Below the pieces are notes generated by a model. It ran no database searches and had not been told where the DNA came from. It saw nothing but the letters and a program-made list of their open reading frames with translations. A stretch of 64,000 nt of DNA from Pantanalinema sp. (lineage in GTDB: Bacteria > Cyanobacteriota > Sericytochromatia > S15B-MN24 > UBA4093): positions 1 through 64,000 of the forward strand of contig DATNQI010000096.1 in the NCBI GenBank assembly GCA_036704125.1. Reading direction: 5' to 3'. The translations under genes were made by a program, and so were the position numbers. Shown here piece after piece: positions 1 through 64,000 of this stretch (position 1 is its first letter; each line of letters begins with the position of its first letter).

Positions 1-46
1 GGCCCGCCCCATTTTTCTTGCTCAGCTGCACCGGGACGATGAGCGC

Positions 47-982
47 TCAGTCCACATGCCGGGGAGTGGGCTTCACCTCCTGAGCGGGCAAGGGATAGTC
101 GGGCTCCTGGAAGTGAAACCCGAGCGCAATCCCCCGTCCGAGCGGATGGAGTTCGTCCTCGCAGGCCTTCAGGCACTCTCCGCACTGGAAGCAGGCCATC
201 ATGTACCGCTTGGGCTGGCGCGGGTCGAACCCGATGGGACAGACATTCTTGCATTCGTGGCAGCCGGTGCAGTCCCGCATCGACCCGTGGGAGCCATCGG
301 CGGCGGCCGTGGGGTTGAAGCCCACCTCGAGCGCCTTCTTGTTGGTCATCCATGACAGCGTCTGGATCAGGCCCACGCCGCAGACGTAGCGGCAGAAGTG
401 CAACCGGACAAACCCGCCCACGATAGCCGCCAGCACCGTGAGGTACGAGAAGGGGACGATGATCCCGAGGTTGTGGGTCCGGAAGGCTTCGATCACTCCC
501 TCGGGCCGGACGAACAGCGACAGGATCGTGAACGCGACGAGGGGGGCCGCCGAGACCACCCACAGCCAGACCAGGGCGAGGCGCATGGCTCGGCCGGGGC
601 CGGGCTTCTTCGCCCACCGGAACATGGCCTCGCCCGTCTCGGCCAGGAGGCCATAGGTGCAGCTGTATCCGCAGTGCACCCGGCCGAAGAGGCGCGCCGT
701 CACGATCACGGCGATCACGAAGATCGCCACCGGCAGCACGCCCTGCAAGAGCACGGGCGCCACCACGTCCCAGTGGGCGGAAGCCCCTCGCTTGAGGGCG
801 TCGGCGGGCAGGATCACGCGCGGGGGCCAGGGGCGCCCTGCGACGACCAGGGCCAAGTGGCGGATATCGACCTGCAGCAGCCCCGAAAGCGGCAGCGAGA
901 TCCAGAAGAGCGACGTCAGGATCTGGGCGATCTTGCGGTTACGGAAGTAGCGACGCCCAAAGGTATTCGACTGAGTGGTCAT
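47..982 (-). CDS. NapH/CcoG-like membrane polyferredoxin (4Fe-4S)
   Basis: A 311-aa inner-membrane iron-sulfur protein, likely moving electrons between the quinol pool or a periplasmic acceptor and cytoplasmic carriers. About four hydrophobic segments are visible (near residues 20-40, 80-100, 135-160 and 175-195). Paired cysteine motifs GRVHCGYSC and HFCRYVCG, typical of NapH/NosR/CcoG proteins, sit at the ends of membrane segments. Two ferredoxin motifs follow near residues 240-275: CTGCHECKNVCP and CFQCGECLKACE. It is the last gene seen in the nor operon, 10 bases after a 59-aa membrane protein. Its length fits NapH-like proteins better than full CcoG (about 470 aa). A role in maturing or feeding the NO reductase is inferred from position only. 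Confidence 0.8.
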   Translation of the reverse strand: MTTQSNTFGRRYFRNRKIAQILTSLFWISLPLSGLLQVDIRHLALVVAGRPWPPRVILPADALKRGASAHWDVVAPVLLQGVLPVAIFVIAVIVTARLFGRVHCGYSCTYGLLAETGEAMFRWAKKPGPGRAMRLALVWLWVVSAAPLVAFTILSLFVRPEGVIEAFRTHNLGIIVPFSYLTVLAAIVGGFVRLHFCRYVCGVGLIQTLSWMTNKKALEVGFNPTAAADGSHGSMRDCTGCHECKNVCPIGFDPRQPKRYMMACFQCGECLKACEDELHPLGRGIALGFHFQEPDYPLPAQEVKPTPRHVD

Positions 983-992
983 AAGCGGCTTT

Positions 993-1172
993 CTAGGCAG
1001 GTTTCTTGGCCGGTAGGCTCAGGTAGACCAGCGCGACGAGGGGACCCAGGAGGGTCGCACCGAAAATCCAGAGGTAGGGGTCCCGGTTCTTGTGCGGCGC
1101 CTGCCAGAAGCAGACCAGAGGGGCCACCATCCACAGGAACAGGAAGAAAAACGTCAGGTAGTGATGTGACAT
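993..1172 (-). CDS. small two-helix membrane protein in nor operon
   Basis: A 59-aa protein starting MSHHYLTFFFLFLWMV and ending LPAKKPA. It has two hydrophobic segments (about residues 5-24 and 35-53) separated by a short polar loop containing PHKNRDPY. The start is supported by a GGAG about 9 bases upstream. It lies 3 bases after the 35-aa gene and 10 bases before the polyferredoxin gene, so the three are probably cotranscribed with norCB. No family was recognised. It could be a small accessory subunit or assembly factor of the NO reductase or of the polyferredoxin. Confidence 0.65.
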   Translation of the reverse strand: MSHHYLTFFFLFLWMVAPLVCFWQAPHKNRDPYLWIFGATLLGPLVALVYLSLPAKKPA

Positions 1173-1175
1173 GGC

Positions 1176-1283
1176 TCAGATCTCCGAGGACAGGCGCTTG
1201 TTGATCTTGTAAAGCGCGTAGACTCCGCCACACAGCGTGACGACCAGGAAGACTCCGGTGAAACCCAGCATGAACAAATCCAT
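1176..1283 (-). CDS. 35-aa single-helix membrane protein in nor operon
   Basis: A 35-aa protein, MDLFMLGFTGVFLVVTL to KINKRLSSEI, consisting of one membrane helix followed by a basic tail. This layout resembles the tiny CcoQ-type subunits of haem-copper oxidases, although no sequence match was established. A strong ribosome site (GGAGG about 6 bases before the ATG) supports translation. It sits 63 bases after norB and 3 bases before the 59-aa gene. The role is unknown; the operon position suggests the NO reductase. Confidence 0.55.
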   Translation of the reverse strand: MDLFMLGFTGVFLVVTLCGGVYALYKINKRLSSEI

Positions 1284-1346
1284 TGATAATCCTCCGCTTG
1301 GCAAACGTCGCGCCCCGGCATCCGGGGCGCGACGCTTGAGTGTCCG

Positions 1347-2765
1347 CTAGGCGGTCGGCGCGAGGTGCGCCGAGCTCTTGGGTGCTCGAGCCGGAGCGAT
1401 CTTGATGAGGTCGCGCCAGATGTAGACGCAGCCCCACAGGAACGTGACCCCGGAGATGAAGCGCGCAACCCAGAACAGCATGTTGTACTGGTTCTTCACC
1501 GTGACGAAGTCCATTCCGACCACCCGCTCCAGGTAGACCTGCACCAAGGCGGCGCCGGTCAGGATGAGGGTGATCCCGCACATGGAGAGGACCATCCACC
1601 AGAAGCCCTTCATGCCGCGACTCTGGTCCCAGGCCGTCTCCGTGGTGTAGCCGTGCAGCGTCGGCAGCGCCACGTACCAGGCGGCGATGATCAGCATCGC
1701 GTAGGCCCCGAAGAAGGCCAGGTGGCCGTGGGCGACCGTCATCTGGGTGCCGTGGGTGTAGGCGTTGACCGGGGCGAGGGTGTGGATGACGCCCCAGAGG
1801 CCGGCGCCGACGAAGTTGAACAGCGCGTGTCCGACCGTCCAGTAGAGGGCGGGCTTGTTGGTGATGTTACGCGCGTGCTCCTGGCTGTGCCGGAACGCGT
1901 CCCAGACCATCACGAGCAGGGGAATCGGCTCCATCGCCGAGAAGATCGAGCCGATCCACAGCCACATCTGGGGAGTGCCGATCCAGTAGAAGTGGTGACC
2001 GATCCCGAGCAGGCCGGAGATCATGACGAGCGCGACCTCGAGCCACATCCAGCGCTCCATCGAGCGGCGGGGGGCCTTGAGGATGGTCATCAGGAGGAAG
2101 CACAGGATGGCCGAGGCGATGAGCTCCCACGAGCCCTCGACCCAGTAGTGGATGACCCACCAGCGCCAGAAGAGGTCGTTGGAGATGGCGGTGTTGAAGA
2201 ACATGCCGGGCAGGTAGGCGACCGCCAGGCAGAGCTGACCCACGAGCATCATGACCATCATATCGGTCTTCTTGCCCTTGAAGTAGGTCATACCGACGTT
2301 GTAGAGATAGACCAGGATGACGGCCACGATCGCCCAGTCGGCCCAGCGCGGGGCCTCGATGTATTCACGGCCTTCCGAGAAGAGCCCCGTGTCGAGGAAC
2401 AGGTTGTTGAACGCGTGCCCGGTGGCGCCGTCGAACAAGTAACCCAGGACCAAGACCACCGCGGCGCCCGAGAGCGCCCAGAACTGGACCTTGGCGAGCA
2501 TGGGGCTGTAGATCTCCCGCTCGCACTCGAGCGGGGTCATGTAGTAGGTGGCCCCCATGAAGCCCATGAGCAGCCAGACGACCAGGCAGTTGACGTGGAT
2601 TTCCTTGGAGATGTTGAAGGGCACCGAGCCCAGCCCCAGTTGCGGCCAGATGAACTGGGCAGCCGCCAGGAGGCCGAAGATGATCTGCAGCGCAAACACC
2701 AGGCCCGACATCAGGAAGAAGGGGTATGCTAGGCGTTGGCTTTCGTACTTGATGGATAGAGACAT
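1347..2765 (-). CDS. norB: nitric oxide reductase, large subunit (cNOR)
   Basis: The 472-aa catalytic subunit of cytochrome c-dependent NO reductase, an inner-membrane haem-copper-oxidase relative that reduces 2 NO to N2O. It has about 12 hydrophobic helices. Expected ligands are visible: the low-spin haem histidine in KEIHVNCLVVW (H57), the FeB-site histidine and nearby glutamates in WWVIHYWVEGSWE, the HH pair and glutamate in GIGHHFYWIGTP and SAMEPIPL, and the haem histidines in VAHGHLAFFGAY. Length matches NorB (about 450-475 aa), and it lacks the N-terminal extension of quinol-type qNOR. It lies 12 bases downstream of norC. Confidence 0.95.
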   Translation of the reverse strand: MSLSIKYESQRLAYPFFLMSGLVFALQIIFGLLAAAQFIWPQLGLGSVPFNISKEIHVNCLVVWLLMGFMGATYYMTPLECEREIYSPMLAKVQFWALSGAAVVLVLGYLFDGATGHAFNNLFLDTGLFSEGREYIEAPRWADWAIVAVILVYLYNVGMTYFKGKKTDMMVMMLVGQLCLAVAYLPGMFFNTAISNDLFWRWWVIHYWVEGSWELIASAILCFLLMTILKAPRRSMERWMWLEVALVMISGLLGIGHHFYWIGTPQMWLWIGSIFSAMEPIPLLVMVWDAFRHSQEHARNITNKPALYWTVGHALFNFVGAGLWGVIHTLAPVNAYTHGTQMTVAHGHLAFFGAYAMLIIAAWYVALPTLHGYTTETAWDQSRGMKGFWWMVLSMCGITLILTGAALVQVYLERVVGMDFVTVKNQYNMLFWVARFISGVTFLWGCVYIWRDLIKIAPARAPKSSAHLAPTA

Positions 2766-2777
2766 ACCGGTTCCTTT

Positions 2778-3632
2778 CTAATGCCCGAGGGTTCTCAGGT
2801 AGGCCACCAGGGCGTCGCGCTGGTGACCCGAGAGGGCCTTGAACGAGGGCATTGCCGACGTCTTCGCGGGACTGTCCGCGGCCGGGTCGATCAACTTGGT
2901 CTCGATGAACTTGGCGTCAACCGGGGTCCCGAACAGCGACTTGCGGGTCGCTGCGCCGACGTCCGAGAGGTCGGGGCCGATCTTTCCGCCCTTGCCCTCG
3001 ACGGTGTGGCACGTCACGCAGGCGGCCACCGTGTTGGAGTGGAAGAGCTGCTGACCCTCGGCGACCATCGGATCCTGGCCGGCGGCGGCAGCAGGGGCGG
3101 CGGCCTGGTCCGCGTTCATCGGACGGGGCGGCCAGTAGCTCAGAGCGAAGGGGTTGGTCTCGGGCTGATACGCACGCTTGTCGTACGGATCCTTCTTCGC
3201 CTTCATCTCCGCCCAGAGATCCTCGGGCAGGTTCACCTTGCTGGTGAAGTTGAGGAAGGAAACGAGATCCGAGGCTTCTTGCTCGGTCATCGCCGGGAAG
3301 GAGGGCATCGCGCTGTTGGGGTTGATCCCGTGCGCGTCACGGACCCACTTCTTGAGGAAGTCGTCATCCCGCGAAATGGCAATGCGGCCGAGATCGGGGG
3401 CGTACTGCGTACCGTCACCGAGGATGGTATGGCAGTCGACGCAGACGAACTTGTGGAAGACCTTCTTGCCGTTCACTACATCGGTGGGAACCGGCTTGCC
3501 CTCGATGTGGGCGGACTTGTCCATGTGGCTCAGAGACAAGGGCGCCAGATAGAAGAACATCACCGCTAGGCTAACGGCCGTTCCTCCGAAGAAGAGCCAC
3601 TTGCCTAGTGCGGCGGCTTTCTCGTTGTCCAA
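2778..3632 (-). CDS. norC: nitric oxide reductase cytochrome c subunit, di-haem form
   Basis: A 284-aa membrane-anchored cytochrome c that feeds electrons to NorB. Residues 10-31 form an N-terminal membrane anchor. The first haem domain has CVDCH (C64, C67, H68) with a likely axial Met109 in SAMPSF, as in classical NorC. After an Ala/Pro-rich linker (about 170-186) comes a second class I cytochrome domain with CVTCH (C205, C208, H209) and likely axial Met261. Classical NorC is about 150 aa with one haem, so this is a fusion with an extra electron-transfer domain. It lies directly upstream of norB. Confidence 0.9.
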   Translation of the reverse strand: MDNEKAAALGKWLFFGGTAVSLAVMFFYLAPLSLSHMDKSAHIEGKPVPTDVVNGKKVFHKFVCVDCHTILGDGTQYAPDLGRIAISRDDDFLKKWVRDAHGINPNSAMPSFPAMTEQEASDLVSFLNFTSKVNLPEDLWAEMKAKKDPYDKRAYQPETNPFALSYWPPRPMNADQAAAPAAAAGQDPMVAEGQQLFHSNTVAACVTCHTVEGKGGKIGPDLSDVGAATRKSLFGTPVDAKFIETKLIDPAADSPAKTSAMPSFKALSGHQRDALVAYLRTLGH

Positions 3633-3659
3633 GTATTACTCCTTTCTTCGCGTGCGGGC

Positions 3660-3959
3660 TTAGGAACCAGATACCGGGGTGTCCGAGCCTGGCTCGTCCC
3701 CCCCGCGAAACACCTCTCGGAACGTCTTGGCGAGCAGGCCGAGACCGAAGAGCGCTGCCAGGACGCAGATGCCGCTAAGCGCCACCATCGTCGCGAGCAT
3801 CCCGCTCGCCGATCGCATCATGCAGGCCCCCACCGAGACGAGCATCAGGACTGCAGGCAACGTCAGGAACAAGTGGGAGTCGGCCCGATAGCCCCGCCCA
3901 GCAATACTGGTGAGCTTACTGAGCCGACTTTCCTCGAAACCAGGAACGGAATGCAGCAT
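3660..3959 (-). CDS. small membrane protein leading the nor operon
   Basis: A 99-aa hypothetical protein with two hydrophobic segments (about residues 30-50 and 55-78) and a charged C-terminal tail. The ATG has a good GGAGG ribosome site about 9 bases upstream. It is 27 bases upstream of norC on the same strand and is the first gene after a 367-base stretch without intact genes, so it likely heads the nor transcript. Family not recognised. Confidence 0.6.
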   Translation of the reverse strand: MLHSVPGFEESRLSKLTSIAGRGYRADSHLFLTLPAVLMLVSVGACMMRSASGMLATMVALSGICVLAALFGLGLLAKTFREVFRGGDEPGSDTPVSGS

Positions 3960-4090
3960 TGACCTTTTCCTCCGCCCTATGAAATACCCAAAATCGGCAG
4001 CGTGGGTATATGAGCTGCCTTAGTTACAATCATTTACCCAGACAGGCAAGGGTTGCAGGGGGGGTGCCCATGCGGGTACGATTGCCTGGT

Positions 4091-4157
4091 TCGACTGGAG
4101 GTGCAAGCCCTTGGCGAACCCTGGTCTTGGTAGAGCTCCTTCATCGCCTCGATGATG
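4091..4157 (-). pseudogene. decayed 3' fragment of the neighbouring cytochrome c gene
   Basis: Positions 4091-4157 match 4291-4357 at an exact 200-base offset, with about 82 percent identity by eye over roughly 66 bases. The match covers the last codons of the intact cytochrome gene and its downstream flank. Read on the minus strand, the copy still encodes IIEAMKEL against IIKAMKEL in the intact gene, but the stop codon has been lost. No homology is apparent further 5', so only the gene's tail survives. The best explanation is an old tandem duplication that was later deleted and eroded. Confidence 0.55.
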
Positions 4158-4163
4158 GGCGTG

Positions 4164-4189
4164 CATGCCCCCGAGTACGGGGGTATGCG
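4164..4189. repeat. 11-bp perfect inverted repeat (hairpin)
   Basis: GCATGCCCCCG, the loop AGTA and CGGGGGTATGC can pair over 11 positions including one G-T wobble. It is very GC-rich with no T-tract on either side. It could be an operator, a relic terminator of the lost gene copy, or an RNA structure. Confidence 0.5.
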
Positions 4190-4261
4190 GCGGCCTGCCC
4201 TAGTCTAGCGCTTGCGGGGATCCCCGAAAATGAGCTAGCTCAAGGAGGCCCTGAAATGAGG

Positions 4262-4287
4262 CCGGGCGATAGCAGCCGCTATCGCCC
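4262..4287 (-). terminator. hairpin downstream of cytochrome c gene
   Basis: CGGGCGATAG and CTATCGCCCG form a 10-bp stem with a 6-base loop, about 40 bases after the stop codon of the minus-strand cytochrome gene. There is no U-run after it, so factor-independent termination is uncertain. Confidence 0.5.
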
Positions 4288-4326
4288 GTTTCGACTAAGA
4301 ATGCAAGCCCTTAGCGAATGCTGGTC

Positions 4327-4662
4327 TTACTTGAGCTCCTTCATCGCCTTGATGATCTCGAGGCGCTTCTTGGGGTTGCCGACCGTGTAGGTCATCAGGG
4401 TACCCGGCTTGATCTTGCCGGGGTCGGTCAGCCACTTGTCCAGGGAGCCCTCGTCCCACTTGGCGACGGCGATGCCGTCGGTGATCGGCTTGGAGCCGAA
4501 GGTGCCGAAGAGGGGGGGGCCGACCAGCTTGTTCTTGGCCGGGCTGATGTCGTGGCAGGTCGCACAGGCGCTGAGCGCCTTGTCGGGGCCGGCCAGGGCA
4601 GGGGATGCCACGGCCGCTCCGAGCGACAACACGGCGAGGCCCACCAACAGGGGATTTCGCAT
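4327..4662 (-). CDS. small periplasmic class I cytochrome c
   Basis: A 111-aa periplasmic mono-haem cytochrome. Residues 1-24 are a signal peptide ending SPALA. The haem site is CATCH (C33, C36, H37), and Met90 in GTLMTY is the likely sixth ligand. The start at MRNPLLVG is chosen because AGGAG lies just upstream; a longer in-frame reading lacks a signal sequence. It is transcribed divergently from the nir operon and shares its control region. By family size and position it is probably the electron donor to NirS and/or NorC, the role of NirM (cytochrome c-551) in pseudomonads; orthology was not tested. Confidence 0.85.
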   Translation of the reverse strand: MRNPLLVGLAVLSLGAAVASPALAGPDKALSACATCHDISPAKNKLVGPPLFGTFGSKPITDGIAVAKWDEGSLDKWLTDPGKIKPGTLMTYTVGNPKKRLEIIKAMKELK

Positions 4663-4766
4663 GTGGACTCTCCTTTCCGAAGAGCGAGGGGGATGCCCGT
4701 GACCTGGGAACGAAAATAAGGACGGGCGCAGTGGCGAGACTAGCATCGCCCCATCCGTCGAGCATA

Positions 4767-4844
4767 TCCGCAAAAACTACGGAGTCACCGGCTTTTCGCC
4801 TGCGGCAAACTACGGAAGTTGGCCCCGGATCGGAAAAATACGGA
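4767..4844. promoter_or_regulatory. three direct repeats of a TACGGA-type motif in the cytochrome/nir divergent promoter
   Basis: The 330 bases between the cytochrome start and the first nir-operon gene contain three related sites: TCCGCAAAAACTACGGA (4767-4783), GCGGCAAACTACGGA (4802-4816) and TCGGAAAAATACGGA (4830-4844). Their TACGGA cores start at 4778, 4811 and 4839, about three helical turns apart. The centre of the third site is about 40 bases before a plausible start site for the plus-strand operon (a weak -10 near 4865-4870). That spacing is typical of activators of the CRP/FNR class. No TTGAT-N4-ATCAA box was found here. Confidence 0.55.
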
Positions 4845-4992
4845 TGCGCACTATGGACGATCTGACTAAAAGTTAGCCTCGCAAGCCCTCATATCCAGCG
4901 AATCTGCGTCAGAACGGCTCCGAGACAGCACGACACGCACCCAAATCCCGGAAGCACGCGCGTTTCGGGAGTCTCATCGGAGGCATTCGCCC

Positions 4993-7273
<2,281 letters not shown>

Positions 7274-7281
7274 GCACCACC

Positions 7282-7307
7282 GGGGGGCAGGGCACGCCCT
7301 GCCCCCC
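7282..7307 (+). terminator. GC-rich hairpin between nirS and nirE
   Basis: GGGGGGCAGGGC and GCCCTGCCCCCC form a nearly uninterrupted 11-12-bp stem 9 bases after the nirS stop. There is no U-tract, so it may act as a partial attenuator or as an RNA stabiliser keeping nirS mRNA more abundant than the assembly-gene mRNA. Confidence 0.5.
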
Positions 7308-7331
7308 ACCCTTTCACCTTGGGGGTACACC

Positions 7332-8108
7332 ATGAAAGCCGGATGCGTCTATCTCGTCGGAGCGGGGCCCGGGGATCCCGAGCTCTTGACCCTCAAAGCC
7401 CTTCGCCTGCTGCGCGAGGCCGACGTGGTCATCTACGATCGGCTGGTCAGTGAGGCCGTCCTCGCCCTGATGCCGCCCGGGGTCATGCGCGTCTACGTGG
7501 GCAAGGAAGCGAGCCGCCACTCCGTTCCGCAGGACCAGATCAACGAGCGCCTGGTCAAGCTCGCCAAGGCCGGCCGTCGCGTGGTCCGCCTCAAGGGCGG
7601 CGACCCCTTCGTCTTCGGACGTGGCAGCGAGGAGGCCGAGGAGCTCGTCGCCCACGGCATCCCCTTCGAGGTCGTCCCCGGCATCACCTCGGCCTCGGCC
7701 TGCAGCGCCTATGCCGGCATTCCCCTCACCCACCGCGGTCTTGCGACCGGGGTCCGCTTCGTCACCGGTCACTGCCGCTCGGGTGTCGATCTCGAGCTCG
7801 ACTGGGAGTCCCTCGCGGATCCGAACACCACCCTGGCGGTCTACATGGGCACCGCCAACGCCGACGTCATCAGCGAGCGCCTCGTCGCGGCCGGTCTGGA
7901 CCGCGAGACTCCCGTCGCCCTGATCGAGAACGGCACCACCCCGCGCCAGCGCGTCGGGATCACGACCCTCGGCGCGCTCAGCGCCGAGATCGCCCGAAAG
8001 GGCTTCAAGCCGCCCACCCTGATCGTGATCGGCAAGGTGGTCCGCCTTGCCGAGACTCTCGCGTGGAATCCCTCTCACCCCACCGAGGAGCTCAGCGCCC
8101 ATGCGTAG
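7332..8108 (+). CDS. nirE: uroporphyrinogen-III C-methyltransferase (SUMT)
   Basis: A 258-aa cytosolic enzyme that methylates uroporphyrinogen III twice with SAM to give precorrin-2, the first committed step to haem d1 and sirohaem. Family motifs are clear: VYLVGAGPGDPELLTLKAL at the N-terminus, YVGKEASRH, VVRLKGGDPFVFGRG and VVPGITSASA. It is a stand-alone SUMT of typical size rather than a CysG fusion; the dehydrogenase/ferrochelatase half is encoded separately at 14222-14851. The end overlaps the start of nirC by 8 bases. Confidence 0.93.
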   Translation: MKAGCVYLVGAGPGDPELLTLKALRLLREADVVIYDRLVSEAVLALMPPGVMRVYVGKEASRHSVPQDQINERLVKLAKAGRRVVRLKGGDPFVFGRGSEEAEELVAHGIPFEVVPGITSASACSAYAGIPLTHRGLATGVRFVTGHCRSGVDLELDWESLADPNTTLAVYMGTANADVISERLVAAGLDRETPVALIENGTTPRQRVGITTLGALSAEIARKGFKPPTLIVIGKVVRLAETLAWNPSHPTEELSAHA

Positions 8109-8445
8109 CCGGATCGGCGCGCTCGCCCTGCTTTCGGTCCCCCTCGCGTTCGCCTGGGCCGTCGGCGCGAGGGCCGTCGCCGAGCCGACCCCCGCGCGCC
8201 AGGCGGAGCTCGCCTACATCGTTCGGCAGGATTGCGGCTCGTGCCACGGCCTGCGCTTCAAGGGGGGGCTCGGTCCCGCCATTCTCCCCGAGAATCTGAA
8301 GGGTAAGTCCACCGAGGCCCTGGCCCGTGTTATTCTCGAGGGAGTCCCGGGCACCGCAATGCCCCCCTGGCGGCCGATCCTCGCCGAGGACGAGGCCGCA
8401 TGGATCGCTCGCTCGCTTCAGAAAGGTTTCCCCGATGCGCCTTAG
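8101..8445 (+). CDS. nirC: NirC-type cytochrome c
   Basis: A 114-aa exported mono-haem cytochrome. The signal peptide spans about residues 1-27. The haem motif is CGSCH (C45, C48, H49), and the ligand region GTAMPPW is characteristic of NirC/cytochrome c55x proteins. Starting at 8101 gives a signal peptide and an 8-base overlap with nirE. NirC is thought to pass electrons to NirS or to the final steps of haem d1 synthesis. It overlaps nirF by 11 bases. Confidence 0.85.
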   Translation: MRSRIGALALLSVPLAFAWAVGARAVAEPTPARQAELAYIVRQDCGSCHGLRFKGGLGPAILPENLKGKSTEALARVILEGVPGTAMPPWRPILAEDEAAWIARSLQKGFPDAP

Positions 8446-9625
8446 AACCCTGCTCGCCCTCGGCGTGGCCCTCTCGCTCGGTGGCTGCTCGCAGATCCTG
8501 CGCGGCAACGAGGAGGTGCGCGGCACCGGGGACCTGGGGGTGATCATCGAGCGCGCCGCCGGTCGGGTGCAGGTGGTCGAGACCACGGGCCGGACGGTCC
8601 TCGGCGAGATCGACGGGCTGGGCGACCTTTCCCATGCCTCGCTGGTTTTCTCGCGCGACGGCCGCTACGCCTACGTCTTCGGTCGTGACGGCGGCCTAAC
8701 CAAGGTCGATCTGCTGAAGCGGATCCTGGTCAAGCGCGTCGTCCAGGGCGGCAACAGCATCGGAGGAGCCATCTCCCAGGACGGCAAGCTCATCGCGGTC
8801 TCCAACTACGAGCCCGGCGGCGTCAAGGTCTTCGACGCCGAGAGCCTGGAGCAGCTCTGCGACATCCCGGCCGTTCCCGCCTCCGGCGCGAAGGCCTCAA
8901 AGGTCATCGGACTGATCGACCTGAGCGAGCATCGCTTCGCCTTCAGCCTCTTCGAGGCCGGCGAGATCTGGGTGGCGGACCTCAAGAATCCGCACAAGCC
9001 GGTCCTCACCAAGTACCCGGGTGCTGGCAGCGAGCCCTACGACGCCTTCATCACCCCGGATGGGCGCTACTACGTGGCGGGCCTCTTCGGGGAGGACGGC
9101 CTGGCCATGCTGGACCTGTGGAACCCCGAGAAGGGCGTCAAGCGCATCCTCGCGAACTACGGCAAGGGCCAGGAGAAGCTGCCGGTCTACAAGATGCCGC
9201 ACCTGGAGGGCTGGGCCCTGACGGGCAGCGAGGCGCTGGTGCCCGCCGTCGGGCGGCACGAGGTCCTCGTCATGGACCACGGCCGCTGGCAGGAGGTCGG
9301 GCGCATCCCCGTCCACGGCCAGCCGGTGTTCGTGGTCGCGCGCCCCGACGGCCGACAGGTCTGGGTCAACTTCGCCTTCCCGCACAACGACACGGTCCAG
9401 GTGATCGACGTGCCGACCCGCAAGGTCGTCAAGACCCTGAATCCGGGCAAGGGCGTGCTCCACATGGAGTTCACCCCGCGCGGCGAGGAGGTCTGGCTCT
9501 CGGTGCGCGACGAGGACCGGATCGAGATTTACGACGCCAATAGCCTGGAACACCTGACGTCGTTCAAGTCCGACAAGCCGAGCGGGATCTTCTTCACCTC
9601 GCGCGCCGGCCGGATGGGGATGTAG
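8435..9625 (+). CDS. nirF: NirF, haem d1 biosynthesis lipoprotein
   Basis: A 396-aa periplasmic lipoprotein with lipobox LSLGGC (Cys18) and a propeller fold related to the d1 domain of NirS but without the cytochrome c domain. Visible features are HASLVFSRDGRYAYVFGRDG, DLWNPEKGVKR and the C-terminal HMEFTPRGEEVWLSVRD. The start at 8435 places the lipobox correctly. NirF is required for a late step of haem d1 formation. It sits in the canonical nirC-nirF-nirD order. Confidence 0.92.
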   Translation: MRLRTLLALGVALSLGGCSQILRGNEEVRGTGDLGVIIERAAGRVQVVETTGRTVLGEIDGLGDLSHASLVFSRDGRYAYVFGRDGGLTKVDLLKRILVKRVVQGGNSIGGAISQDGKLIAVSNYEPGGVKVFDAESLEQLCDIPAVPASGAKASKVIGLIDLSEHRFAFSLFEAGEIWVADLKNPHKPVLTKYPGAGSEPYDAFITPDGRYYVAGLFGEDGLAMLDLWNPEKGVKRILANYGKGQEKLPVYKMPHLEGWALTGSEALVPAVGRHEVLVMDHGRWQEVGRIPVHGQPVFVVARPDGRQVWVNFAFPHNDTVQVIDVPTRKVVKTLNPGKGVLHMEFTPRGEEVWLSVRDEDRIEIYDANSLEHLTSFKSDKPSGIFFTSRAGRMGM

Positions 9626-9627
9626 GC

Positions 9628-10077
9628 ATGACCGAGCTGGAGCGACGTCTGCTCAACGACTTCCAGCGAGGCTTCCCGCTCACCCCGCGCCCCTATGCCG
9701 AGCTTGCGCGGTGTCTCGAAGTGAGCGAGGTCGAGGTGATCGAGGCGCTCGCGCGGCTCCAGGCCGAGGGCGCCATCAGCCGGGTGGGGCCCGTCTTCGC
9801 CCCCAACCGCGTTGGGGCGAGCACCCTTGCGGCCCTCAGCGTCCCTCCCGAGCGCCTCGAGGACGTCGCCGCGCTGGTCAGCGCCTACCCCGAGGTCAAC
9901 CACAATTACGAGCGCGAGCATTCGCATAACCTCTGGTTCGTGGTCACGGCCGAAAGCCGCGACCGGCTCGCGGCGGTGCTCGCCGAGATCGAGGCGCGCA
10001 CGGGGCTCGCGGTCCTGGACCTGCCGCTCGAGGAGCAGTTTCACATCGATCTGGGGTTCGACCTGAGATGGCACTGA
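9628..10077 (+). CDS. nirD: sirohaem decarboxylase subunit NirD
   Basis: A 149-aa protein of the AsnC/Lrp-like AhbA/AhbB/NirDLGH family, which decarboxylates sirohaem to 12,18-didecarboxysirohaem. The N-terminal winged-helix-like part (residues 1-60) is followed by the ligand-binding RAM-like part with the family signature VNHNYEREHSHNLWFVV around residue 92. It is short like NirD/NirG and lies first of four paralogues, which is why it is assigned D. It starts 2 bases after nirF and overlaps nirL by 10 bases. Confidence 0.9.
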   Translation: MTELERRLLNDFQRGFPLTPRPYAELARCLEVSEVEVIEALARLQAEGAISRVGPVFAPNRVGASTLAALSVPPERLEDVAALVSAYPEVNHNYEREHSHNLWFVVTAESRDRLAAVLAEIEARTGLAVLDLPLEEQFHIDLGFDLRWH

Positions 10078-10559
10078 ACGACGACGACAAGGCCGTGATT
10101 GCGGCGGTGCAGGCGGGGCTGCCCCTGGTGGAGCGGCCGTACGCGGCGATCGCCGAGGAGCTGGGCATGACCGAGGACCAGCTGATCCTCACCCTGAGCC
10201 GCCTCGTCGACCAGGGCCAGATCAAGCGCTTCGGGGTCGTCGTGCGCCACCACGAGCTGGGCTACCGCGCCAATGCCATGGTCGTCTGGGACGTGCCCGA
10301 CGAGCAAGTCGCCGCCGCCGCCGCGGCCATGGTCGAAACCCAGCTCGTGAGCCTGTGCTACCGTCGGCCTCGCCGGCCCGGCTGGCCCTACAACCTGTTC
10401 TGCATGCTTCACGGCCGGAGCCGAGAGGAGACCCTGGGCAAGCTTGCGACGCTGCGCCTGCAGCCCGAGCTCGCCGAGCTTTCGTGCGAGGTCCTGTTCA
10501 GCACCCGGCGCTTCAAGCAGCGCGGAGCCCGCTACCACGAAAAGGGAGAAGAGGCGTGA
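10068..10559 (+). CDS. nirL: sirohaem decarboxylase subunit NirL
   Basis: A 163-aa paralogue of NirD of the longer NirL/NirH type. The signature LCYRRPRRPGWPYNLFCMLH replaces the YEREH motif, and the C-terminus has EVLFSTRRFKQRGARY. It probably pairs with NirD as a heterodimeric sirohaem decarboxylase. Its stop overlaps the nirG start as ATGA, implying translational coupling. Confidence 0.9.
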   Translation: MALNDDDKAVIAAVQAGLPLVERPYAAIAEELGMTEDQLILTLSRLVDQGQIKRFGVVVRHHELGYRANAMVVWDVPDEQVAAAAAAMVETQLVSLCYRRPRRPGWPYNLFCMLHGRSREETLGKLATLRLQPELAELSCEVLFSTRRFKQRGARYHEKGEEA

Positions 10560-11002
10560 TGGACGCGCTGGACAAGGCCATCGTCAATCAGCTGCAGGGT
10601 GGCTTCCCGATCACGGATCGCCCCTACGCCGAGGTCGCCGAGACCCTCGGCATTCCCGAGGCGGAGCTCCTCGCGCGCCTGGAGTCCCTGCTCTCGCGCG
10701 GGATCCTCAGCCGCTTCGGCCCCATGTACCACGCGGAGCGCCTGGGGGGCAGCCTGATCCTCACGGCCATGCAGGTGCCGAGCGAGGACTACGAGCGGGT
10801 GGCCGAGATCGTCAACGCCATGCCCGAGATCGCCCACAACTACGAGCGCGAGCATGTCCTCAACATGTGGTTCGTGGTGGCGACCGAGACCCCCGAAGCG
10901 GCGCAGGCGGCGCTCGACGCCATCGCCGAAAAGACCGGCTACCCGGTGTATCCGATGCCGAAGCTCAAGGAGTTCTTCGTCGGCCTGAGGTTGGAAGCAT
11001 GA
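10559..11002 (+). CDS. nirG: sirohaem decarboxylase subunit NirG
   Basis: A 147-aa short-type paralogue with the signature AHNYEREHVLNMWFVVATE around residue 95. The start is placed at the ATGA overlap with nirL (ATG at 10559), which agrees with family length. D, L, G and H are four separate genes here; in some denitrifiers pairs are fused. The ATGA overlap with nirH repeats the coupled arrangement. Confidence 0.9.
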   Translation: MDALDKAIVNQLQGGFPITDRPYAEVAETLGIPEAELLARLESLLSRGILSRFGPMYHAERLGGSLILTAMQVPSEDYERVAEIVNAMPEIAHNYEREHVLNMWFVVATETPEAAQAALDAIAEKTGYPVYPMPKLKEFFVGLRLEA

Positions 11003-11481
11003 GTCAGTCGGACGCCCTCGATCGCGCCATCATCCTGGCCACCCAGGGGGGGCTGCCCCTGGTGAGCGAGCCCTACCGCGCCGTGGCCGAGGCCGTGGGG
11101 ACGACTCCCGACGAGGTGAAGGCGCGCCTTGAACGCATGCTCGCCGAGGGCGTCATCCGCCGGATCGGGGCGGTGCCCAACCACTACGCCCTGGGCTACC
11201 GCGCCAACGGCATGTCCGTCTGGGACGTGCCCGACGAGGCCATCGACGAGCTGGGCGCGCGGATCGGCTCCTTCCCCTTCGTCAGCCACTGCTACCACCG
11301 CCCGCGCCACCTGCCGCACTGGCCTTACAACCTGTTTGCCATGCTGCATGCCAGGACCCGCGAGGAGGTCGAGGCCCAGGCCCGCCTGATCGCCGAGGCG
11401 CTGGGCGAGGCCGACCGCGGCCACCTGATCCTCTACAGCACCCGGATCCTCAAGAAGACGGGCCTTCGCCTGAACGCCTGA
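10999..11481 (+). CDS. nirH: sirohaem decarboxylase subunit NirH
   Basis: A 160-aa long-type paralogue with CYHRPRHLPHWPYNLFAMLH around residue 95 and the C-terminal tail LYSTRILKKTGLRL. It has an ATGA overlap with nirG and an 11-base gap to nirJ. Known chemistry is decarboxylation of sirohaem side chains with NirDLG. Confidence 0.9.
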   Translation: MSQSDALDRAIILATQGGLPLVSEPYRAVAEAVGTTPDEVKARLERMLAEGVIRRIGAVPNHYALGYRANGMSVWDVPDEAIDELGARIGSFPFVSHCYHRPRHLPHWPYNLFAMLHARTREEVEAQARLIAEALGEADRGHLILYSTRILKKTGLRLNA

Positions 11482-11492
11482 AAGGACGCACC

Positions 11493-12656
11493 ATGTTCCG
11501 AGTTTCCCAATCCATCCGAGAGTTGCTGCACCCGACGCCCCTGCGCCCCAAGCGCAACCCCACCGGGCCTGTGGTGATCTGGAACCTCACCCGGCGGTGC
11601 AACCTCGCGTGCAAGCACTGCTACGCCATCTCGTCCAACCGCGCCTTCCCCGGCGAGCTCGAGACCGACGAGATCCTCTCGGTGATGGCCGATCTGCGCG
11701 CCTTCGGGGTGCCTGCGCTGATCCTCTCGGGTGGCGAGCCCCTGCTCCATCCCGACCTGTTCCTCATCGCCGAGCGCGCCAGGTCCCTCGGCTTCTACGT
11801 GACCCTCTCGACCAACGGCACCATGATCGACGACTCGAACATCGACCGGATCGCGGCGGCCAAGTTCGACTACGTCGGCATCAGTCTGGACGGCATCGCC
11901 GAGACTCACGATCGCTTCCGCCGCAAAGAGGGCGCCTTCGCCTCCTCCCTGGACGGCATCCGCCGGTGCCGGGACAAGGGCATCAAGGTCGGGGTGCGCT
12001 TCACCCTCACCGAGGGCAACTCGGCCGATCTTCCCAGCCTCCTGCACCTCCTGGAGGAGGAGAGGATCGCCAAGTTCTACCTCTCGCACCTCAACTACGC
12101 CGGGCGCGGCAACGTCAACCGCAAGGAGGACGCCTACTTCAAGACCACCCGCGACGCCCTGGATCTCCTGTTCGAGGCGGCCTACCGCGACGCGGAGCAA
12201 GGCGGCGACCGCGAGTTCGTCACGGGCAACAACGACGCCGATGCCGTCTACCTGCTCCAGTGGGCCGCTAGCCGCCACCCGGATCGGGTCGAGGGCCTGC
12301 GCGCCAAGCTCGAGCAGTGGGGCGGAAACTCGACCGGGGTGAACGTCGCCAACATCGACAACCTGGGCAACGTCCACCCCGACACCATGTGGTGGGAGCA
12401 CACCCTGGGCAACGTGCGCGAGCGCCCCTTCTCGGAGATCTGGGGCCAGACCCAGGATCCCCTGATGCTCGGCCTGCGCCAGGTGCCGCGTCAGGTCAAG
12501 GGCCGCTGCGCCACCTGCGCCCACTTCGCCATCTGCGGCGGCAACACCCGCTCGCGGGCCCTGCAGCTCACCGGCGATCCGTGGAGCGAGGATCCCGGCT
12601 GCTACCTGACCGACGAGGAAATCGCGCAGGCTGCCTGCGTAGGAGGTGCCCGATGA
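11493..12656 (+). CDS. nirJ: NirJ, radical SAM haem d1 synthase
   Basis: A 387-aa radical SAM enzyme that removes two propionate side chains during haem d1 formation. The SAM cluster motif is CNLACKHC (C36, C40, C43), followed by LSGGEPLLHPD and a C-terminal SPASM-like cysteine set (GRCATCAHFAICGGN plus GCYL). Length matches NirJ. It overlaps nirN by ATGA. Confidence 0.94.
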   Translation: MFRVSQSIRELLHPTPLRPKRNPTGPVVIWNLTRRCNLACKHCYAISSNRAFPGELETDEILSVMADLRAFGVPALILSGGEPLLHPDLFLIAERARSLGFYVTLSTNGTMIDDSNIDRIAAAKFDYVGISLDGIAETHDRFRRKEGAFASSLDGIRRCRDKGIKVGVRFTLTEGNSADLPSLLHLLEEERIAKFYLSHLNYAGRGNVNRKEDAYFKTTRDALDLLFEAAYRDAEQGGDREFVTGNNDADAVYLLQWAASRHPDRVEGLRAKLEQWGGNSTGVNVANIDNLGNVHPDTMWWEHTLGNVRERPFSEIWGQTQDPLMLGLRQVPRQVKGRCATCAHFAICGGNTRSRALQLTGDPWSEDPGCYLTDEEIAQAACVGGAR

Positions 12657-14206
12657 AAGCGCTCTGGCTTTCGATCCCCCTTCTGCTGGCCATGGGCCAG
12701 GCGGCTCATGCCACCGACGCATCGGCCGCCAAGAAGCTTTACGACCAGTCATGCGCCCAGTGCCACGGCGCCGAGCGGCTGGGCGGAATGGGCCCTGCCC
12801 TTATGCCCGAGAGCCTCGAGCGCCTGCGCCGGCCCGAGGCGCTGAAGACCATCAGCGACGGGCGCGTGGCCACCCAGATGCCGGGCTTCAAGGACCAGCT
12901 CTCCAAGGAGCAGCTCGATGCCCTGGTCGACTATCTCTACACCCCGGCCGGCGAGGCCCCGCGCTGGGAGATGCCCGAGATCCGCGCGTCGCACGTGGTC
13001 GACCAGGCCGCCAAGCGCCTTCCGAACAAGCCCGTCTTCAAGGCGGACCCGCTCAACCTCTTCGTGGTGGTCGAGACGGGCGATCACCACGCGACCATCC
13101 TCGACGGCGATCGCTTCGAGCCGATCCACCGCTTCAAGACCCGCTTCGCCCTGCACGGCGGCCCCAAGTTCTCACCCGACGGGCGCTTCGTCTACTTCGC
13201 CTCGCGCGACGGCTGGATCACCAAGTTCGACATCTACAACCTCAAGACCGTCGCCGAGATCCGCGCCGGGATCAACACCCGCAACCTCGCGGTCTCCGAC
13301 GACGGCAAGTACGTCCTGGTCGGCAACTACCTGCCCCAGAGCCTCGTCATCCTCGACGCCGAGGATCTCTCGCCCCTCAAGGTGATGCCGGTCAAGGGCG
13401 AGGACGGCAAGCCCTCGCGGGTGAGCGCCGTCTACCAGGCCGCGCCGCGCTCGAGCTTCGTCGTCGCCCTCAAGGACGCCCCCGAGGTCTGGGAGATCCC
13501 CTACGGCGGCACGCCGAAGGCCAAGGCGTGGGTCCACGACCACGGGCCCGACTCCGGCGAGATGCTGGTCGGGGGGCCGAGCTTCAAGGTGCGCCGCATC
13601 AAGCTTGCGGACATCCTCGACGACTTCTTCTTCGATCAGTCCTACAAGCACCTGATCGGTGCCGGGCGCGGCGGAAAGAACGGGCAGGTGGTGGACATGG
13701 ACGCGGGCAAGCAGATCGCCGAGATCGACCTGCCCGGCATGCCTCACCTGGGCTCGGGGATCACCTGGGAGTACCAGGGGCACCCGGTGCTCGCCACCCC
13801 CAACCTCAAGGAGGGCCTGATCAGCGTCATCGACATGGACACCTGGAAGACCGTCAAGCAGATCAAGACCCCGGGCCCCGGCTTCTTCATGCGCAGCCAC
13901 GAGGGCACCCCCTACGCTTGGACCGACGTCTTCAACGGCCGCGACAAGGACACCATGCAGATCATCGACAAGCGCACCCTGGAGGTGGCCCGGACCCTCA
14001 CGCCCTCTCCCGGCAAGGTCGCCGCCCACACCGAGTTCACCCGCGACGGCCGCTACGCGCTGGTGAGCGTCTGGGACGAGGACGGCGCGCTGGTGGTCTA
14101 CGACGCCGCCACCTTCAAGGAGGTGAAGCGCCTGCCCATGAACAAGCCGTCCGGCAAGTACAACGTGTACAACAAGACCACCCGCTCGGCGGGTACCAGC
14201 CACTAA
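12653..14206 (+). CDS. nirN: NirN, dihydro-haem d1 dehydrogenase
   Basis: A 517-aa periplasmic NirS paralogue that introduces the acrylate double bond in the last step of haem d1 synthesis. The signal peptide is residues 1-20, the cytochrome c domain has CAQCH (C34, C37, H38), then a d1-type propeller follows with FSPDGRFVYFASRDGWITKF and HTEFTRDGRYALVSVWDEDG. The start at 12653 follows AGGAGG and overlaps the nirJ stop. It differs from NirS in sequence and position. Confidence 0.92.
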   Translation: MKALWLSIPLLLAMGQAAHATDASAAKKLYDQSCAQCHGAERLGGMGPALMPESLERLRRPEALKTISDGRVATQMPGFKDQLSKEQLDALVDYLYTPAGEAPRWEMPEIRASHVVDQAAKRLPNKPVFKADPLNLFVVVETGDHHATILDGDRFEPIHRFKTRFALHGGPKFSPDGRFVYFASRDGWITKFDIYNLKTVAEIRAGINTRNLAVSDDGKYVLVGNYLPQSLVILDAEDLSPLKVMPVKGEDGKPSRVSAVYQAAPRSSFVVALKDAPEVWEIPYGGTPKAKAWVHDHGPDSGEMLVGGPSFKVRRIKLADILDDFFFDQSYKHLIGAGRGGKNGQVVDMDAGKQIAEIDLPGMPHLGSGITWEYQGHPVLATPNLKEGLISVIDMDTWKTVKQIKTPGPGFFMRSHEGTPYAWTDVFNGRDKDTMQIIDKRTLEVARTLTPSPGKVAAHTEFTRDGRYALVSVWDEDGALVVYDAATFKEVKRLPMNKPSGKYNVYNKTTRSAGTSH

Positions 14207-14221
14207 GGTTAGGAGACAACC

Positions 14222-14851
14222 ATGCGCCTGTTCACCGTTAACCTGTGCCTCAAGGACTGGCCCTGCCTGGTCGTCGGGGGCGGCGTCGTCGCCATCCCCA
14301 AGGCGAAGCGCATGATCGAGGCGGGGGCGCGGGTGACCGTGATCGCCCCCGACATCAAGGAGGACCTGCCGGGGGCGACCCTCATCCGCCGGGAGGGCCG
14401 CATCGAGGACCTGGAGGGGATGAGGCTCGCCATGTTCGCCACCAGCGACCGGGAGCTCAACGCCCGGCTGTACAAGGAGGCGCTGCGGCGCGGCATCCTG
14501 GCGGCCGCGGTGGACGACCTGGACAACTGCGACTTCTACATGCCCGCTGTGATGACGCGCGGCGACCTGGAGATCGCCGTCTCGACGAGCGGCACTTGCC
14601 CTGCCTACTCGGTGTGGGTGCGCGATCGCCTCGCCGAGATGGTCGACGACTCCTACGGTGTGGCCCTCGCTTGGTTCGCCGGCCTGCGCGAGCGGCTGCG
14701 CGTGATCCCCATGGGGCGGCGCGGGGCCCTCTATCGCGCCCTGCTCGCCAGGGACTTCCTGCCCCGCTTCCGAAGCGCCCAGGTCGCGGCCTGGGCCGAG
14801 GAGGCCGAGGGGGTCATCGCCGAGCAGGGCGAGGCGGTCAAAGTCGGCTGA
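14222..14851 (+). CDS. precorrin-2 dehydrogenase / sirohydrochlorin ferrochelatase (Met8/CysG-N type)
   Basis: A 209-aa cytosolic enzyme oxidising precorrin-2 to sirohydrochlorin with NAD and probably inserting iron to give sirohaem, the substrate of NirDLGH. The NAD-binding site is LVVGGGVVAIPKA near residue 17, followed by FATSDRELN and DNCDFYMPAVMTRGDLEIAVS, typical of the CysG N-terminal half. With nirE it completes the path from uroporphyrinogen III to sirohaem inside the operon. AGGAG lies 6 bases upstream. Confidence 0.88.
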   Translation: MRLFTVNLCLKDWPCLVVGGGVVAIPKAKRMIEAGARVTVIAPDIKEDLPGATLIRREGRIEDLEGMRLAMFATSDRELNARLYKEALRRGILAAAVDDLDNCDFYMPAVMTRGDLEIAVSTSGTCPAYSVWVRDRLAEMVDDSYGVALAWFAGLRERLRVIPMGRRGALYRALLARDFLPRFRSAQVAAWAEEAEGVIAEQGEAVKVG

Positions 14852-14922
14852 GATCGCCAAAAGGGCGCGGGGCGCCTCGAGTTGGGATAAGATGGATCGG
14901 TCACCCATCTCACGAGGTCTCG

Positions 14923-15630
14923 ATGATCATTACCCCGTGCCCCGCCGACCTGAAACACCTCGACTTCTTCAGCAGCCTCGAGGAGGGCGAGCTCGCCCTT
15001 CTCTCTCAGCGCGCCGTCCTCAAGCGACTCTCGCCGGGGGAGGCCCTCTTCCATGAGGGGGAGCCTCTCGACCCGGCCCTGCGCTTTCTCTACTCCGGCT
15101 CCCTCCAGGTCCGCCGGACGTCCAGGAGCGGCAAGGAGACCATCCTGCGCCTGATCCGCAAGGGCGAGATGTTCGGGGTCGCGCCCCTCTTCGACCGAAA
15201 GCTCGCTCCGGGCAGCGCCCTTGCGACCGAGCCGACCGAGGTGCTCGAGATCCGGCTCGAGGACCTGATGACGTACCTGACCCACGAGCCGGCCATCGCC
15301 ATGAAGCTGCTCGTGACCTTCGCCCAGCGCATCCGGGAGCTGCAGGACACCCTCCACGCGGTCGTGTCCGGCCGGGCCAGGACGCGCCTCGCTCGCGTCA
15401 TCCTCGGCACCCTGGATCAGGGGGGGGCGACGGCCCTGAAGGACGACCTTCGCCTCAAGACCAAGCTTCCCCATGCCACCCTGTCCCGGATGGTCGGCAT
15501 CACCTACGAGGAGTGCGTCAGGCTCATGCGAGAGTGGTCGCACGAGCCCGAGGTGGTGCGCTACGAGCGTGGCGGGGTGATCATCGTTTGCGATCGCCGC
15601 GAGCTGGAGCGCCAGGCCAGCGAGGACTGA
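14923..15630 (+). CDS. CRP/FNR-family transcription regulator
   Basis: A 235-aa regulator. Residues 12-130 form a cyclic-nucleotide-binding-like beta-roll (FFSSLEEGELALLSQR, GEALFHEGEPLD, GEMFGVAPLFDRKLAPGS), followed by a long dimerisation helix (about 130-155) and a C-terminal winged helix with LPHATLSRMVGITYEECVRL. The cysteine cluster that binds 4Fe-4S in FNR is absent, so it is closer to DNR/NNR-type NO regulators or to redox-blind relatives. It is the last gene of the nir cluster and is a good candidate for binding the TACGGA motifs upstream of the operon, but this is inferred. Confidence 0.85.
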   Translation: MIITPCPADLKHLDFFSSLEEGELALLSQRAVLKRLSPGEALFHEGEPLDPALRFLYSGSLQVRRTSRSGKETILRLIRKGEMFGVAPLFDRKLAPGSALATEPTEVLEIRLEDLMTYLTHEPAIAMKLLVTFAQRIRELQDTLHAVVSGRARTRLARVILGTLDQGGATALKDDLRLKTKLPHATLSRMVGITYEECVRLMREWSHEPEVVRYERGGVIIVCDRRELERQASED

Positions 15631-15652
15631 GGTCGCGATCCATGAACTGAAC

Positions 15653-15685
15653 GCCGGCCGCGGAAAGCTGGCCTTCCGGGGCCGG
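15653..15685. terminator. hairpin between convergent genes
   Basis: GCCGGCC and GGCCGG arms with an inner GGAA/TTCC pairing form an interrupted hairpin in the 71-base gap between the regulator (plus) and the glycine-rich lipoprotein (minus). It may terminate both transcripts. Confidence 0.4.
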
Positions 15686-15701
15686 AGCGTTGTGTCGGAC
15701 G

Positions 15702-16235
15702 TCAGCTGCCGCCGGTGTTCACCACCACGTAGGTCGTGGGGGTGGGGGTTGGCTCCGGTACGGGTACGGCAACCGGTGCGCTCACGGGATAGGGGTAGTA
15801 GTAGGGATACGGGTCGTAGATGCTCACTCCACCGTAATTGCCCCCCGAGTAAACGTCGACGTCCCAGTCCGGCCTCCCACCGTCCCAGCCCGGCCTCCCG
15901 CCGTCCCAACCGGGCCGCCCACCGCCGCCCGGCCTCCCGCCGTCCCAGCCTGGCCGCCCACCGCCGCCCGGCCTTCCGCCATCCCAGCCCGGCCGCCCAC
16001 CGCCGCCGCCGCCCGGCCGCCCGCCGCCGCCCGGCCGCATGCCACCGCCGCCGCGACCACCGCCGCGACCGCCGCCGCGACGCTGGATCTCGTAGTCGTT
16101 CCCCGACATCCCGTCAGGCGGGCTCAGCTCGTGGCCGACTGAGGCGTTCGGGGTCAGCGTCGTCGGCTGCGCGCAGCCGACGACGCTTGCCACAAGCCCT
16201 GCAATGGCGAGGGCAACCGTCGTTTTTACTCGCAT
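15702..16235 (-). CDS. glycine-rich repeat lipoprotein
   Basis: A 177-aa secreted lipoprotein. The signal peptide ends with lipobox ASVVGC (Cys21). The middle (about residues 52-125) is a low-complexity Gly/Arg/Pro stretch with a GGRPGWD unit repeated about five times plus GGG-R runs. The C-terminus is Tyr/Pro-rich (DPYPYYYPYPV, PEPTPTPT). The start at 16235 is supported by AGGAGG. It is monocistronic and convergent with the nir cluster. The function is unknown; such repeats occur in surface or matrix proteins, and repeat number is probably variable. Confidence 0.75.
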   Translation of the reverse strand: MRVKTTVALAIAGLVASVVGCAQPTTLTPNASVGHELSPPDGMSGNDYEIQRRGGGRGGGRGGGGMRPGGGGRPGGGGGGRPGWDGGRPGGGGRPGWDGGRPGGGGRPGWDGGRPGWDGGRPDWDVDVYSGGNYGGVSIYDPYPYYYPYPVSAPVAVPVPEPTPTPTTYVVVNTGGS

Positions 16236-16323
16236 GGGCGCTTCCCTCCTTTCGTCCACCTTAGGTGAACCGGGCCTCGCCGTCGCTCGCCGCAAGTGAC
16301 AGACCGTGCGGCCCATCCTGGGA

Positions 16324-16389
16324 TATAATGATCTTGGCCACCTCCTTGTACGCATTCATCAAGGCAGCCTTTCCGGTAGTTTTTCCGGA
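16324..16389 (+). promoter_or_regulatory. promoter/operator region of the universal stress gene, with a nir-type motif
   Basis: A perfect -10-like TATAAT is at 16324-16329, but no good -35 lies before it. An 18-base near-palindrome TCCGGTAGTTTTTCCGGA occupies 16372-16389. Its reverse complement, TCCGGAAAAACTACCGGA, differs from the site at 4767-4783 by one substitution and one extra base. Its centre is about 43 bases before a possible activator-dependent start (weak -10 GAGAAT at 16412-16417), which resembles class II activation spacing. Confidence 0.5.
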
Positions 16390-16453
16390 TGGCGCCATGG
16401 ATGGCGGGAGGGAGAATGGTGTGAAGTCCATCCCAATGCTGCGAGGAGATACC

Positions 16454-16942
16454 ATGAAGATTCTGTTGGCGACGGATGGCTCCGACCACTCCCGGCTCGC
16501 ACTCGAGCAGGCCGCCGCAATCGCCGCCGCCGGTGCGGAGGTCGTGGTGCTGGTGGTCTCGAGCCTGGTTGATCTGGGATGGTACGGCGCCATCCCCCAT
16601 GCGACCGAGGCGCCGTTCGAGGTGCCGACCGCCGAGGAGGCCAATGAGATCCTCGCCCGCGCTTGCGAGACCCTGCAGGGCCGTGGCGTATCCTGCCGCT
16701 CCCTGCGCCGGATCGGGGTGCCGGCCGATACCATCCTCGCGGTGGCCGAGGAGGAAGGGGTCGACCTGATCGCCATGGGCTCGCACGGTCGCACCGGCCT
16801 GGGTCGATTCCTGCTCGGCAGCGTTTCGAGCCAGGTCTCGACCCACGCCGGATGCTCGGTTCTCATCGCCAAGAGCAAGCGCGAGAGCCATGCGCCCGAG
16901 CTCCCCGACCCCATTCACCTTTCGAAGATCCAGAAGGCCTAG
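16454..16942 (+). CDS. universal stress protein (UspA family)
   Basis: A 162-aa single-domain cytosolic Usp. It begins MKILLATDGSDHS and has the ATP-binding type signature MGSHGRTGLGRFLLGSVS near residue 115. GGAG lies 6 bases before the chosen start; a longer in-frame reading has no ribosome site. Usp genes are often activated under anaerobiosis in denitrifiers. The upstream motif shared with the nir promoter suggests this here. It may be cotranscribed with the kinase gene 4 bases downstream. Confidence 0.88.
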   Translation: MKILLATDGSDHSRLALEQAAAIAAAGAEVVVLVVSSLVDLGWYGAIPHATEAPFEVPTAEEANEILARACETLQGRGVSCRSLRRIGVPADTILAVAEEEGVDLIAMGSHGRTGLGRFLLGSVSSQVSTHAGCSVLIAKSKRESHAPELPDPIHLSKIQKA

Positions 16943-16946
16943 CGCG

Positions 16947-17678
16947 ATGCGCAACTCCGAGTCCTCAGAGCGGGTACGCCAGCCCGACGGGCGCATACGG
17001 CGCCTGCTGAAGAGGATGCTCGTCCTTCAGGAGGACGAGCGGCGTCAGGTGGCGCGCGAGTTGCACGAGGACGCGGGCCAGCTCTTGACCACGCTGCTCT
17101 TCGGCATCAAGCTGCTCGAAGGGGCTCAGACCCTGGACCAGGTCAAGGCGCAGCTGCCCGTCCTGAAGCAACAGACGTGGGACGCGCTCGAGACCATGCG
17201 CCAGGTGTCGGTCGCGCTTCGGCCCCCGCTCCTGGAGGACCTGGGACTGGTGGCGACGCTGCGATCTTTCGTGCGGGATTTCGGCGCGCGCCACCAGGTG
17301 AAGGTCGCCTTCTCGACGCGCGGCGAAGAGGTGCGTCTGGACCCCATCCAGGAGGTCACCGTGTTTCGCATCGTGCAAGAAGCGCTCGCCAACGCGGGCA
17401 AGTACGCCGGGGCCTCGCACCTGCGCGTGGGGGTTCACTTCGAGCCCGACCACCTTCAGGTCGTCGTGGCCGACGACGGCGTGGGCTTCGATGACCCGCT
17501 CAGCGGGGGCGCACCCGTTCCGACCGAATCGGTCGGGATCGCCGGGATGCAGCTTCGCGCCGACCTGCTGGGCGGCACCTGCACGGTGGATTCCGCCGCG
17601 GGAGACGGCGTCACGGTGACGCTGCGCGTCCCGCTTCCAGACGACCCTGCCACCGACAAGGAGCCGAGCCCCCAATGA
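16947..17678 (+). CDS. NarL/NreB-type soluble sensor histidine kinase
   Basis: A 243-aa cytosolic kinase with a HisKA_3 dimerisation domain (phospho-accepting His40 in VARELHEDAGQ) and a C-terminal ATPase domain (FRIVQEALANAGKYAGA, VADDGVGFDDP, SVGIAGMQLRADLLGG). There is no membrane segment and no PAS, GAF or cysteine-cluster sensor domain, so the input must come from a partner, possibly the adjacent stress protein. It overlaps the response-regulator gene by ATGA, so the pair is cognate. Confidence 0.88.
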   Translation: MRNSESSERVRQPDGRIRRLLKRMLVLQEDERRQVARELHEDAGQLLTTLLFGIKLLEGAQTLDQVKAQLPVLKQQTWDALETMRQVSVALRPPLLEDLGLVATLRSFVRDFGARHQVKVAFSTRGEEVRLDPIQEVTVFRIVQEALANAGKYAGASHLRVGVHFEPDHLQVVVADDGVGFDDPLSGGAPVPTESVGIAGMQLRADLLGGTCTVDSAAGDGVTVTLRVPLPDDPATDKEPSPQ

Positions 17679-18340
17679 CTGAAAGCTTCGCCGCCCCCGT
17701 TCGCATCCTTCTGGCCGACGACCACGCGATCCTGCGGACGGGACTCAAGCTGATGCTCAGCAACGTCCCCAACCTGGAGGTCGTCGCCGAGGCGACCGAC
17801 GGCGCCGCGGCGCTTCAGCTGGCTGAGGAGCATCGGCCGGACCTGGTCATCATGGACATCACCATGCCCGGCATGAACGGCATCGAGGCGACCTACGAGC
17901 TGAAGCGGCGCCTGCCCGCGACCCGCGTCCTCATGCTGACCATGCACGAGAACGAGGAGATGCTGTTCCGAACGGTGCAGGCGGGGGCCGCGGGCTACGT
18001 GCTCAAGAAGTCGGCCGACAACGAGCTGCTGGATGCGATCCGGCAGGTCATGGCCGGCGAGACCTTCCTGCGGCCCGAGATGGCCAAGCAGGTGATCAGG
18101 GACTACCTCGACCGGGTGGACGCCGGCGAGGAGGCCCAGTCCTACGAGAGCCTCACCGAGCGCGAGCAGGAGGTCCTCAAGTACCTGGCCGAGGGCATGA
18201 CCAACAAGCAGGTGGCAGAGAAGCTTGTCCTCAGCGTCCGCACCGTCGAGACGCACCGCATGCGCATCATGGACAAGCTGGCCCTCAAGGGGCGTGCCGC
18301 GCTGGTGGCTTACGCCAAGCGCCGCGGCCTGGTGCTCTGA
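17675..18340 (+). CDS. NarL/FixJ-family response regulator
   Basis: A 221-aa regulator with a receiver domain (acidic pair D15-D16, phospho-acceptor D61 in LVIMDITMPGMNG, conserved K in VLKKSAD) and a LuxR-type helix-turn-helix (LTEREQEVLKYLAEGMTNKQ). It is the partner of the upstream kinase by overlap. Targets are unknown; the setting suggests respiratory or stress control. Confidence 0.92.
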   Translation: MTESFAAPVRILLADDHAILRTGLKLMLSNVPNLEVVAEATDGAAALQLAEEHRPDLVIMDITMPGMNGIEATYELKRRLPATRVLMLTMHENEEMLFRTVQAGAAGYVLKKSADNELLDAIRQVMAGETFLRPEMAKQVIRDYLDRVDAGEEAQSYESLTEREQEVLKYLAEGMTNKQVAEKLVLSVRTVETHRMRIMDKLALKGRAALVAYAKRRGLVL

Positions 18341-18381
18341 CGACGCGACTACCCTTATTTATCGCTTCGCGGTAGGATCTC

Positions 18382-19089
18382 ATGGCCACTATGAAGAAGC
18401 CATCGATCCTGATCGCCACGGCCGATGCCGAGCTCAAGCGGCTCCTCGCCTTCCTGGTCCAGAAGCAGGGCGGTACGGAGCAGCTGAGCGCTGCAAGCGC
18501 CGGCGAGGCGCTGCGCAAGGCGGAGGCCGCCCTGCCGGCCCTGGTGCTGGTCGATTCGGCCCTGCCCGGCAGCGACGGCCTTACGCTCTGCCGCAGGCTG
18601 CGCGCCGTTGCGACCTTCATGGACACGCCCATCTTCTTCCTGGGCGATCGCGCGGAGGCGAAATATCAGGCCTTTCAAGCCGGTGCCACCGACGTGATGA
18701 TCAAGCCCCTGGACCAGCTGGAGTTCCAGTACCGACTCAAGGTCCACCTGCGCGCCCGCCAGCGGGGGCTCGAGGACGCCGGGGCCATCGAGGCAGGCAC
18801 CCTCAAGCTCGAGACCGCCTCCCACACCGCGACCCTGAGGGGCCTGGCTGTCCCGCTCACCCCTTCCGAGTTCGCCATCCTGAGCTTCCTCGCAGGTCAC
18901 CCGGAGCGGCCCGTCACGACCGAGGCCCTCCTGGTCGAGGCCCTCGGCGAGCCCAAGCATCTCGGCAATCCCCAGGTGGTCCACACCCACATCAAAAACC
19001 TGCGCCGGAAGCTGGAGCGCGTCTCGGCCGAGCCTGCCCTGATCCGCTCGTCCCGGCGAGGCTACACCTTCCACCCGCCGAGCGCCTGA
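18382..19089 (+). CDS. OmpR-type response regulator with altered receiver domain
   Basis: A 235-aa protein with receiver and winged-helix domains. D58 (LVLVDSALPG) and the lysine in MIKPLD are present, but the N-terminal acidic pocket is ATADAE instead of a DD/DE pair, so phosphorylation may be weak or different. The C-terminal domain has LTPSEFAILSFLAGHP and VHTHIKNLRRKLE. No kinase lies beside it except the NarL-type pair 41 bases upstream, with which it may be cotranscribed. Confidence 0.85.
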   Translation: MATMKKPSILIATADAELKRLLAFLVQKQGGTEQLSAASAGEALRKAEAALPALVLVDSALPGSDGLTLCRRLRAVATFMDTPIFFLGDRAEAKYQAFQAGATDVMIKPLDQLEFQYRLKVHLRARQRGLEDAGAIEAGTLKLETASHTATLRGLAVPLTPSEFAILSFLAGHPERPVTTEALLVEALGEPKHLGNPQVVHTHIKNLRRKLERVSAEPALIRSSRRGYTFHPPSA

Positions 19090-19096
19090 CGGTTTC

Positions 19097-19115
19097 TTGG
19101 TTGAAAATCAACCAA
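19097..19115. repeat. inverted repeat TTGGTTG-N5-CAACCAA
   Basis: A perfect 7-bp stem with loop AAAAT begins 7 bases after the response-regulator stop and precedes an AT-rich stretch before the EF-hand gene. It could be a short terminator or an operator for the EF-hand gene. It is not a proper FNR box. Confidence 0.35.
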
Positions 19116-19204
19116 ACCTTAATTTATTCATAAGAACTTGACCGCCCGGGGGGGCGACAACCATGGCACAAGCTTCACCTCTCACTCGAATGGAGGCTGC
19201 CCCC

Positions 19205-19810
19205 ATGTCCAACCCCATCACCGGCCTTTCCGAGCGCAGCATGAACGACCTTCGCAAGAAGGCGAACGAGGTCGTCACGCGCTTCGACGCCGACCGCAAC
19301 GGACGCATCGACAAGGCCGAGGGTGCGCCCCTCTTCAGCCACAAGGATAGCAGCTCATCCTCCAGCCGCGACTGGCTCACCGGTGATTTCGTCACGGTCA
19401 CCACCGTCACCTATGACGTGCTCAAGGGCCTGCGCCACGGGGATGCCGGGCTTGCCGACGCGAACGGCGACGGCCTCGACTCCGACGAGATCGTCAACGC
19501 GGTCCTGCGCGAGGCGGACAGGAACGGCAACGGGAAGCTGGACAAGGGCTTCCTCTCCCTGTTCGGCAACGAGCGCCTCAGCGCGACCCCCGGCCGGATC
19601 GACAGCAAGTTCGTCGAGACCTCGCGCCGCGAGACGGGCCGCTCGAGCTACACCTACTACAGCCCGCTGCCCCGCGAAGACGATCGTCCGACGCCTCCTT
19701 CCACCGGCGGCGATTACCGCCCGACCCCGCCCTCGACCGGGGGCAGCAGCCGCCCGACCCCGCCCTCGACCGGGGGCAGCAGCCGTCCCACCCCCCCTTC
19801 GATCGACTGA
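19205..19810 (+). CDS. EF-hand calcium-binding protein with Pro/Thr/Ser repeat tail
   Basis: A 201-aa protein with three EF-hand-like loops: DADRNGRIDKAE (near residue 29), DANGDGLDSDE (near 84) and DRNGNGKLDKG (near 100). The C-terminus is a tail of four 11-residue units RPTPPSTGGSS. The start at 19205 is chosen because GGAGG precedes it. No signal peptide is visible, so it may be cytosolic or exported by another route. The function is unknown; calcium buffering or sensing is likely. It is monocistronic with a strong terminator. Confidence 0.75.
   Translation: MSNPITGLSERSMNDLRKKANEVVTRFDADRNGRIDKAEGAPLFSHKDSSSSSSRDWLTGDFVTVTTVTYDVLKGLRHGDAGLADANGDGLDSDEIVNAVLREADRNGNGKLDKGFLSLFGNERLSATPGRIDSKFVETSRRETGRSSYTYYSPLPREDDRPTPPSTGGDYRPTPPSTGGSSRPTPPSTGGSSRPTPPSID
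19686..19800 (+). repeat. 33-bp tandem repeats encoding RPTPPSTGGSS
   Basis: Three full units and a shortened fourth unit of 33 bases encode the tail of the EF-hand protein. The last units are nearly identical at DNA level, which suggests recent expansion. Confidence 0.65.
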
Positions 19811-19820
19811 AAACTTGAAG

Positions 19821-19851
19821 AGAGGCCGCGTCGTCGCGGCCTCTCTTTTTT
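19821..19851 (+). terminator. intrinsic terminator of EF-hand gene
   Basis: AGAGGCCGCG, loop TCGT and CGCGGCCTCT form a perfect 10-bp stem followed by a run of six T after one C. This is a textbook factor-independent terminator. Confidence 0.9.
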
Positions 19852-19935
19852 GCGCGCGGTCTTCAGATCATCTTCAGCGAAGAGCGTGTAGCATGGGAGG
19901 GTTCGATCCCCAGCACAAGGAGGAGCATCGCCCCC

Positions 19936-21300
19936 ATGACCACGACTGCAACGCATGAAACCCAGGCCGCCGCGATCGCCCAGGTTCTCTCGCAGTGTCA
20001 GGAGCAGAACGTCAAGTTCATCAACCTCCAGTTCTGCGACATCCTCGGCGTCGTCAAGAGCGTCACGATCCCCACCACCCAGTTCGAGGACGCCATCCGG
20101 CACGGCAAGTGGTTCGACGGCTCGTCCATCGAGGGCTACCTGCGCATCGCCGAGTCCGACATGTTCCTGCTGCCCGACCTGGCCACCTTCCGGGTGATTC
20201 CGTGGGACCAGTCCGAGACCAAGAAGCACGCCCGGGTCATCTGCAACGTGTTCCTGCCGGACGGCTCACCCTTCGTCGGGGATCCCCGTGGCGCGCTGCA
20301 GCGCATGGTCGCCAAGGCCCGCAGCCTCGGCTACGAGTTCAACACCGGCCCCGAGCTCGAGTTCTTCCTCTTCAAGAGCAACGAGCCTGGCAAGGTCGAG
20401 GCCCTACCGAACGATCAGGGCGGCTATTTCGATCTCTCGACGGACCTGGCCATGGACGTTCGCGCCGACATGGTGAATGCCCTCGAGGAGATGGGCATCG
20501 AGGTCGAGACCTCTCACCACGAGGTCGCCGCCGGCCAGCACGAGATCGACTTCAAGTACGCCGACGGCGTCACCACCGCCGACAGCGCCGTGACCTTCCG
20601 CTACACCCTCAAGGCGATCGCCCAGCGCCACGGCCTGCACTGCACCTTCATGCCCAAGCCCATCTTCGGCGCGGCCGGCAGCGGCATGCACACCCACATA
20701 AGCCTCTTCAAGGGCGGCGAGAACGCCTTCTACGATGCGAACGACCCTTACGGCCTCAGCCAGACCGCGCGGCACTTCATCGCGGGGGTCCTCGCGCACG
20801 CCGCCGGCATGATCGCCATCCTCGCTCCGACCGTCAACTCCTACAAGCGCCTGGTGCCGGGCTACGAGGCTCCGGTCTACGTCTCGTGGGCCCGCAACAA
20901 CCGCTCGGCGCTCGTCCGCATCCCTCGCATCAACCCCCGCGTCCCCAAGGCCACGCGCGTCGAGCTGCGCTGCCCCGACCCCAGCTGCAACCCCTACCTG
21001 GCCTTCGCGGTCATGCTCGCGGCCGGCCTCGACGGCATCGAGCGCAAGCTCGCCCTGCGCGACGCGGTCGAGGAGGACCTCTACCACATGCCCCTGGCCG
21101 AGCGCACCTCGCGCGGCATCCACGCCCTGCCCGGCAGCCTCGGCGAGGCGCTCGAAGAGCTCAAGAAGGACAAGGTGGTCCAGGACGCCCTCGGCGAGCA
21201 TATCTACGAGCGCTTCATTGACACCAAGAGCCAGGAGTGGGACGAGTACCGCCTCCAGGTCACCCCGTGGGAGCGCGAGCGCTACCTCGAGCTGTACTAG
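19936..21300 (+). CDS. glnA: glutamine synthetase, type I
   Basis: A 454-aa cytosolic enzyme making glutamine from glutamate, ammonia and ATP; family members are dodecamers. Motifs: WFDGSSIEG, GPELEFFLF, AAGQHEIDFKYADG, KPIFGAAGSGMHTH and PGYEAPVYVSWARNNRSAL. The adenylylation loop NLYDLP of the beta subtype is not seen and the length is short, which fits the GSI-alpha subtype (feedback rather than adenylylation controlled). It starts with AAGGAG upstream and ends before a GC-rich hairpin. It is a single-gene unit. Confidence 0.95.
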   Translation: MTTTATHETQAAAIAQVLSQCQEQNVKFINLQFCDILGVVKSVTIPTTQFEDAIRHGKWFDGSSIEGYLRIAESDMFLLPDLATFRVIPWDQSETKKHARVICNVFLPDGSPFVGDPRGALQRMVAKARSLGYEFNTGPELEFFLFKSNEPGKVEALPNDQGGYFDLSTDLAMDVRADMVNALEEMGIEVETSHHEVAAGQHEIDFKYADGVTTADSAVTFRYTLKAIAQRHGLHCTFMPKPIFGAAGSGMHTHISLFKGGENAFYDANDPYGLSQTARHFIAGVLAHAAGMIAILAPTVNSYKRLVPGYEAPVYVSWARNNRSALVRIPRINPRVPKATRVELRCPDPSCNPYLAFAVMLAAGLDGIERKLALRDAVEEDLYHMPLAERTSRGIHALPGSLGEALEELKKDKVVQDALGEHIYERFIDTKSQEWDEYRLQVTPWERERYLELY

Positions 21301-21314
21301 CCGCCCCCTCTTGC

Positions 21315-21348
21315 CCCGAAGCGCCCGGCTCACCGCCGGGCGCTTCGG
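21315..21348 (+). terminator. hairpin after glnA
   Basis: CCCGAAGCGCCCGG and CCGGGCGCTTCGGG form a 14-bp stem with a 6-base loop starting 15 bases after the glnA stop. The following T-run is poor (GTTGT), so it is a likely but not ideal terminator. Confidence 0.7.
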
Positions 21349-21359
21349 GTTGTCACGAA

Positions 21360-21388
21360 TTGTAAGGCGGGAGTTCCCTTGGTACAAT
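21360..21388 (+). promoter_or_regulatory. sigma-70-type promoter for the sugar-binding protein gene
   Basis: -35 TTGTAA (21360-21365), a 17-base spacer and -10 TACAAT (21383-21388). It directs transcription of the binding-protein/kinase pair about 100 bases downstream. Confidence 0.65.
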
Positions 21389-21487
21389 GCGCCTAGTCCA
21401 TCCGTCGAAGGGAGCAGCCTGCATGACGCCCCGCACCCCCTGCCCATCGACCCTCGTTGCCGAGGCCTCCCGTCATCCACCGCGCCC

Positions 21488-22534
21488 ATGATCGCAGCGA
21501 CGCGCCCCTTTCTTCTTGCCTGCGTGCTCGCCCTCGCCCTCGCAGCGCCAGGCCGTGCGGCGACCCCCTACGTCATCGGGGTCGTCTACTGGTCGATGGC
21601 CATCCCCGGCCAGGTGGCCATGCGACGCGGGCTTGAGGCCGCGGCCGCCGAGATCAACCGCTCGCGTCCGCCGCGCCCCATCCGCCTGATCGCCTTCGTC
21701 GGCGGGGACGGTGAGGAGGGGATCCGCCGGCAGCGCGCGGCCATGGCGCACCTGGTCCGGCGGCGCCCCGACGCCATCATCCTCCAGCCCATCGACTCGG
21801 CGGCGCTCTCCGGGCCGGTGCAAGACGCCAACCGCGCCAACATTCCGGTGGTGGCCTACGACCAGTACGTCCTCAACGGTAGGCTCGCGTGCTACCTGAC
21901 CAGCAACAACACGCTCGCCGGCACCCTGGACGGCGAGTATCTGGCGTACCGCTTCCGTTCGCGCACCCGGGCCCATCCGCTGCGCTTGGTCATCGTCGAG
22001 TACCCCTACGTCACCTCGACGGTCGAGCGCGTGGAGGGCCTGCTGGACGCGCTGGTCAAATCGGGCACCCCCTACCGGATCGTGGCCCGCTACCAGGCCA
22101 TCGAGCCCAAGGCGGGAAGGGCGGTGGGCCGCGCGATCGCCCGCAATCATCCGCGCGGGACGGTCGATGCGGTCTTTTGCGTCAACGATGGGGGCGGGCT
22201 CGACATCAAGAGGCAGCTCGAGGCCGCCAAGCGCACCGACATCGTGATGGCGACCATCGATGGCGACCCTGCCTCGGTCCGATCCATCGTCGAGGGAGGG
22301 GCGATCGGCATCGACACGGCCCAGTTCTGCGGGGCCCTGGGGGCCGAGAGCCTCAAGGTGACGCATCGCCTGCTGCGCGGGGAGCGAATCCCCCGGCAGG
22401 TCCTCGTCACCGTCTTTCCCGTCACCAAGGCCAGCGTCGCGGCCTTCCCCGGCTGGGATGGGGCGGTGCCCCGGGTGATCCGCCGGCCGTGGCCCCCCTA
22501 CGAGCAGGTCCCGGGGAACCGGCTGACATGGTGA
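21488..22534 (+). CDS. periplasmic sugar-binding-type protein
   Basis: A 348-aa exported protein of the type 1 periplasmic binding family (ribose/galactose/LuxP-like). The signal peptide ends GRAA near residue 25. The mature part starts PYVIGVVYWSMAIPG and has the family pattern RRRPDAIILQPIDSAALSG and DAVFCVNDGGGLDIKRQLE. There are no ABC permease or ATPase genes beside it. Instead its end overlaps a membrane histidine kinase, so it probably serves as that kinase's periplasmic receptor rather than in uptake. The start site is somewhat uncertain because the ribosome site is weak. Confidence 0.82.
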   Translation: MIAATRPFLLACVLALALAAPGRAATPYVIGVVYWSMAIPGQVAMRRGLEAAAAEINRSRPPRPIRLIAFVGGDGEEGIRRQRAAMAHLVRRRPDAIILQPIDSAALSGPVQDANRANIPVVAYDQYVLNGRLACYLTSNNTLAGTLDGEYLAYRFRSRTRAHPLRLVIVEYPYVTSTVERVEGLLDALVKSGTPYRIVARYQAIEPKAGRAVGRAIARNHPRGTVDAVFCVNDGGGLDIKRQLEAAKRTDIVMATIDGDPASVRSIVEGGAIGIDTAQFCGALGAESLKVTHRLLRGERIPRQVLVTVFPVTKASVAAFPGWDGAVPRVIRRPWPPYEQVPGNRLTW

Positions 22535-24093
22535 TGCCCGCGCGCTTCGTCTCGCTCCGGACGCGCCTGAGCGTCAGCCTGGTCTTCTTCCTGGCCCTCA
22601 CCCTGGGCCTGCTGGCCTTCTTCCTCGACGGGGTCAACATGCGCCTGGTTCACCAGCAGACCCTGGTGCGCGAGGAGCTGTTCGCGCGCAACGTGCAGCT
22701 CTCCATCAACCAGGTCCTGTTCGCGGGCAAGTACCAGGCCCAGGCCTACCTCGAGACCCTCAAGGAGGAGGGGCGGGACCTCTGCTACGTCCGGATCATC
22801 GAGCGTGCCTCGGGCCGGGCGATCGCCTCGACCGACCCGACCGAGGTGGGCCGCCGCTTCGACGACCCGGTGACGCGCCGGGCGCTCGCTCACACGGCGC
22901 GCAACGCGATCCTGACCCAGGACGTCACGGACCCGAGGGCGGGGCGCTGCCACGACCTCGCCCTGCCCTACGTGCGGGGCTACCTCAAGGTGAGCGAGGG
23001 CGTCATCCGGGTGGGGATCTCGCAGGAGGCCGAGCGGCGCGAGCTCGCGCAGGCCCGCTTCCTCACCCTCTCCTTGATCCTCCTCTTCCTCGCGATCGGG
23101 ACGCTGCTCGCGGTCACCCTTGGCTTCCAGCTGACCTCCAGGCTCAAGCGCCTGGTGCTCGCGACCCGGCGGTTCGGGCTGGGCCACTACGAGACCCAGG
23201 TTCAGGTCCCGGACTTGCCGGGCGATGAGCTGGGCCTCCTGGGGCAAGCCTTCAACCAGATGGCCGCGCGGCTGAAGGCGAGCGCCGAGGACCTGGAGCG
23301 CCAGGTGCGCGAGCGCACCACCGAGCTTGCCCGGGCAAACGAGAGCCTGCGCGAGAGCTACGAGAAGCTGCGGCAGCTGGACCAGCTCAAGAGCGCCTTC
23401 GTCAGCGCCGTCTCGCACGATCTAAGGACCCCCCTGACCTCGATCAAGGGCTACGCCGAGTTCCTGGAGGACCAGGTCGGAGGCCCCATGCGCCCCGAGC
23501 AGCTGGAGTTCGTCGTGCAGATCGAGCGGGGCGTCGAGCGCCTCGAGAACCTCGTCAACGACCTGCTGGACTTCGCGCGGATCGAGGCGGGCACCTTCAC
23601 GCTGCGCCTCGGGAGGGCAGACCTGACCAGCGAGATTCGCTCGGTGATCGAGAGCCTGCGCCCCCAGCTCCAGGAGGCGCAGCTGGACATCCGCGTGGAG
23701 GCGCCGGACGCCCCGCTGCGCGTCGTGCTGGACCCTGAGCGGATCGCGCGCGTGCTGACCAACCTCCTCAACAACGCCATCAAGCTCACCCCTCAGGGCG
23801 GGCGCATCGTGGTGCGCGCCAGCCAGGAGGGCGATTGCGTCCGCTGCGAGGTCGAGGACACCGGCCCGGGCATCGCGGCCGACGACATCCCCAAGCTGTT
23901 CCAGCGCTTCTCGCAGCTTCCGCAGGGGATGCACAAGGGAGGCACCGGCCTGGGGCTAAGCATCTCCAAGACGATCATCGAGGCGCACGGCGGCGAGATC
24001 GGGGTGCGCAGCCATCTGGGGGTCGGCAGCACCTTCTGGTTCACCCTTCCGATCGACGGCCCGAGATCCCAGGCAGACCAGCCTAGCTCATGA
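22528..24093 (+). CDS. membrane sensor histidine kinase
   Basis: A 521-aa inner-membrane kinase. Membrane helix 1 is near residues 12-31, a periplasmic sensor region runs to about 175, helix 2 is about 178-200, then comes a HAMP domain, a coiled coil (about 250-285), a HisKA domain (SAVSHDLRTPLTSIKGY) and an ATPase domain (NLLNNAIKLTP, DTGPGIAADDIPKLF, GGTGLGLSISKTIIEAHGG). The start overlaps the sugar-binding gene by 7 bases (an ATG at 22534 is an alternative). No response regulator follows, so the partner is encoded elsewhere, perhaps at 51562. Confidence 0.9.
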   Translation: MVMPARFVSLRTRLSVSLVFFLALTLGLLAFFLDGVNMRLVHQQTLVREELFARNVQLSINQVLFAGKYQAQAYLETLKEEGRDLCYVRIIERASGRAIASTDPTEVGRRFDDPVTRRALAHTARNAILTQDVTDPRAGRCHDLALPYVRGYLKVSEGVIRVGISQEAERRELAQARFLTLSLILLFLAIGTLLAVTLGFQLTSRLKRLVLATRRFGLGHYETQVQVPDLPGDELGLLGQAFNQMAARLKASAEDLERQVRERTTELARANESLRESYEKLRQLDQLKSAFVSAVSHDLRTPLTSIKGYAEFLEDQVGGPMRPEQLEFVVQIERGVERLENLVNDLLDFARIEAGTFTLRLGRADLTSEIRSVIESLRPQLQEAQLDIRVEAPDAPLRVVLDPERIARVLTNLLNNAIKLTPQGGRIVVRASQEGDCVRCEVEDTGPGIAADDIPKLFQRFSQLPQGMHKGGTGLGLSISKTIIEAHGGEIGVRSHLGVGSTFWFTLPIDGPRSQADQPSS

Positions 24094-24097
24094 GCGA

Positions 24098-24124
24098 AGG
24101 CGGGCCCTCGACGAGGGCCCGCCT
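24098..24124. terminator. bidirectional hairpin between convergent genes
   Basis: AGGCGGGCCCTC and GAGGGCCCGCCT pair over about 12 bases in the 57-base gap between the kinase (plus) and the repeat protein (minus). There is no long T-run on either side. Confidence 0.6.
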
Positions 24125-24150
24125 GCCAAATCGTCCGTCGCGCTCGGGGA

Positions 24151-25404
24151 TTAGTCGCCCGAGATCCACTTGCCGACGCGCTGGAAGAAACCGCCGACTC
24201 CCTGTCGCGCTTCCTTGACGCCCTTGCCGACGCCGTCGGCCACGTCGCCGGCGAAGTCCTTCACGTCGTCCACCGCCTCCTCGACGGCGAACTCGGCGAT
24301 CTTGTAGCTCTTGACGACCGTGTTGCCGACCGCCGTGGCCGCGTCGGAGACGCCGTCAGCGACGGCCTCGGCCGCGTCGACGACCCCGTCCTTCACCGCG
24401 ATGGCGCCGTCGACGACGCCGTCCACCACCTTGCCGGGCAGGGCGAGGATCTCGGCCTTGGCCTCGGCCCGCTCCTCCGAGAGGATCTTGGAGGCCGCCT
24501 GCTTCCACTTGCCCTCGGGGTCCATGGGGAGGGCGGCGATCCGCTCACGCGCCTGCTCGAGATGCTTCCCCTGGATGATGGCGACCGGGATGGGGGCGAT
24601 GGCGGTCACGGCGATGACCTGGGCGTCGTCCTTGAGGTCGCTGGCCATCTCGGTGATCTTGTCCCCGAAGGCGTCCACGGCGTTGCCTACCGCGTGGGCC
24701 GCGTCCGAGACGCCGTCAGCGACGGCCTCGGCCGCGTCGACGACCCCGTCCTTGACGGCGATGGCGCCGTCGACGACCCCGTCCTTGACCGCCACCGCGG
24801 CATCGACGACTCCGTCCGCCACCTTGCCGGGGATGGCGATGATCTCCTTCTTGGCTGCGGCCTGCTCCTCGGCGAAGATCTTGGAGGCTTCCTGCTTCCA
24901 CTTGCCGTCGGGGTCCATCGGCAGCTTCGCGATGCGCTCGCGTGCCTGGTTGAGGTGGCGGGCCTCGATCACGGCGACGACGGGGGCCGCGACCGCGGTC
25001 ACCGCGGCGACCTGCGCGTCCTCCTTGAGCTCCTGCCCGACCTTCTTGATCTGGTCGTCCACGTACTCGCCGACGGTGGGGTACTTGGTCTCGACCGTGT
25101 CGGAAGGAAGCGCCGGCTTGGCGGTCCCCTGGGCGACCGCCGGCGGGAGGGTCGGCTTGACCGGCACCACGGCGGTGCCGGGCTCGCACTGCTGCGCCTT
25201 GGTGTAGTTCTGGAACTCGTGCATCTTGGCACGGGTCCTGGGGCCTTCCTTGCCGTCTTCCTTCAGCCGGGGGCCCGAGAGGTGGCCCTGGTCGATGTGC
25301 TTGTTGAGCTCCTGCTGGAGCTTCTTGGTGCCCTCGCTGTACGGCTTGATGCCGGTTGCCGACAGGGCAGCGTTCGTGCCTGCGACGTTCTTGATGGTGC
25401 TCAT
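24151..25404 (-). CDS. internally duplicated protein with peptidoglycan-binding-like N-terminus
   Basis: A 417-aa protein without a signal peptide. Residues about 22-68 resemble a peptidoglycan-binding domain (KKLQQELNKHID, KEDGKEGPRTRAKMHEFQ). Two similar modules of about 120-150 residues follow, each with a hydrophobic patch (AAVTAVAAPVVAVIEA; IAVTAIAPIPVAIIQG), a conserved RERIAKLPMDPDGKWKQ segment and amphipathic Ala/Val/Asp repeats such as GVVDAAEAVADGVSDAA that recall LEA-type helices. GGAGG precedes the ATG. It is not recognised as a known family. A substrate of a non-Sec export machine or a stress-protective protein are both possible. Confidence 0.7.
   Translation of the reverse strand: MSTIKNVAGTNAALSATGIKPYSEGTKKLQQELNKHIDQGHLSGPRLKEDGKEGPRTRAKMHEFQNYTKAQQCEPGTAVVPVKPTLPPAVAQGTAKPALPSDTVETKYPTVGEYVDDQIKKVGQELKEDAQVAAVTAVAAPVVAVIEARHLNQARERIAKLPMDPDGKWKQEASKIFAEEQAAAKKEIIAIPGKVADGVVDAAVAVKDGVVDGAIAVKDGVVDAAEAVADGVSDAAHAVGNAVDAFGDKITEMASDLKDDAQVIAVTAIAPIPVAIIQGKHLEQARERIAALPMDPEGKWKQAASKILSEERAEAKAEILALPGKVVDGVVDGAIAVKDGVVDAAEAVADGVSDAATAVGNTVVKSYKIAEFAVEEAVDDVKDFAGDVADGVGKGVKEARQGVGGFFQRVGKWISGD
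24339..24780 (-). repeat. pair of about 82-bp near-identical direct repeats, 360 bases apart
   Basis: 24339-24420 and 24699-24780 match with only a few mismatches at an exact 360-base offset. They encode the repeated DGVVDAAEAVADGVSDAA-type segments, and weaker similarity extends on both sides, consistent with duplication of the whole module within the gene. Confidence 0.8.
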
Positions 25405-25516
25405 GCGGGGCCTCCTGACGGTGGGGGGATGAAGACGACGATGGGGATCTTGCTTGTTTGTACCCGTTCTATCGGGCCAAGTCGCTCGGATCTTTCGTCC
25501 CGGGCCGAAATAAGGC

Positions 25517-25541
25517 GGGACCCGCCGGCATGGCGGGCCCC
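25517..25541 (-). terminator. hairpin downstream of ahcY
   Basis: GGACCCGCC and GGCGGGCCCC arms around loop GGCAT, about 20 bases after the ahcY stop. On the minus strand it is followed by CCTTATTT, a modest T-rich tail. Confidence 0.5.
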
Positions 25542-25562
25542 GTCGTGTCACCCAGCGGGTGC

Positions 25563-26864
25563 TTAGTAGCGGTAGTGCTCGGGCTTGTAGGGGCCCTCGA
25601 CCGGCACGCCCAGGTAGGCGGCCTGGTCGTCGCTCAGCTTGGTCAACTTGACGCCCAGCTTGGCGAGGTGCAGGCGGGCGACTTCCTCGTCGAGCTTCTT
25701 GGGCAGGACGTGGACGCCGAGCTCGAACGACTCGCTCCAGAGGGCGATCTGGGCCAGCACCTGGTTGGTGAAGGAGGTGCTCATGACGAACGAGGGGTGG
25801 CCGGTCGCGCAGCCCAGGTTGACCAGGCGGCCGCGCGCGAGCAGGATGATCCCCTTGCCGCTCGGCATGAGGAAGCGCTCGACCTGGGGCTTGATCTCCT
25901 CGAGCGCAGCGCCCGACTCGTTGACGAGCCACGCCACGTCGATCTCGCAGTCGAAGTGCCCGATGTTGCAGACGATCGCGTTGTCCTTCATCGCCTTCAG
26001 GTGCTCGGAGCGGACGATGCCCTTGCAGCCGGTGGTGGTCACGAAGATGTCGCCGAGGGCCGCGGCGTCCTCCATGGTGACGACCTCGTAGCCCTCCATC
26101 GCGGCCTGAAGGGCACAGATGGGGTCGATCTCGGTGATGAGCACGCGGGCGCCGAAGCCGCGCATGGAGTGGGCGCAGCCCTTGCCCACGTCGCCGTAGC
26201 CGGCGACCACGACCACCTTGCCCGCCACCATCACGTCGGTGGCGCGCTTGAGGCCGTCGGCGAGGCTCTCGCGGCAGCCGTAGAGGTTGTCGAACTTGGA
26301 CTTGGTGACCGAGTCGTTCACGTTGATCGCGGGCACCTTGAGCTCGCCGCGCTCCATCATCTGGTAGAGGCGGTGGACGCCGGTGGTCGTCTCCTCGGAG
26401 ATGCCCTTGATCTCGGCGAGCAGCTCGGGGAACTTCTGGTGGACCATGATCGTGAGGTCGCCGCCGTCGTCGAGGATCATGTTTAGGCCGCTGCCGTCGG
26501 GCCAGCGCAGGGTCTGCTCGATGCACCAGTCGTACTCGGCCTCGGTCTCGCCCTTCCAGGCGAAGACGGGGATGCCGCTGGCAGCGATCGCGGCGGCGGC
26601 GTGGTCCTGGGTCGAGTAGATGTTGCAGCTCGACCAGCGGACCTCGGCGCCGAGCGCCACCAGCGTCTCGATCAAGACGGCGGTCTGGATGGTCATGTGG
26701 AGCGAGCCCGCGATCCGGGCGCCCTTGAGGGGCTTGCTTTCGCCGTAACGCTCGCGCAGCGCCATCAGGCCGGGCATCTCCTTCTCGGCGATCGCGATCT
26801 CCTTGCGGCCGAACTCAGCCAGGCTGATGTCCGCGACCTTGTAGTCGTGGGCGGTTTGAACCAT
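25563..26864 (-). CDS. ahcY: adenosylhomocysteinase
   Basis: A cytosolic NAD-dependent enzyme (433 aa from the ATG) that splits S-adenosylhomocysteine into adenosine and homocysteine, recycling the by-product of SAM methylations. Motifs: [29 protein letters not shown], the NAD site [14 protein letters not shown], and the C-terminal PEHYRY typical of the family. ATG 26864 is chosen; an in-frame TTG at 26870 has better spacing to AAGGAG and is an alternative. It is 32 bases downstream of the LptF/G gene in the same direction, so it may belong to the lpt transcript. Confidence 0.95.
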
Positions 26865-26896
26865 GGTCAAGCGTATTCTCCTTATGAATGCGGAAG

Positions 26897-28009
26897 TTAA
26901 CTGCGCGCGGCGCGGGCGATGAGCCCGAGGCCCAGGGCCGCGCCGAGGATGTTGGGCATCCAGGCGGCGAGCGCGGGCGGCAGGTGTCCCGTCTGCCCCA
27001 GGGCCATGAAGGTGAACATGGCCACGTAGTAGACGAAGATGATGAGGATGCTCAGGCCCAGCCCGATGGACGAGGAGCTACGATTGGGGCGCAGCCCCAG
27101 CGGGGCTCCCACCAGCATGAAGACCATGCTCGCGAACGGGACCGAGAGCTTCTGGTGCAATTGTACGCGCAATTCGTTGAGGCCGCTACCTTGCACGCCG
27201 CTCTCCTCGAGGCGCCGGATGTGAGCGCTCAGCTCGCGCACGTTCATCTCGGTGGGGGCGCGCTGCTCGCTCGAAAGGCTCAAGAGGGCCTCGCGCAGGC
27301 GCACCTGCTGCTCCTTGAAGCGCGCGAAGAAGCGATACTCGCCGTTCTCGGCCATCTGGTACAGGATGCCGTCGGAGAAGGTCCAGGCGCCGCCGGTGTA
27401 GCGGGCGCGATCGGCGTGGATGATGCGGTCGAGGCGCGAGCCCTCGAACTCCTGCACCAGTACGTTGCGCATCACCTCGCCGTCGAAGGAGCGCGCGTAG
27501 AACACCCGCTTGAGTTGCCCCTCTTCCAGCTCCTGGTAGAACACGTTCTCGCGGGCGGTGGGCAGCTTCTTCTGGTGCTGGGCCTCGTAGAGGATGTTCT
27601 TGGCGGCCCACTCGGCGCTCGGCACCACGTACTCGTTGAGGGCCACGGTGGCCCCGCTGACCAGGATGCTGACGAGCGCCACCGGCGCCATGATGCGGAA
27701 CAGGGAGACGCCGCAGGCCTTGAGGGCGGTGATCTCGCTGTCGCCCGAGAGGCGCCCGAACGCGAGCAGGCTCGCCAGCAGCATGGCCATGGGGAAGGTG
27801 TAGAAGGCCATCTCGGGCAGGCGCAGGGCGATGATCTGGAGCACCGTCACGATGGGCAGGCCGAAGCGCACCATGAGGGTGATCAGCTCGAACAGCACCG
27901 AGGTGGCCGTCATGATGGCGGTGAAGGCCCCCACCCCGAAGAGGAAGGGACCGAGCAGCTCGACGATCAAGTAGCGATCGACGATCGAGAGGCCGGGTAA
28001 GCGGATCAC
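26897..28009 (-). CDS. LptF/LptG-family LPS export permease
   Basis: A 370-aa inner-membrane protein. Three hydrophobic helices at the N-terminus (about 15-40, 50-75, 95-120) and three at the C-terminus (about 285-370) flank a periplasmic beta-jellyroll part, the layout of LptF and LptG. The segment [21 protein letters not shown] is typical. Only one such gene is present here instead of the lptF-lptG pair of proteobacteria; it may act as a homodimer or a second copy may lie elsewhere. It overlaps lptB by ATGA. Confidence 0.9.
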
Positions 28010-28722
28010 AGGCTGAACTCTTCCCCCAGGTAGAACTTGCGCGCCAGCTCGTTGTTGGCGATGAAGTCGGGGGAACCCTGGACCACGATCCGGCCCTCGG
28101 CCAGGATGTAGGCCCGGTCGGTGATGGCCAGGGTGTCGCGGACGTTGTGGTCCGTGATGAGGATGCCGATGTTGCGGTTCTTGAGCTGGCGGATCATCTT
28201 CTGGATGTCCGAGATCGACAGGGGGTCGATGCCGCTGAAGGGCTCGTCCAGCAAGAGGAAGCTCGGGTTGGTCGCCATGGCCCGGGCGATCTCGACGCGC
28301 CTGCGCTCGCCGCCCGAGAGCTGCATCCCCTTGGACTTGCGGATCTTCTGGATGTGGAACTCGTCGAGCAGCTCCTCGAGGCGCTCCTTCTGCTGGGCCT
28401 TCTTGATCCCCAATAGCTCCCAGACCGCCAGCAGGTTCTGCTCGACGGTCAGCTTGCGGAAGACCGAGGGCTCCTGGGCCAGGTAGCCGATCCCCTTGCG
28501 GGCGCGCAGGTGCATGGGAAGCTGCGAGACGTCCTCGCCGTCCAGGGTGATCGCGCCATCGTTGGGACGGACCAGGCCCGTGACCATGTAGAAGGTGGTC
28601 GTCTTGCCGGCGCCGTTGGGGCCCAAGAGCCCGACCACCTCGCCGCGGTTGACGTTGATGGACACGTCGTTGACCACGCGTCGCTGGCGGTAAGTCTTGA
28701 TGAGGTTCTTGGTTTCGATCAT
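28006..28722 (-). CDS. lptB: LPS export ABC transporter ATPase
   Basis: A 238-aa cytosolic ATPase powering extraction of lipopolysaccharide from the inner membrane. Walker A is GPNGAGKTT, the signature is LSGGERRRVEIARA, Walker B is LLLDEPFSGIDP, and H in ITDHNVRDT is the switch histidine. Length and sequence match LptB closely. It is 7 bases after lptA. Confidence 0.95.
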   Translation of the reverse strand: MIETKNLIKTYRQRRVVNDVSINVNRGEVVGLLGPNGAGKTTTFYMVTGLVRPNDGAITLDGEDVSQLPMHLRARKGIGYLAQEPSVFRKLTVEQNLLAVWELLGIKKAQQKERLEELLDEFHIQKIRKSKGMQLSGGERRRVEIARAMATNPSFLLLDEPFSGIDPLSISDIQKMIRQLKNRNIGILITDHNVRDTLAITDRAYILAEGRIVVQGSPDFIANNELARKFYLGEEFSL

Positions 28723-28729
28723 TGCCGCG

Positions 28730-29161
28730 TTACCCTCCGATCTTGGGGGCGGCCGAGCCGGATGCGGGGAGCATCAGGCGGGTGCGCGTCGCGCCCTCGG
28801 CGACGAGCCGGCGCTGGGCCACGTAGTAGGTGACCTTGTCGCCGCGGAAGGTCCCGGTTGAGCGCTTGGCCTCGACCTTGCCCGAGAAGACGATCCGCTC
28901 CACCCGGTCCTCCTTGGGTGTGGCGTAGATGGTCGCCTGGTCACAGCTCACGGCCAGGTCCTTGAGGGTGATCGCCACGTCGCCCTTGACGGTGTAGGTG
29001 TGAGCCCTGCCGTCGTACTCGGTGGTGCGCGCCAGCACCTCCATCTGGTCGAGGGCCTGGGCGGGGGCCGGCGCGGGCTTGGCGGGCGCCGCCAGGGCGG
29101 GGGCCTGCCAAAGCGCGAGGGCCATGGCGAGCGAGAGCCGAGCCTGCAGGTTGTGCGTCAT
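28730..29161 (-). CDS. lptA: LptA-like periplasmic OstA-domain protein
   Basis: A 143-aa exported protein with a signal peptide (residues 1-25, ends ALAAPA) followed by one OstA/LptA-type beta-jellyroll (YTVKGDVAITLKDLAVSCDQ, VERIVFSGKVEAKRS, GDKVTYYVAQRRLV). It is expected to form the periplasmic bridge for LPS between LptC and the outer membrane. The start is 3 bases after the lptC stop. Confidence 0.85.
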   Translation of the reverse strand: MTHNLQARLSLAMALALWQAPALAAPAKPAPAPAQALDQMEVLARTTEYDGRAHTYTVKGDVAITLKDLAVSCDQATIYATPKEDRVERIVFSGKVEAKRSTGTFRGDKVTYYVAQRRLVAEGATRTRLMLPASGSAAPKIGG

Positions 29162-29163
29162 GT

Positions 29164-29739
29164 CTAGTCCCACCCTGTCTCTACCTGGATCGTCGCACGC
29201 ACCGGCGCGCCCATCCGGACCTGTTCCAAGCTGCGATCGCCCCAGAGCTCGGGCCCCGACAGGCGGCTGACCCCGCGGCTGAAGACCACGTTCCCCTTCG
29301 CGTGCAGCGACTGCGACGCGGCCTGCCAGATGATCTCGTCGGCCCTCACCGCCGTGTCGGATCGGGCCGCCCCCACCTGGATCCCCCCCTTCATTCGAAG
29401 GTCGCGGGTGCCGGTGTCGAGCACCGCCTCGGGGGAGGCCGCGGTGGAGACCACCCGGCCCCCTTCCCAGAACCGGGCGCGGATCCCACGAAGGTTGGCG
29501 ACCTGGTTTTCCGAGTCGTAGACCACCGCGTCCGCCTCGAGGTCCCAAAGCTTGGCGCCCTCCGAGAACTCGACGAGATCGACCCCGGAGAAGGTGAAGG
29601 CCGGGCCTGCGGGGGTGGCAGACGGGGCCGGCCGGGGCCGGGTCCAGGTGACGACGAGCGAGGAGCCCCACCAGACCCCGAGCGCGAGGACGATCGCACC
29701 CGAGAGGATCAGGAGCTTCTTCATTTCAAAGCCAGGCAT
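29164..29739 (-). CDS. lptC: LptC-like membrane-anchored protein
   Basis: A 191-aa protein with a single N-terminal membrane anchor (about residues 8-27) and a periplasmic beta-jellyroll (FTFSGVDLVEFSEGAKLWDL, ANLRGIRARFWEGG, LHAKGNVVFSRGVSR) as in LptC. Two starts are possible: ATG 29739 (used here) or ATG 29724 (MKKLLILSG); neither has an ideal ribosome site. It is the first gene of the lpt operon. Confidence 0.82.
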   Translation of the reverse strand: MPGFEMKKLLILSGAIVLALGVWWGSSLVVTWTRPRPAPSATPAGPAFTFSGVDLVEFSEGAKLWDLEADAVVYDSENQVANLRGIRARFWEGGRVVSTAASPEAVLDTGTRDLRMKGGIQVGAARSDTAVRADEIIWQAASQSLHAKGNVVFSRGVSRLSGPELWGDRSLEQVRMGAPVRATIQVETGWD

Positions 29740-29791
29740 GCCAATTGCGGATGGGCTCCCGAGAGGGGCGAGCGGAGTGATCTTCTGGAGA

Positions 29792-29800
29792 AGTATACCA
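29792..29800 (-). promoter_or_regulatory. extended -10 promoter for the lpt operon
   Basis: On the minus strand TGGTATACT gives a -10 TATACT (29792-29797) with the TG of an extended -10 element. The -35 is poor. It lies about 55 bases before the lptC start. Confidence 0.55.
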
Positions 29801-29866
29801 CGCGCCCCGCGCGCGTCTTGCCCCCATGACGGGGCGGCGCGCGGAAATGTTCCGCCAGGGGCCACG

Positions 29867-29933
29867 AAAAAGCCCTGCTGCTCGACCGGCGTCGCCGGGC
29901 GAGAATCGCCGGGCGAGGCGGGAGCAGCAGGGC
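29867..29933 (-). terminator. terminator-like long hairpin
   Basis: On the minus strand GCCCTGCTGCTC (29922-29933) pairs with its complement (29872-29883) as a 12-bp stem enclosing a 38-base GC-rich loop, and is followed directly by TTTTT. It likely ends transcription coming from the gene at 30142-30714. Confidence 0.6.
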
Positions 29934-30141
29934 CGGTCGCTGTCCGGCGTGAGAGGCCCTCACGATGGGGCGTCAGAGGCCGGTAAGGTCAGACCATCAC
30001 GACCTGGAACCAGGGCGCTTTGCCTTGGTTCGTGTCCCCATCATCGCACGGCGGCGCCGGGGATTCCTCTGCGTCGGGGGAATGGCATCTTGTCGCTTGC
30101 GCCCTTGACGCTGTCCGGATCCAAGAGGCTGCCCCGAGGGC

Positions 30142-30714
30142 TCAGCCGACTCGCGCCTCCGGGTCGCCGTGCTCGACGAGCCACGCCACGAAGGCCTCGG
30201 TGAAGCGGAGCGACTTGCCGGTGTAGTGCGCGGCGTTCTGGCGCGCGAAGTGGAAGAAGGCGCCCACGTCCTTGCTTGCGATCCCCTCGAGGACCTGCGC
30301 GAGCGGCAGGCCATGGTAGCAGCCCTTGGGCGTGAGGTCGCCGACCGCGCACAGGCGATCGCGCACCTCTGCGAGGGCCGCGATGCAGCGCTCCACGATG
30401 GCCTGCTCGATCTGGGGGGAGAAGGCGCGCTCGTGGCTCGCCAGGACCTCGAAGAGGGGGCGCTGGGCGTTGTCGAGAAAGACGATCCCGCGCACGGCGA
30501 GCTCCGCGGCCGTCGCCCTGGGGATGGCGACCAGTGCGAGGGGATCGCTCGACAGGAAGGTCGTGTGCCGGTTGCGCTGGACCGGGGCAACGAAGGGGCG
30601 GGTGTGGCGCTGGTCGCCGCTCGGCTTGGAGAGGGCGTCCTTGAGGAAGGTCTTGCCCCACTTCAGGAAGTCCCGCGAGCTCGAAGGCGATGGCTTGGGC
30701 GGATCGTTCGACAT
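30142..30714 (-). CDS. hypothetical cytosolic protein
   Basis: A 190-aa protein with no signal peptide or membrane segment. The N-terminus is Pro/Ser-rich (MSNDPPKPSPSSSRDFLKWG); the rest looks globular and mostly helical, with segments such as QIEQAIVERCIAALAEVRDR, GCYHGLPLAQVLEGIASKDV and SLRFTEAFVAWLVEHGDPEA. ATG 30714 is preferred over an in-frame ATG 27 bases upstream because the extra residues look non-coding. It is flanked by terminators on both sides, so it is probably a single-gene unit. No family was recognised. Confidence 0.65.
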   Translation of the reverse strand: MSNDPPKPSPSSSRDFLKWGKTFLKDALSKPSGDQRHTRPFVAPVQRNRHTTFLSSDPLALVAIPRATAAELAVRGIVFLDNAQRPLFEVLASHERAFSPQIEQAIVERCIAALAEVRDRLCAVGDLTPKGCYHGLPLAQVLEGIASKDVGAFFHFARQNAAHYTGKSLRFTEAFVAWLVEHGDPEARVG

Positions 30715-30740
30715 ACCGGCCTTATACCCGCCGGACCCCA

Positions 30741-30772
30741 AGAAAAAGCCCGCTCGCCGAAGCGAGCGGGCC
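30741..30772 (-). terminator. intrinsic terminator of the DUF5069 gene
   Basis: On the minus strand GCCCGCTCGC, loop TTCG and GCGAGCGGGC form a 10-bp stem followed by TTTTTC, 8 bases after the stop codon. Confidence 0.85.
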
Positions 30773-30779
30773 AGGTGGG

Positions 30780-31232
30780 CTAGACCGAGGCGGGGATCGC
30801 GTGGTTCTCCTCGACGGCGATCAGCTTGGACCAGTTGTCGATCTCAGGGCGCCCGGGGGCCGCCGCGTCGCGCATGGGGGTGAAGTAGGCGAGCATCTCG
30901 GGGTCGGTGATGGGGGCGAGCTGGTGCTTGCGGAAGGCTGCCACTTCCTCGGCGGTCACGGCCTTCTGGTTGGCCTTGACCCAGGCGACGATCTCTTCGT
31001 CGGAGGCTCCCGACTTGATCACCTCGCCGAGGGCGTCGGCATCGAGGCCGTAGGCCGCGATGAAGCGCTTGTCCGCGCCGCAGGGGTAGGCGGTGTACTC
31101 GCCGCGGGTGCCGGCGAAGCCGGCGCGGGCCTTGTCGATCAGCCGGGGCAGCCACATGTAGCCGTCGAGCTCGGTGTAGGGGCTGCGGGGGAATTCCTTG
31201 GTGAGGTCCAGGGCTTGAGGCACGGTCGTCAT
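30780..31232 (-). CDS. DUF5069-family protein
   Basis: A 150-aa cytosolic protein. FPRSPYTELDGYMWLPRLID near the N-terminus, ADKRFIAAYGLDADAL, and a helical C-terminal half match the pattern of DUF5069 proteins, whose function is unknown. The start at 31232 (MTTVPQALDL) is preferred because AAAGGA lies just before it; the longer reading begins with a basic, non-family stretch. It has its own promoter and terminator. Confidence 0.75.
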   Translation of the reverse strand: MTTVPQALDLTKEFPRSPYTELDGYMWLPRLIDKARAGFAGTRGEYTAYPCGADKRFIAAYGLDADALGEVIKSGASDEEIVAWVKANQKAVTAEEVAAFRKHQLAPITDPEMLAYFTPMRDAAAPGRPEIDNWSKLIAVEENHAIPASV

Positions 31233-31276
31233 CCTTTCGCGTTTGGAGCGCGCGCTGCGCGCGCTTGCTGCTTCTT

Positions 31277-31306
31277 TACTTACCAAAACGAAGCCGCTCT
31301 TGTAAA
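31277..31306 (-). promoter_or_regulatory. promoter of the DUF5069 gene
   Basis: On the minus strand -35 TTTACA (31301-31306), an 18-base spacer and -10 TAAGTA (31277-31282), about 45 bases before the start codon. Confidence 0.55.
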
Positions 31307-31328
31307 GCGTAGCGCCATTCCTGGAAGA

Positions 31329-31356
31329 GGGGCCTCTCCCGCTCAGGAGAGGCCCC
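31329..31356 (-). terminator. terminator of the carboxylase operon
   Basis: GGGGCCTCTCC and GGAGAGGCCCC form an 11-bp stem with a 6-base loop, 12 bases after the carboxyltransferase stop. On the minus strand it is followed by TCTTCC. Confidence 0.7.
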
Positions 31357-31367
31357 AGCGATCCGGT

Positions 31368-32915
31368 CTAGACCGGCAGCACCGAGCGGCGCTTGGGGGT
31401 CGGGGGGATGGCCTTGGACTCGTAGGCGGCGAAGCGCTTGATGAGCTCGTCGCGCAGGAGGTTGGGCTCGACGATCCCGTCGATCACCATCTCCGAGGCC
31501 AGCCGGTAGATGTCGATGTCGCGCTGGTACTCCTCGCGCTTCTCGGCGACGAAGGCGGCGCGATCCTCCTCGGGCAGCTCGGCGATCTTGTTGGCGTAGA
31601 CCGCGTTGATGGCGGCCTCGGGGCCCATGACGGCGATCATGGCCGAGGGCAAGGCCAGGCAGACGTCCGGCTCGAAGGCCGGGCCCGACATGGCGTAGAG
31701 GCCCGCGCCATAGGCCTTGCGGATGATGACCGAGACCTTGGGCACCGTCGCGTCCGACACCGCCGAGATCATCTTGGCGCCGTGGCGGATGATGCCCTCG
31801 CGCTCGACCTTGGACCCGATCATGAAGCCGGGCACGTCCGAGAGGAAGAGCAGGGGGATGTTGAAGGCGTCGCACAGCCAGATGAAGCGCGCGGCCTTGT
31901 CGGCGGTGTCGGTGAAGAGCACGCCGCCCTTGACGCGCGACTGGTTGGCGAGGATGCCGACCGCGCGGCCGCCGATGCGGGCGAGGACCGTGATCAGCTC
32001 GGGGGCGAAGAGCTTCTTGATCTCGAAGAGCGAGCCTTCATCGACCACCCGGTCGATCAGGTCGAACGTGTTGAAGGGCTGGTTCTGGTTGGCCGGGATG
32101 ATCGCCTCGATGTCCTTGCCGGGCTTGGGCTCGATGGCGGGGATGACCGGGGCCTTGCCCGTGAAGTTCTGGGGGAAGAACTCCAGGTAGCGCTTGAGGG
32201 CGAGGATGGCCTCCTCCTCGGTGGTGACGAGCACGTCGCCGCAGCCCGAGACCGAGCAGTGCATGCGGGCGCCGCCCATCTCCTCGAGGGAGACCTTCTC
32301 GCCGATGACCATCTCGGCCATGCGGGGGCTGCCCAGGTACATGCTGGCGTTCTTGTCGACCATGATGGTGATGTCGCAGAAGGCCGGGATGTAGGCGCCG
32401 CCCGCGGCCGCCGGCCCGAACAGCAGGCAGATCTGCGGCACCTGGCCGCTCATCTTGACCTCGTTGTAGAAGATCTTGCCCGCGCCCCGGCGACCGGGGA
32501 ACATCTCGACCTGGTCGGTGATGCGCGCGCCGGCCGAGTCGTCCAGGTACAGCATCGGCACCTGGAGCTTCATGGCCGTCTCCTGGATGCGGATGATCTT
32601 CTCGACGGTGCGGTAGCCCCACGAGCCGGCCTTGATGGTCGAGTCGTTGGCCATGACGCAGACGGTGCGGCCGTTTACCTTGCCGATGCCGGTGTAGACG
32701 CCGTCGGCGGGCAGATCACCGGCCAGGAAGTTCGCGAACATGGCGTCCTCGAGCTCGAAGCCCTCGTCGAAGAGGAGCTTGAGGCGATCGCGCACGAAGA
32801 GCTTGCCCTTGGCGGCGTTGGCGTCGTGGTACTTGGGGGCGCCGCCCTTCTTGATCGTTGCGATCGCGTCGTGCAGCGTCTTCTCGTCGTGTTGCATGGG
32901 GGTCGCGGGGTTCAT
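31368..32915 (-). CDS. acyl-CoA carboxylase, carboxyltransferase subunit (methylcrotonyl/propionyl-CoA type)
   Basis: A 515-aa cytosolic subunit that moves CO2 from carboxybiotin to an acyl-CoA. Two crotonase-like halves are visible, with LYLDDSAGARITDQVEMFPG and LLFGPAAAGGAYIPAFCD in the first and FLSDVPGFMIGSKVEREGI and ISAVSDATVPKVSVIIRKAYG in the second. Together with the biotin carboxylase, carrier, hydratase and HMG-CoA lyase genes, the likely substrate is 3-methylcrotonyl-CoA (leucine breakdown); propionyl-CoA cannot be excluded from sequence alone. Confidence 0.88.
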   Translation of the reverse strand: MNPATPMQHDEKTLHDAIATIKKGGAPKYHDANAAKGKLFVRDRLKLLFDEGFELEDAMFANFLAGDLPADGVYTGIGKVNGRTVCVMANDSTIKAGSWGYRTVEKIIRIQETAMKLQVPMLYLDDSAGARITDQVEMFPGRRGAGKIFYNEVKMSGQVPQICLLFGPAAAGGAYIPAFCDITIMVDKNASMYLGSPRMAEMVIGEKVSLEEMGGARMHCSVSGCGDVLVTTEEEAILALKRYLEFFPQNFTGKAPVIPAIEPKPGKDIEAIIPANQNQPFNTFDLIDRVVDEGSLFEIKKLFAPELITVLARIGGRAVGILANQSRVKGGVLFTDTADKAARFIWLCDAFNIPLLFLSDVPGFMIGSKVEREGIIRHGAKMISAVSDATVPKVSVIIRKAYGAGLYAMSGPAFEPDVCLALPSAMIAVMGPEAAINAVYANKIAELPEEDRAAFVAEKREEYQRDIDIYRLASEMVIDGIVEPNLLRDELIKRFAAYESKAIPPTPKRRSVLPV

Positions 32916-32928
32916 CGGTTCTCCTTGC

Positions 32929-33708
32929 TTACTCGCCCAAGTAGACGGGCTTGCGCTTCTCGCGGAAGGCGGCGAGGCCCTCCAGGCGATCCTTGGTGGG
33001 GATGATGACGTCGTAGGCGCGGCTCTCGAAGAGCATGCCGGTCTTGAGGTCGGTCTCGCTGCCCGCGTTGACGGCGTACTTGGCCTGCTCGAGGGCGATG
33101 GGGCCGTTCTCGGCGATCTTAAGGGCCATGGCCATGGCCTCGTCCATCAGGCGATCGGCCGGATACACCTGCTCGACCAGCCCGATCTCCTTGGCCTCGC
33201 TGGCGGGGATCCGGCGGGCGGTGAAGATCAGCTCCTTGGCCTTGCCCTTGCCCACCAGGCGGGGCAGGCGCTGGGTGCCGCCCGCCCCCGGGATGATGCC
33301 GAGGCTGGTCTCGGTGAGGCCCAGCATGGCCGAGTCGGCCGCCAGGCGGATGTCGCAGGCGAGCGCAAGCTCGGTGCCGCCGCCGAGCGCCAGCCCGTTC
33401 ACCACCGCGATGACGGGCTTGCCCAGGTCCTCGATGGCGGTGAAGGTGTCGCGGATGGTCCGGATGAACTCCTTGACCTGGACGGGGGTCATGCCGGCGC
33501 GCTCCTTCAGGTCGGCGCCGGCCGAGAAGGCCTTTTCCCCCGAGCCGGTGACGATGACCACCCGAACCTCGGGATCGAAGCGCAGCGCCTCGATGGCCTC
33601 GCGGAGCATCAGGAGGGTGGGGAAGCTCAGGGCGTTCATCTTGTCGGGACGGTTCAGCTTGAGGACGGTCACCGGCCCGTGGCGCTCGGTGAGCAGGACT
33701 TGTTCCAT
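32929..33708 (-). CDS. enoyl-CoA hydratase family, probable methylglutaconyl-CoA hydratase
   Basis: A 259-aa crotonase-fold enzyme. The oxyanion-hole segment is FSAGADLKER, and the catalytic glutamates fit GGGTELALACDIR and LTETSLGIIPGAGG. Between a carboxyltransferase and an HMG-CoA lyase gene, hydration of 3-methylglutaconyl-CoA to HMG-CoA is the natural role. The start at 33708 fits family length; a longer reading adds 18 unlikely residues. Confidence 0.85.
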   Translation of the reverse strand: MEQVLLTERHGPVTVLKLNRPDKMNALSFPTLLMLREAIEALRFDPEVRVVIVTGSGEKAFSAGADLKERAGMTPVQVKEFIRTIRDTFTAIEDLGKPVIAVVNGLALGGGTELALACDIRLAADSAMLGLTETSLGIIPGAGGTQRLPRLVGKGKAKELIFTARRIPASEAKEIGLVEQVYPADRLMDEAMAMALKIAENGPIALEQAKYAVNAGSETDLKTGMLFESRAYDVIIPTKDRLEGLAAFREKRKPVYLGE

Positions 33709-33769
33709 ATCGGACTCCAATACAAAGGGCGCTTGCGGCACGTGGGCTGCCTCGAACACCAAGGTGAAG

Positions 33770-34678
33770 CTAGACCGCGCAGGCGGCCAGGCGGCTCTTG
33801 AGGTAGCGGCTGGGCAGCTCCTTGCCGAGCACCCGCTGCATCATGGCCGAGCAGTCGAGGAGCTTTTCCAGGTCGATGCCGGTCTCGATCCCCATCTCGT
33901 GAAGGACGTAGACGAGATCGTCGGTGGCGAGGTTGCCCGAGGCGCCCGGCGCGTAGGGGCAGCCGCCGAGACCGCCCGCCGAGGCGTCGAAGGTGGTGAC
34001 GCCCGCGTCGAGCCCCGCCATGACGTTGGCGAGGGCCGTGCCGCGGGTGTCGTGGAAGTGCAGGGCGAAGCGATCGAGCGAGACGTCGCGCGACAGGCGC
34101 TCCAAGAGGGCGCGGACCTGGACGGGGTTGCCCATGCCCGTGGTGTCGCCGAGGCTCACCTGGTAGACGCCCATCTCGAGCAGCTGGTGCACGATGCGCA
34201 CCACCGCCTCGGGGTCGACCTTGCCCTCGTAGGGGCAGCCGAAGACCACCGACAGGTAGGCGCGCACGGCCACGCCGTCCGCTCGAGCGGCCGAGGCCAC
34301 CTCGGCGAGGACGCCCAGGGCCTCCGAGACGCTCTTGTTGATGTTCTTGGCGCTGTGGGTCTCGGTGGCCGACATGAACAGCGCGATCGCGTCCATGCCG
34401 GCCTCCATGGCCCGCTGGTAGCCCTTGAGGTTGGGGACCAGGCCGGTGTAGGTGACCCCCGGCTTACGCTTGATCGCAGAGGCGACCTCGACGGCGTCGG
34501 CCAAAGGCGGGATCCACGCCGGGTTGACGAAGCTCGTCACCTCGATGTGGCCCAGCCCCGTCTCCGAGAGGCAATCGATGAAGCGAACCTTGTCGGCGGT
34601 GGCCACCGGGGTCTTCTCGTTCTGAAGACCGTCGCGGGGCCCCACTTCGACCACGTTCACGCGCTTGGGCAACGCCAT
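33770..34678 (-). CDS. hydroxymethylglutaryl-CoA lyase
   Basis: A 302-aa cytosolic TIM-barrel enzyme cleaving HMG-CoA to acetyl-CoA and acetoacetate. Motifs: VEVGPRDGLQNE at the N-terminus, VTSFVNPAWIPPLAD, the metal-binding HFHDTRG, and the active-site cysteine loop GGLGGCPYAPGASGN. Length is typical. It is the last step of leucine degradation. Confidence 0.95.
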   Translation of the reverse strand: MALPKRVNVVEVGPRDGLQNEKTPVATADKVRFIDCLSETGLGHIEVTSFVNPAWIPPLADAVEVASAIKRKPGVTYTGLVPNLKGYQRAMEAGMDAIALFMSATETHSAKNINKSVSEALGVLAEVASAARADGVAVRAYLSVVFGCPYEGKVDPEAVVRIVHQLLEMGVYQVSLGDTTGMGNPVQVRALLERLSRDVSLDRFALHFHDTRGTALANVMAGLDAGVTTFDASAGGLGGCPYAPGASGNLATDDLVYVLHEMGIETGIDLEKLLDCSAMMQRVLGKELPSRYLKSRLAACAV

Positions 34679-34708
34679 CGTCGCCGTCTCCCTTCTGGCG
34701 AACTTTGA

Positions 34709-34921
34709 CTACTCGAGCGCGAGGACCACGTCGCCTTCGTTGACGAAGTCGCCGGTGCCGACCTTGATCTCCTTGACCGTGCCGGCGGTCTCCGCCTGAA
34801 GATACATCTGCATCTTCATGGACTCGAGGGTGGCCACGTCCTGGCCGGCCTGGACCGCATCGCCGGGGGCGACGAGGATCTCGATGATGGTGCCGGCCAT
34901 GGTGCTGTTGACGTTGGGCAT
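34709..34921 (-). CDS. stand-alone biotin carboxyl carrier protein
   Basis: A 70-aa biotinyl domain with the biotinylated lysine in ESMKM (K36). In most methylcrotonyl-CoA carboxylases this domain is fused to the biotin carboxylase; here, as in the yng-type operon of Bacillus, it is separate. It lies 39 bases after the biotin carboxylase gene and 30 bases before the lyase gene. Confidence 0.92.
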   Translation of the reverse strand: MPNVNSTMAGTIIEILVAPGDAVQAGQDVATLESMKMQMYLQAETAGTVKEIKVGTGDFVNEGDVVLALE

Positions 34922-34960
34922 GGGTGCTAGGTTCCTTTCGTGGAGGGGGGTGTTCGAGGG

Positions 34961-36301
34961 TTAGACCGAGGCCATCAGCTCGGTCGAGACGAAGTCGGTC
35001 GTGAAGGTGCCGGCCTTGAACTTGGGGTGCGAGAGCACCGCGTCGATCATGGCCGCGTTGGTCTTGATGCCCTCGACCTTGAGCGCACCGATGGCGGCCT
35101 TGAGCTTGGCGATCGCCTCGGCGCGGTCCTCGCCGTAAGCGATCAGCTTGGCGAGCATGGGGTCGTAGTGGGGGCTGACCACCGTGCCGGGCTCGACCCA
35201 GGCGTCGATCCGGATCCCCTCGGGCCACTCGAGCGCGCTGAGGGTGCCGGGGCTCGGCATGAAGGTCTTGGGGTCCTCGGCGTAGAGGCGCGCCTCTACG
35301 GCGTGGCCCCTGGGCGCGAGGTCCTCCTGCTTGAGGGTGAGCGCCTCGCCCGCGGCGATCCGGATCTGCCACTGGACCAGGTCGATGCCGGTGGTCAGCT
35401 CGGTGACCGGGTGCTCGACCTGGAGGCGGGTGTTCATCTCGAGGAAGTAGAAGTTGCGGTCCTTGTCCACCAGGAACTCGAGGGTCCCGGCGTTGGTGTA
35501 GCCGATCGCCTCGGCGGCCTTGATCGCGACCTCGCCCATCATGGCGCGCAGGCCCGCGTCGATGACGGGCGAGGGGGCCTCCTCGAGGACCTTCTGGTGG
35601 CGGCGCTGAATGGAGCACTCGCGCTCGTTGAGGTGGACCACGTGGCCGTGGTGGTCGGCCAGGACCTGGATCTCGATGTGGCGGGGCTCGACGACGTACT
35701 TCTCGACGTAGAGATCGCCGTTGCCGAAGTAGGCCTTGGCGCGCGCCGCGCACAGCTTGTAGGCCTTCTCGAGCTCGGCGTCGTCGTGGCAGAGCTGCAT
35801 GCCGATGCCGCCGCCGCCGCCAGCCGCCTTGAGCATCACCGGGTAGCCGAAGAGGCTGGCGAGTGCCTGGGCCTCGGCGACGTCGGCCACGGCGCCGTCG
35901 GAGCCTGGCACCACGGGTACGCCCGCTTGCTTCATGATGACGCGGGCCTCGGTCTTGACGCCCATCTTGGCGATGACCTCGGGCCGAGGGCCGATGAAGG
36001 CGATCCCCGCCTCGGCGCAGGCCGCGGCGAAGGCGGCGTTCTCGGAGAGCAGGCCGTAGCCGGGGTGGATGGCGTCGGCGCCCGTCTGCCTGGCGGCCTC
36101 GATGACCGCGTCCATCTTGAGGTAGCTCTGGACCACGGGCGCCGGGCCAATCGCGACGGCCTCGTCGGCCAGCTTGACGTGGAGGGCGTTGGCGTCGGCC
36201 TCGGAGTGGACGGCGACAGTGCGGATGCCGAGGGCCTGGCAGGCGCGGATGACGCGGCAGGCGATCTCGCCGCGGTTGGCGATGAGGATCTTGGAAAACA
36301 T
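34961..36301 (-). CDS. biotin carboxylase subunit of acyl-CoA carboxylase
   Basis: A 446-aa ATP-grasp enzyme that carboxylates biotin with bicarbonate and ATP. It begins MFSKILIANRGEIACRVIRA and has the family segments IHPGYGLLSENA, MLKAAGGGGGIGMQ, RECSIQRRHQKVLEEAPSP and FLEMNTRLQVEHPVTE. Length fits AccC or a carboxylase without a fused carrier. It is the first gene of the operon. Confidence 0.94.
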   Translation of the reverse strand: MFSKILIANRGEIACRVIRACQALGIRTVAVHSEADANALHVKLADEAVAIGPAPVVQSYLKMDAVIEAARQTGADAIHPGYGLLSENAAFAAACAEAGIAFIGPRPEVIAKMGVKTEARVIMKQAGVPVVPGSDGAVADVAEAQALASLFGYPVMLKAAGGGGGIGMQLCHDDAELEKAYKLCAARAKAYFGNGDLYVEKYVVEPRHIEIQVLADHHGHVVHLNERECSIQRRHQKVLEEAPSPVIDAGLRAMMGEVAIKAAEAIGYTNAGTLEFLVDKDRNFYFLEMNTRLQVEHPVTELTTGIDLVQWQIRIAAGEALTLKQEDLAPRGHAVEARLYAEDPKTFMPSPGTLSALEWPEGIRIDAWVEPGTVVSPHYDPMLAKLIAYGEDRAEAIAKLKAAIGALKVEGIKTNAAMIDAVLSHPKFKAGTFTTDFVSTELMASV

Positions 36302-36370
36302 GCGGTTGGTGACCCCTTCGTCGGTGGCGAAGGGCCGGTTCGGCGCTTCGCCCGGTTGATGCTAGCGACC

Positions 36371-36376
36371 AGTATA
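36371..36376 (-). promoter_or_regulatory. -10 element of the carboxylase operon promoter
   Basis: On the minus strand TATACT sits about 70 bases before the biotin carboxylase start. The same hexamer appears before lptC, the cyclase gene and the AhpD-like gene. The -35 is not recognisable. Confidence 0.4.
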
Positions 36377-36415
36377 CCCCATCCCGTCAGAAAGCAGGAA
36401 AGGGGGCTCGTGGCC

Positions 36416-38407
36416 TCACCTGAGCGGGCTGAGCAGCCGGGTGAGGAAGCTCAGCTGGTCGGCCATGCCCATCACGAGCAGCGAGTCCCCGGCGCGGATG
36501 ACCTGGTCGGCGTCCGGGTTGGGCGAGACGCGGCCGGCGTGGCGCACGGCGAGCACTCCCACCCCGGTCCGGCCCCTGAGGTCGATGTCGCGCAGGCTCT
36601 GCTGGTTGAGCGGGGACCCCTCCGGGATGTCGACCCAGGTGATCTCGGCCTCGCCCAGCGCCTCGACCAGATCGAGGACCTGGGTCGGGTCGAAGGCGTC
36701 CTCGAACTGCCGGTAGCGCTTGGTACGGATCTGGTGGCTGTAGCGCAGGATCTCGTGGCTGGGGTAGCCGAGCAGGCTGAGAGTGTAGCGGATGACCTCG
36801 ATGCTCGCCTCGAACTCGGGCTGCACCACCTCGTCGGCGCCCAGGTCGTACAGCACGTCGACGTCCTGGGGACGGTGCGCCCGGGCCTGGACGTTGAGCT
36901 TGGGGTTGAGGGCCTTGGCGTTCTTGAGGGCGAGCTGGCAGCTGGTGGGATCGGAGAGGGCCACCAGCATCGCCCTGGCGAGGGGCAGCCGCGCGTGCTT
37001 GAGCACCTCGACGTTGGCCGCGTCCCCGTACATGCAGGGGATGTTGCGCGCGGAGAGCTCCTGGAGGGCGTTCTGGTCCACGTCGATGACGAAGATCGGG
37101 ATCTGGTGGTGGACCAGCACCTTGCACACGTTCTGGCCGAGGCGCCCGAAGCCGCAGATCACCACGTGGTCCACCAGCCCCGTCAGCTCGGCGGTGGCGA
37201 CGGTGGCCCGGGCCTTCCGGCCTCGGACCTCGCCGAACAGGGGAAGGCGGCGCAGGCGCAGGTAGAGCGGCGTGGCCGCCTGCATGAGCGTCGGGGTGAG
37301 GAGGATGGTGACCAGCGCGCTCGAGAGCACCAGGGCGAAGAGGTCCGCGGAGATGATCCCCTGCTGCTGGCCCATCTTGGCCAGGACGAAGGAGAACTCC
37401 CCCAGCTGCGCCAGCCCGAGTCCGATACCAAGCGCCGTGCGCCCCGAGTACCGGAAGAGTCGCGCGATCCCGAAGCCCAGCGCCGCCTTCAGCAGGACGA
37501 TGGCTATGGCGAAGCCCGCCACGCTCGGCAGGTGGGTCGCGATGAAGGCCGGGTTGATGAGCATCCCGGTCGAGACGAAGAACAGGGTGGCGAACAGGTC
37601 GCGCAGGGGCAGCACGTCGGCGAGGATCTGGTGGCTGTGGTCCGACTCGCTGACGACGATCCCCGCGATGAAGGCGCCAAGCGCGAGCGAGAGTCCCATC
37701 CGGTTGGAGATGACCGCCGTGCCGAAGCACACGAAGATGGCCGCAAGCAGGAACAGCTCCTTGTTGCGGGTGAGCGCGACCCGGCGCATCAGCATGGGGA
37801 AGAGCTTGGCGCCCAGGTACACGACCGCCCCGAGGAAGACGGCGGCCTTGGCGAGCGCGAAGAGCATGGGCCACCCAAGGATCTTGGCGGGGTCGCTCAG
37901 GTTCGGCATCACGACCATGAAGGGGACGACCGCGAGGTCCTGGACGACGAGCAGCCCGAGCAGGGCCTTGCCGTGGGCCGACTGGATCTCGCCGCGCTCG
38001 AGCAGGGTCTTGAGGACGATGAGGGTGCTGGAGAGGGAAATCATGCAGCCGAGCAGGATCCCCGCTCCGAGGCCGAGGCCCAGCAGGCGTGAGGCCAGGG
38101 CCGCCACCCCGATGGTGACGAGGATCTGGGCGCTGCCGCCGTAGAGGGCGATCTTCTTGACCGGCTTGAGCTCGGAGAAGGAGAACTCGACCCCCAGGGC
38201 GAACATCAGGAGGATGACGCCGAGCTCCGCGAAGGTCTCGATGGTGTGGAGGTCCGAGACGAACTTGAGGCCGTAGGGCCCGATCACAAGGCCACCGATC
38301 AGGTAGCCGATGATCACCGGCTGCTTGAGGCGGTAGAAGACGAAGCCCAGGCAGAGGGCCGCCGCCAGCACGACGGCCAGGTCCATCAAGAGTCGGTAAG
38401 CATCCAT
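36416..38407 (-). CDS. KefB-type monovalent cation/proton antiporter (CPA2)
   Basis: A 663-aa inner-membrane protein. About 12-13 helices fill residues 1-380 (VFYRLKQPVIIGYLIGGLVI, GVEFSFSELKP). A TrkA-N domain binding NAD(H) or nucleotide is near residue 413 (VICGFGRLGQNVCKVL) with the acidic IDVDQ end of its Rossmann fold, and a TrkA-C domain ends the protein. It exports K+ or Na+ in exchange for protons and is gated by nucleotides. It stands upstream of the carboxylase operon on the same strand. Confidence 0.92.
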   Translation of the reverse strand: MDAYRLLMDLAVVLAAALCLGFVFYRLKQPVIIGYLIGGLVIGPYGLKFVSDLHTIETFAELGVILLMFALGVEFSFSELKPVKKIALYGGSAQILVTIGVAALASRLLGLGLGAGILLGCMISLSSTLIVLKTLLERGEIQSAHGKALLGLLVVQDLAVVPFMVVMPNLSDPAKILGWPMLFALAKAAVFLGAVVYLGAKLFPMLMRRVALTRNKELFLLAAIFVCFGTAVISNRMGLSLALGAFIAGIVVSESDHSHQILADVLPLRDLFATLFFVSTGMLINPAFIATHLPSVAGFAIAIVLLKAALGFGIARLFRYSGRTALGIGLGLAQLGEFSFVLAKMGQQQGIISADLFALVLSSALVTILLTPTLMQAATPLYLRLRRLPLFGEVRGRKARATVATAELTGLVDHVVICGFGRLGQNVCKVLVHHQIPIFVIDVDQNALQELSARNIPCMYGDAANVEVLKHARLPLARAMLVALSDPTSCQLALKNAKALNPKLNVQARAHRPQDVDVLYDLGADEVVQPEFEASIEVIRYTLSLLGYPSHEILRYSHQIRTKRYRQFEDAFDPTQVLDLVEALGEAEITWVDIPEGSPLNQQSLRDIDLRGRTGVGVLAVRHAGRVSPNPDADQVIRAGDSLLVMGMADQLSFLTRLLSPLR

Positions 38408-38690
38408 TCCGCCATGGTAACGGATGAGCGAAGCTCCTGCAAACGAAGGCCAAGCCGTTGTTTGCTCGTCCTCGCCGCGCCCGGGGCTTCATGAGAGCTC
38501 GATCGCTATCTTCACAAAATTTATGAGGTGTGCGATCTATGGTTTAGCGACTTTCTGCCGAGGGTAAATTTGTACGACGTCACCCGATGGTTCGTTTCAG
38601 TATTAATTCAGGATTTCAGGGTACGGTCGGTAAGCCCCTAATGAAGTTAGCCACCCGTCCGTCGCTTAGATTTTAAGGAGTGTCGTTCCC
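38408..38690 (+). promoter_or_regulatory. AT-rich leader of the first lipoprotein cassette
   Basis: This 283-base divergent gap is AT-rich from about 38505 to 38680, unlike its surroundings. Possible -10 hexamers (for example TATTAA near 38600) are present but no unique promoter can be named. AAGGAG stands about 10 bases before the ATG at 38691. Confidence 0.4.
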
Positions 38691-39548
38691 ATGCGAACCG
38701 CCTTCGGTCGATCGTTGCCTCTCTGCGGCCTCGCCCTGTTGCTTCTCGTCGGCTGCACCAGTGGCGTCGCGAGCGCGCCCAAGACGCCCGCCGAGTTTCC
38801 GCTCTTCACGACGACCGATGGCTATGCCAGCCTCAACGTCTCGCTGGTCGACATGCGCCAGGCCATCCAGACCGTCACGGACCTCGAGGACGCGGACCGG
38901 GTCGAATTCACCTTGACCTCCGCCGCGAACCTGACGGCCCCCAAGAAGGCCACCGCGAGCATCGCCCTCCCGCTTCCTGGAGGCGCGACGAGCCAGCCGG
39001 TCTCCGGGCTCACCGCGTTCACCGGCCTGCGCCCGGGAAGCGACTACGTCCTTCGCGCCGACATTTACAAGACCTCCTATACCGCCAACAATCTTCGCGC
39101 CCAGGGAGTCTCGGACGTGATCACCCTTGCTGCCGGCGAAAACAAGACGGTGCCGGTCAAGATCAACGCGATCGGCAACGTCCAGTTGACCGCGAGCACC
39201 TTCGGCAACAAGTTCGACACGATGGAGGTGGTCTCGGGGGACACCGTCACCGTCAACACCCTCGTCAAGGCCAGCGAGAACCCGCTGTTGAAGTCGGTCG
39301 AGGTGTACTTCTTCGGCACCAACCTGAACGCGACCAAGCTCGGCTCGGTCGTGGTGCCCGTTCCCGCTGGAACCACGCCGACGACCCTGAGCTGGCAGGT
39401 TCCCGCCATCACGGGGAACTCGGACTCCGGCCTGCTCTATGTTCTCGGCTACGATGCGTCCAACAACGTGATCGCCCGCAAGTCCAGGGTGATGACGGTT
39501 TCCAAGGGGGCCTCGATCGGGAACTCGAGCCAGATTTCGCTCGATTAG
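38691..39548 (+). CDS. secreted lipoprotein, cassette 1 member A
   Basis: A 285-aa lipoprotein with signal peptide and lipobox LLLVGC (Cys22). The mature part looks like stacked Ig/fibronectin-type beta domains (SLNVSLVDMRQAIQTV, GLRPGSDYVLRADIYK, VLGYDASNNVIARKSRVM). It is a paralogue of the protein at 43758-44609: both share the VDMR segment, the G-L-x-P-x-x-x-Y motif, GVSD/GASD and the final LDASN-type motif. It is the first gene of a five-gene run. The function is unknown; a surface or periplasmic structural role is likely. Confidence 0.7.
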   Translation: MRTAFGRSLPLCGLALLLLVGCTSGVASAPKTPAEFPLFTTTDGYASLNVSLVDMRQAIQTVTDLEDADRVEFTLTSAANLTAPKKATASIALPLPGGATSQPVSGLTAFTGLRPGSDYVLRADIYKTSYTANNLRAQGVSDVITLAAGENKTVPVKINAIGNVQLTASTFGNKFDTMEVVSGDTVTVNTLVKASENPLLKSVEVYFFGTNLNATKLGSVVVPVPAGTTPTTLSWQVPAITGNSDSGLLYVLGYDASNNVIARKSRVMTVSKGASIGNSSQISLD

Positions 39549-39560
39549 GTCACTGTCCTG

Positions 39561-41015
39561 ATGACGCGCCACTCACCTTCCAAATCGTTCGCGATCGCGG
39601 CCCTGGTCCTGGCATTGACCGCCTGCACGGTTCCCGGCCCGGTCGTCTCGCGGGGGCCTGGGTTCGATCTCATGGGGCCTCAGCGTGAGGTGTCCGCCGG
39701 GATCCGCGTCAGCTTACGATCGGCGGGCAGAGGGGTTCAGACGCTTCCGACGGCCTGGGCCACGGCGAGCTTCGTCCTCTCGAACCCGGCGACGCTGGTG
39801 TCCGACCGCTACCAGGATCTCGCCCGGGCAAGCTTCGACGTGGCCGGCGGGTCGGCCGATTCGTCGGCGGCTCTCTTCCCCAACACGCGCCCGGGCACCG
39901 GTTACGCGCTCCATGCGAGCACCTACGTCGATTCAGCCGATGGGCCCCTGCGCAACGCGCTGGGCTATCAAGCGGGGCTCGAGCTGCGCGCCAACGACGC
40001 GACCCAGGCCCATATCCAGCTGGCGACCATTTTCCCCTGGACCTCGCACGTCCTGGCGAACGCGGGAGGCTCGGAGGCCGACGACACCGTGCCCTCGGAC
40101 CGGGGGGATGGCGGCCTTCCCGGCGACGCCAAGTTCAAGCGACCGATGGGGATCGCCTTTGCTCCCGACGGCACGCTGTACGTGGCGGATGCCGGCGCTT
40201 CGCGCATCCGGACGATCACCCCGGCGCGCGACCGCGTCGATTCGCTGATCTACGTTCCGGGGGCCGGTCTTCGCGCGCTCGCGTTCGCGCCAGGCCTGGA
40301 CAGCGGCGCGGATGTCCTGTTCTTCACCGACACCGACAACGATCGGGTGTGCATGGTGAGGAACCTCGGAACCACGAACGACGTCACCGCCTTGCCTGAC
40401 CTGGGCGCAGAGCCCAGCGGCATGTGCTACGACCCCGTTCGCAAGCAACTGTACGTTTCGCTGAACAACGACACCCTCTCCTTCATCAGCGTCGCCAACC
40501 TGGCTTTGCCGGTCGCGACCACCGTGAGCGTCACGACCGGCAGCGTGGGGCTGAGCAACCCTCAGGGGCTCGCGCTCAGCGCCGACGGCAGCCTGCTTTA
40601 CGTCGCCGATACGGGGCGCCATCGCATCCTGGCGCTGGACGTCGCCACAAAGCAGGCGACCGTTCTCGCCGGCACCGGATCCGAGGGCGACCTCGCCAAG
40701 GCCTCGGAGGGGGACGGCGGTCTTGCGTCCGGCGCGACCTTCAAGCGCCCCGTCGATCTGGCTTACGACGCGTTCGACGGCGGCCACCTCTACGTGATGG
40801 ACACCGGGGCGAAGGTGGTCCGGGTCGTCACCCTGCGCAACAAGCTCATCGCCACGGCGTGGGGGGATGGGGGCGCCCTCGACGTCGTGACATCGCGGGC
40901 CGCGCAGCTCACCTCCCTGCTCGACCCCGCTGGGATGGGCCTCATGGTGGACGCCTCCTCGGCCTCGCTCTACGTTTCCGATCGCGCGCGCATCCGGAGC
41001 ACCACCACGCCATGA
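39561..41015 (+). CDS. NHL-repeat propeller lipoprotein, cassette 1 member B
   Basis: A 484-aa lipoprotein with lipobox ALTAC (Cys22). Residues about 30-155 resemble the beta domain of the preceding lipoprotein. From about 190 to the end, NHL/propeller blades repeat the pattern P-x-G-(I/L)-A-x-x-x-D-G-x-L-Y-V-A-D (KRPMGIAFAPDGTLYVADAG, NPQGLALSADGSLLYVADTG). NHL propellers usually mediate binding. It is a paralogue of 44623-46164 and overlaps the next gene by ATGA. Confidence 0.8.
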   Translation: MTRHSPSKSFAIAALVLALTACTVPGPVVSRGPGFDLMGPQREVSAGIRVSLRSAGRGVQTLPTAWATASFVLSNPATLVSDRYQDLARASFDVAGGSADSSAALFPNTRPGTGYALHASTYVDSADGPLRNALGYQAGLELRANDATQAHIQLATIFPWTSHVLANAGGSEADDTVPSDRGDGGLPGDAKFKRPMGIAFAPDGTLYVADAGASRIRTITPARDRVDSLIYVPGAGLRALAFAPGLDSGADVLFFTDTDNDRVCMVRNLGTTNDVTALPDLGAEPSGMCYDPVRKQLYVSLNNDTLSFISVANLALPVATTVSVTTGSVGLSNPQGLALSADGSLLYVADTGRHRILALDVATKQATVLAGTGSEGDLAKASEGDGGLASGATFKRPVDLAYDAFDGGHLYVMDTGAKVVRVVTLRNKLIATAWGDGGALDVVTSRAAQLTSLLDPAGMGLMVDASSASLYVSDRARIRSTTTP

Positions 41016-42169
41016 AGCACCCTGGACGCCTCGCTTTGATCCTCGGCCTCGCGCTGGGCGCCTTTCCCCATGGCGCCCTGGCCGCGCCGCCGCAGGCGAT
41101 CACCCTGGTGCGAGAGATCCGCTACGAGCCGAGCGAGAGCGCGATCTACTTGCCGTTCGAGGGCCCACGGGCGCCCATGACCTCCATCTCCCACGCGGGC
41201 AAGAGCGTGGTGCTTGACATCCCCCGGGCGGACTTCCCCTTCGCCGAGCTCTACGCCCAGATCGAGAACTCGCCTCTGCTCAGCGCCTTCGTGGCCGCCT
41301 TCGATCCCGAGATCCAGGGCCTGCACCTGGTCATCGAGGGGCGCGTGCCGCTGCTCGCCGAGCCCGATCCCGCCTACCGCGGCGTGGGGATCAAGCTTTT
41401 GATCGCCCCTCGCGACCCCAGGCGCGCGGGCGCCATGCGCCCCACCGCGACGGTGCTGCAGCGAGTCACGGTGGTGCCGCGCGGCGGAGGTCATGCGCGC
41501 CCCTTCGCGCCTGCCGCCAAGGCCGGTCCGGCATGGGAGTTCCCGGCCCCGAGCCTGGGCTACGCCGGTGGTCCGACCTCCGAGCGCTACACCCCTCAGG
41601 CCCTCATCGGCGGCGCCGATTGGGCCAACCGCTTCAGCCTGAGCTGGGAGCCCGGCATGGGCGACTACGGCGTCCCCCTGCGCCTCGGCTACGGCGGCTA
41701 CCGTTACGACGACCCGGACTACGCCGGGGTGACGCACCGGCGCAGCGAGACGAGCGTGGCGGCGGCGCTCTCCCGCCGCTACGCCATGGGCCCCCTCCAA
41801 GGCAGCACCGGCTTCGGCTACCGGGCGACGTTCACCCGCTCGGACAGCAGCCAGGCGGTCGCCAGCCCGACCCTCTTCTTCGCCGGCTCGCAGCTCTTCC
41901 ATGGCCCGCTCCTTCGCCAGTCCCTCCGGGGCCAGGTCGTCGGGCCCCTCGGGGTCGGCCTGGATCTGGAATGGGTGCCGTACGCCTTCGCCCACATCGA
42001 CGACGGCACGCGCATGCCCTGGCTGACGGCATTTCGCGTCGAGCCGAGGCTGAGCCTCTGGCCGGATCAGCGGGTGACCCTCGGCTACTTCTACGAACGC
42101 ACCATGGGGGATCCCTTCCACCGCGAATCCAGCGGCGTGACGCTCGGCATGAGCTTCTCGGGCTTCTGA
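41012..42169 (+). CDS. outer-membrane barrel with AMIN-like N-terminus, cassette 1 member C
   Basis: A 385-aa exported protein with a signal peptide (residues 1-24). Residues about 28-130 resemble an AMIN domain (ITLVREIRYEPSESAIYLPF, KSVVLDIPRADFPF), a peptidoglycan-binding fold. The C-terminal 210 residues alternate strand-like segments (GVPLRLGYGGYRYDDPDYAG, VTLGYFYERT) and end in GMSFSGF with a terminal Phe, as outer-membrane barrels do. The barrel part matches the protein at 46167-46880, which lacks the AMIN-like part. It overlaps member B by ATGA. Confidence 0.7.
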   Translation: MKHPGRLALILGLALGAFPHGALAAPPQAITLVREIRYEPSESAIYLPFEGPRAPMTSISHAGKSVVLDIPRADFPFAELYAQIENSPLLSAFVAAFDPEIQGLHLVIEGRVPLLAEPDPAYRGVGIKLLIAPRDPRRAGAMRPTATVLQRVTVVPRGGGHARPFAPAAKAGPAWEFPAPSLGYAGGPTSERYTPQALIGGADWANRFSLSWEPGMGDYGVPLRLGYGGYRYDDPDYAGVTHRRSETSVAAALSRRYAMGPLQGSTGFGYRATFTRSDSSQAVASPTLFFAGSQLFHGPLLRQSLRGQVVGPLGVGLDLEWVPYAFAHIDDGTRMPWLTAFRVEPRLSLWPDQRVTLGYFYERTMGDPFHRESSGVTLGMSFSGF

Positions 42170-42183
42170 ACAGGAGAATCGCG

Positions 42184-42546
42184 ATGCCCCTCATGATTGC
42201 GGCCCTGACCACCACCCTGGCGCTCTCCGGCGCGGCTCCGGGCTTCGAGGCCGCCCCGGTGCCCCAGGTCCGGCAAGAGGCCGCCCCCGATTGGACCCAC
42301 TACGTGCCGGTCGGCGCCTCGTTCGTCGTGCCCGGCACCGGCCAGGTCTTGCAGGGCGACCTGCTCAAGGGGCTCTCGCACCTCGGCTTCGCCGCCGTTT
42401 GCCTGGGGCTGACCCAGCTGGGCTCGGGCTCTTCGGACCAGGCCCTGCGCGTGGCGGGCGGGGTCGGCCTCGTGGGCATCGGCCTCTGGAGCCCGTGGGA
42501 CGCCTTCACCAAGGCCGCCGGCTCCCGGCCGGAGGATGCGCGATGA
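42184..42546 (+). CDS. small membrane protein, cassette 1 member D
   Basis: A 120-aa protein with an N-terminal signal-like segment and two hydrophobic stretches (about residues 65-85 and 90-108: LSHLGFAAVCLGLTQLG, VAGGVGLVGIGLWSPWDAF). AGGAG precedes the ATG. It is unique to the first cassette and overlaps member E by ATGA. The function is not recognised. Confidence 0.6.
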   Translation: MPLMIAALTTTLALSGAAPGFEAAPVPQVRQEAAPDWTHYVPVGASFVVPGTGQVLQGDLLKGLSHLGFAAVCLGLTQLGSGSSDQALRVAGGVGLVGIGLWSPWDAFTKAAGSRPEDAR

Positions 42547-43625
42547 GCCGCCTCGCCCTCCGGCTGGGCCTCTTGCTCGGGGTTCTCGCGCCTCTGGCCG
42601 GCTGCAGCGTGTACGGGCTCGCCTCCTCCATGGGCTTCGGCGCGACCGAGGGCCGCTCGACCAGCGAGATCGCCACCGATCGCATCAGCGTCCTCTCGGG
42701 CCACGTCCAGGTGCCCGCCGCCCTCGGCGGCACGAAGGCGCTCGCAGAAATGAGCCCCCTGACGGTGGTCTCACCCCTGCTCGCCGTGGCGCCGCTCGCC
42801 GGGGTCCACCTCTACGCCCCGAGCTCCATCCGCTCGGTCCAGGCGACCAGCTTCGGCCCCGAGGGGGTGCGCGAGGCGCTGGTCGAGTTCGTCGACCTCG
42901 AGACGGGGGAGGTTGCAGCCACGGCCACGACGGGGCAGGACGGCCTCTACGCGACGCGCCTGGTCTTCAAGGGGACGCGCCATTCCTACATGGCGCAGAC
43001 GATCCTGCGCAACGCTCGCGGCCAGGTGGTGGGCTTCCTCGCAGCCCCGGTGGGCGTGGACGTCTCGCTGCCGGTGGGCAAGCGCCCTTCCCTGGATCTC
43101 AGCGCGGGCTCGACGCTCGTCGCGCTCTCGACCACGCTGCTCAGCGACGCCTACCCGACCTTCGACATGACCAAGGGGTATGCGGGGATCAAGAGCGGGC
43201 GCCTCGCCGCAATGGTCGGGACCATCCCCCCCCATCGCCTGCAGGGGGCGGCGAGCCTGCTCGACCAGAGCCGCACCCTGAACGCCGACTCCTTCGACAA
43301 GCTTTTGAGCGACGCCGCCACCGCCTCGGCGGTCATGACCTACGAGGTCCGCAAGCTGGCCCAGCAGGCGACGGGCGCCGCGAGCATCACCGAGGAGGCC
43401 CCCGGGGTCAACGCGGCGATCCTGGGGCAGCTCGTCGATCGCCTGGCGAGCCTCACCACGCCCCCTTCCGCGGACAGCACCCAGGGGTTTTTCGAGGCAG
43501 TCGGCAAGCAAGTGGATCTGGGCCAGGCCCGCACCGACGGGGATCAGATCAAGACCGCCCTGCCCTCGCTGCCGCCCTTGCCCTCGCCGACCCCGGCCAA
43601 GGGGGTCGAGGTGGTTTTCGAGTAG
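42543..43625 (+). CDS. secreted lipoprotein with carboxypeptidase-regulatory-like domain, cassette 1 member E
   Basis: A 360-aa lipoprotein with lipobox LAGC (Cys21) followed by SVYGLASSMG. Residues about 105-150 look like a beta-sandwich of the CarboxypepD_reg type (GVREALVEFVDLETGEVAAT, GQDGLYATRLVFKG). The second half is helical (GSTLVALSTTLLSDAYPTF, SDAATASAVMTYEVRKLAQQ), and the end is Pro-rich. It is a clear paralogue of 46903-48024, sharing the GCSxYGL start, the QTILRNxxGxVxGFLAAP segment and the TATASAV segment. A hairpin follows. Confidence 0.72.
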   Translation: MSRLALRLGLLLGVLAPLAGCSVYGLASSMGFGATEGRSTSEIATDRISVLSGHVQVPAALGGTKALAEMSPLTVVSPLLAVAPLAGVHLYAPSSIRSVQATSFGPEGVREALVEFVDLETGEVAATATTGQDGLYATRLVFKGTRHSYMAQTILRNARGQVVGFLAAPVGVDVSLPVGKRPSLDLSAGSTLVALSTTLLSDAYPTFDMTKGYAGIKSGRLAAMVGTIPPHRLQGAASLLDQSRTLNADSFDKLLSDAATASAVMTYEVRKLAQQATGAASITEEAPGVNAAILGQLVDRLASLTTPPSADSTQGFFEAVGKQVDLGQARTDGDQIKTALPSLPPLPSPTPAKGVEVVFE

Positions 43626-43645
43626 GCCAAAGGTGCCCGATGCCT

Positions 43646-43679
43646 CAAGCGCAGCGTGAGAAACATCACGCTGCGCTTG
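43646..43679. terminator. perfect 14-bp hairpin between the two cassettes
   Basis: CAAGCGCAGCGTGA, loop GAAACA and TCACGCTGCGCTTG. It is 20 bases after the member-E stop. There is no T-run, so it may be a partial terminator. It marks the border of the duplication. Confidence 0.65.
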
Positions 43680-43757
43680 GATTATCCACTGCCAGGCAAG
43701 GGTATTGAAGGGATGGGTGTCCCCACGTTTTCTCGTTTTCGAGCAGGAGAATTCCGC

Positions 43758-44609
43758 ATGGCCTTCCAACCCACTCGCCACGCTCTGGCTGTCATGGCCG
43801 CTGCCACGCTGACGCTGGTGGGCTGTATCGCCCCTGCGGCCGGGCCCGAGCAGCAGCAATCAGGCGCGAGCGTCCCCAAGGTCAAGCTCTTCACCAACGC
43901 GAGCGGCCTCGGCTCGCTGACCATGCGCGTGGTCGACATGCGCCGGGGGTTCGCGACGCAGGGGGTCGCGGACGCCGATCCCTGGGACCAGCTGGTGCTG
44001 AGGGTCAACTCGGCGCGGCTCAAGGCGCCGCGCACCGATACGGTCCTGCGCGCAGGGGTCCCGGCGAACAACGTCTTCACGTCCCCCGTGCTCACGGGCC
44101 TGCCGCCTTCTGCGGACTACTCGCTGCTTGTCAGCCTCACGGCGACCGGCGACGCCATCGTCGGCCAGGGGGCCTCGGACAGCATCAGGCTCGAGGCCGG
44201 GCGGGACGCGACCGTCTCGATCTACATCAACACCGTGGGTCAGATCTGGTTCGACAGCCCCGTCTACTACGCCTCCTCCAGCTCGGCGACCGCCTCGTTC
44301 GGCTTCCCGCAGCTGATGGCTGGAGAGCCGATCGACGTGCTCACCGCTTTCCAGCTGCCTTCCCCCTTCGCCAAGTTCTACACCGAGTTCCGGGACCTGG
44401 GCGGAGCGCTGCTGAACGCCACCTTCTCCACGCCGGTGACGGCAGCGGCGAGCCAGACCGTCACGGTGCCGGCCCTCGCGCCGGCCGATCTCGAAGGGGT
44501 GCGCGAGGTCTCGCTGGTCGGGCTGGATGCGTCCAATCGCGTCGTGAGCCGCCGGACGCGCAGGGTCCTGGTGCAGCGGGGCGCCCACATCGACGTGAAC
44601 CTCCAGTAG
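43758..44609 (+). CDS. secreted lipoprotein, cassette 2 member A
   Basis: A 283-aa lipoprotein with lipobox TLVGC (Cys23). It is a paralogue of 38691-39548 with the same order of beta segments (SLTMRVVDMRRGFATQ, GLPPSADYSLLVSLT, VSLVGLDASNRVVSRRTRRV). The start at 43758 follows AGGAG and gives the signal peptide; a longer reading has none. It is 13 bases upstream of the NHL protein gene. Confidence 0.7.
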   Translation: MAFQPTRHALAVMAAATLTLVGCIAPAAGPEQQQSGASVPKVKLFTNASGLGSLTMRVVDMRRGFATQGVADADPWDQLVLRVNSARLKAPRTDTVLRAGVPANNVFTSPVLTGLPPSADYSLLVSLTATGDAIVGQGASDSIRLEAGRDATVSIYINTVGQIWFDSPVYYASSSSATASFGFPQLMAGEPIDVLTAFQLPSPFAKFYTEFRDLGGALLNATFSTPVTAAASQTVTVPALAPADLEGVREVSLVGLDASNRVVSRRTRRVLVQRGAHIDVNLQ

Positions 44610-44622
44610 GCCGAGTCACGCC

Positions 44623-46164
44623 ATGCGCGCCCTTAGGCGATCGATGATCGTGGCGCTGGCCGTCACCGGGTGCGCCCCGGCGACGGTGAGTCCCGCTGCT
44701 CGCGCCCCGCAAGCGATCGCTCCGGGACTCGGCCTCTACCAGGCGAGGATCGACCTGGCCCTTGAGCTCGAGCGCCGCGTCCAGGCCCTGCCGGCGCCGG
44801 CCGCGTGGGACACGGTGGTGGTGACGGTGAGCTCGCAGCACCTCAAGGCGCCGCTGGTCTCGTCGCCGCTCTCCACCAGCGCGGCGTCGCTCTCGGTCGG
44901 CTTCAGCGTCCCGGTCGGCTCGGCCTCGATCGAGGCCGCCCTCTTCCACGGGGGGGCGTCGGGATCCTTGATCGCCTCGGGCAGCACCGCCATCGCCCTG
45001 GTGGCTGGGCCGAACGTGGCGACCCTCTCGGTCCAGCCGACGGGCGGGACCCTGGGCACCCTGGTGGGGAGCGGCGGCACCGGCTTCAGCCCGAACGGCA
45101 CCTCGGCCGCAAGCGCGCTGCTGAACCAGCCCACGGGCGTGGTGATGGACGCGTCGGGGAGCGTCCTCTTCGTCGAGAGGGCCAACCACAGCGTCCGCAT
45201 GGTCCCCAAGGTGCCAGGCACGTACTTCGGTGTCGCCATGGACGCGGGCCGGGTCTACACGGTGGCGGGCGACGGATCCCCCGGCAACAGCGGCGACGGC
45301 GGGCCGGCCACTGCCGCCAGGCTCCAGTATCCCACCGGGCTCGCCCTCGATCCCCTCGGGAGCCTCTACATCGCCGACACCACCAACAACAAGATCCGGC
45401 GGGTCAATCCGTCGGGGACCATCACCACGTTCGCCGGCAACGGCGTGGCCGGCCCCTGCACCGACGGCTATCCCGCGACCAGTGCCCAGCTGAGTGGCCC
45501 CTCGGGGGTCGCGGTGGACGCGAGCGGCAACCTGTACATCGCCGATAGCGGCAACCATCTGGTCTGCATGGTGCCGGTGGCCGCGGGCTCCTACTTCGGC
45601 AAGTCCATGGCCGCCAACTCGCTGTACAAGATCGCCGGCACGGGCATCGGGGGCTTCGATGGGGACGGGATGCCGGGGACGTCGACCAGGCTCGCCTATC
45701 CAACCGCGGTGGCCCTGAATTCCTGGGGGGACCTGGTCGTGGCTGATACCATGAATCACCGCGTGCGGCTGCTCCCGGCCGTCGCCGGGAACCGCTACGG
45801 GCAAGGCCTTGCCGCTGATGCCATGGCGACCATCGCCGGCACCGGGACCGCCGGCTTCAACGCCGACTTCATCGCCGGGATGTCGGCCCAGCTCGCCAAT
45901 CCCAGCGCTGTTGCGATCGACTCGGCCGGCAACGTGCTCATCGCCGACTCGAGCAACCATCGGATCCGCAAGCTGGGCTACGACGGCCAGATCTCGACGC
46001 TGGCGGGCGGTTCCGGCTCGGGCTTCGAGAATGGCCTGGCGACGGTGAGCGGGAAATTCTCCTTCCCGTGGGGGATCGCCCTGACCCCCTTTCAGGAGGT
46101 CGTCATCGCCGACCGAGACAACCACCAGCTGCGGCTCTTGCGCCCCTGGCCCGGGGGGATCTAG
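44623..46164 (+). CDS. NHL-repeat propeller lipoprotein, cassette 2 member B
   Basis: A 513-aa protein with a short signal and lipobox-like AVTGC (Cys17). The N-terminal 130 residues form a beta domain. From about residue 165, NHL blades are regular (YPTGLALDPLGSLYIADTTN, GPSGVAVDASGNLYIADSGN, NPSAVAIDSAGNVLIADSSN), giving about six blades, so a full propeller. Between blades are glycine-rich GDGGP segments. It is a paralogue of 39561-41015, with cleaner repeats. Confidence 0.82.
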   Translation: MRALRRSMIVALAVTGCAPATVSPAARAPQAIAPGLGLYQARIDLALELERRVQALPAPAAWDTVVVTVSSQHLKAPLVSSPLSTSAASLSVGFSVPVGSASIEAALFHGGASGSLIASGSTAIALVAGPNVATLSVQPTGGTLGTLVGSGGTGFSPNGTSAASALLNQPTGVVMDASGSVLFVERANHSVRMVPKVPGTYFGVAMDAGRVYTVAGDGSPGNSGDGGPATAARLQYPTGLALDPLGSLYIADTTNNKIRRVNPSGTITTFAGNGVAGPCTDGYPATSAQLSGPSGVAVDASGNLYIADSGNHLVCMVPVAAGSYFGKSMAANSLYKIAGTGIGGFDGDGMPGTSTRLAYPTAVALNSWGDLVVADTMNHRVRLLPAVAGNRYGQGLAADAMATIAGTGTAGFNADFIAGMSAQLANPSAVAIDSAGNVLIADSSNHRIRKLGYDGQISTLAGGSGSGFENGLATVSGKFSFPWGIALTPFQEVVIADRDNHQLRLLRPWPGGI

Positions 46165-46166
46165 CC

Positions 46167-46880
46167 ATGCGCCAAGACGCAGCGACCCTTCTTCTCGCCT
46201 CGGGCCTCGCGCTCCAGGCGACCGCTCCCGCGCTGGCGAGCGACGAGGGCATGCGCTTCGGCCTCTCCCGGGGGCCGGCCTCCGAGACCTACGCGCCCGA
46301 AGCCCTCTCGCTTCGCATCTCCTCCTTCGAGCGCTACCACCTCGGCTGGCGCTGGCAGCCGGCCATGGACACACGGGTGCTACTCACCCTCTCGCGCGGC
46401 GGCTATTCGATCGCCGATCCTGACTTCCCCGGCACCATCCACCAGCGCACCGAGACCGAAGGGTTGGTAGGGGGGATGCTGGCCTACGAGATGCTCGGCG
46501 GCGCGCTCGGCCTCGGGGTGGGGTACGCCGCGCGCCTGGTGGAGGTCATGAGCGGCGCCAAGGCGCCCGGCACCGATCCCGCCTTCCTCTTCGCCCCCTG
46601 GCAGGTCTTCCACGGGGTGGCCTTCCTCGCGGACTACCGGCGTCCTTTGTTCGGTCCCTTCGGCCTGGCCCTCGACGCGGCGGCAATGCCTCACGGCTTC
46701 GCCCAGCTCGGGGACAGCCGCCTGGCGTTGCCCTCGTTCTGGAGCGTGAGCCTGAACCCGCGCATCACCTTCTGGGGCGATCGCGCGGCCATCGGTTACC
46801 GCTACGAGCGGACCTACAGCGCCGTCTACGGCCGCGAGGCGGGGGTCATCACCGCCTCGTTCGCCCTGAGCGGGTTCTAG
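46167..46880 (+). CDS. outer-membrane barrel, cassette 2 member C
   Basis: A 237-aa exported protein with a signal peptide (ends PALA). The barrel-like body matches the C-terminal part of 41012-42169, as in SETYAPEAL/SERYTPQAL and GGYSIADPDFPG/GGYRYDDPDYAG, and ends ASFALSGF. It lacks the AMIN-like domain, so the two copies differ in peptidoglycan binding. The start is 2 bases after the NHL gene. Confidence 0.7.
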   Translation: MRQDAATLLLASGLALQATAPALASDEGMRFGLSRGPASETYAPEALSLRISSFERYHLGWRWQPAMDTRVLLTLSRGGYSIADPDFPGTIHQRTETEGLVGGMLAYEMLGGALGLGVGYAARLVEVMSGAKAPGTDPAFLFAPWQVFHGVAFLADYRRPLFGPFGLALDAAAMPHGFAQLGDSRLALPSFWSVSLNPRITFWGDRAAIGYRYERTYSAVYGREAGVITASFALSGF

Positions 46881-46902
46881 GGCGATGGGGGAGGGACGTG
46901 GC

Positions 46903-48024
46903 ATGCGGCGCGCGGTCCAAAGAGGCGTCATCGTCCTGACGATGCTCCCCCTGGCGGGCTGCAGCCTGTACGGGCTCGGGGTGGCCCTCGGCAACGCGCA
47001 AGGCTTCGGTCCTGGCTCGGAGCCCGATTATCGCGCGTTCAGCCTGGACGGCGCCGTCAGGCTGCCGCCGAGCCTGACCACGGTGGCCCCCCTGACCACG
47101 GTCGCGCCCCTGACCACCGTGGCCCCCTTGACGACGGTGGCCCCCTTGACCACCGTGGCTCCCTTGGCCACGGCGCCGTACCGGATCCAGCTGATCGGCC
47201 TTCGGATCCAGGCCCTGCAAGCCGAGTGGACCGCGGACGGAGCGGTGCGCAACGCGACCATCCAGGTGGTGGACCCCCTCACCGGGGAAGTCAAGGCCAC
47301 GGCGCTGACGGATGCGCAGGGCCGCTACTCGCTGCGGATGGTCGTCCAGGGGGCGCGCCATCCCTTCATCATCCAGACGATCCTGCGCAACCCGCAGGGC
47401 GTGGCGGGCTTCCTCGCGGCCCCGCTCGGGGCGACCATCGCCTCGGTCAAGGACAAGCGCCAGGTGGTGGACGTGACGCCGGGATCCACCCTCGTGACCT
47501 TCGCCTCCACCCTCATGACCGAGGCCTATCCCGACTTCCAGGTCGAGAAGGGCTTCGAGGGCATCAAGAGCCAGCGCCTGGCGACCCTGACCCAGGGCGT
47601 CTCGCCGACGAGCCTGGGAAAGGCGGTGGCGGTGCTGAACCAGAGCAGCGCCCTGAGCGAGAGCTCCCGCTTCGAGACCCTGCTCGGCGAGACCGCGACC
47701 GCCTCGGCGGTGCTGACGAGCCACGTCAAGGCCCTCACCCAGAAGGCGGCGAGCGCGAACCTCGACCAGATCGACACCGGGACGGCCCTGAGCCTCCAGA
47801 CGGCCGTCATCGGCCAGCTGGTCGAGAAGATCGGCGCCTTCGTCCCGGATGCGGGCAACCCGTCGCAGACCCTCTTCGAGGCGGTCGCCGACCAGGTCGA
47901 CCTGGGCCAGGTCCTCAAGGAGGCCGAGCAGGTCCGCCAGCAGGCCGCGCCGCAGCCGCTGCCGACGCTGCCCCCCGAGCCCTCCCCCCTTCCGAACCCC
48001 GGCGTGGGCATCGTCCTTCAGTGA
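46903..48024 (+). CDS. secreted lipoprotein with TTVAPL repeats, cassette 2 member E
   Basis: A 373-aa lipoprotein with lipobox LAGC (Cys21) then SLYGLG. Residues about 57-91 are five copies of LTTVAP. Then comes a CarboxypepD_reg-like beta-sandwich (AVRNATIQVVDPLTGEVKAT, DAQGRYSLRMVVQG), a helical half and a Pro-rich end. It is a paralogue of 42543-43625. The start at 46903 is set by GGAGGG. The 120-aa member D has no counterpart here. Confidence 0.75.
   Translation: MRRAVQRGVIVLTMLPLAGCSLYGLGVALGNAQGFGPGSEPDYRAFSLDGAVRLPPSLTTVAPLTTVAPLTTVAPLTTVAPLTTVAPLATAPYRIQLIGLRIQALQAEWTADGAVRNATIQVVDPLTGEVKATALTDAQGRYSLRMVVQGARHPFIIQTILRNPQGVAGFLAAPLGATIASVKDKRQVVDVTPGSTLVTFASTLMTEAYPDFQVEKGFEGIKSQRLATLTQGVSPTSLGKAVAVLNQSSALSESSRFETLLGETATASAVLTSHVKALTQKAASANLDQIDTGTALSLQTAVIGQLVEKIGAFVPDAGNPSQTLFEAVADQVDLGQVLKEAEQVRQQAAPQPLPTLPPEPSPLPNPGVGIVLQ
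47074..47181 (+). repeat. 18-bp minisatellite encoding LTTVAP
   Basis: Five units of 18 bases (from 47074) and one degenerate sixth unit encode the hexapeptide repeats. Variation between units is mostly at third codon positions, so selection appears to keep the peptide. Confidence 0.8.
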
Positions 48025-48041
48025 GGCCGGCAGGCGGGAAG

Positions 48042-48071
48042 TTGGCCGTTGCTCATCGCGCGCGCTATACT
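48042..48071 (+). promoter_or_regulatory. promoter of the cyclase gene
   Basis: -35 TTGGCC (48042-48047), an 18-base spacer and -10 TATACT (48066-48071), 27 bases before the start codon. Confidence 0.55.
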
Positions 48072-48098
48072 TGAAGGCCCGACGAGACGAGGTTCCTC

Positions 48099-51000
48099 TT
48101 GCACTGCCACGCCTGCCGATACGAGCTTCCCACCCATGCCCTCTTCTGCGCGCAGTGCGGTGTTCGCCAGCTGATAGACGCCGAGAGCGCCGCCGAGGCT
48201 GCGGGTGATCGCCGCGTGGTCACGGTGCTGTTCGCGGACGTCTCGGGCTTCACCGCCATGAGCGAGAAGCTCGACCCCGAGCAGGTCACGGCCATCGTGA
48301 ACCGGTTCTTCGCGGTGCTCACCGAGCCGATCTATCGCTTCGGCGGGGTGGTGGACAAGTACATCGGGGACGCGATCATGGCCCTCTTCGGGGCCCCCAT
48401 CGCCCACGAGGACGATCCCGAGCGGGCGGTGCGCGCCGCCTTCGACATGCAGCTCGCCGCCGCCGCCTTCGCCGAGGAGCTGCAGGCCCAGACCGGCATC
48501 ACCCTCAAGGTGCGCATCGGGATCCACACGGGCCTGGTCGTCACGGGTGCGGTCGGCGGCGCTCAGAAGCGCGATTACACCGTCATGGGCGACACCGTGA
48601 ACCTTGCCCAGCAGATGGAGGGCGCCGCGCGCCCGGGCAAGGTCCTCGTCACCCACGAGACCTACCGGCACGCCACGCAGGCCATGGACTTCGCCCCCCT
48701 CGAGCCGATCCGGGTCAAGGGCAAGGTCGATCCGGTCCTCGTCTACGAGCTGGTCGGCCCCAAGGCCGAGCCCGCTGCGCGGATCGAGCCCGTGGCCATG
48801 GTGGGGCGAGAGGCCGAGCTTGCGATCCTCGAGCGGGCCTTCGCCGAGGCCGCAGCCGCCGAGCCTGGCGTGGTCCTGCTATCGGGCGAGGCCGGCATCG
48901 GCAAGTCCCTGCTCTCGAGCGCCCTGGTCTTCGGCCTGGATCCCTCGCGCGAGGTGGATGCCCAGCGGGTACGCGCCATCTCCTACGAGCAGGCGACGCC
49001 CTACGCCCTGTTGAGCGACTTCATCCTTCGCTGGCTCGGCGTCAAGAAGCAGGAGACGCCGGACGGGATCCGCTCGCGCCTGCGGCAGCGCGTCGAGGCC
49101 CTCGAGCCCTTGCCCGGCGAGGACCGGAAGCGCACGATCCTGGCCGTCTCCTATTTGCTCGGCATCGGTTCGGAGAGCGCCGAGTTCGCTCAGCTCACCC
49201 CGCAGCAGCGCCGCACCATGGCTTTTCGGGCCTTCAACGGCCTGCTGCTCGGCCATGCGCGCGAGCGGCCCATGCTCCTCAACTTCGAGGACCTGCACTG
49301 GGCGGACGAGGCCTCGATCGAGTGGATCCAGTCCCTGTTCGACGCCCTGGCGACCCGCGAGTTCCAGCAGAGCCGGGTCCTCGTGCTGTGCCAGGCCCGG
49401 CCGGTCGAGGGCAGCCCGCTGACGCGGTGGCGCGTCCCGATCGCGCAAACGACCCTCGTCCTGCGCCCCCTGAACCAGACCGAGAGCTGGGCCCTGGTGG
49501 CGCTCCAGCTGGGCCTGCCGCAGGAGCCGGACGCATGGCCCGAGGAGCTTCGCAAGCTCGGCGAGCAGGTGCTCTCGCGGGGCGAGGGGAATCCCCTCTT
49601 CTTGCGAGAGCTCGTGCGCTCGCTCGAGGAGGCGGGCGTGCTCGAGCGCGACGCGACGGGCGCCTGGCAAGTCGTCAAGACCGCCGCGAGCCAGCTGCCC
49701 AGCACGGTGAGCGGCGTCATCCGTTCGCGCCTCGATCGGCTCGGTCCCTCGCTGCGCTCGGTGCTTCAGCTGGCTTCGGTCGTCGGGCGAAACTTCGAGC
49801 CCGGCCTGATCGCGACCGTCTCCGAGCAGCCCGAGGTCGCCGACCCGCTCGATGCGCTGGTGAGCGCCGAGTTCCTGCATCGCAGGTCGTCCGGCGAGTG
49901 GCAATTCTACCAGGCCCTCATCCACGAGACGGTCTACAACTCGCTTTTGCTCGCGACGCGCCGGGACCTGCACCGCAAGGTGGGCCAGGCGCTAGAGCAG
50001 CAGCTCGGCGATCGCTGCGAGCAGAGCCCCGAGGTGCTCGCGCGCCACTTCCTGCTCGGCGAGGTGCCCTCCAAGGCGCTCTACTACCTCTTTCGATCCG
50101 GCGAGAAGGCGCTGCGCGGTTTCTCGAACCAGGAAGCCCTTCACTGCTTCGAGGAGTGCCTTGCCCTCATGGACCGCGGGACGGACCTAAGCGCGACGCC
50201 CTCGCGCGCCGAGGTCCTGCTCGCCCTCTCGGAGCTGCTTTCGACCACCGGCCAGTACGCGCAGGCGATCGCGCACCTGAAAACGGTGCTCGCCGAGCAG
50301 GATCAGCCGCACGAGCGTGCCGAGACCATGCGCCGCCTGGGGGGGATCTACAACCTGCAGGGCCAGTACGGCGAGGCGATGGCCTACTACGAGCAAGGCC
50401 TCTCGGACCTCCTGGCATGCGAGGCGCCCCTCGTGCGGGCGCGCATCCTCCTGGACCAGGCCCTCAGCCTGTTTCGCCAGGGCCGCTACCAGGAGGTCGT
50501 CGCGCTCTGCCAGCTAAGCCTCGCGGCCCTGAACGACGACGCGCATCCCAAGGAGACGGCGATGGCCATGAGCATCCTCGGGATCGTCTGCTACCGGCAG
50601 AACCAGCTGAGCGCGGCCGAGGCGTATCACATGCAGGCCGCGGAGCTGCGCGAGCGGATCCAGGACGTGTTCGGCGTGGCCTCGAGCCTCAACAACCTGG
50701 GCGCCCTCTACCTGGAGCTCGGGGACTGGGCGCGCTGCGCCGAGAACTACGAGCGGAGCCTGCGCCTGTACGAGCAGATCGGCGATGTGAGCCGACAGAT
50801 CATCCAGATGAACAACCTGGGAGATCTGCTGCGCAACCGGGGCGATCTCGCCCAGGCCCTGGACTTCCATCGGCAGGCCCTGGACCGGAGCCGGGAGATC
50901 CAGGATTCGTTCGGGGCCGGGGTGGCCGCGGTCGGCATGGGGCTCGTGCTGGTGGCGGGCGATCGCGCCGAGGAGGCCATCGAGCGACTCCAGGAAGGCA

Positions 51001-51431
51001 TCGGGATCATGCGCGGCATCAATGCGGTCGAGGTCCTGCCCGAGGCCCTGGCGGCGCTCGCCAAGGCCTACCATCTCGGCGCGCGCGATCCCGAGGCCCG
51101 CGAGGCACTGCGGCAAGCCCTCGCCCAGGCGCAAGACAACAAGAGCGACGCCCAGGTCGGGCTGACCCAGACGGCCGCGGCCCTGATTCACGCCGAGCGC
51201 GATGAGCTCGTCGAGGCCCGGCAGGCGATCCGAGAGGCGCTAACGGCCCTCGGCGAGGCCGGCGCGCCCATCGAGCTTGCCCGCGCCACCGCGGTCGAGG
51301 CTCGGATCCTGGCGGCGATGGGCGATCGCGCCGCGGCGGATCGCAAGCGCGAGGAAGCCGCCGCCGTCTTCGATCGGCTCGGGGCGAAGCTCGACCAGCA
51401 GGCGCTCGAGCTTCATTTCCGCTTAACATAA
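48099..51431 (+). CDS. class III adenylate/guanylate cyclase with zinc ribbon, AAA-type ATPase and TPR array
   Basis: A 1110-aa multidomain signalling protein beginning at a TTG codon, with GAGG six bases upstream. Residues 3-20 form a zinc ribbon (C3, C6, C17, C20). A class III cyclase domain spans about 38-200, with metal-binding Asp in VLFADVSGFTAM and in KYIGDAIMALFGAP. A STAND/AAA-type ATPase domain follows (Walker A LLSGEAGIGKS near 262; LNFEDLHWADE). From about 640 to 1080, TPR repeats run (SLNNLGALYLELGDWARCAE, QMNNLGDLLRNRGDLAQALD). It is expected to be cytosolic and regulated through protein or ligand binding to the TPR/ATPase part. Confidence 0.9.
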   Translation: MHCHACRYELPTHALFCAQCGVRQLIDAESAAEAAGDRRVVTVLFADVSGFTAMSEKLDPEQVTAIVNRFFAVLTEPIYRFGGVVDKYIGDAIMALFGAPIAHEDDPERAVRAAFDMQLAAAAFAEELQAQTGITLKVRIGIHTGLVVTGAVGGAQKRDYTVMGDTVNLAQQMEGAARPGKVLVTHETYRHATQAMDFAPLEPIRVKGKVDPVLVYELVGPKAEPAARIEPVAMVGREAELAILERAFAEAAAAEPGVVLLSGEAGIGKSLLSSALVFGLDPSREVDAQRVRAISYEQATPYALLSDFILRWLGVKKQETPDGIRSRLRQRVEALEPLPGEDRKRTILAVSYLLGIGSESAEFAQLTPQQRRTMAFRAFNGLLLGHARERPMLLNFEDLHWADEASIEWIQSLFDALATREFQQSRVLVLCQARPVEGSPLTRWRVPIAQTTLVLRPLNQTESWALVALQLGLPQEPDAWPEELRKLGEQVLSRGEGNPLFLRELVRSLEEAGVLERDATGAWQVVKTAASQLPSTVSGVIRSRLDRLGPSLRSVLQLASVVGRNFEPGLIATVSEQPEVADPLDALVSAEFLHRRSSGEWQFYQALIHETVYNSLLLATRRDLHRKVGQALEQQLGDRCEQSPEVLARHFLLGEVPSKALYYLFRSGEKALRGFSNQEALHCFEECLALMDRGTDLSATPSRAEVLLALSELLSTTGQYAQAIAHLKTVLAEQDQPHERAETMRRLGGIYNLQGQYGEAMAYYEQGLSDLLACEAPLVRARILLDQALSLFRQGRYQEVVALCQLSLAALNDDAHPKETAMAMSILGIVCYRQNQLSAAEAYHMQAAELRERIQDVFGVASSLNNLGALYLELGDWARCAENYERSLRLYEQIGDVSRQIIQMNNLGDLLRNRGDLAQALDFHRQALDRSREIQDSFGAGVAAVGMGLVLVAGDRAEEAIERLQEGIGIMRGINAVEVLPEALAALAKAYHLGARDPEAREALRQALAQAQDNKSDAQVGLTQTAAALIHAERDELVEARQAIREALTALGEAGAPIELARATAVEARILAAMGDRAAADRKREEAAAVFDRLGAKLDQQALELHFRLT

Positions 51432-51490
51432 CCGCAAGAGGCCGCCACCGCGATCCGGGTATGAAGGACTCGCTAAGGCAGGCAATCCAT

Positions 51491-51518
51491 TTGAAGCCGC
51501 TGCCTCAGGGTATATACG
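51491..51518 (+). promoter_or_regulatory. promoter of the OmpR-type regulator gene
   Basis: -35 TTGAAG (51491-51496), a 16-base spacer and -10 TATACG (51513-51518) in the 130-base gap before the regulator gene. AGGAGG precedes the ATG. Confidence 0.45.
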
Positions 51519-51561
51519 ATCCAAGCGAAAATCGCTCGCCTGCCCGAAGGAGGACCTCTTC

Positions 51562-52272
51562 ATGGCGAAAATCTTGGTTGCAGACGACGATCCCAACATC
51601 CGTCTGCTTCTCCAGAAGCAGCTCGAGTACGAAGGTTACAGCGTCATGACCGTGGCGAGCGGCAAGGCCGCCATCGACACGGCCCGGCGCGAGTTGCCCG
51701 ACCTGTTGATCCTCGATCTGATGATGCCCGACGTCGATGGCCTGGAGGTCTGTCGGACCATCCGGCCGGAGATGGTCACCCCGATCATCATGCTCACGGC
51801 CAAGGGAACCGACACCGACAAGGTGGTGGGCCTCGCGGTGGGCGCGGACGAGTACATGACCAAGCCCTTCAGCCTGATCGAGCTGACGGCGCGCGTCAAG
51901 GCGAACCTGCGCCGGGTGGATCGCCTCAAGCGCAGCATGGTGGACTCGCCCAACCGGATGGCGGTCGACGGCCTGATCATCGACACGGACCAGCACGTCG
52001 TCTCGATCCACGACGAGCCCATCGAGCTCCCCTTCAAGGAGTACTCCCTCTTGCACCTCCTGGTGAGCAACCTGGGCAAGGCGATCAGCCGCGACTCCAT
52101 CCTGTACCGGGTCTGGGGGGACGACTTCTTCGGGGACGACCGCGTGGTGGACGTGCACATCTGCCGGTTGCGCGAGAAGCTGGAGCGCTTCGAGAGCTGT
52201 CCGGTCCAGATCAAGACGGTGCGCGGGGTCGGTTACCGCTGCGTGAAGGTCAAGGAGGCCGTGAAGGCCTAG
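51562..52272 (+). CDS. OmpR/PhoB-family response regulator
   Basis: A 236-aa regulator with a complete receiver domain (ADDDPN, phospho-acceptor in LLILDLMMPD, lysine in MTKPFS) and a winged-helix DNA-binding domain (ELPFKEYSLLHLLVSN, VDVHICRLREKLE, TVRGVGYRC). No kinase gene is adjacent; the orphan membrane kinase at 22528-24093 is one candidate partner. It ends before a strong bidirectional hairpin. Confidence 0.93.
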   Translation: MAKILVADDDPNIRLLLQKQLEYEGYSVMTVASGKAAIDTARRELPDLLILDLMMPDVDGLEVCRTIRPEMVTPIIMLTAKGTDTDKVVGLAVGADEYMTKPFSLIELTARVKANLRRVDRLKRSMVDSPNRMAVDGLIIDTDQHVVSIHDEPIELPFKEYSLLHLLVSNLGKAISRDSILYRVWGDDFFGDDRVVDVHICRLREKLERFESCPVQIKTVRGVGYRCVKVKEAVKA

Positions 52273-52288
52273 CGAGTGCCAGTTTCGC

Positions 52289-52326
52289 GACGCGAAGGGC
52301 CGGGGGAATCCCCGGCCCTTCGCGTC
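52289..52326. terminator. bidirectional hairpin between convergent genes
   Basis: CGCGAAGGGCCGGGG, loop GAAT and CCCCGGCCCTTCGCG form a perfect 15-bp stem, extendable by two pairs into the end of the minus-strand gene. Confidence 0.75.
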
Positions 52327-52657
52327 ATGCCGGCGGGCCTTCCCAGCGCAGGCGCCGGAGGTCCAGGCGCCCCTCGGCGTCGAAGCCAAGCCCCTCCTGC
52401 TCGAGCAGGGCGCGCTGGCGGTCGCCCGGCAGCGTCCCGATCCCCCGGGGGCTGACCCGGCCTTGCTGGTTGACGACCCGCTGCCAGGGGATGCGCGTGT
52501 CGCTCGGCAGGTGAGCGAGCGCGTAGCCGACGGCGCGCGCGGCCCTGGGGGCCCCGAGCAGGTGGGCGATCTGGCCGTAGGTGGCCACCTGTCCGCTGGG
52601 TATCTGAGAGACGAGGGCGTAGACCCGCTCGAAGAAGCGGTGAGAGACGTCGGTCAT
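52325..52657 (-). CDS. alkyltransferase-like DNA repair protein (ATL)
   Basis: A 110-aa protein of the MGMT/ATL family. The helix-turn-helix region (QIPSGQVATYGQIAHLLG) and arginine finger (APRAARAVGYAL) are conserved, but the active-site PCHR of true methyltransferases is PWQR here (Trp58 in place of Cys). Such proteins bind O6-alkylguanine and hand the lesion to nucleotide excision repair without repairing it. The start at 52657 is preferred; a TTG further upstream gives an unlikely extension. Confidence 0.85.
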   Translation of the reverse strand: MTDVSHRFFERVYALVSQIPSGQVATYGQIAHLLGAPRAARAVGYALAHLPSDTRIPWQRVVNQQGRVSPRGIGTLPGDRQRALLEQEGLGFDAEGRLDLRRLRWEGPPA

Positions 52658-52811
52658 GGCTGGCTCCTGGGGGCGCTCGACTTGACAGCCCGTGCGGCGA
52701 TCCCTATCCTGCCCCTCATGGGTGAAACTTTTCAAGCCCGCCTCCCGTAGTCAGGATAGAGCGATGAAGCGCGGGCTCGGCAGCGAGCCCGTCCTGACAA
52801 GGAGAATGACC

Positions 52812-53297
52812 ATGAAAGCCCGAATCCTTCCTGCCCTGTTCGCCTTGACCCTGGGCCTTGCGACCCTGGGCGCCCCCGCAGCGTTCGCCGGTCCCGACGG
52901 CCCGCGAGGCCACGGCGACGTGCAGCGCATGGTCGAGCGACGGATGGACCGCATGTTCCGGCACCTGGAGGTGACCCCCGAGCAGCGCACCAAGCTCGAG
53001 GAGATCCACCGCAAGCAGACCGAGTTCGCCAAGGCCCAGCGCCAGGTACTCAAGTCCAAGGAGAAGGAGCTGAGCACCCTGCTCAAGAGCCCTTCGGCCA
53101 CCAGGGACCAGGCCCTCGCCAAGAACCGCGAGATCGACGGCATCAAGCAGAAGCTGAGCGAGTCGCGCATCCAGTCCTGGTTCGACTCGCGCGCGGTGCT
53201 GACCCCCGAGCAGCTCAAGAAGATGGAGGCCTTCGACTTCGGCGCCCGCGAGGGCAAGGGCTTCCGTCGCGACCGCGACGACAAGGGCCAGCGCTAG
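52812..53297 (+). CDS. Spy/CpxP-like periplasmic LTxxQ-type protein
   Basis: A 161-aa exported protein. The signal peptide ends PAAFA near residue 27. The mature protein is highly charged and helical, with two LTxxQ-like motifs (LEVTPEQRTKLEEIHRKQ and AVLTPEQLKKMEAF), the hallmark of Spy, CpxP, ZraP and CnrX proteins, which act as chaperones or metal and envelope-stress sensors. AAGGAG precedes the ATG. The stop is directly followed by the sigma factor start. Confidence 0.8.
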   Translation: MKARILPALFALTLGLATLGAPAAFAGPDGPRGHGDVQRMVERRMDRMFRHLEVTPEQRTKLEEIHRKQTEFAKAQRQVLKSKEKELSTLLKSPSATRDQALAKNREIDGIKQKLSESRIQSWFDSRAVLTPEQLKKMEAFDFGAREGKGFRRDRDDKGQR

Positions 53298-53891
53298 GTG
53301 ATAGGCTCCGTGCCGCACCCCCCGTTCGGCGTGCGAAAGCCCGTCGATCGCCGCGAGGCGCAGTGGGTCCGCAAGGGGGCCAAAGGCGATCGCGCCGCGC
53401 AGGGCGCCATCGTCCGGGCCTACCAGGACCGCGTCTACGGGCTGCTGCTGCGCCTGTCGGGCGATCGCGAGCTTTCGCTCGACCTCTCGCAGGAGACCTT
53501 CCTCAGGGCCTTCTCGGCCCTGGGGGGCTTCCGCGAGGGGGCGAGTCTCGGGCCGTGGCTCATGAAGATAGCGAACAACCTCTTCGTCGACCACGTGCGG
53601 TCTCGCCGGAGCGAGTCGCTGGATGCGGCGATCGAGGACGGGGAGTGGCACGAGCCTGGCGCCGAGGACCCCGCGTTCGCGCGCGTCGCCGACGAGACGG
53701 ACCTGCTCGCCGCCCTCGCCCAGCTGCCGGTGCAGTGGCGGCAAGCCGTCGTGCTGCGCCACCTGGACGACATGCCATACGATGCGATCGCCGAGGCGCT
53801 GGGCGTGCCCGTCGGCACGGCGAAGACCTGGCTATTCAGGGGACGCGAGCGTTTGCGCGCGTTGCTCGAGCAAAGAGGAATCACCCCATGA
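53298..53891 (+). CDS. ECF-type RNA polymerase sigma factor
   Basis: A 197-aa sigma-70-family protein beginning at GTG directly after the Spy-like gene. Region 2 is visible around LDLSQETFLRAFSALGGFRE and WLMKIANNLFVDHVRSRR; region 4 is LPVQWRQAVVLRHLDDMPYD through EALGVPVGTAKTWLFRGRER. There is no region 3. The ATGA overlap with the next gene shows a cognate anti-sigma factor. Confidence 0.9.
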   Translation: MIGSVPHPPFGVRKPVDRREAQWVRKGAKGDRAAQGAIVRAYQDRVYGLLLRLSGDRELSLDLSQETFLRAFSALGGFREGASLGPWLMKIANNLFVDHVRSRRSESLDAAIEDGEWHEPGAEDPAFARVADETDLLAALAQLPVQWRQAVVLRHLDDMPYDAIAEALGVPVGTAKTWLFRGRERLRALLEQRGITP

Positions 53892-54334
53892 CCTGTACCA
53901 CCGCTCACCAGCTGATCCAGGAAGGACTCGACGCTCATAGCGGGCCCGGTGCCGCCCTGGAGAGCCATCTCTCGTCCTGCGCCGATTGCCGCGCCTATCG
54001 CGCCGGCATCGAGCGCGTCGTCGGCCGGCTGGCCGGCGATCGCTTGAGCGCGAGTGCTCCCGGCGAGCTGATGGAGCGGCTGGGCTTTTCGGAGGAGGGC
54101 AGGGTCAGCAAGCTTGCGACTTTCGCGTCGCCCAGACGGCCCATGCGGCGCTGGCTCCCGCTCGGGATCGCCGCGGCGGGCATGCTGCTCTACTTCAACG
54201 GCATCAAGCAGGCCTCGGCCCCCGTCGCGACCGATTCCGCCGTCGTGGCCTCGTCGGAGATGGGGGAGCTGGACACGGTCCTGACCTACTTCGGCGCCGA
54301 GACCGTGCCCGATTCGGACCAGCTGCCGCTTTAG
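53888..54334 (+). CDS. membrane anti-sigma factor with zf-HC2 motif
   Basis: A 148-aa protein. The zinc motif H-x3-C-x2-C (ESHLSSCADCRAY, near residue 30) is typical of anti-sigma domains. One membrane helix (about 88-104, WLPLGIAAAGMLLYF) is followed by a short periplasmic tail of about 45 residues that may contact the Spy-like protein. It overlaps the sigma gene by ATGA and the convergent gene by 4 bases. Confidence 0.82.
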   Translation: MTCTTAHQLIQEGLDAHSGPGAALESHLSSCADCRAYRAGIERVVGRLAGDRLSASAPGELMERLGFSEEGRVSKLATFASPRRPMRRWLPLGIAAAGMLLYFNGIKQASAPVATDSAVVASSEMGELDTVLTYFGAETVPDSDQLPL

Positions 54335-54918
54335 ACCTCGAAGGCGCCGCCCCGGATCCGCGGGGCCTGGTTGTTTTCCGCCAGGTACGACAGATGCGCT
54401 TCGATGGTCGTGAGGGTGGGGGCCACGCGCTTGTAGGCCATCAGGCCCTTGCGCGTCATCCGCGTCACCGTCGTTTGCTCGTCGGGCGGCAGCTCGGGCC
54501 CCGCCTGGATCGTGAAGCTCTTTCGGACGTCGCGCGGGATGTCCTCGGGGTCGTAGGTGGGCAGAAAGAGGTCTCCCTCGCCCGCCGGCGGCACCAGGTA
54601 CGTGTACTGGGCGGTGATCTTGTCGATCAGCCAGCCTTGCTGGACCAGGATCTGGCGCTCCTCGTTCGCGACCTTGAGGGTCTCGTGGACCCAGCCCTCG
54701 ATGGCCCTCACCGAGATGCGGCCCTGCTTGGACCACCATTCCTTCTCGCAGCGCGCGCAAGGCCCCGTCGCGGTGACCATGTGCGCCCCCTGGGCGCACA
54801 TGAAGCCGTGACGGGTGGTCTTGAAGGTCACGCCGCGCGAGTCGACGAAGATGGAGTCTTCGCGAACCAGGGGGGTGCCGGTGACGGGGGACTGGATGCA
54901 GCAGCTCAAAAAGTTCAT
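54331..54918 (-). CDS. hypothetical cytosolic protein with cysteine pairs
   Basis: A 195-aa protein without signal or membrane segment. Cysteines 6-7 and 41 and the CARC pair (about 54-57) could bind a metal. The N-terminal half has short beta-like segments (DSIFVDSRGVTFKTTRHGF), and the C-terminal half is mostly helical (MAYKRVAPTLTTIEAHLSYL). The stop overlaps the anti-sigma gene tail to tail by 4 bases. Family not recognised. Confidence 0.65.
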   Translation of the reverse strand: MNFLSCCIQSPVTGTPLVREDSIFVDSRGVTFKTTRHGFMCAQGAHMVTATGPCARCEKEWWSKQGRISVRAIEGWVHETLKVANEERQILVQQGWLIDKITAQYTYLVPPAGEGDLFLPTYDPEDIPRDVRKSFTIQAGPELPPDEQTTVTRMTRKGLMAYKRVAPTLTTIEAHLSYLAENNQAPRIRGGAFEV

Positions 54919-54949
54919 GGTCAGCCCATCTTAGCACACGGGGCCCCCT

Positions 54950-56011
54950 CTAACGCGGCATGGACGTGAGACCCTGCGCGCGCATGCCCACCAGAACCGT
55001 CTGGCCGTCCAGGATCGTGAGGCTCGAGACGGGAGCTGCGAAGCCCGAGTGGCAGGGCATGGGGGTGAAGGTCTTGAGATCCATCATGGTGATGGCGTTG
55101 CCGCTGCTCGCGTATAGCCAGCTTTCGTCGGCACCGAGGGCCTCGATGGGCGCGTCGGCCATCTTGCCGAGCGCATGGGTGCTCCGGCCGTCATCGGCGC
55201 TGGCGAGCACCCACCCGTCCGCGGTGCCCACGTAGAGCACGCCGCGGTGGCTCGCGATCGCCGTGGCCCCCTGGGTGTCCGGCACCAGCGCGGGCGAGGC
55301 CCCGTCGAGAGGCCAGCGCCAGACGCGCTCGCCGAGCGTGTAGCAGGCCTCATTCCCCAGGGCGAGGTCCGCGATCACCCGCGCCGGGGCCTCGGCGCTC
55401 GCTAGGGGCGCGGCCTTCCCGCCACCTGCCGGCAGCTTGAAGAGCCCGTCGCGAGCGCTGGCGACGTAGAGCTTGCCTCGGGCGAGCCCGAGGCCCGTGA
55501 CCTCGGAGGGGACCTGCCCCAGGCGCGCGGCGCCGCCGTGGGACGGGTCGAGCCCGTGCAGGCTGCCGTCATTCCCGCCCAGGTACAGCCGCTGGCCGTC
55601 GCCCGTCATCCGCGTGAGCCCGGTGACCCCGCCGGTCTCGACCGTTTTCCAGGGGCCGCCTTCGAGCGGGACCGCGCATAGCTTGCCTGAAGCGGCGTAG
55701 AGGGTGGCGCCGATCATGGCGAGCTCGCGCACGCGCAGGTCGCCGGCCCAGGTCCTGGGGTGGCCCATGACCGGCGTGACGGGCGCGGCCTTCCGCTGGC
55801 CGTTCCAGGCCGGGCGCGCGAGGGCGGGAAAGCGCATCGCCGGCGGATCGACGGTCGTGGCGGGCCCCGATCGCTCTGCGTCCGAAGGCGCCGTTTCGGC
55901 GCCTTCGGACGGGGGCGCCGGCAGTGCCCGTGGGGGCTCGCTGGGAAGCGAGCAGCCCGCGAAGGCGAGGGTCAGGGCGATCGCCCCCGTGAGGCGGTTG
56001 GAAATGGGCAA
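54950..56011 (-). CDS. beta-propeller lipoprotein
   Basis: A 353-aa lipoprotein with lipobox AFAGC (Cys20), a Pro/Ala/Ser linker (about 22-75) and then propeller-type repeats with a G-x-L-Y-V-x-S/T pattern (MIGATLYAASGKL, RLYLGGNDGSLHGLDP, GKLYVASARDGLFKLP, GVLYVGTADGWVLAS). It differs from the NHL cassettes in sequence. The linker region contains a perfect 13-bp inverted repeat (55880-55910). The role is unknown; it stands alone, divergent from the CobW gene. Confidence 0.72.
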   Translation of the reverse strand: MPISNRLTGAIALTLAFAGCSLPSEPPRALPAPPSEGAETAPSDAERSGPATTVDPPAMRFPALARPAWNGQRKAAPVTPVMGHPRTWAGDLRVRELAMIGATLYAASGKLCAVPLEGGPWKTVETGGVTGLTRMTGDGQRLYLGGNDGSLHGLDPSHGGAARLGQVPSEVTGLGLARGKLYVASARDGLFKLPAGGGKAAPLASAEAPARVIADLALGNEACYTLGERVWRWPLDGASPALVPDTQGATAIASHRGVLYVGTADGWVLASADDGRSTHALGKMADAPIEALGADESWLYASSGNAITMMDLKTFTPMPCHSGFAAPVSSLTILDGQTVLVGMRAQGLTSMPR

Positions 56012-56163
56012 GCAGGCCTCCCTTTGCGCCGCTGAGCCTCGGCGCGGCCCATGCTATCGAGCAAGACGCCATTCGCCCTCGGTCGAACGTGCAGGGATTT
56101 CCTGGCCATCAAGTGGGCAAGCGCCGGCTCGCGGCGCCGGCGCGATTGCGCTAGACTGGGACC

Positions 56164-57150
56164 ATGACGACGATCGATCGACCTATTCCCGTCACCCTCG
56201 TCACCGGCTTTCTCGGCGCGGGCAAGACGACCTTCCTCAACCACCTCCTGCAGGACGACCACGGGGCGCGCCTGGCCGTCATCATCAACGAGTTCGACGA
56301 GGTGGGCATCGATCGCGACCTGGTCCGCAACGCGAGCGGTCAGCTCGTCGAGATGAACAACGGCTGCCTCTGCTGCACCGTGCAAGGGGATCTCAAGGGC
56401 GTGATCGAGCAGATCGTCGCCTCGGGCAAGGAGCTCGACGGCATCGTCATCGAGACCACGGGCCTCGCGGATCCCGGGCCCATCGCGACGGGCCTGTTTG
56501 CCGATCCTTTTTTGTGCGAGGCGACCCGCCTCGATGCCATCATCACCCTGGTCGATGCCTTCAACGCCCCGCGCCTGCTCTGGCAAGCGCCTGAGTCCGA
56601 GCGCGCGCAAGACGCGGCGCTCGCCCTATCGCAGATCGGTTACGCGGACGTCATCCTCCTGAACAAGACCGACCTGGTGCCCGCCGCCGAGCGCGAGGCC
56701 CTGAAGGCGCGCCTGCGCGGCCTCAACCGGATGGCGCGCATCCACGAGGTCTGCCAGAGCGCCGTGCCGCTGGACCAGGTCCTCGGCATCGAGGCCTTCG
56801 AGTTCACCTCGCGCTTCGGCGCCGAGGCGGCTCACGGTGACGAGCACCACCACGATCCCGGCGTCGGGTCGGTCTCGTTCCACTTCGAGCGCCCCTTCGA
56901 CCAGGTGAAGCTCAACACCTTCTTCTGCGACCTGCTCCGGCATCATGGCAACGATATCTATCGCTGCAAGGGCGTGGTGGACGTCGCGGGCCTCGACGAG
57001 CCCCTGGTCTTTCAGGGGGTGGCCACGCTGTTCGCGACCTCCAGCGGCACCTGGCGCGAAGGTGCGCCCAGGCGCACGCGGGCCGTCTTCATCGGGCGGA
57101 ACCTGGATCGCGCGCGCCTCGAGGCAGGGATGATCGCCTGTCAGGCCTGA
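56164..57150 (+). CDS. CobW/COG0523-family metal-chaperone GTPase
   Basis: A 328-aa cytosolic GTPase. Walker A is GFLGAGKTT (residues 15-23), the metal-binding motif is NNGCLCC (C68, C70, C71), the guanine motif is NKTD, and a His-rich stretch DEHHHD stands before the CobW C-terminal domain (VSFHFERPFDQVKLNTFF). Members deliver zinc or cobalt to target enzymes. The target here is unknown. It overlaps the next, convergent gene by 10 bases. Confidence 0.92.
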   Translation: MTTIDRPIPVTLVTGFLGAGKTTFLNHLLQDDHGARLAVIINEFDEVGIDRDLVRNASGQLVEMNNGCLCCTVQGDLKGVIEQIVASGKELDGIVIETTGLADPGPIATGLFADPFLCEATRLDAIITLVDAFNAPRLLWQAPESERAQDAALALSQIGYADVILLNKTDLVPAAEREALKARLRGLNRMARIHEVCQSAVPLDQVLGIEAFEFTSRFGAEAAHGDEHHHDPGVGSVSFHFERPFDQVKLNTFFCDLLRHHGNDIYRCKGVVDVAGLDEPLVFQGVATLFATSSGTWREGAPRRTRAVFIGRNLDRARLEAGMIACQA

Positions 57151-58355
57151 GGGATCTCGCCGAGGACCAGCGTGATCTTGAGCCCCCCGTGGGGGATGAG
57201 CACCCGTGAGCGGACGGGAAGGCCCAGGGCGTCGGTGAGGTCGTTGGACGGCGCCAGGATGACGTAGCGCCAGCCGGCATAGGCCTGCTTAAGCTTCATC
57301 CCCATCCGGCGGTAGAGGACGAGGGTCGACGCCTCGTCCCCGATGCGTACCCCGTAGGGCGGATTGATGGCGATGACTCCGGGCGCTTCGCCGGGCGCCG
57401 CCTCCTTGAAGAAGTCGGCTTGCGAAAGCGTGAGGCTGTCCTGGACTCCCGCGCGCTCGGCGTTGGCGAGCGAGGCCCGCAGCGCTCCGCCGTTCTCGTC
57501 GCGAGCGCAGATGGGGAAGGGCGGCTCGGGGAGGCTGGCCTCAAGCGCCTTGCGCTTGATGAACTCCCAGGTGGCCGGACGGAACGAGGGCCATCGCTCG
57601 AAGAGGAAGCGGCGGTTGAGGCCTGGCGGTAGCTTTCGTGCGATCAGGGCGCCCTCGATGGCGAAGGTGCCGGAGCCGCACATGGGGTCGAAGAGGGGCA
57701 TGGTGCCGTCATAGCCGGCGAGCAAGAGGGCCCCCGCGGCAAGGTTCTCCCGCAAAGGAGCCTTGGCCGTGGCCTGGCGATAGCCCCGGCGGTGGAGGTG
57801 CGCACCGCTGGCATCCAGCGAGAGGGTGACGCGATCGCGCTCGATGCGAACCATCACGCGCTGGAGCTCGTCCTCGTCGCCCCCGGGGGCGAGATCCGCC
57901 ACCGTGGCCGCGAGGTGCTGCTCGGAGAGTCGCTTGCGGATCGCCGAGCGCAGGGTCTCCTCGATCAGGTCGTCGCGCTTGAGCCAGGACTCGAAGGTCT
58001 TCACCTCGAAGCGCAGCGGCACGTCGCCTGCGAGTAAAAGCTCCCAGGGCAACTGGGCGGCATGGCGGAACAGGTCCTCGGGGCGGCGGGCCCCGAAGGC
58101 CGCCACCCGCAGCAGGATCCGGTTGGCCGTCCTGAGCCACAGGTTGGCCACGTAACCCACGTCCAGCTTGCCCTTGAAGGCCACCCCGCCGGGGCTCGGC
58201 TGGATGTCGCCGGCGTCGATGGCGGCGAGCTCCTGGGCGAGTGCCGGCTCGAGGCCGGGGGCGCACGGGGCGAACCAGTCGTGGACCGGCGCGTGCATGT
58301 GGCGCTTGATGCGGCGTTCGAGAGGGGAAGTAGGCGGGCTGAGCTTTTCGGTCAT
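57141..58355 (-). CDS. THUMP-domain rRNA guanine N2-methyltransferase (RlmL-N/YpsC type)
   Basis: A 404-aa cytosolic enzyme. An N-terminal ferredoxin-like/THUMP part (about 25-165) precedes a class I SAM methyltransferase with PMCGSGTFAIEGALIARK and the catalytic INPPYG motif for amino-group methylation. Length matches single-domain RlmL homologues that methylate 23S rRNA G2445, not the fused RlmKL. Its 3' end overlaps the CobW gene tail to tail. Confidence 0.9.
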   Translation of the reverse strand: MTEKLSPPTSPLERRIKRHMHAPVHDWFAPCAPGLEPALAQELAAIDAGDIQPSPGGVAFKGKLDVGYVANLWLRTANRILLRVAAFGARRPEDLFRHAAQLPWELLLAGDVPLRFEVKTFESWLKRDDLIEETLRSAIRKRLSEQHLAATVADLAPGGDEDELQRVMVRIERDRVTLSLDASGAHLHRRGYRQATAKAPLRENLAAGALLLAGYDGTMPLFDPMCGSGTFAIEGALIARKLPPGLNRRFLFERWPSFRPATWEFIKRKALEASLPEPPFPICARDENGGALRASLANAERAGVQDSLTLSQADFFKEAAPGEAPGVIAINPPYGVRIGDEASTLVLYRRMGMKLKQAYAGWRYVILAPSNDLTDALGLPVRSRVLIPHGGLKITLVLGEIPQA

Positions 58356-58398
58356 TTCCTCATCTTAGCGCAAATGAAGCCGCTCGGCCCGCCCCTGC

Positions 58399-58872
58399 TC
58401 ACAGCGCGATACGCCGGGTCTGCTTCGCGTCCTCGTATAGCTCGACCTGGATCTTCTCCTTGAGCAGCGGCTCCATCTTGGTTTTGAAGCGCGTGACGAT
58501 GGCCTTTCCCTGGGCCTTCCGAGCCTGGGGGGCGGTCACCTTCGAGAGGCCGGGAACGACCAGGCTCCATGCGTCCGACTGCTTGGGGCTGTAGATCTTG
58601 ACCCCCTCCTTATCGAAGGCGTCGCGCAGGGCGCCAAAGGCGGTTTTGAAGCGAAGGGCCTGCGCCCGTTCCTGCTCGGCGCGCTTCTTGAACTCCTCTT
58701 GCTGCTTGAGGTACTGCTCGCGGGTCAGGACCGTGTCCTTGTAGGCCGGCTTCCCGAGGTCCTTGAGGTTGCTCTGTTGCTTGGGCTCGCCGGGGATGGC
58801 CAGAGCGGCGCTCTGCAGCAAGCCCCAGCTCAGGAGGGTCGCGATCAGGGCAAGACGGGCGCGGTTTTGCAT
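58399..58872 (-). CDS. small secreted hypothetical protein
   Basis: A 157-aa protein with a signal peptide (residues 1-25, ends ALAIPG). The mature part is charged and partly coiled (REQYLKQQEEFKKRAEQERA), followed by a mixed domain (DAFDKEGVKIYSPKQSDAWS, VELYEDAKQTRRIAL). The start at 58872 has GAGGAG 7 bases upstream. It has its own promoter at 58939-58966. Family not recognised. Confidence 0.7.
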   Translation of the reverse strand: MQNRARLALIATLLSWGLLQSAALAIPGEPKQQSNLKDLGKPAYKDTVLTREQYLKQQEEFKKRAEQERAQALRFKTAFGALRDAFDKEGVKIYSPKQSDAWSLVVPGLSKVTAPQARKAQGKAIVTRFKTKMEPLLKEKIQVELYEDAKQTRRIAL

Positions 58873-58938
58873 CGTTCGGCTCCTCGCATGTAAGGACATG
58901 GGCATGTCCCGATGGGATGGGTGAAGTGAACGACAACT

Positions 58939-58966
58939 ATTTTGATGAATTATTGTTAACAGTCAA
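58939..58966 (-). promoter_or_regulatory. promoter of the small secreted protein gene
   Basis: On the minus strand -35 TTGACT (58961-58966), a 16-base AT-rich spacer and -10 CAAAAT (58939-58944), about 67 bases before the start codon. Confidence 0.55.
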
Positions 58967-58988
58967 GGAGGGGTTTTGCCGATGATTA

Positions 58989-59030
58989 TCAGCGGGTGAT
59001 GTCAACCGCGTTCAGCGGGTGATGTCGACC
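58989..59030 (-). repeat. 19-bp direct repeat at the 3' end of the AhpD-like gene
   Basis: 58989-59007 and 59012-59030 differ by one base. The second copy encodes the last codons (VDITR and stop); the first repeats them just after the stop. It looks like a small tandem slippage duplication. Confidence 0.6.
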
Positions 59031-59539
59031 TGCAGGGCGTTGTTGAAGCGGTTGAAGTAGTTGAAGAGGCCCGCGACCGCAGCGAGCTCGACGATCTCGG
59101 AGTCGCTGAAGTGCTCCTTCAGCCGGGCGAACATGGCATCGTCCACCCCCAGCGAATCGACGGTGAGGCGCTCCGCGAAGGCGATCGCGGCCTTCTCTCG
59201 CGCGGTGAACTCGGTCGAATCGACCGCGCACTTCAGGGCCGCGTGGGTCTCGTCGGTGGCGCCCAGCTGCTTCGAGATCTTGGTGTGCGACGCCAGGCAG
59301 TAGTCACAGTTGTTGATCTGGGAGACGCGCACCACGATGAGCTCCTTGAGCTTCAGCTCGACGGTGCCGGCGTTGAGGACCGCGGCGAAGTGCGCCTGGA
59401 GCGTCGTCACCAGCTCGGGCACCAGGGCGAGGGTCCTGAACATGTTTGGGACGTTTCCCCGCGCGGCCATGAAGGTATCGAACACCGACTTGACGCCTTC
59501 GGGGGCGGACTCGACGGGGACGGGCGCGATTCGGGCCAT
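59012..59539 (-). CDS. AhpD-like carboxymuconolactone-decarboxylase-family protein
   Basis: A 175-aa cytosolic protein of the alkylhydroperoxidase AhpD core family. The redox motif CDYCLASH (C78, C81, H85) and the preceding LKELIVVRVSQINN match peroxidase-type members. It likely removes peroxides or shuttles electrons in antioxidant defence; the electron donor is unknown. GGAG stands near the start codon, and the promoter faces that of the PDH operon. Confidence 0.85.
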   Translation of the reverse strand: MARIAPVPVESAPEGVKSVFDTFMAARGNVPNMFRTLALVPELVTTLQAHFAAVLNAGTVELKLKELIVVRVSQINNCDYCLASHTKISKQLGATDETHAALKCAVDSTEFTAREKAAIAFAERLTVDSLGVDDAMFARLKEHFSDSEIVELAAVAGLFNYFNRFNNALQVDITR

Positions 59540-59585
59540 GGAGATTCTCCTCGATCAAGGTGGGGCCGCCGGTGGCGGACGCGCT

Positions 59586-59591
59586 CAGTAT
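59586..59591 (-). promoter_or_regulatory. -10 element for the AhpD-like gene
   Basis: On the minus strand TATACT lies about 47 bases before the start codon. The -35 is not clear (CTGATG at a 19-base spacing is possible). Confidence 0.4.
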
Positions 59592-59647
59592 AGCGCGAGA
59601 TGACACTCCTTCATCAGGGCTTAAGCGTGCCATATCCATCGAGATCT

Positions 59648-59812
59648 GGTATTGTAGGCACCAAGCTCGGCAAAGGCGCCGGATGCTTCAAGTACCGTGA
59701 CAAGGGCGTCGGGTCTGAACCCACGCCCTCGTTTGCTCAGCGGCCTTTCGCCATCGCGAAAGGCAAGCGCGCCAGCAACCCTGACAGCAACGATTTGAAG
59801 GAGCTTTCCAGA
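59648..59812 (+). promoter_or_regulatory. promoter and structured leader of the PDH operon
   Basis: An extended -10 TGGTATTGT (59647-59655) begins a leader of about 150 bases before pdhA. It contains two clean hairpins: GGGCG..GGGT/ACCC..CGCCC (59704-59728) and GCCTTTCGC, loop CATC, GCGAAAGGC (59743-59764). No known riboswitch consensus was recognised and no terminator follows. AAGGAG (about 59798-59803) is the pdhA ribosome site. Confidence 0.4.
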
Positions 59813-60802
59813 ATGGTGGATAAGCAGCTAGCCCTGGAATGGTACCGCAAGATGGCCCTCATCCGGCGCTTCGAGGAGAAGTGCGCGGAGGGCTACGCCT
59901 ATGCCAAGATCGGGGGCTTCCTACACCTGTACATCGGGCAGGAAGCCGTCGCCGTCGGCGCCATCTCGGCGCTCAACGACGACGACGACATCGTCACCCA
60001 CTACCGCGATCACGGCCATGCCATCGCCCGGGGCCTCGACACCAACTCCCTGATGGCTGAGCTCTACGGCAAGGCCACCGGCTGCAGCAAGGGCCGCGGC
60101 GGCTCGATGCACTTCGCCGACGCGAGCAAGCACTTCTGGGGCGGCTACGCCCTGGTCGGCGCCCACCTGCCGATCGCGGTCGGCCTCGCGATGGCCAGCC
60201 AGTACCGGGGTGAGGACCGCCTCGCCATGGCCATCTTCGGTGACGGCTCGACCAACAACGGCGGCTTCCACGAGTCGCTGAACATGGCGGCGGTATTCAA
60301 GCTGCCGGTCATCTTCCTGATCGAGAACAACCTCTACTCCATGGGCGTGGCGCTGCAGCGCGACTCGGCCATCAGCGACCTCTACAAGCGCGCCGCCTCC
60401 TACGGCATCCTCGGCGAGGCCTTCGACGGCATGGACGTCGAGGCGACCCACGAGGCCACCAAGCGCGCCGTCGCGCACGTCCGCGCCGGCAACGGCCCGG
60501 TGCTGCTCGAGGCCAAGACCTACCGGTTCCGCGGCCACTCCATGGCCGACCCCGAGATGTACCGCTCGAAGGAAGAAGTCGAGTTCTGGAAGCAAAAGGA
60601 CCCGATCGTCACCTGGAAGGCCCGCTGCGTCGAGGCCGGCATCGCCACCGCCGCCGAGTTCGACGAGGTGGAGGCCGCCGCCAATCGCGAGGCCGAGGAG
60701 TCGGTCAAGTTCGCCGACGAGAGCCCCGAACCCGAGCTCTCCACCCTTTGCGACAACATCTACGCCAACCCCATCGGGCAGACCGATTGTCAGCTCGTGT
60801 AG
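59813..60802 (+). CDS. pdhA: pyruvate dehydrogenase E1 component, alpha subunit
   Basis: A 329-aa thiamine-diphosphate-dependent subunit that decarboxylates pyruvate and acetylates the lipoyl domain of E2. Motifs: RRFEEKCAEGYAYAKIGGF, RDHGHAIARG, GRGGSMHFADASKHFWGGY and the TPP site GDGSTNNGGFHESLNMA, with YRFRGHSMADPEMYRSKEE near the phosphorylation-loop region. The start at 59813 is fixed by GGAG; a longer in-frame reading looks non-coding. Heterodimeric E1 here differs from the homodimeric E1 of enterobacteria. Confidence 0.94.
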   Translation: MVDKQLALEWYRKMALIRRFEEKCAEGYAYAKIGGFLHLYIGQEAVAVGAISALNDDDDIVTHYRDHGHAIARGLDTNSLMAELYGKATGCSKGRGGSMHFADASKHFWGGYALVGAHLPIAVGLAMASQYRGEDRLAMAIFGDGSTNNGGFHESLNMAAVFKLPVIFLIENNLYSMGVALQRDSAISDLYKRAASYGILGEAFDGMDVEATHEATKRAVAHVRAGNGPVLLEAKTYRFRGHSMADPEMYRSKEEVEFWKQKDPIVTWKARCVEAGIATAAEFDEVEAAANREAEESVKFADESPEPELSTLCDNIYANPIGQTDCQLV

Positions 60803-60830
60803 GCGCCGGTAAACGTTAGGAGTCACACAT

Positions 60831-61802
60831 ATGCGTACCATTACCGTCCGCCAGGCCATCCAGGAAGCCCTCCGCGAGGAGATGCGCCGCGACGAGAACG
60901 TCTTCCTGATGGGCGAGGACATCGCCTACTACGGCAGCGCCTATGGCGTCACCAAGGGCTTCGTCGACGAGTTCGGCGAGAAGCGCGTCAAGGACACCCC
61001 CATCTCTGAGACCGCCATCATCGGCGCCGCGACGGGCGCCGCCCTCGCGGGCCTGCGCCCGATCCCCGAGATCATGAGCATCAACTTCGCGCTCCAGGCC
61101 CTCGACCAGGTCATCAACCACTCGGCCAAGATGAGCTACATGTTCGGCGGCCAGATGAAGGTGCCCATGGTCCTGCGCACCCCTTCGGGCTGGAGTCAGC
61201 TCGCCGCGACCCACTCGCAGACCCTCGAGCTGCTCTTCGCCTACATCCCCGGTCTCAAGGTCGTCATGCCGAGCACCCCTTATGACCACAAGGGCCTGCT
61301 CAAGAGCGCGATCCGCGACGACGATCCGGTCATCTTCATCGAGCATGCCCTGATCTACGGCGCCAAGGGCGAGGTCCCCGAGGAGGAGTACCTGGTCCCC
61401 ATCGGCAAGTCGGTGGTCCGCCGCCCCGGCAAGGACGTCACCGTCGTCTCCTACTCGCGCATGGCGATGCTCGCCATGGAAGCCGCCAACGACCTGGCCG
61501 CCGAGGGCATCGACGTGGAGGTCATCGACCTTCGCACCCTGCGCCCGCTCGACATGGAGCCCGTGATCGAGTCGGTCAAGAAGACCAACCGCGTGGTGGT
61601 CGCCGAGGAAGGCTGGAAGACCTACGGCATCGGCGCCGAGGTCCAGTCGCGGATCTACGAGGAGGCGTTCGACTACATCGATGCCCCCGTGCGTCGCGTG
61701 GCCGGCATCGAGGTGCCCGCTCCCTACAACAAGCACCTCGAGATGGCGGCGTACCCGCACAAGGCGAACATCGTCGCGGCCATCCGCGAGGTCCTGAAGT
61801 AG
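60831..61802 (+). CDS. pdhB: pyruvate dehydrogenase E1 component, beta subunit
   Basis: A 323-aa partner of the alpha subunit. Motifs: MGEDIAYYGSAYGVTKGF, DTPISETAIIGAATGAALAG and the C-terminal transketolase domain VVAEEGWKTYGIGAEVQSRI. TAGGAG lies just before the ATG. It sits 28 bases after pdhA. Confidence 0.95.
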   Translation: MRTITVRQAIQEALREEMRRDENVFLMGEDIAYYGSAYGVTKGFVDEFGEKRVKDTPISETAIIGAATGAALAGLRPIPEIMSINFALQALDQVINHSAKMSYMFGGQMKVPMVLRTPSGWSQLAATHSQTLELLFAYIPGLKVVMPSTPYDHKGLLKSAIRDDDPVIFIEHALIYGAKGEVPEEEYLVPIGKSVVRRPGKDVTVVSYSRMAMLAMEAANDLAAEGIDVEVIDLRTLRPLDMEPVIESVKKTNRVVVAEEGWKTYGIGAEVQSRIYEEAFDYIDAPVRRVAGIEVPAPYNKHLEMAAYPHKANIVAAIREVLK

Positions 61803-61841
61803 CGCCCCTTCACCCTATTCACGAAAGTCGGAGGACGATTC

Positions 61842-63098
61842 ATGGCGAGCAACGTGCTCATGCCCAAGATGGGCTATGACATGACCGAAGGCAAGATTCT
61901 TCGCTGGATGAAGAACGAGGGGGAGACCGTCAACAAGGGCGAGCCCATCGCCGAGATCCAGACCGAGAAGGTCAACATCGAGATCGAGGCGTTCGATTCG
62001 GGCGTGCTCGCCAAGATTCTCCACCAGGCAGGCGAGGACGTGCCGGTGGGCGAGGTCATCGCGATCATCGCCCAGCCCGGCGAGAAGGTCGAGGCTCCGG
62101 CCGGCAAGGCGCAGGCTCCTGCGGCCAAGGCGGAGGCCGCTGCGGCGCCCGTGGCGCAGGCCACCGAGTACCCCGAAGGCCCCAGCCTCACGTATCCCAC
62201 CGCGGCCCCCGTGCGCGAGGGCCGGCTCAAGTCGTCGCCCCTGGCGCGCAAGGTTGCGGCCGAGCGTCACCTCGATCTGGCCCAGATCCCGGGGACCGGC
62301 CCCGGCGGCCGCATCGTGCGCAAAGACGTCGAGGCTGCGTCCTCTAGAGCCGCAGGCGCGCTCGCTCCGGCAGCGGCCGTCCGGGCCGCCGCCCCGGTGG
62401 CGGTCGCTCGCGAGGACCGTCCCGTCACCCTGACGCGGATGCGCCAGGCGATCGCGCGCCGTCTCACCGAGAGCAAGGTGGCGGCTCCTCACTTCTACGT
62501 GACCACCGCCGTCGACATGACCGAGGCGGTCGCGTTCCGGACCCAGTTCAACGCGGCGGTCTCGGCCGAGGAGAAGGCGTCCTACAACGACATGATCGTC
62601 AAGGCCGTCGCCAAGGCCGCCCTCAAGTTCCCGGCGGTGAACGCCTCCTGGAACGAGACCGAGATCGTCGAGCGCGGCGCGGTCAACGTGGGGGTCGCGG
62701 TGGCGCTGCCCGAGGGGCTCGTGGTCCCGGTGCTGCACGGGGCGGGCGACAAGTCGCTGCCTGCGATCGCCAGCGAGACCAAGGAGATCATCGCCCGGGC
62801 CAAGGCCAACAAGCTCAAGCCCGAGGAGATGGGCGGCGGCACGATCACGGTGAGCAACCTCGGCTCGTTCGACGTCGAGAGCTTCACGGCGATCATCAAC
62901 CCGCCCGAGTCGGCCATCCTCGCCATCGGCTCCATCAAGAAGGAGCCCGTGGTGGACGCCAAGGACCAGCTCCAGATCCGTTCGATCATGCGCATCACCA
63001 TGTCGAGCGACCACCGGGTCATCGACGGGGCGCTGGCCGCGCAGTTCCTCGCCGAGGTCAAGCGCCTGCTCCAGACCCCGATGCTGCTGCTCATCTAA
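61842..63098 (+). CDS. dihydrolipoamide acetyltransferase (PDH E2)
   Basis: A 418-aa core protein. Lipoyl domain at residues 3-77 with the lipoylated K43 in QTEKVNIE; an Ala/Pro-rich linker; a peripheral-subunit-binding domain around 127-163 (SPLARKVAAERHLDL, GPGGRIVRKDV); and an acyltransferase domain with the catalytic DHRVIDG near the C-terminus. One lipoyl domain only. GGAGG is upstream. Acetyl transfer to CoA is the likely reaction because of the pyruvate-type E1. Confidence 0.93.
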   Translation: MASNVLMPKMGYDMTEGKILRWMKNEGETVNKGEPIAEIQTEKVNIEIEAFDSGVLAKILHQAGEDVPVGEVIAIIAQPGEKVEAPAGKAQAPAAKAEAAAAPVAQATEYPEGPSLTYPTAAPVREGRLKSSPLARKVAAERHLDLAQIPGTGPGGRIVRKDVEAASSRAAGALAPAAAVRAAAPVAVAREDRPVTLTRMRQAIARRLTESKVAAPHFYVTTAVDMTEAVAFRTQFNAAVSAEEKASYNDMIVKAVAKAALKFPAVNASWNETEIVERGAVNVGVAVALPEGLVVPVLHGAGDKSLPAIASETKEIIARAKANKLKPEEMGGGTITVSNLGSFDVESFTAIINPPESAILAIGSIKKEPVVDAKDQLQIRSIMRITMSSDHRVIDGALAAQFLAEVKRLLQTPMLLLI

Positions 63099-63116
63099 GC
63101 GACGAGGAAATACGAC

Positions 63117-64000
<884 letters not shown>

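Follow-up and report, generated by a model that had tools for sequence, protein, structure and literature searches.

Within the 64,000-nucleotide stretch of Pantanalinema sp. DNA analysed here (the window), nine intact genes lie on the forward strand between positions 38691 and 48024, in the order A1-B1-C1-D1-E1-A2-B2-C2-E2. A1 (38691..39548) encodes a lipoprotein (lipobox LVGC) with two Ig/FnIII-like β-sandwich domains, as judged from its open reading frame, lipobox, AlphaFold2 model and profile match. It is followed by B1 (39561..41015), a lipoprotein (LTAC) in which an A-type first Ig domain (Ig1) precedes a degenerate NHL β-propeller, and by C1 (41012..42169), which has a Sec signal, an AMIN-like domain at residues ~25–140, a linker, a predicted 10-stranded outer-membrane barrel at ~181–385 and a C-terminal SGF. 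D1 (42184..42546) is a 120-residue, membrane-associated protein with a PGTGQxxQGxxLKG motif, and E1 (42543..43625) is a lipoprotein (LAGC) with a putative prealbumin/CarboxypepD_reg-like domain and a conserved C-terminal region. After a 132-bp spacer (43626..43757), the second set consists of A2 (43758..44609), again a lipoprotein with LVGC; B2 (44623..46164), a lipoprotein (VTGC) with a very degenerate A-type N-terminal domain and an NHL propeller; C2 (46167..46880), a 237-residue predicted outer-membrane barrel that lacks the AMIN domain and ends in SGF; and E2 (46903..48024), an E1 paralogue with an N-terminal array of the hexapeptide PLTTVA and an 18-bp tandem repeat of 5.6 copies at 47073–47173.

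All eight genes named in the original prediction proved to be intact reading frames where it had placed them, and its assignment of export signals to each was borne out: the A, B and E proteins of both sets have lipoboxes, and the two C proteins have Sec-type signals. The 4-bp ATGA overlaps that it described are present at B1/C1 and D1/E1; apart from the spacer, the remaining gaps measure 2–22 bp. A consensus scan of the spacer gave no promoter match, an Rfam search returned neither a riboswitch nor another RNA element, and the weak terminator-like stems at 43588–43608 (inside the end of E1) and 43710–43723 are within the number expected by chance. No plasmid relatives were found using C1 and E2 as queries.

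The A, B, C and E genes of the two sets are true homologues. Pairwise identities are 34% for A, 31% for B, 34% for C and 42% for E, and local alignments made without the signal peptides exceed shuffled sequences by 29 (A), 13 (B), 43 (C) and 63 (E) standard deviations. Every other gene pair reaches at most 4.3. The proposal of paralogous tandem cassettes, alike beyond generic lipoprotein signals, is thus upheld. Most of the motifs it cited are also present: GGYxxxDPD and the final SGF in C1 and C2, GCSxYGL and QTILRN in E1 and E2, and, in both A proteins, VDMR; LDASN, however, occurs only in A2, A1 reading YDASN. The picture of ordered four-gene counterparts holds for the homology of the pairs, but it passed over D1, which is found in copy 1 only, and C2 is an incomplete counterpart of C1 because the N-terminal AMIN-like region is missing from it. 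The duplication was suggested to be old, and phylogeny agrees: the E and C trees join copy 1 to the single cassette of G001, a genome of the same family (97/95 for E, 91/84 for C). We set aside a simple, recent tandem duplication, although trees that pair the two copies with each other are retained by the AU test (p = 0.07 for E, 0.12 for C and 0.09 for A).

When iterated, the A and C profiles strayed into propellers and proline-rich linkers, so the profile matches reported below for A, B, C and E come from leave-out profiles from which the window members, or C1, had been removed. One such A profile matches A1 at 6e-16. The AlphaFold2 model of A1 has two sandwiches of 7–8 strands (mean pLDDT 64), for which Foldseek returned matches to Ig/FnIII pairs. 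The NHL blades predicted for B are clear in both copies, B1 scoring 55 bits (E = 4.5e-15) and B2 137 bits (4.4e-41, over 6 repeats) against the 20-bit cut-off of Pfam NHL (PF01436). NHL-type propellers are strongly expanded in the source genome, with 98 matching stretches. A profile of the first Ig-like domain of A matches B1 at 1.5e-7 (the best of 1800 shuffles gave 0.54) and B2 marginally, at 0.008–0.09; A and B are related, B being the first Ig-like domain of A fused to an NHL propeller. Further A-domain–propeller fusions occur at loci L039, L079, L080, L086 and L087.

That C is an outer-membrane barrel, as had been supposed, was confirmed by structure prediction. The AlphaFold2 model of C1 shows a closed, antiparallel barrel of about 10 strands, with pLDDT mostly 80–96 across the barrel, which together with the Sec signal and terminal phenylalanine is characteristic of outer-membrane β-barrels. 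Searched against the PDB, the model matched barrels at E values of 8e-6 to 1e-3, the best being OpcA, the 10-stranded adhesin barrel of Neisseria (TMt 0.62); C1 is, however, only 11% identical to OpcA over the aligned part, and OpcA has neither an AMIN domain nor lipoprotein partners. The leave-out barrel profile matches C1 at 7e-30 and C2 at 7.6e-25, with C2 aligning to residues 165–385 of C1 only.

The N-terminal part of C1 is less clear-cut. C1 had no match in Pfam, including AMIN (PF11741), even at E = 1, and this part of the model is of low confidence (pLDDT 50–63). A lineage AMIN-domain profile built without C1 nonetheless matches it at 4.6e-5 (best shuffle 0.39), and the PF11741 cut-off of 20.5 bits is exceeded by the C protein of G001 (22.5 bits) and by C98 of the source genome (36.1 bits). 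Taking these comparisons together, C1 probably combines an AMIN-like domain, likely to bind peptidoglycan, with an outer-membrane barrel of 10 strands; in C2 the AMIN part has been lost. The AMIN domains of PilQ bind peptidoglycan (PMC5285504); the moderate similarity of C1 to AMIN counts against a wall anchor, as does the AMIN-less C2. AMIN and barrel are fused in the window, G001, L079, L080 and L087, whereas at L083, L084 and L111 a separate tandem-AMIN gene lies directly upstream of the barrel gene. In G010, elsewhere in the class, a barrel weakly related to C bears SLH domains in place of AMIN.

The leave-out E profile matches E1 at 1e-43. Similarity to CarboxypepD_reg (PF13620, cut-off 32.3 bits) is sub-threshold, at 18.6 bits (2.5e-3) for E2 and 29.1 bits for L046, and the E-like proteins of L080 and L111 score 21–25 bits to PF13620 and SdrD_B. 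An E or E-like domain is fused to a propeller at L040, L041, L080 and L111. D1 has no Pfam family above threshold; its G001 orthologue (42% identical) lies between C and A.

The order A-B-C-E was found nowhere else, contrary to what had been expected of related genomes, but the gene content recurs in relatives far beyond chance. G001 carries the set as C-D-A-E-AB, a third cassette in the source genome (C21:62.8–68.7 kb) reads A-E-like-C-AB, and shuffled forms, among them C-AB-AB-Elike-AB, occur in three further genomes of the order (G005, G003 and G007). The third cassette, like the A–B kinship and the AMIN domain, was absent from the original prediction. The protein in its E slot (L079, 6681–7727) did not qualify as a true E (E profile 0.16; 1% probability in profile comparison), and has in common with E only its layout and E-like profile. 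In an unbiased, class-wide search for A, 16 of the 17 matches below 1e-15 adjoin a C barrel, and the seventeenth sits where a 3.7-kb contig ends; counted by locus, the figure is 10 of 11, with a chance probability of ~6e-15 if each is given odds of 3%. Shuffled versions of the gene set are confined to this order of the Cyanobacteriota, within a non-photosynthetic class, and the barrel and E family were not found in ~274 other sampled genomes of the phylum.

The lipoproteins may be surface adhesins or decoration acting independently under shared regulation, next to a barrel gene that is incidental, which we regard as rather unlikely. The expansion of NHL-type propellers would fit such proteins, as would the fluid order and copy number and the occurrence of A and E relatives on their own. 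E-family genes also lie far from barrels, for example within a flagellar operon (L042, L044), and four barrel loci (L081, L085, L110 and L112) lack A and E; both observations weigh against a joint module. Strong A domains, however, are essentially restricted to the neighbourhood of the barrel, and three families repeatedly show units of AMIN with barrel and of A with propeller, fused in some cases and split in others.

We lean, with the case falling just short of even, towards an envelope module, encoded by this compact operon, whose outer-membrane barrel is anchored to the wall and organises the lipid-anchored partners A, B and E. C1 would sit in the outer membrane, its periplasmic AMIN-like domain gripping peptidoglycan, such that the barrel would serve as a scaffold held to the wall that places the lipoproteins at the outer membrane. 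The barrel fold is predicted from the model and the AMIN relationship from sequence, and wall binding would follow from that homology. Partnership is supported by the lipoboxes, the domains, the recurrent genetic linkage and the A-propeller and E-propeller gene fusions; physical contact, surface exposure and assembly into a stable complex are what we would infer from these. The propeller and Ig modules would likely form the ligand-binding or adhesive portion. Both tandem sets would belong to a single nine-gene cluster with diverged copies, and since copy 1 retains the wall anchor and D while copy 2 has a bare barrel, complementary variants are likelier than redundant copies.

Systems of this general kind are known, pairing a barrel with a lipoprotein (BtuBG) or with a wall anchor (OmpM), so the claim that no described system has this make-up holds, within the open literature searched, for the precise composition only. 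In the Bacteroides BtuB-BtuG and Sus utilisomes (PMC10404256, PMC7618045), an outer-membrane barrel is likewise encoded alongside lipoproteins, among which is a β-propeller. A comparable uptake system here, whose propeller and Ig-like surface lipoproteins bind a solute and pass it to the barrel, has its nearest described counterpart in BtuG, a surface propeller lipoprotein that caps its barrel (PMC10404256), and B and AB are lipoprotein propellers adjoining a barrel. We nevertheless consider it improbable: C, with ~200 residues, a plug-free model of ~10 strands and no Pfam match, is not a 22-stranded, plugged, TonB-dependent transporter, the propellers are of the NHL type and begin with Ig or putative prealbumin domains, and the cassettes encode nothing recognisable as an inner-membrane importer. 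Barrels of 10 strands are moreover regarded as occluded (PMC10628300), and from its predicted strand number the C barrel is probably too narrow for a general channel.

Export of the cognate lipoproteins through C as a small translocon, as in Slam/type 11 secretion, is in our view distinctly improbable. There too a dedicated barrel gene adjoins lipoprotein genes (PMC9090332, PMC12282271), but no homology is detectable: neither C1, C2 nor the relatives scanned match a Slam-type or other secretion barrel in Pfam, the barrel differs in size, and AMIN stands where those systems have TPR domains. Across the order, furthermore, most E and many A-NHL lipoproteins have no neighbouring barrel gene.

The scaffold proposed here recalls the OmpM/SLH-OprB tethers of Terrabacteria (PMC10628300), which join an N-terminal wall-binding domain, predicted in C1, to a C-terminal outer-membrane barrel. 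C1 differs in its AMIN-like domain (Pfam finds no SLH in C1 or C2), its predicted 10-stranded barrel and its recurring lipoprotein company; the source genome encodes SLH proteins in addition. With PilQ and AmiC (PMC5285504) it shares AMIN domains, often in tandem, and with PilQ an outer-membrane part, but secretin and amidase are absent here, and the partner of AMIN is a small barrel formed by one chain. A, C and E belong to no named family in Pfam or NCBIfam, and both the families and their combination appear undescribed in the open literature searched.

The cell envelope is poorly known in the non-photosynthetic classes that are sister to Cyanobacteria. Every one of the 18 genomes of the class encodes SLH and OmpA domains, so the AMIN-barrel is not the only candidate tether, and we rejected it as the sole one; the barrel-AMIN-propeller module is rather a candidate link between outer membrane and wall beside OmpA and SLH-OmpM. 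A bolder reading, which we think somewhat unlikely, is a lineage-specific envelope machine of non-photosynthetic Cyanobacteriota: an AMIN-barrel anchored in peptidoglycan would bear Ig, prealbumin and NHL-propeller lipoproteins arrayed on the surface, and the two asymmetric tandem copies would assemble into a single hetero-complex; if true, it would be an outer-membrane tether doubling as a platform for lipoprotein display. A, the C barrel and E, all unnamed as protein families, gain a testable common role, and the natural swaps, with AMIN fused, AMIN separate and possibly SLH replacing AMIN, open the anchoring hypothesis to direct test.

Two tandem gene sets, all on the plus strand, occupy positions 38691-48024 of contig 96 in a 3.5 Mb genome of 102 contigs: A1 (38691-39548), B1 (39561-41015), C1 (41012-42169), D1 (42184-42546) and E1 (42543-43625), followed by A2 (43758-44609), B2 (44623-46164), C2 (46167-46880) and E2 (46903-48024). 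Neighbouring genes within a set are spaced -4 to 22 bp apart, and 132 bp separate the two sets; a consensus scan of this spacer revealed no promoter and only terminator-like stems that were weak and no more numerous than expected by chance. To the left lies a divergently transcribed gene for a Na/H-exchanger/TrkA antiporter (36416-38407, minus strand), and a cyclase-AAA-TPR regulator gene (48099-51431, plus strand) begins 74 bp downstream of E2. This regulator, or a TPR/AAA relative, adjoins or is near E-family genes at five loci (the window, L043, L046, L047 and L054).

Compared after removal of signal peptides, the paired proteins exceeded shuffles by 29 (A), 13 (B), 43 (C) and 63 (E) standard deviations, at respective identities of 34%, 31%, 34% and 42%. 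No other gene pair exceeded 4.3 standard deviations, and the sole two reaching 4, A1-B1 and A2-B2, did so because B proteins carry at their N-terminus a degenerate version of A's first domain (1.5e-7 for B1 with a profile lacking window sequences; marginal, 0.008-0.09, for B2). Profiles made solely from other genomes or other loci matched A1 and A2 (6e-16 and 2e-14), C1 and C2 (7e-30 and 8e-25), and E1 and E2 (1e-43 and 9e-63), where the best scores among 1800 shuffled window proteins were 0.24-0.78. A direct protein search of the genome with C1 or E1 gave just one further close copy, in each case the partner in the window. The paired genes are thus paralogous, confirming what the original prediction had observed.

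A1 is a lipoprotein modelled with moderate confidence (mean pLDDT 64) as two Ig/FnIII-like β-sandwiches, and the B proteins are lipoproteins carrying NHL propellers; A domain and propeller are clearly a single protein (AB) in G001, a genome of the same family, and at L079, L080, L086 and L087. NHL-type propellers are strongly expanded, with 98 stretches matching B2 in this 3.5-Mb genome (contigs 8, 13, 17, 18, 21, 39, 45, 51, 60, 62, 64, 71, 82 and others). D1 (120 aa) had no family match in a Pfam scan. Each E protein is a lipoprotein combining a CarboxypepD_reg/prealbumin-like domain, which scores below Pfam cut-offs, with a conserved ‘TGFRGF’-type region; E2 bears a PLTTVA hexapeptide array on its N-terminal side, where varied short tandem arrays (units PLTNAS, PLANVT, NNAGGL and GGGNLIAS) also occur in E or E-like lipoproteins at L041, L042, L043, L080, L082 and L111.

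C1 has a Sec signal, and the model folds its final 205 residues into a barrel of ~10 strands (pLDDT mostly 80-96) whose PDB matches are outer-membrane barrels, OpcA being the best. Two relatives pass the Pfam AMIN cut-off of 20.5 bits: the orthologue in G001 (22.5 bits) and a distant C, the fourth of this genome, on contig 98 (36.1 bits). Pfam does not call AMIN in C1, which a lineage AMIN profile matches at 4.6e-5; judged by sequence, its N-terminal part belongs with the AMIN-like domains of its relatives. C2 has no AMIN-like domain.

The gene kit is conserved across loci, in shuffled order. G001 carries C (two AMIN)-D-A-E-AB; a third cassette in the same genome (contig 21), A-E-like-C (AMIN)-AB; L080 (G005), C (AMIN)-AB-AB-E-like (NHL)-AB; and L086 and L087 (G007), C-AB. 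L111 (G005) has E-like (NHL)-A-A-tandem AMIN-C-small Ig lipoprotein, the second A being weak; L083 (G005) has A-tandem AMIN-C-Ig; and L084 (G003) has tandem AMIN-C-Ig, with A-NHL adjacent and a second AMIN-barrel on the opposite strand. L081, L085 and L112 pair C with an Ig lipoprotein, and L110 has C alone, all four lacking A and E. The Ig-like lipoprotein (100-170 aa; weak Big_7/Big_6) lies downstream of the C barrel at L081-L085, L111 and L112 in G005 and G003, in the position held by D in the window. To guard against the bias of picking loci via C, A was searched genome-wide: 16 of 17 matches below 1e-15 were at C loci, the 17th lying at the end of a 3.7-kb contig where its neighbourhood cannot be judged. 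By locus, A stands beside C in 10 of 11 cases (chance ~6e-15 at a generous 3% per locus).

Trees of E and of C place copy 1 together with the lone cassette of G001 (support 97/95 and 91/84), and D is common to these two only, which suggests that the duplication predates the divergence of the two genera, with G001 retaining the copy-1 type; the AU test did not reject the alternative to this grouping (p 0.07-0.12). The AB gene of G001 is sister to that genome's own A gene (98/98), so a new A-to-propeller fusion probably happened there.

PF00124 (photosystem) was found in 47 of 117 sampled genomes of the phylum and 0 of 18 of this class, and among named controls in Synechococcus alone; the organism thus belongs to a Cyanobacteriota class that is non-photosynthetic. 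Of the 10 genomes of the order, 5 carry C-type barrels; a single weak relative lies elsewhere in the class, and none occurs in the ~274 other genomes of the phylum that were sampled. The E family was found within the order alone. In G006 and G008, of one genus, an E-family lipoprotein gene sits within a flagellar operon (L042 8763-10628; L044 7353-9323), after a flgB-like gene and immediately upstream of flgC-fliE-fliF. Downstream of the third cassette are mevalonate-pathway-like genes (L079, 15.7-19.5 kb), including an HMG-CoA reductase whose nearest enzymes in the named collection, Firmicute (Ornithinibacillus) and myxobacterial, hint at horizontal acquisition.

The cassettes had been interpreted as encoding a possible new envelope complex, a reading that is partly supported: the general kinds, a barrel with lipoproteins and a barrel with a wall anchor, are already known, and families A, C-barrel and E, for which we found no Pfam or NCBIfam name and no paper in the open literature searched, appear undescribed. 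We propose that the C barrel would be tethered to the wall through AMIN, since AMIN either forms one protein with the barrel or is encoded by the gene immediately before it, the AMIN domains of PilQ bind peptidoglycan (PMC5285504), and the weak barrel relative in G010 (L114 6860-8248; 1.4e-5) has SLH wall-binding domains in AMIN's position. The L114 gene adjoins a lipoprotein gene with a CarboxypepD_reg-like stretch. So held, the barrel may organise surrounding lipoproteins; that a propeller lipoprotein can sit on a barrel is known from BtuG and BtuB (PMC10404256). Barrels of 10 strands have been reported as occluded, without transport activity (PMC10628300), which favours a scaffold over a channel. 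Putative steps in this scheme are the binding of C1 to the wall, any contact between C and A, B or E, and exposure at the surface. The loss of AMIN from C2, together with the lack of D in copy 2, argues that the two copies have split roles. SLH and OmpA domains are widespread in this class, so the module comes in addition to them and does not replace them.
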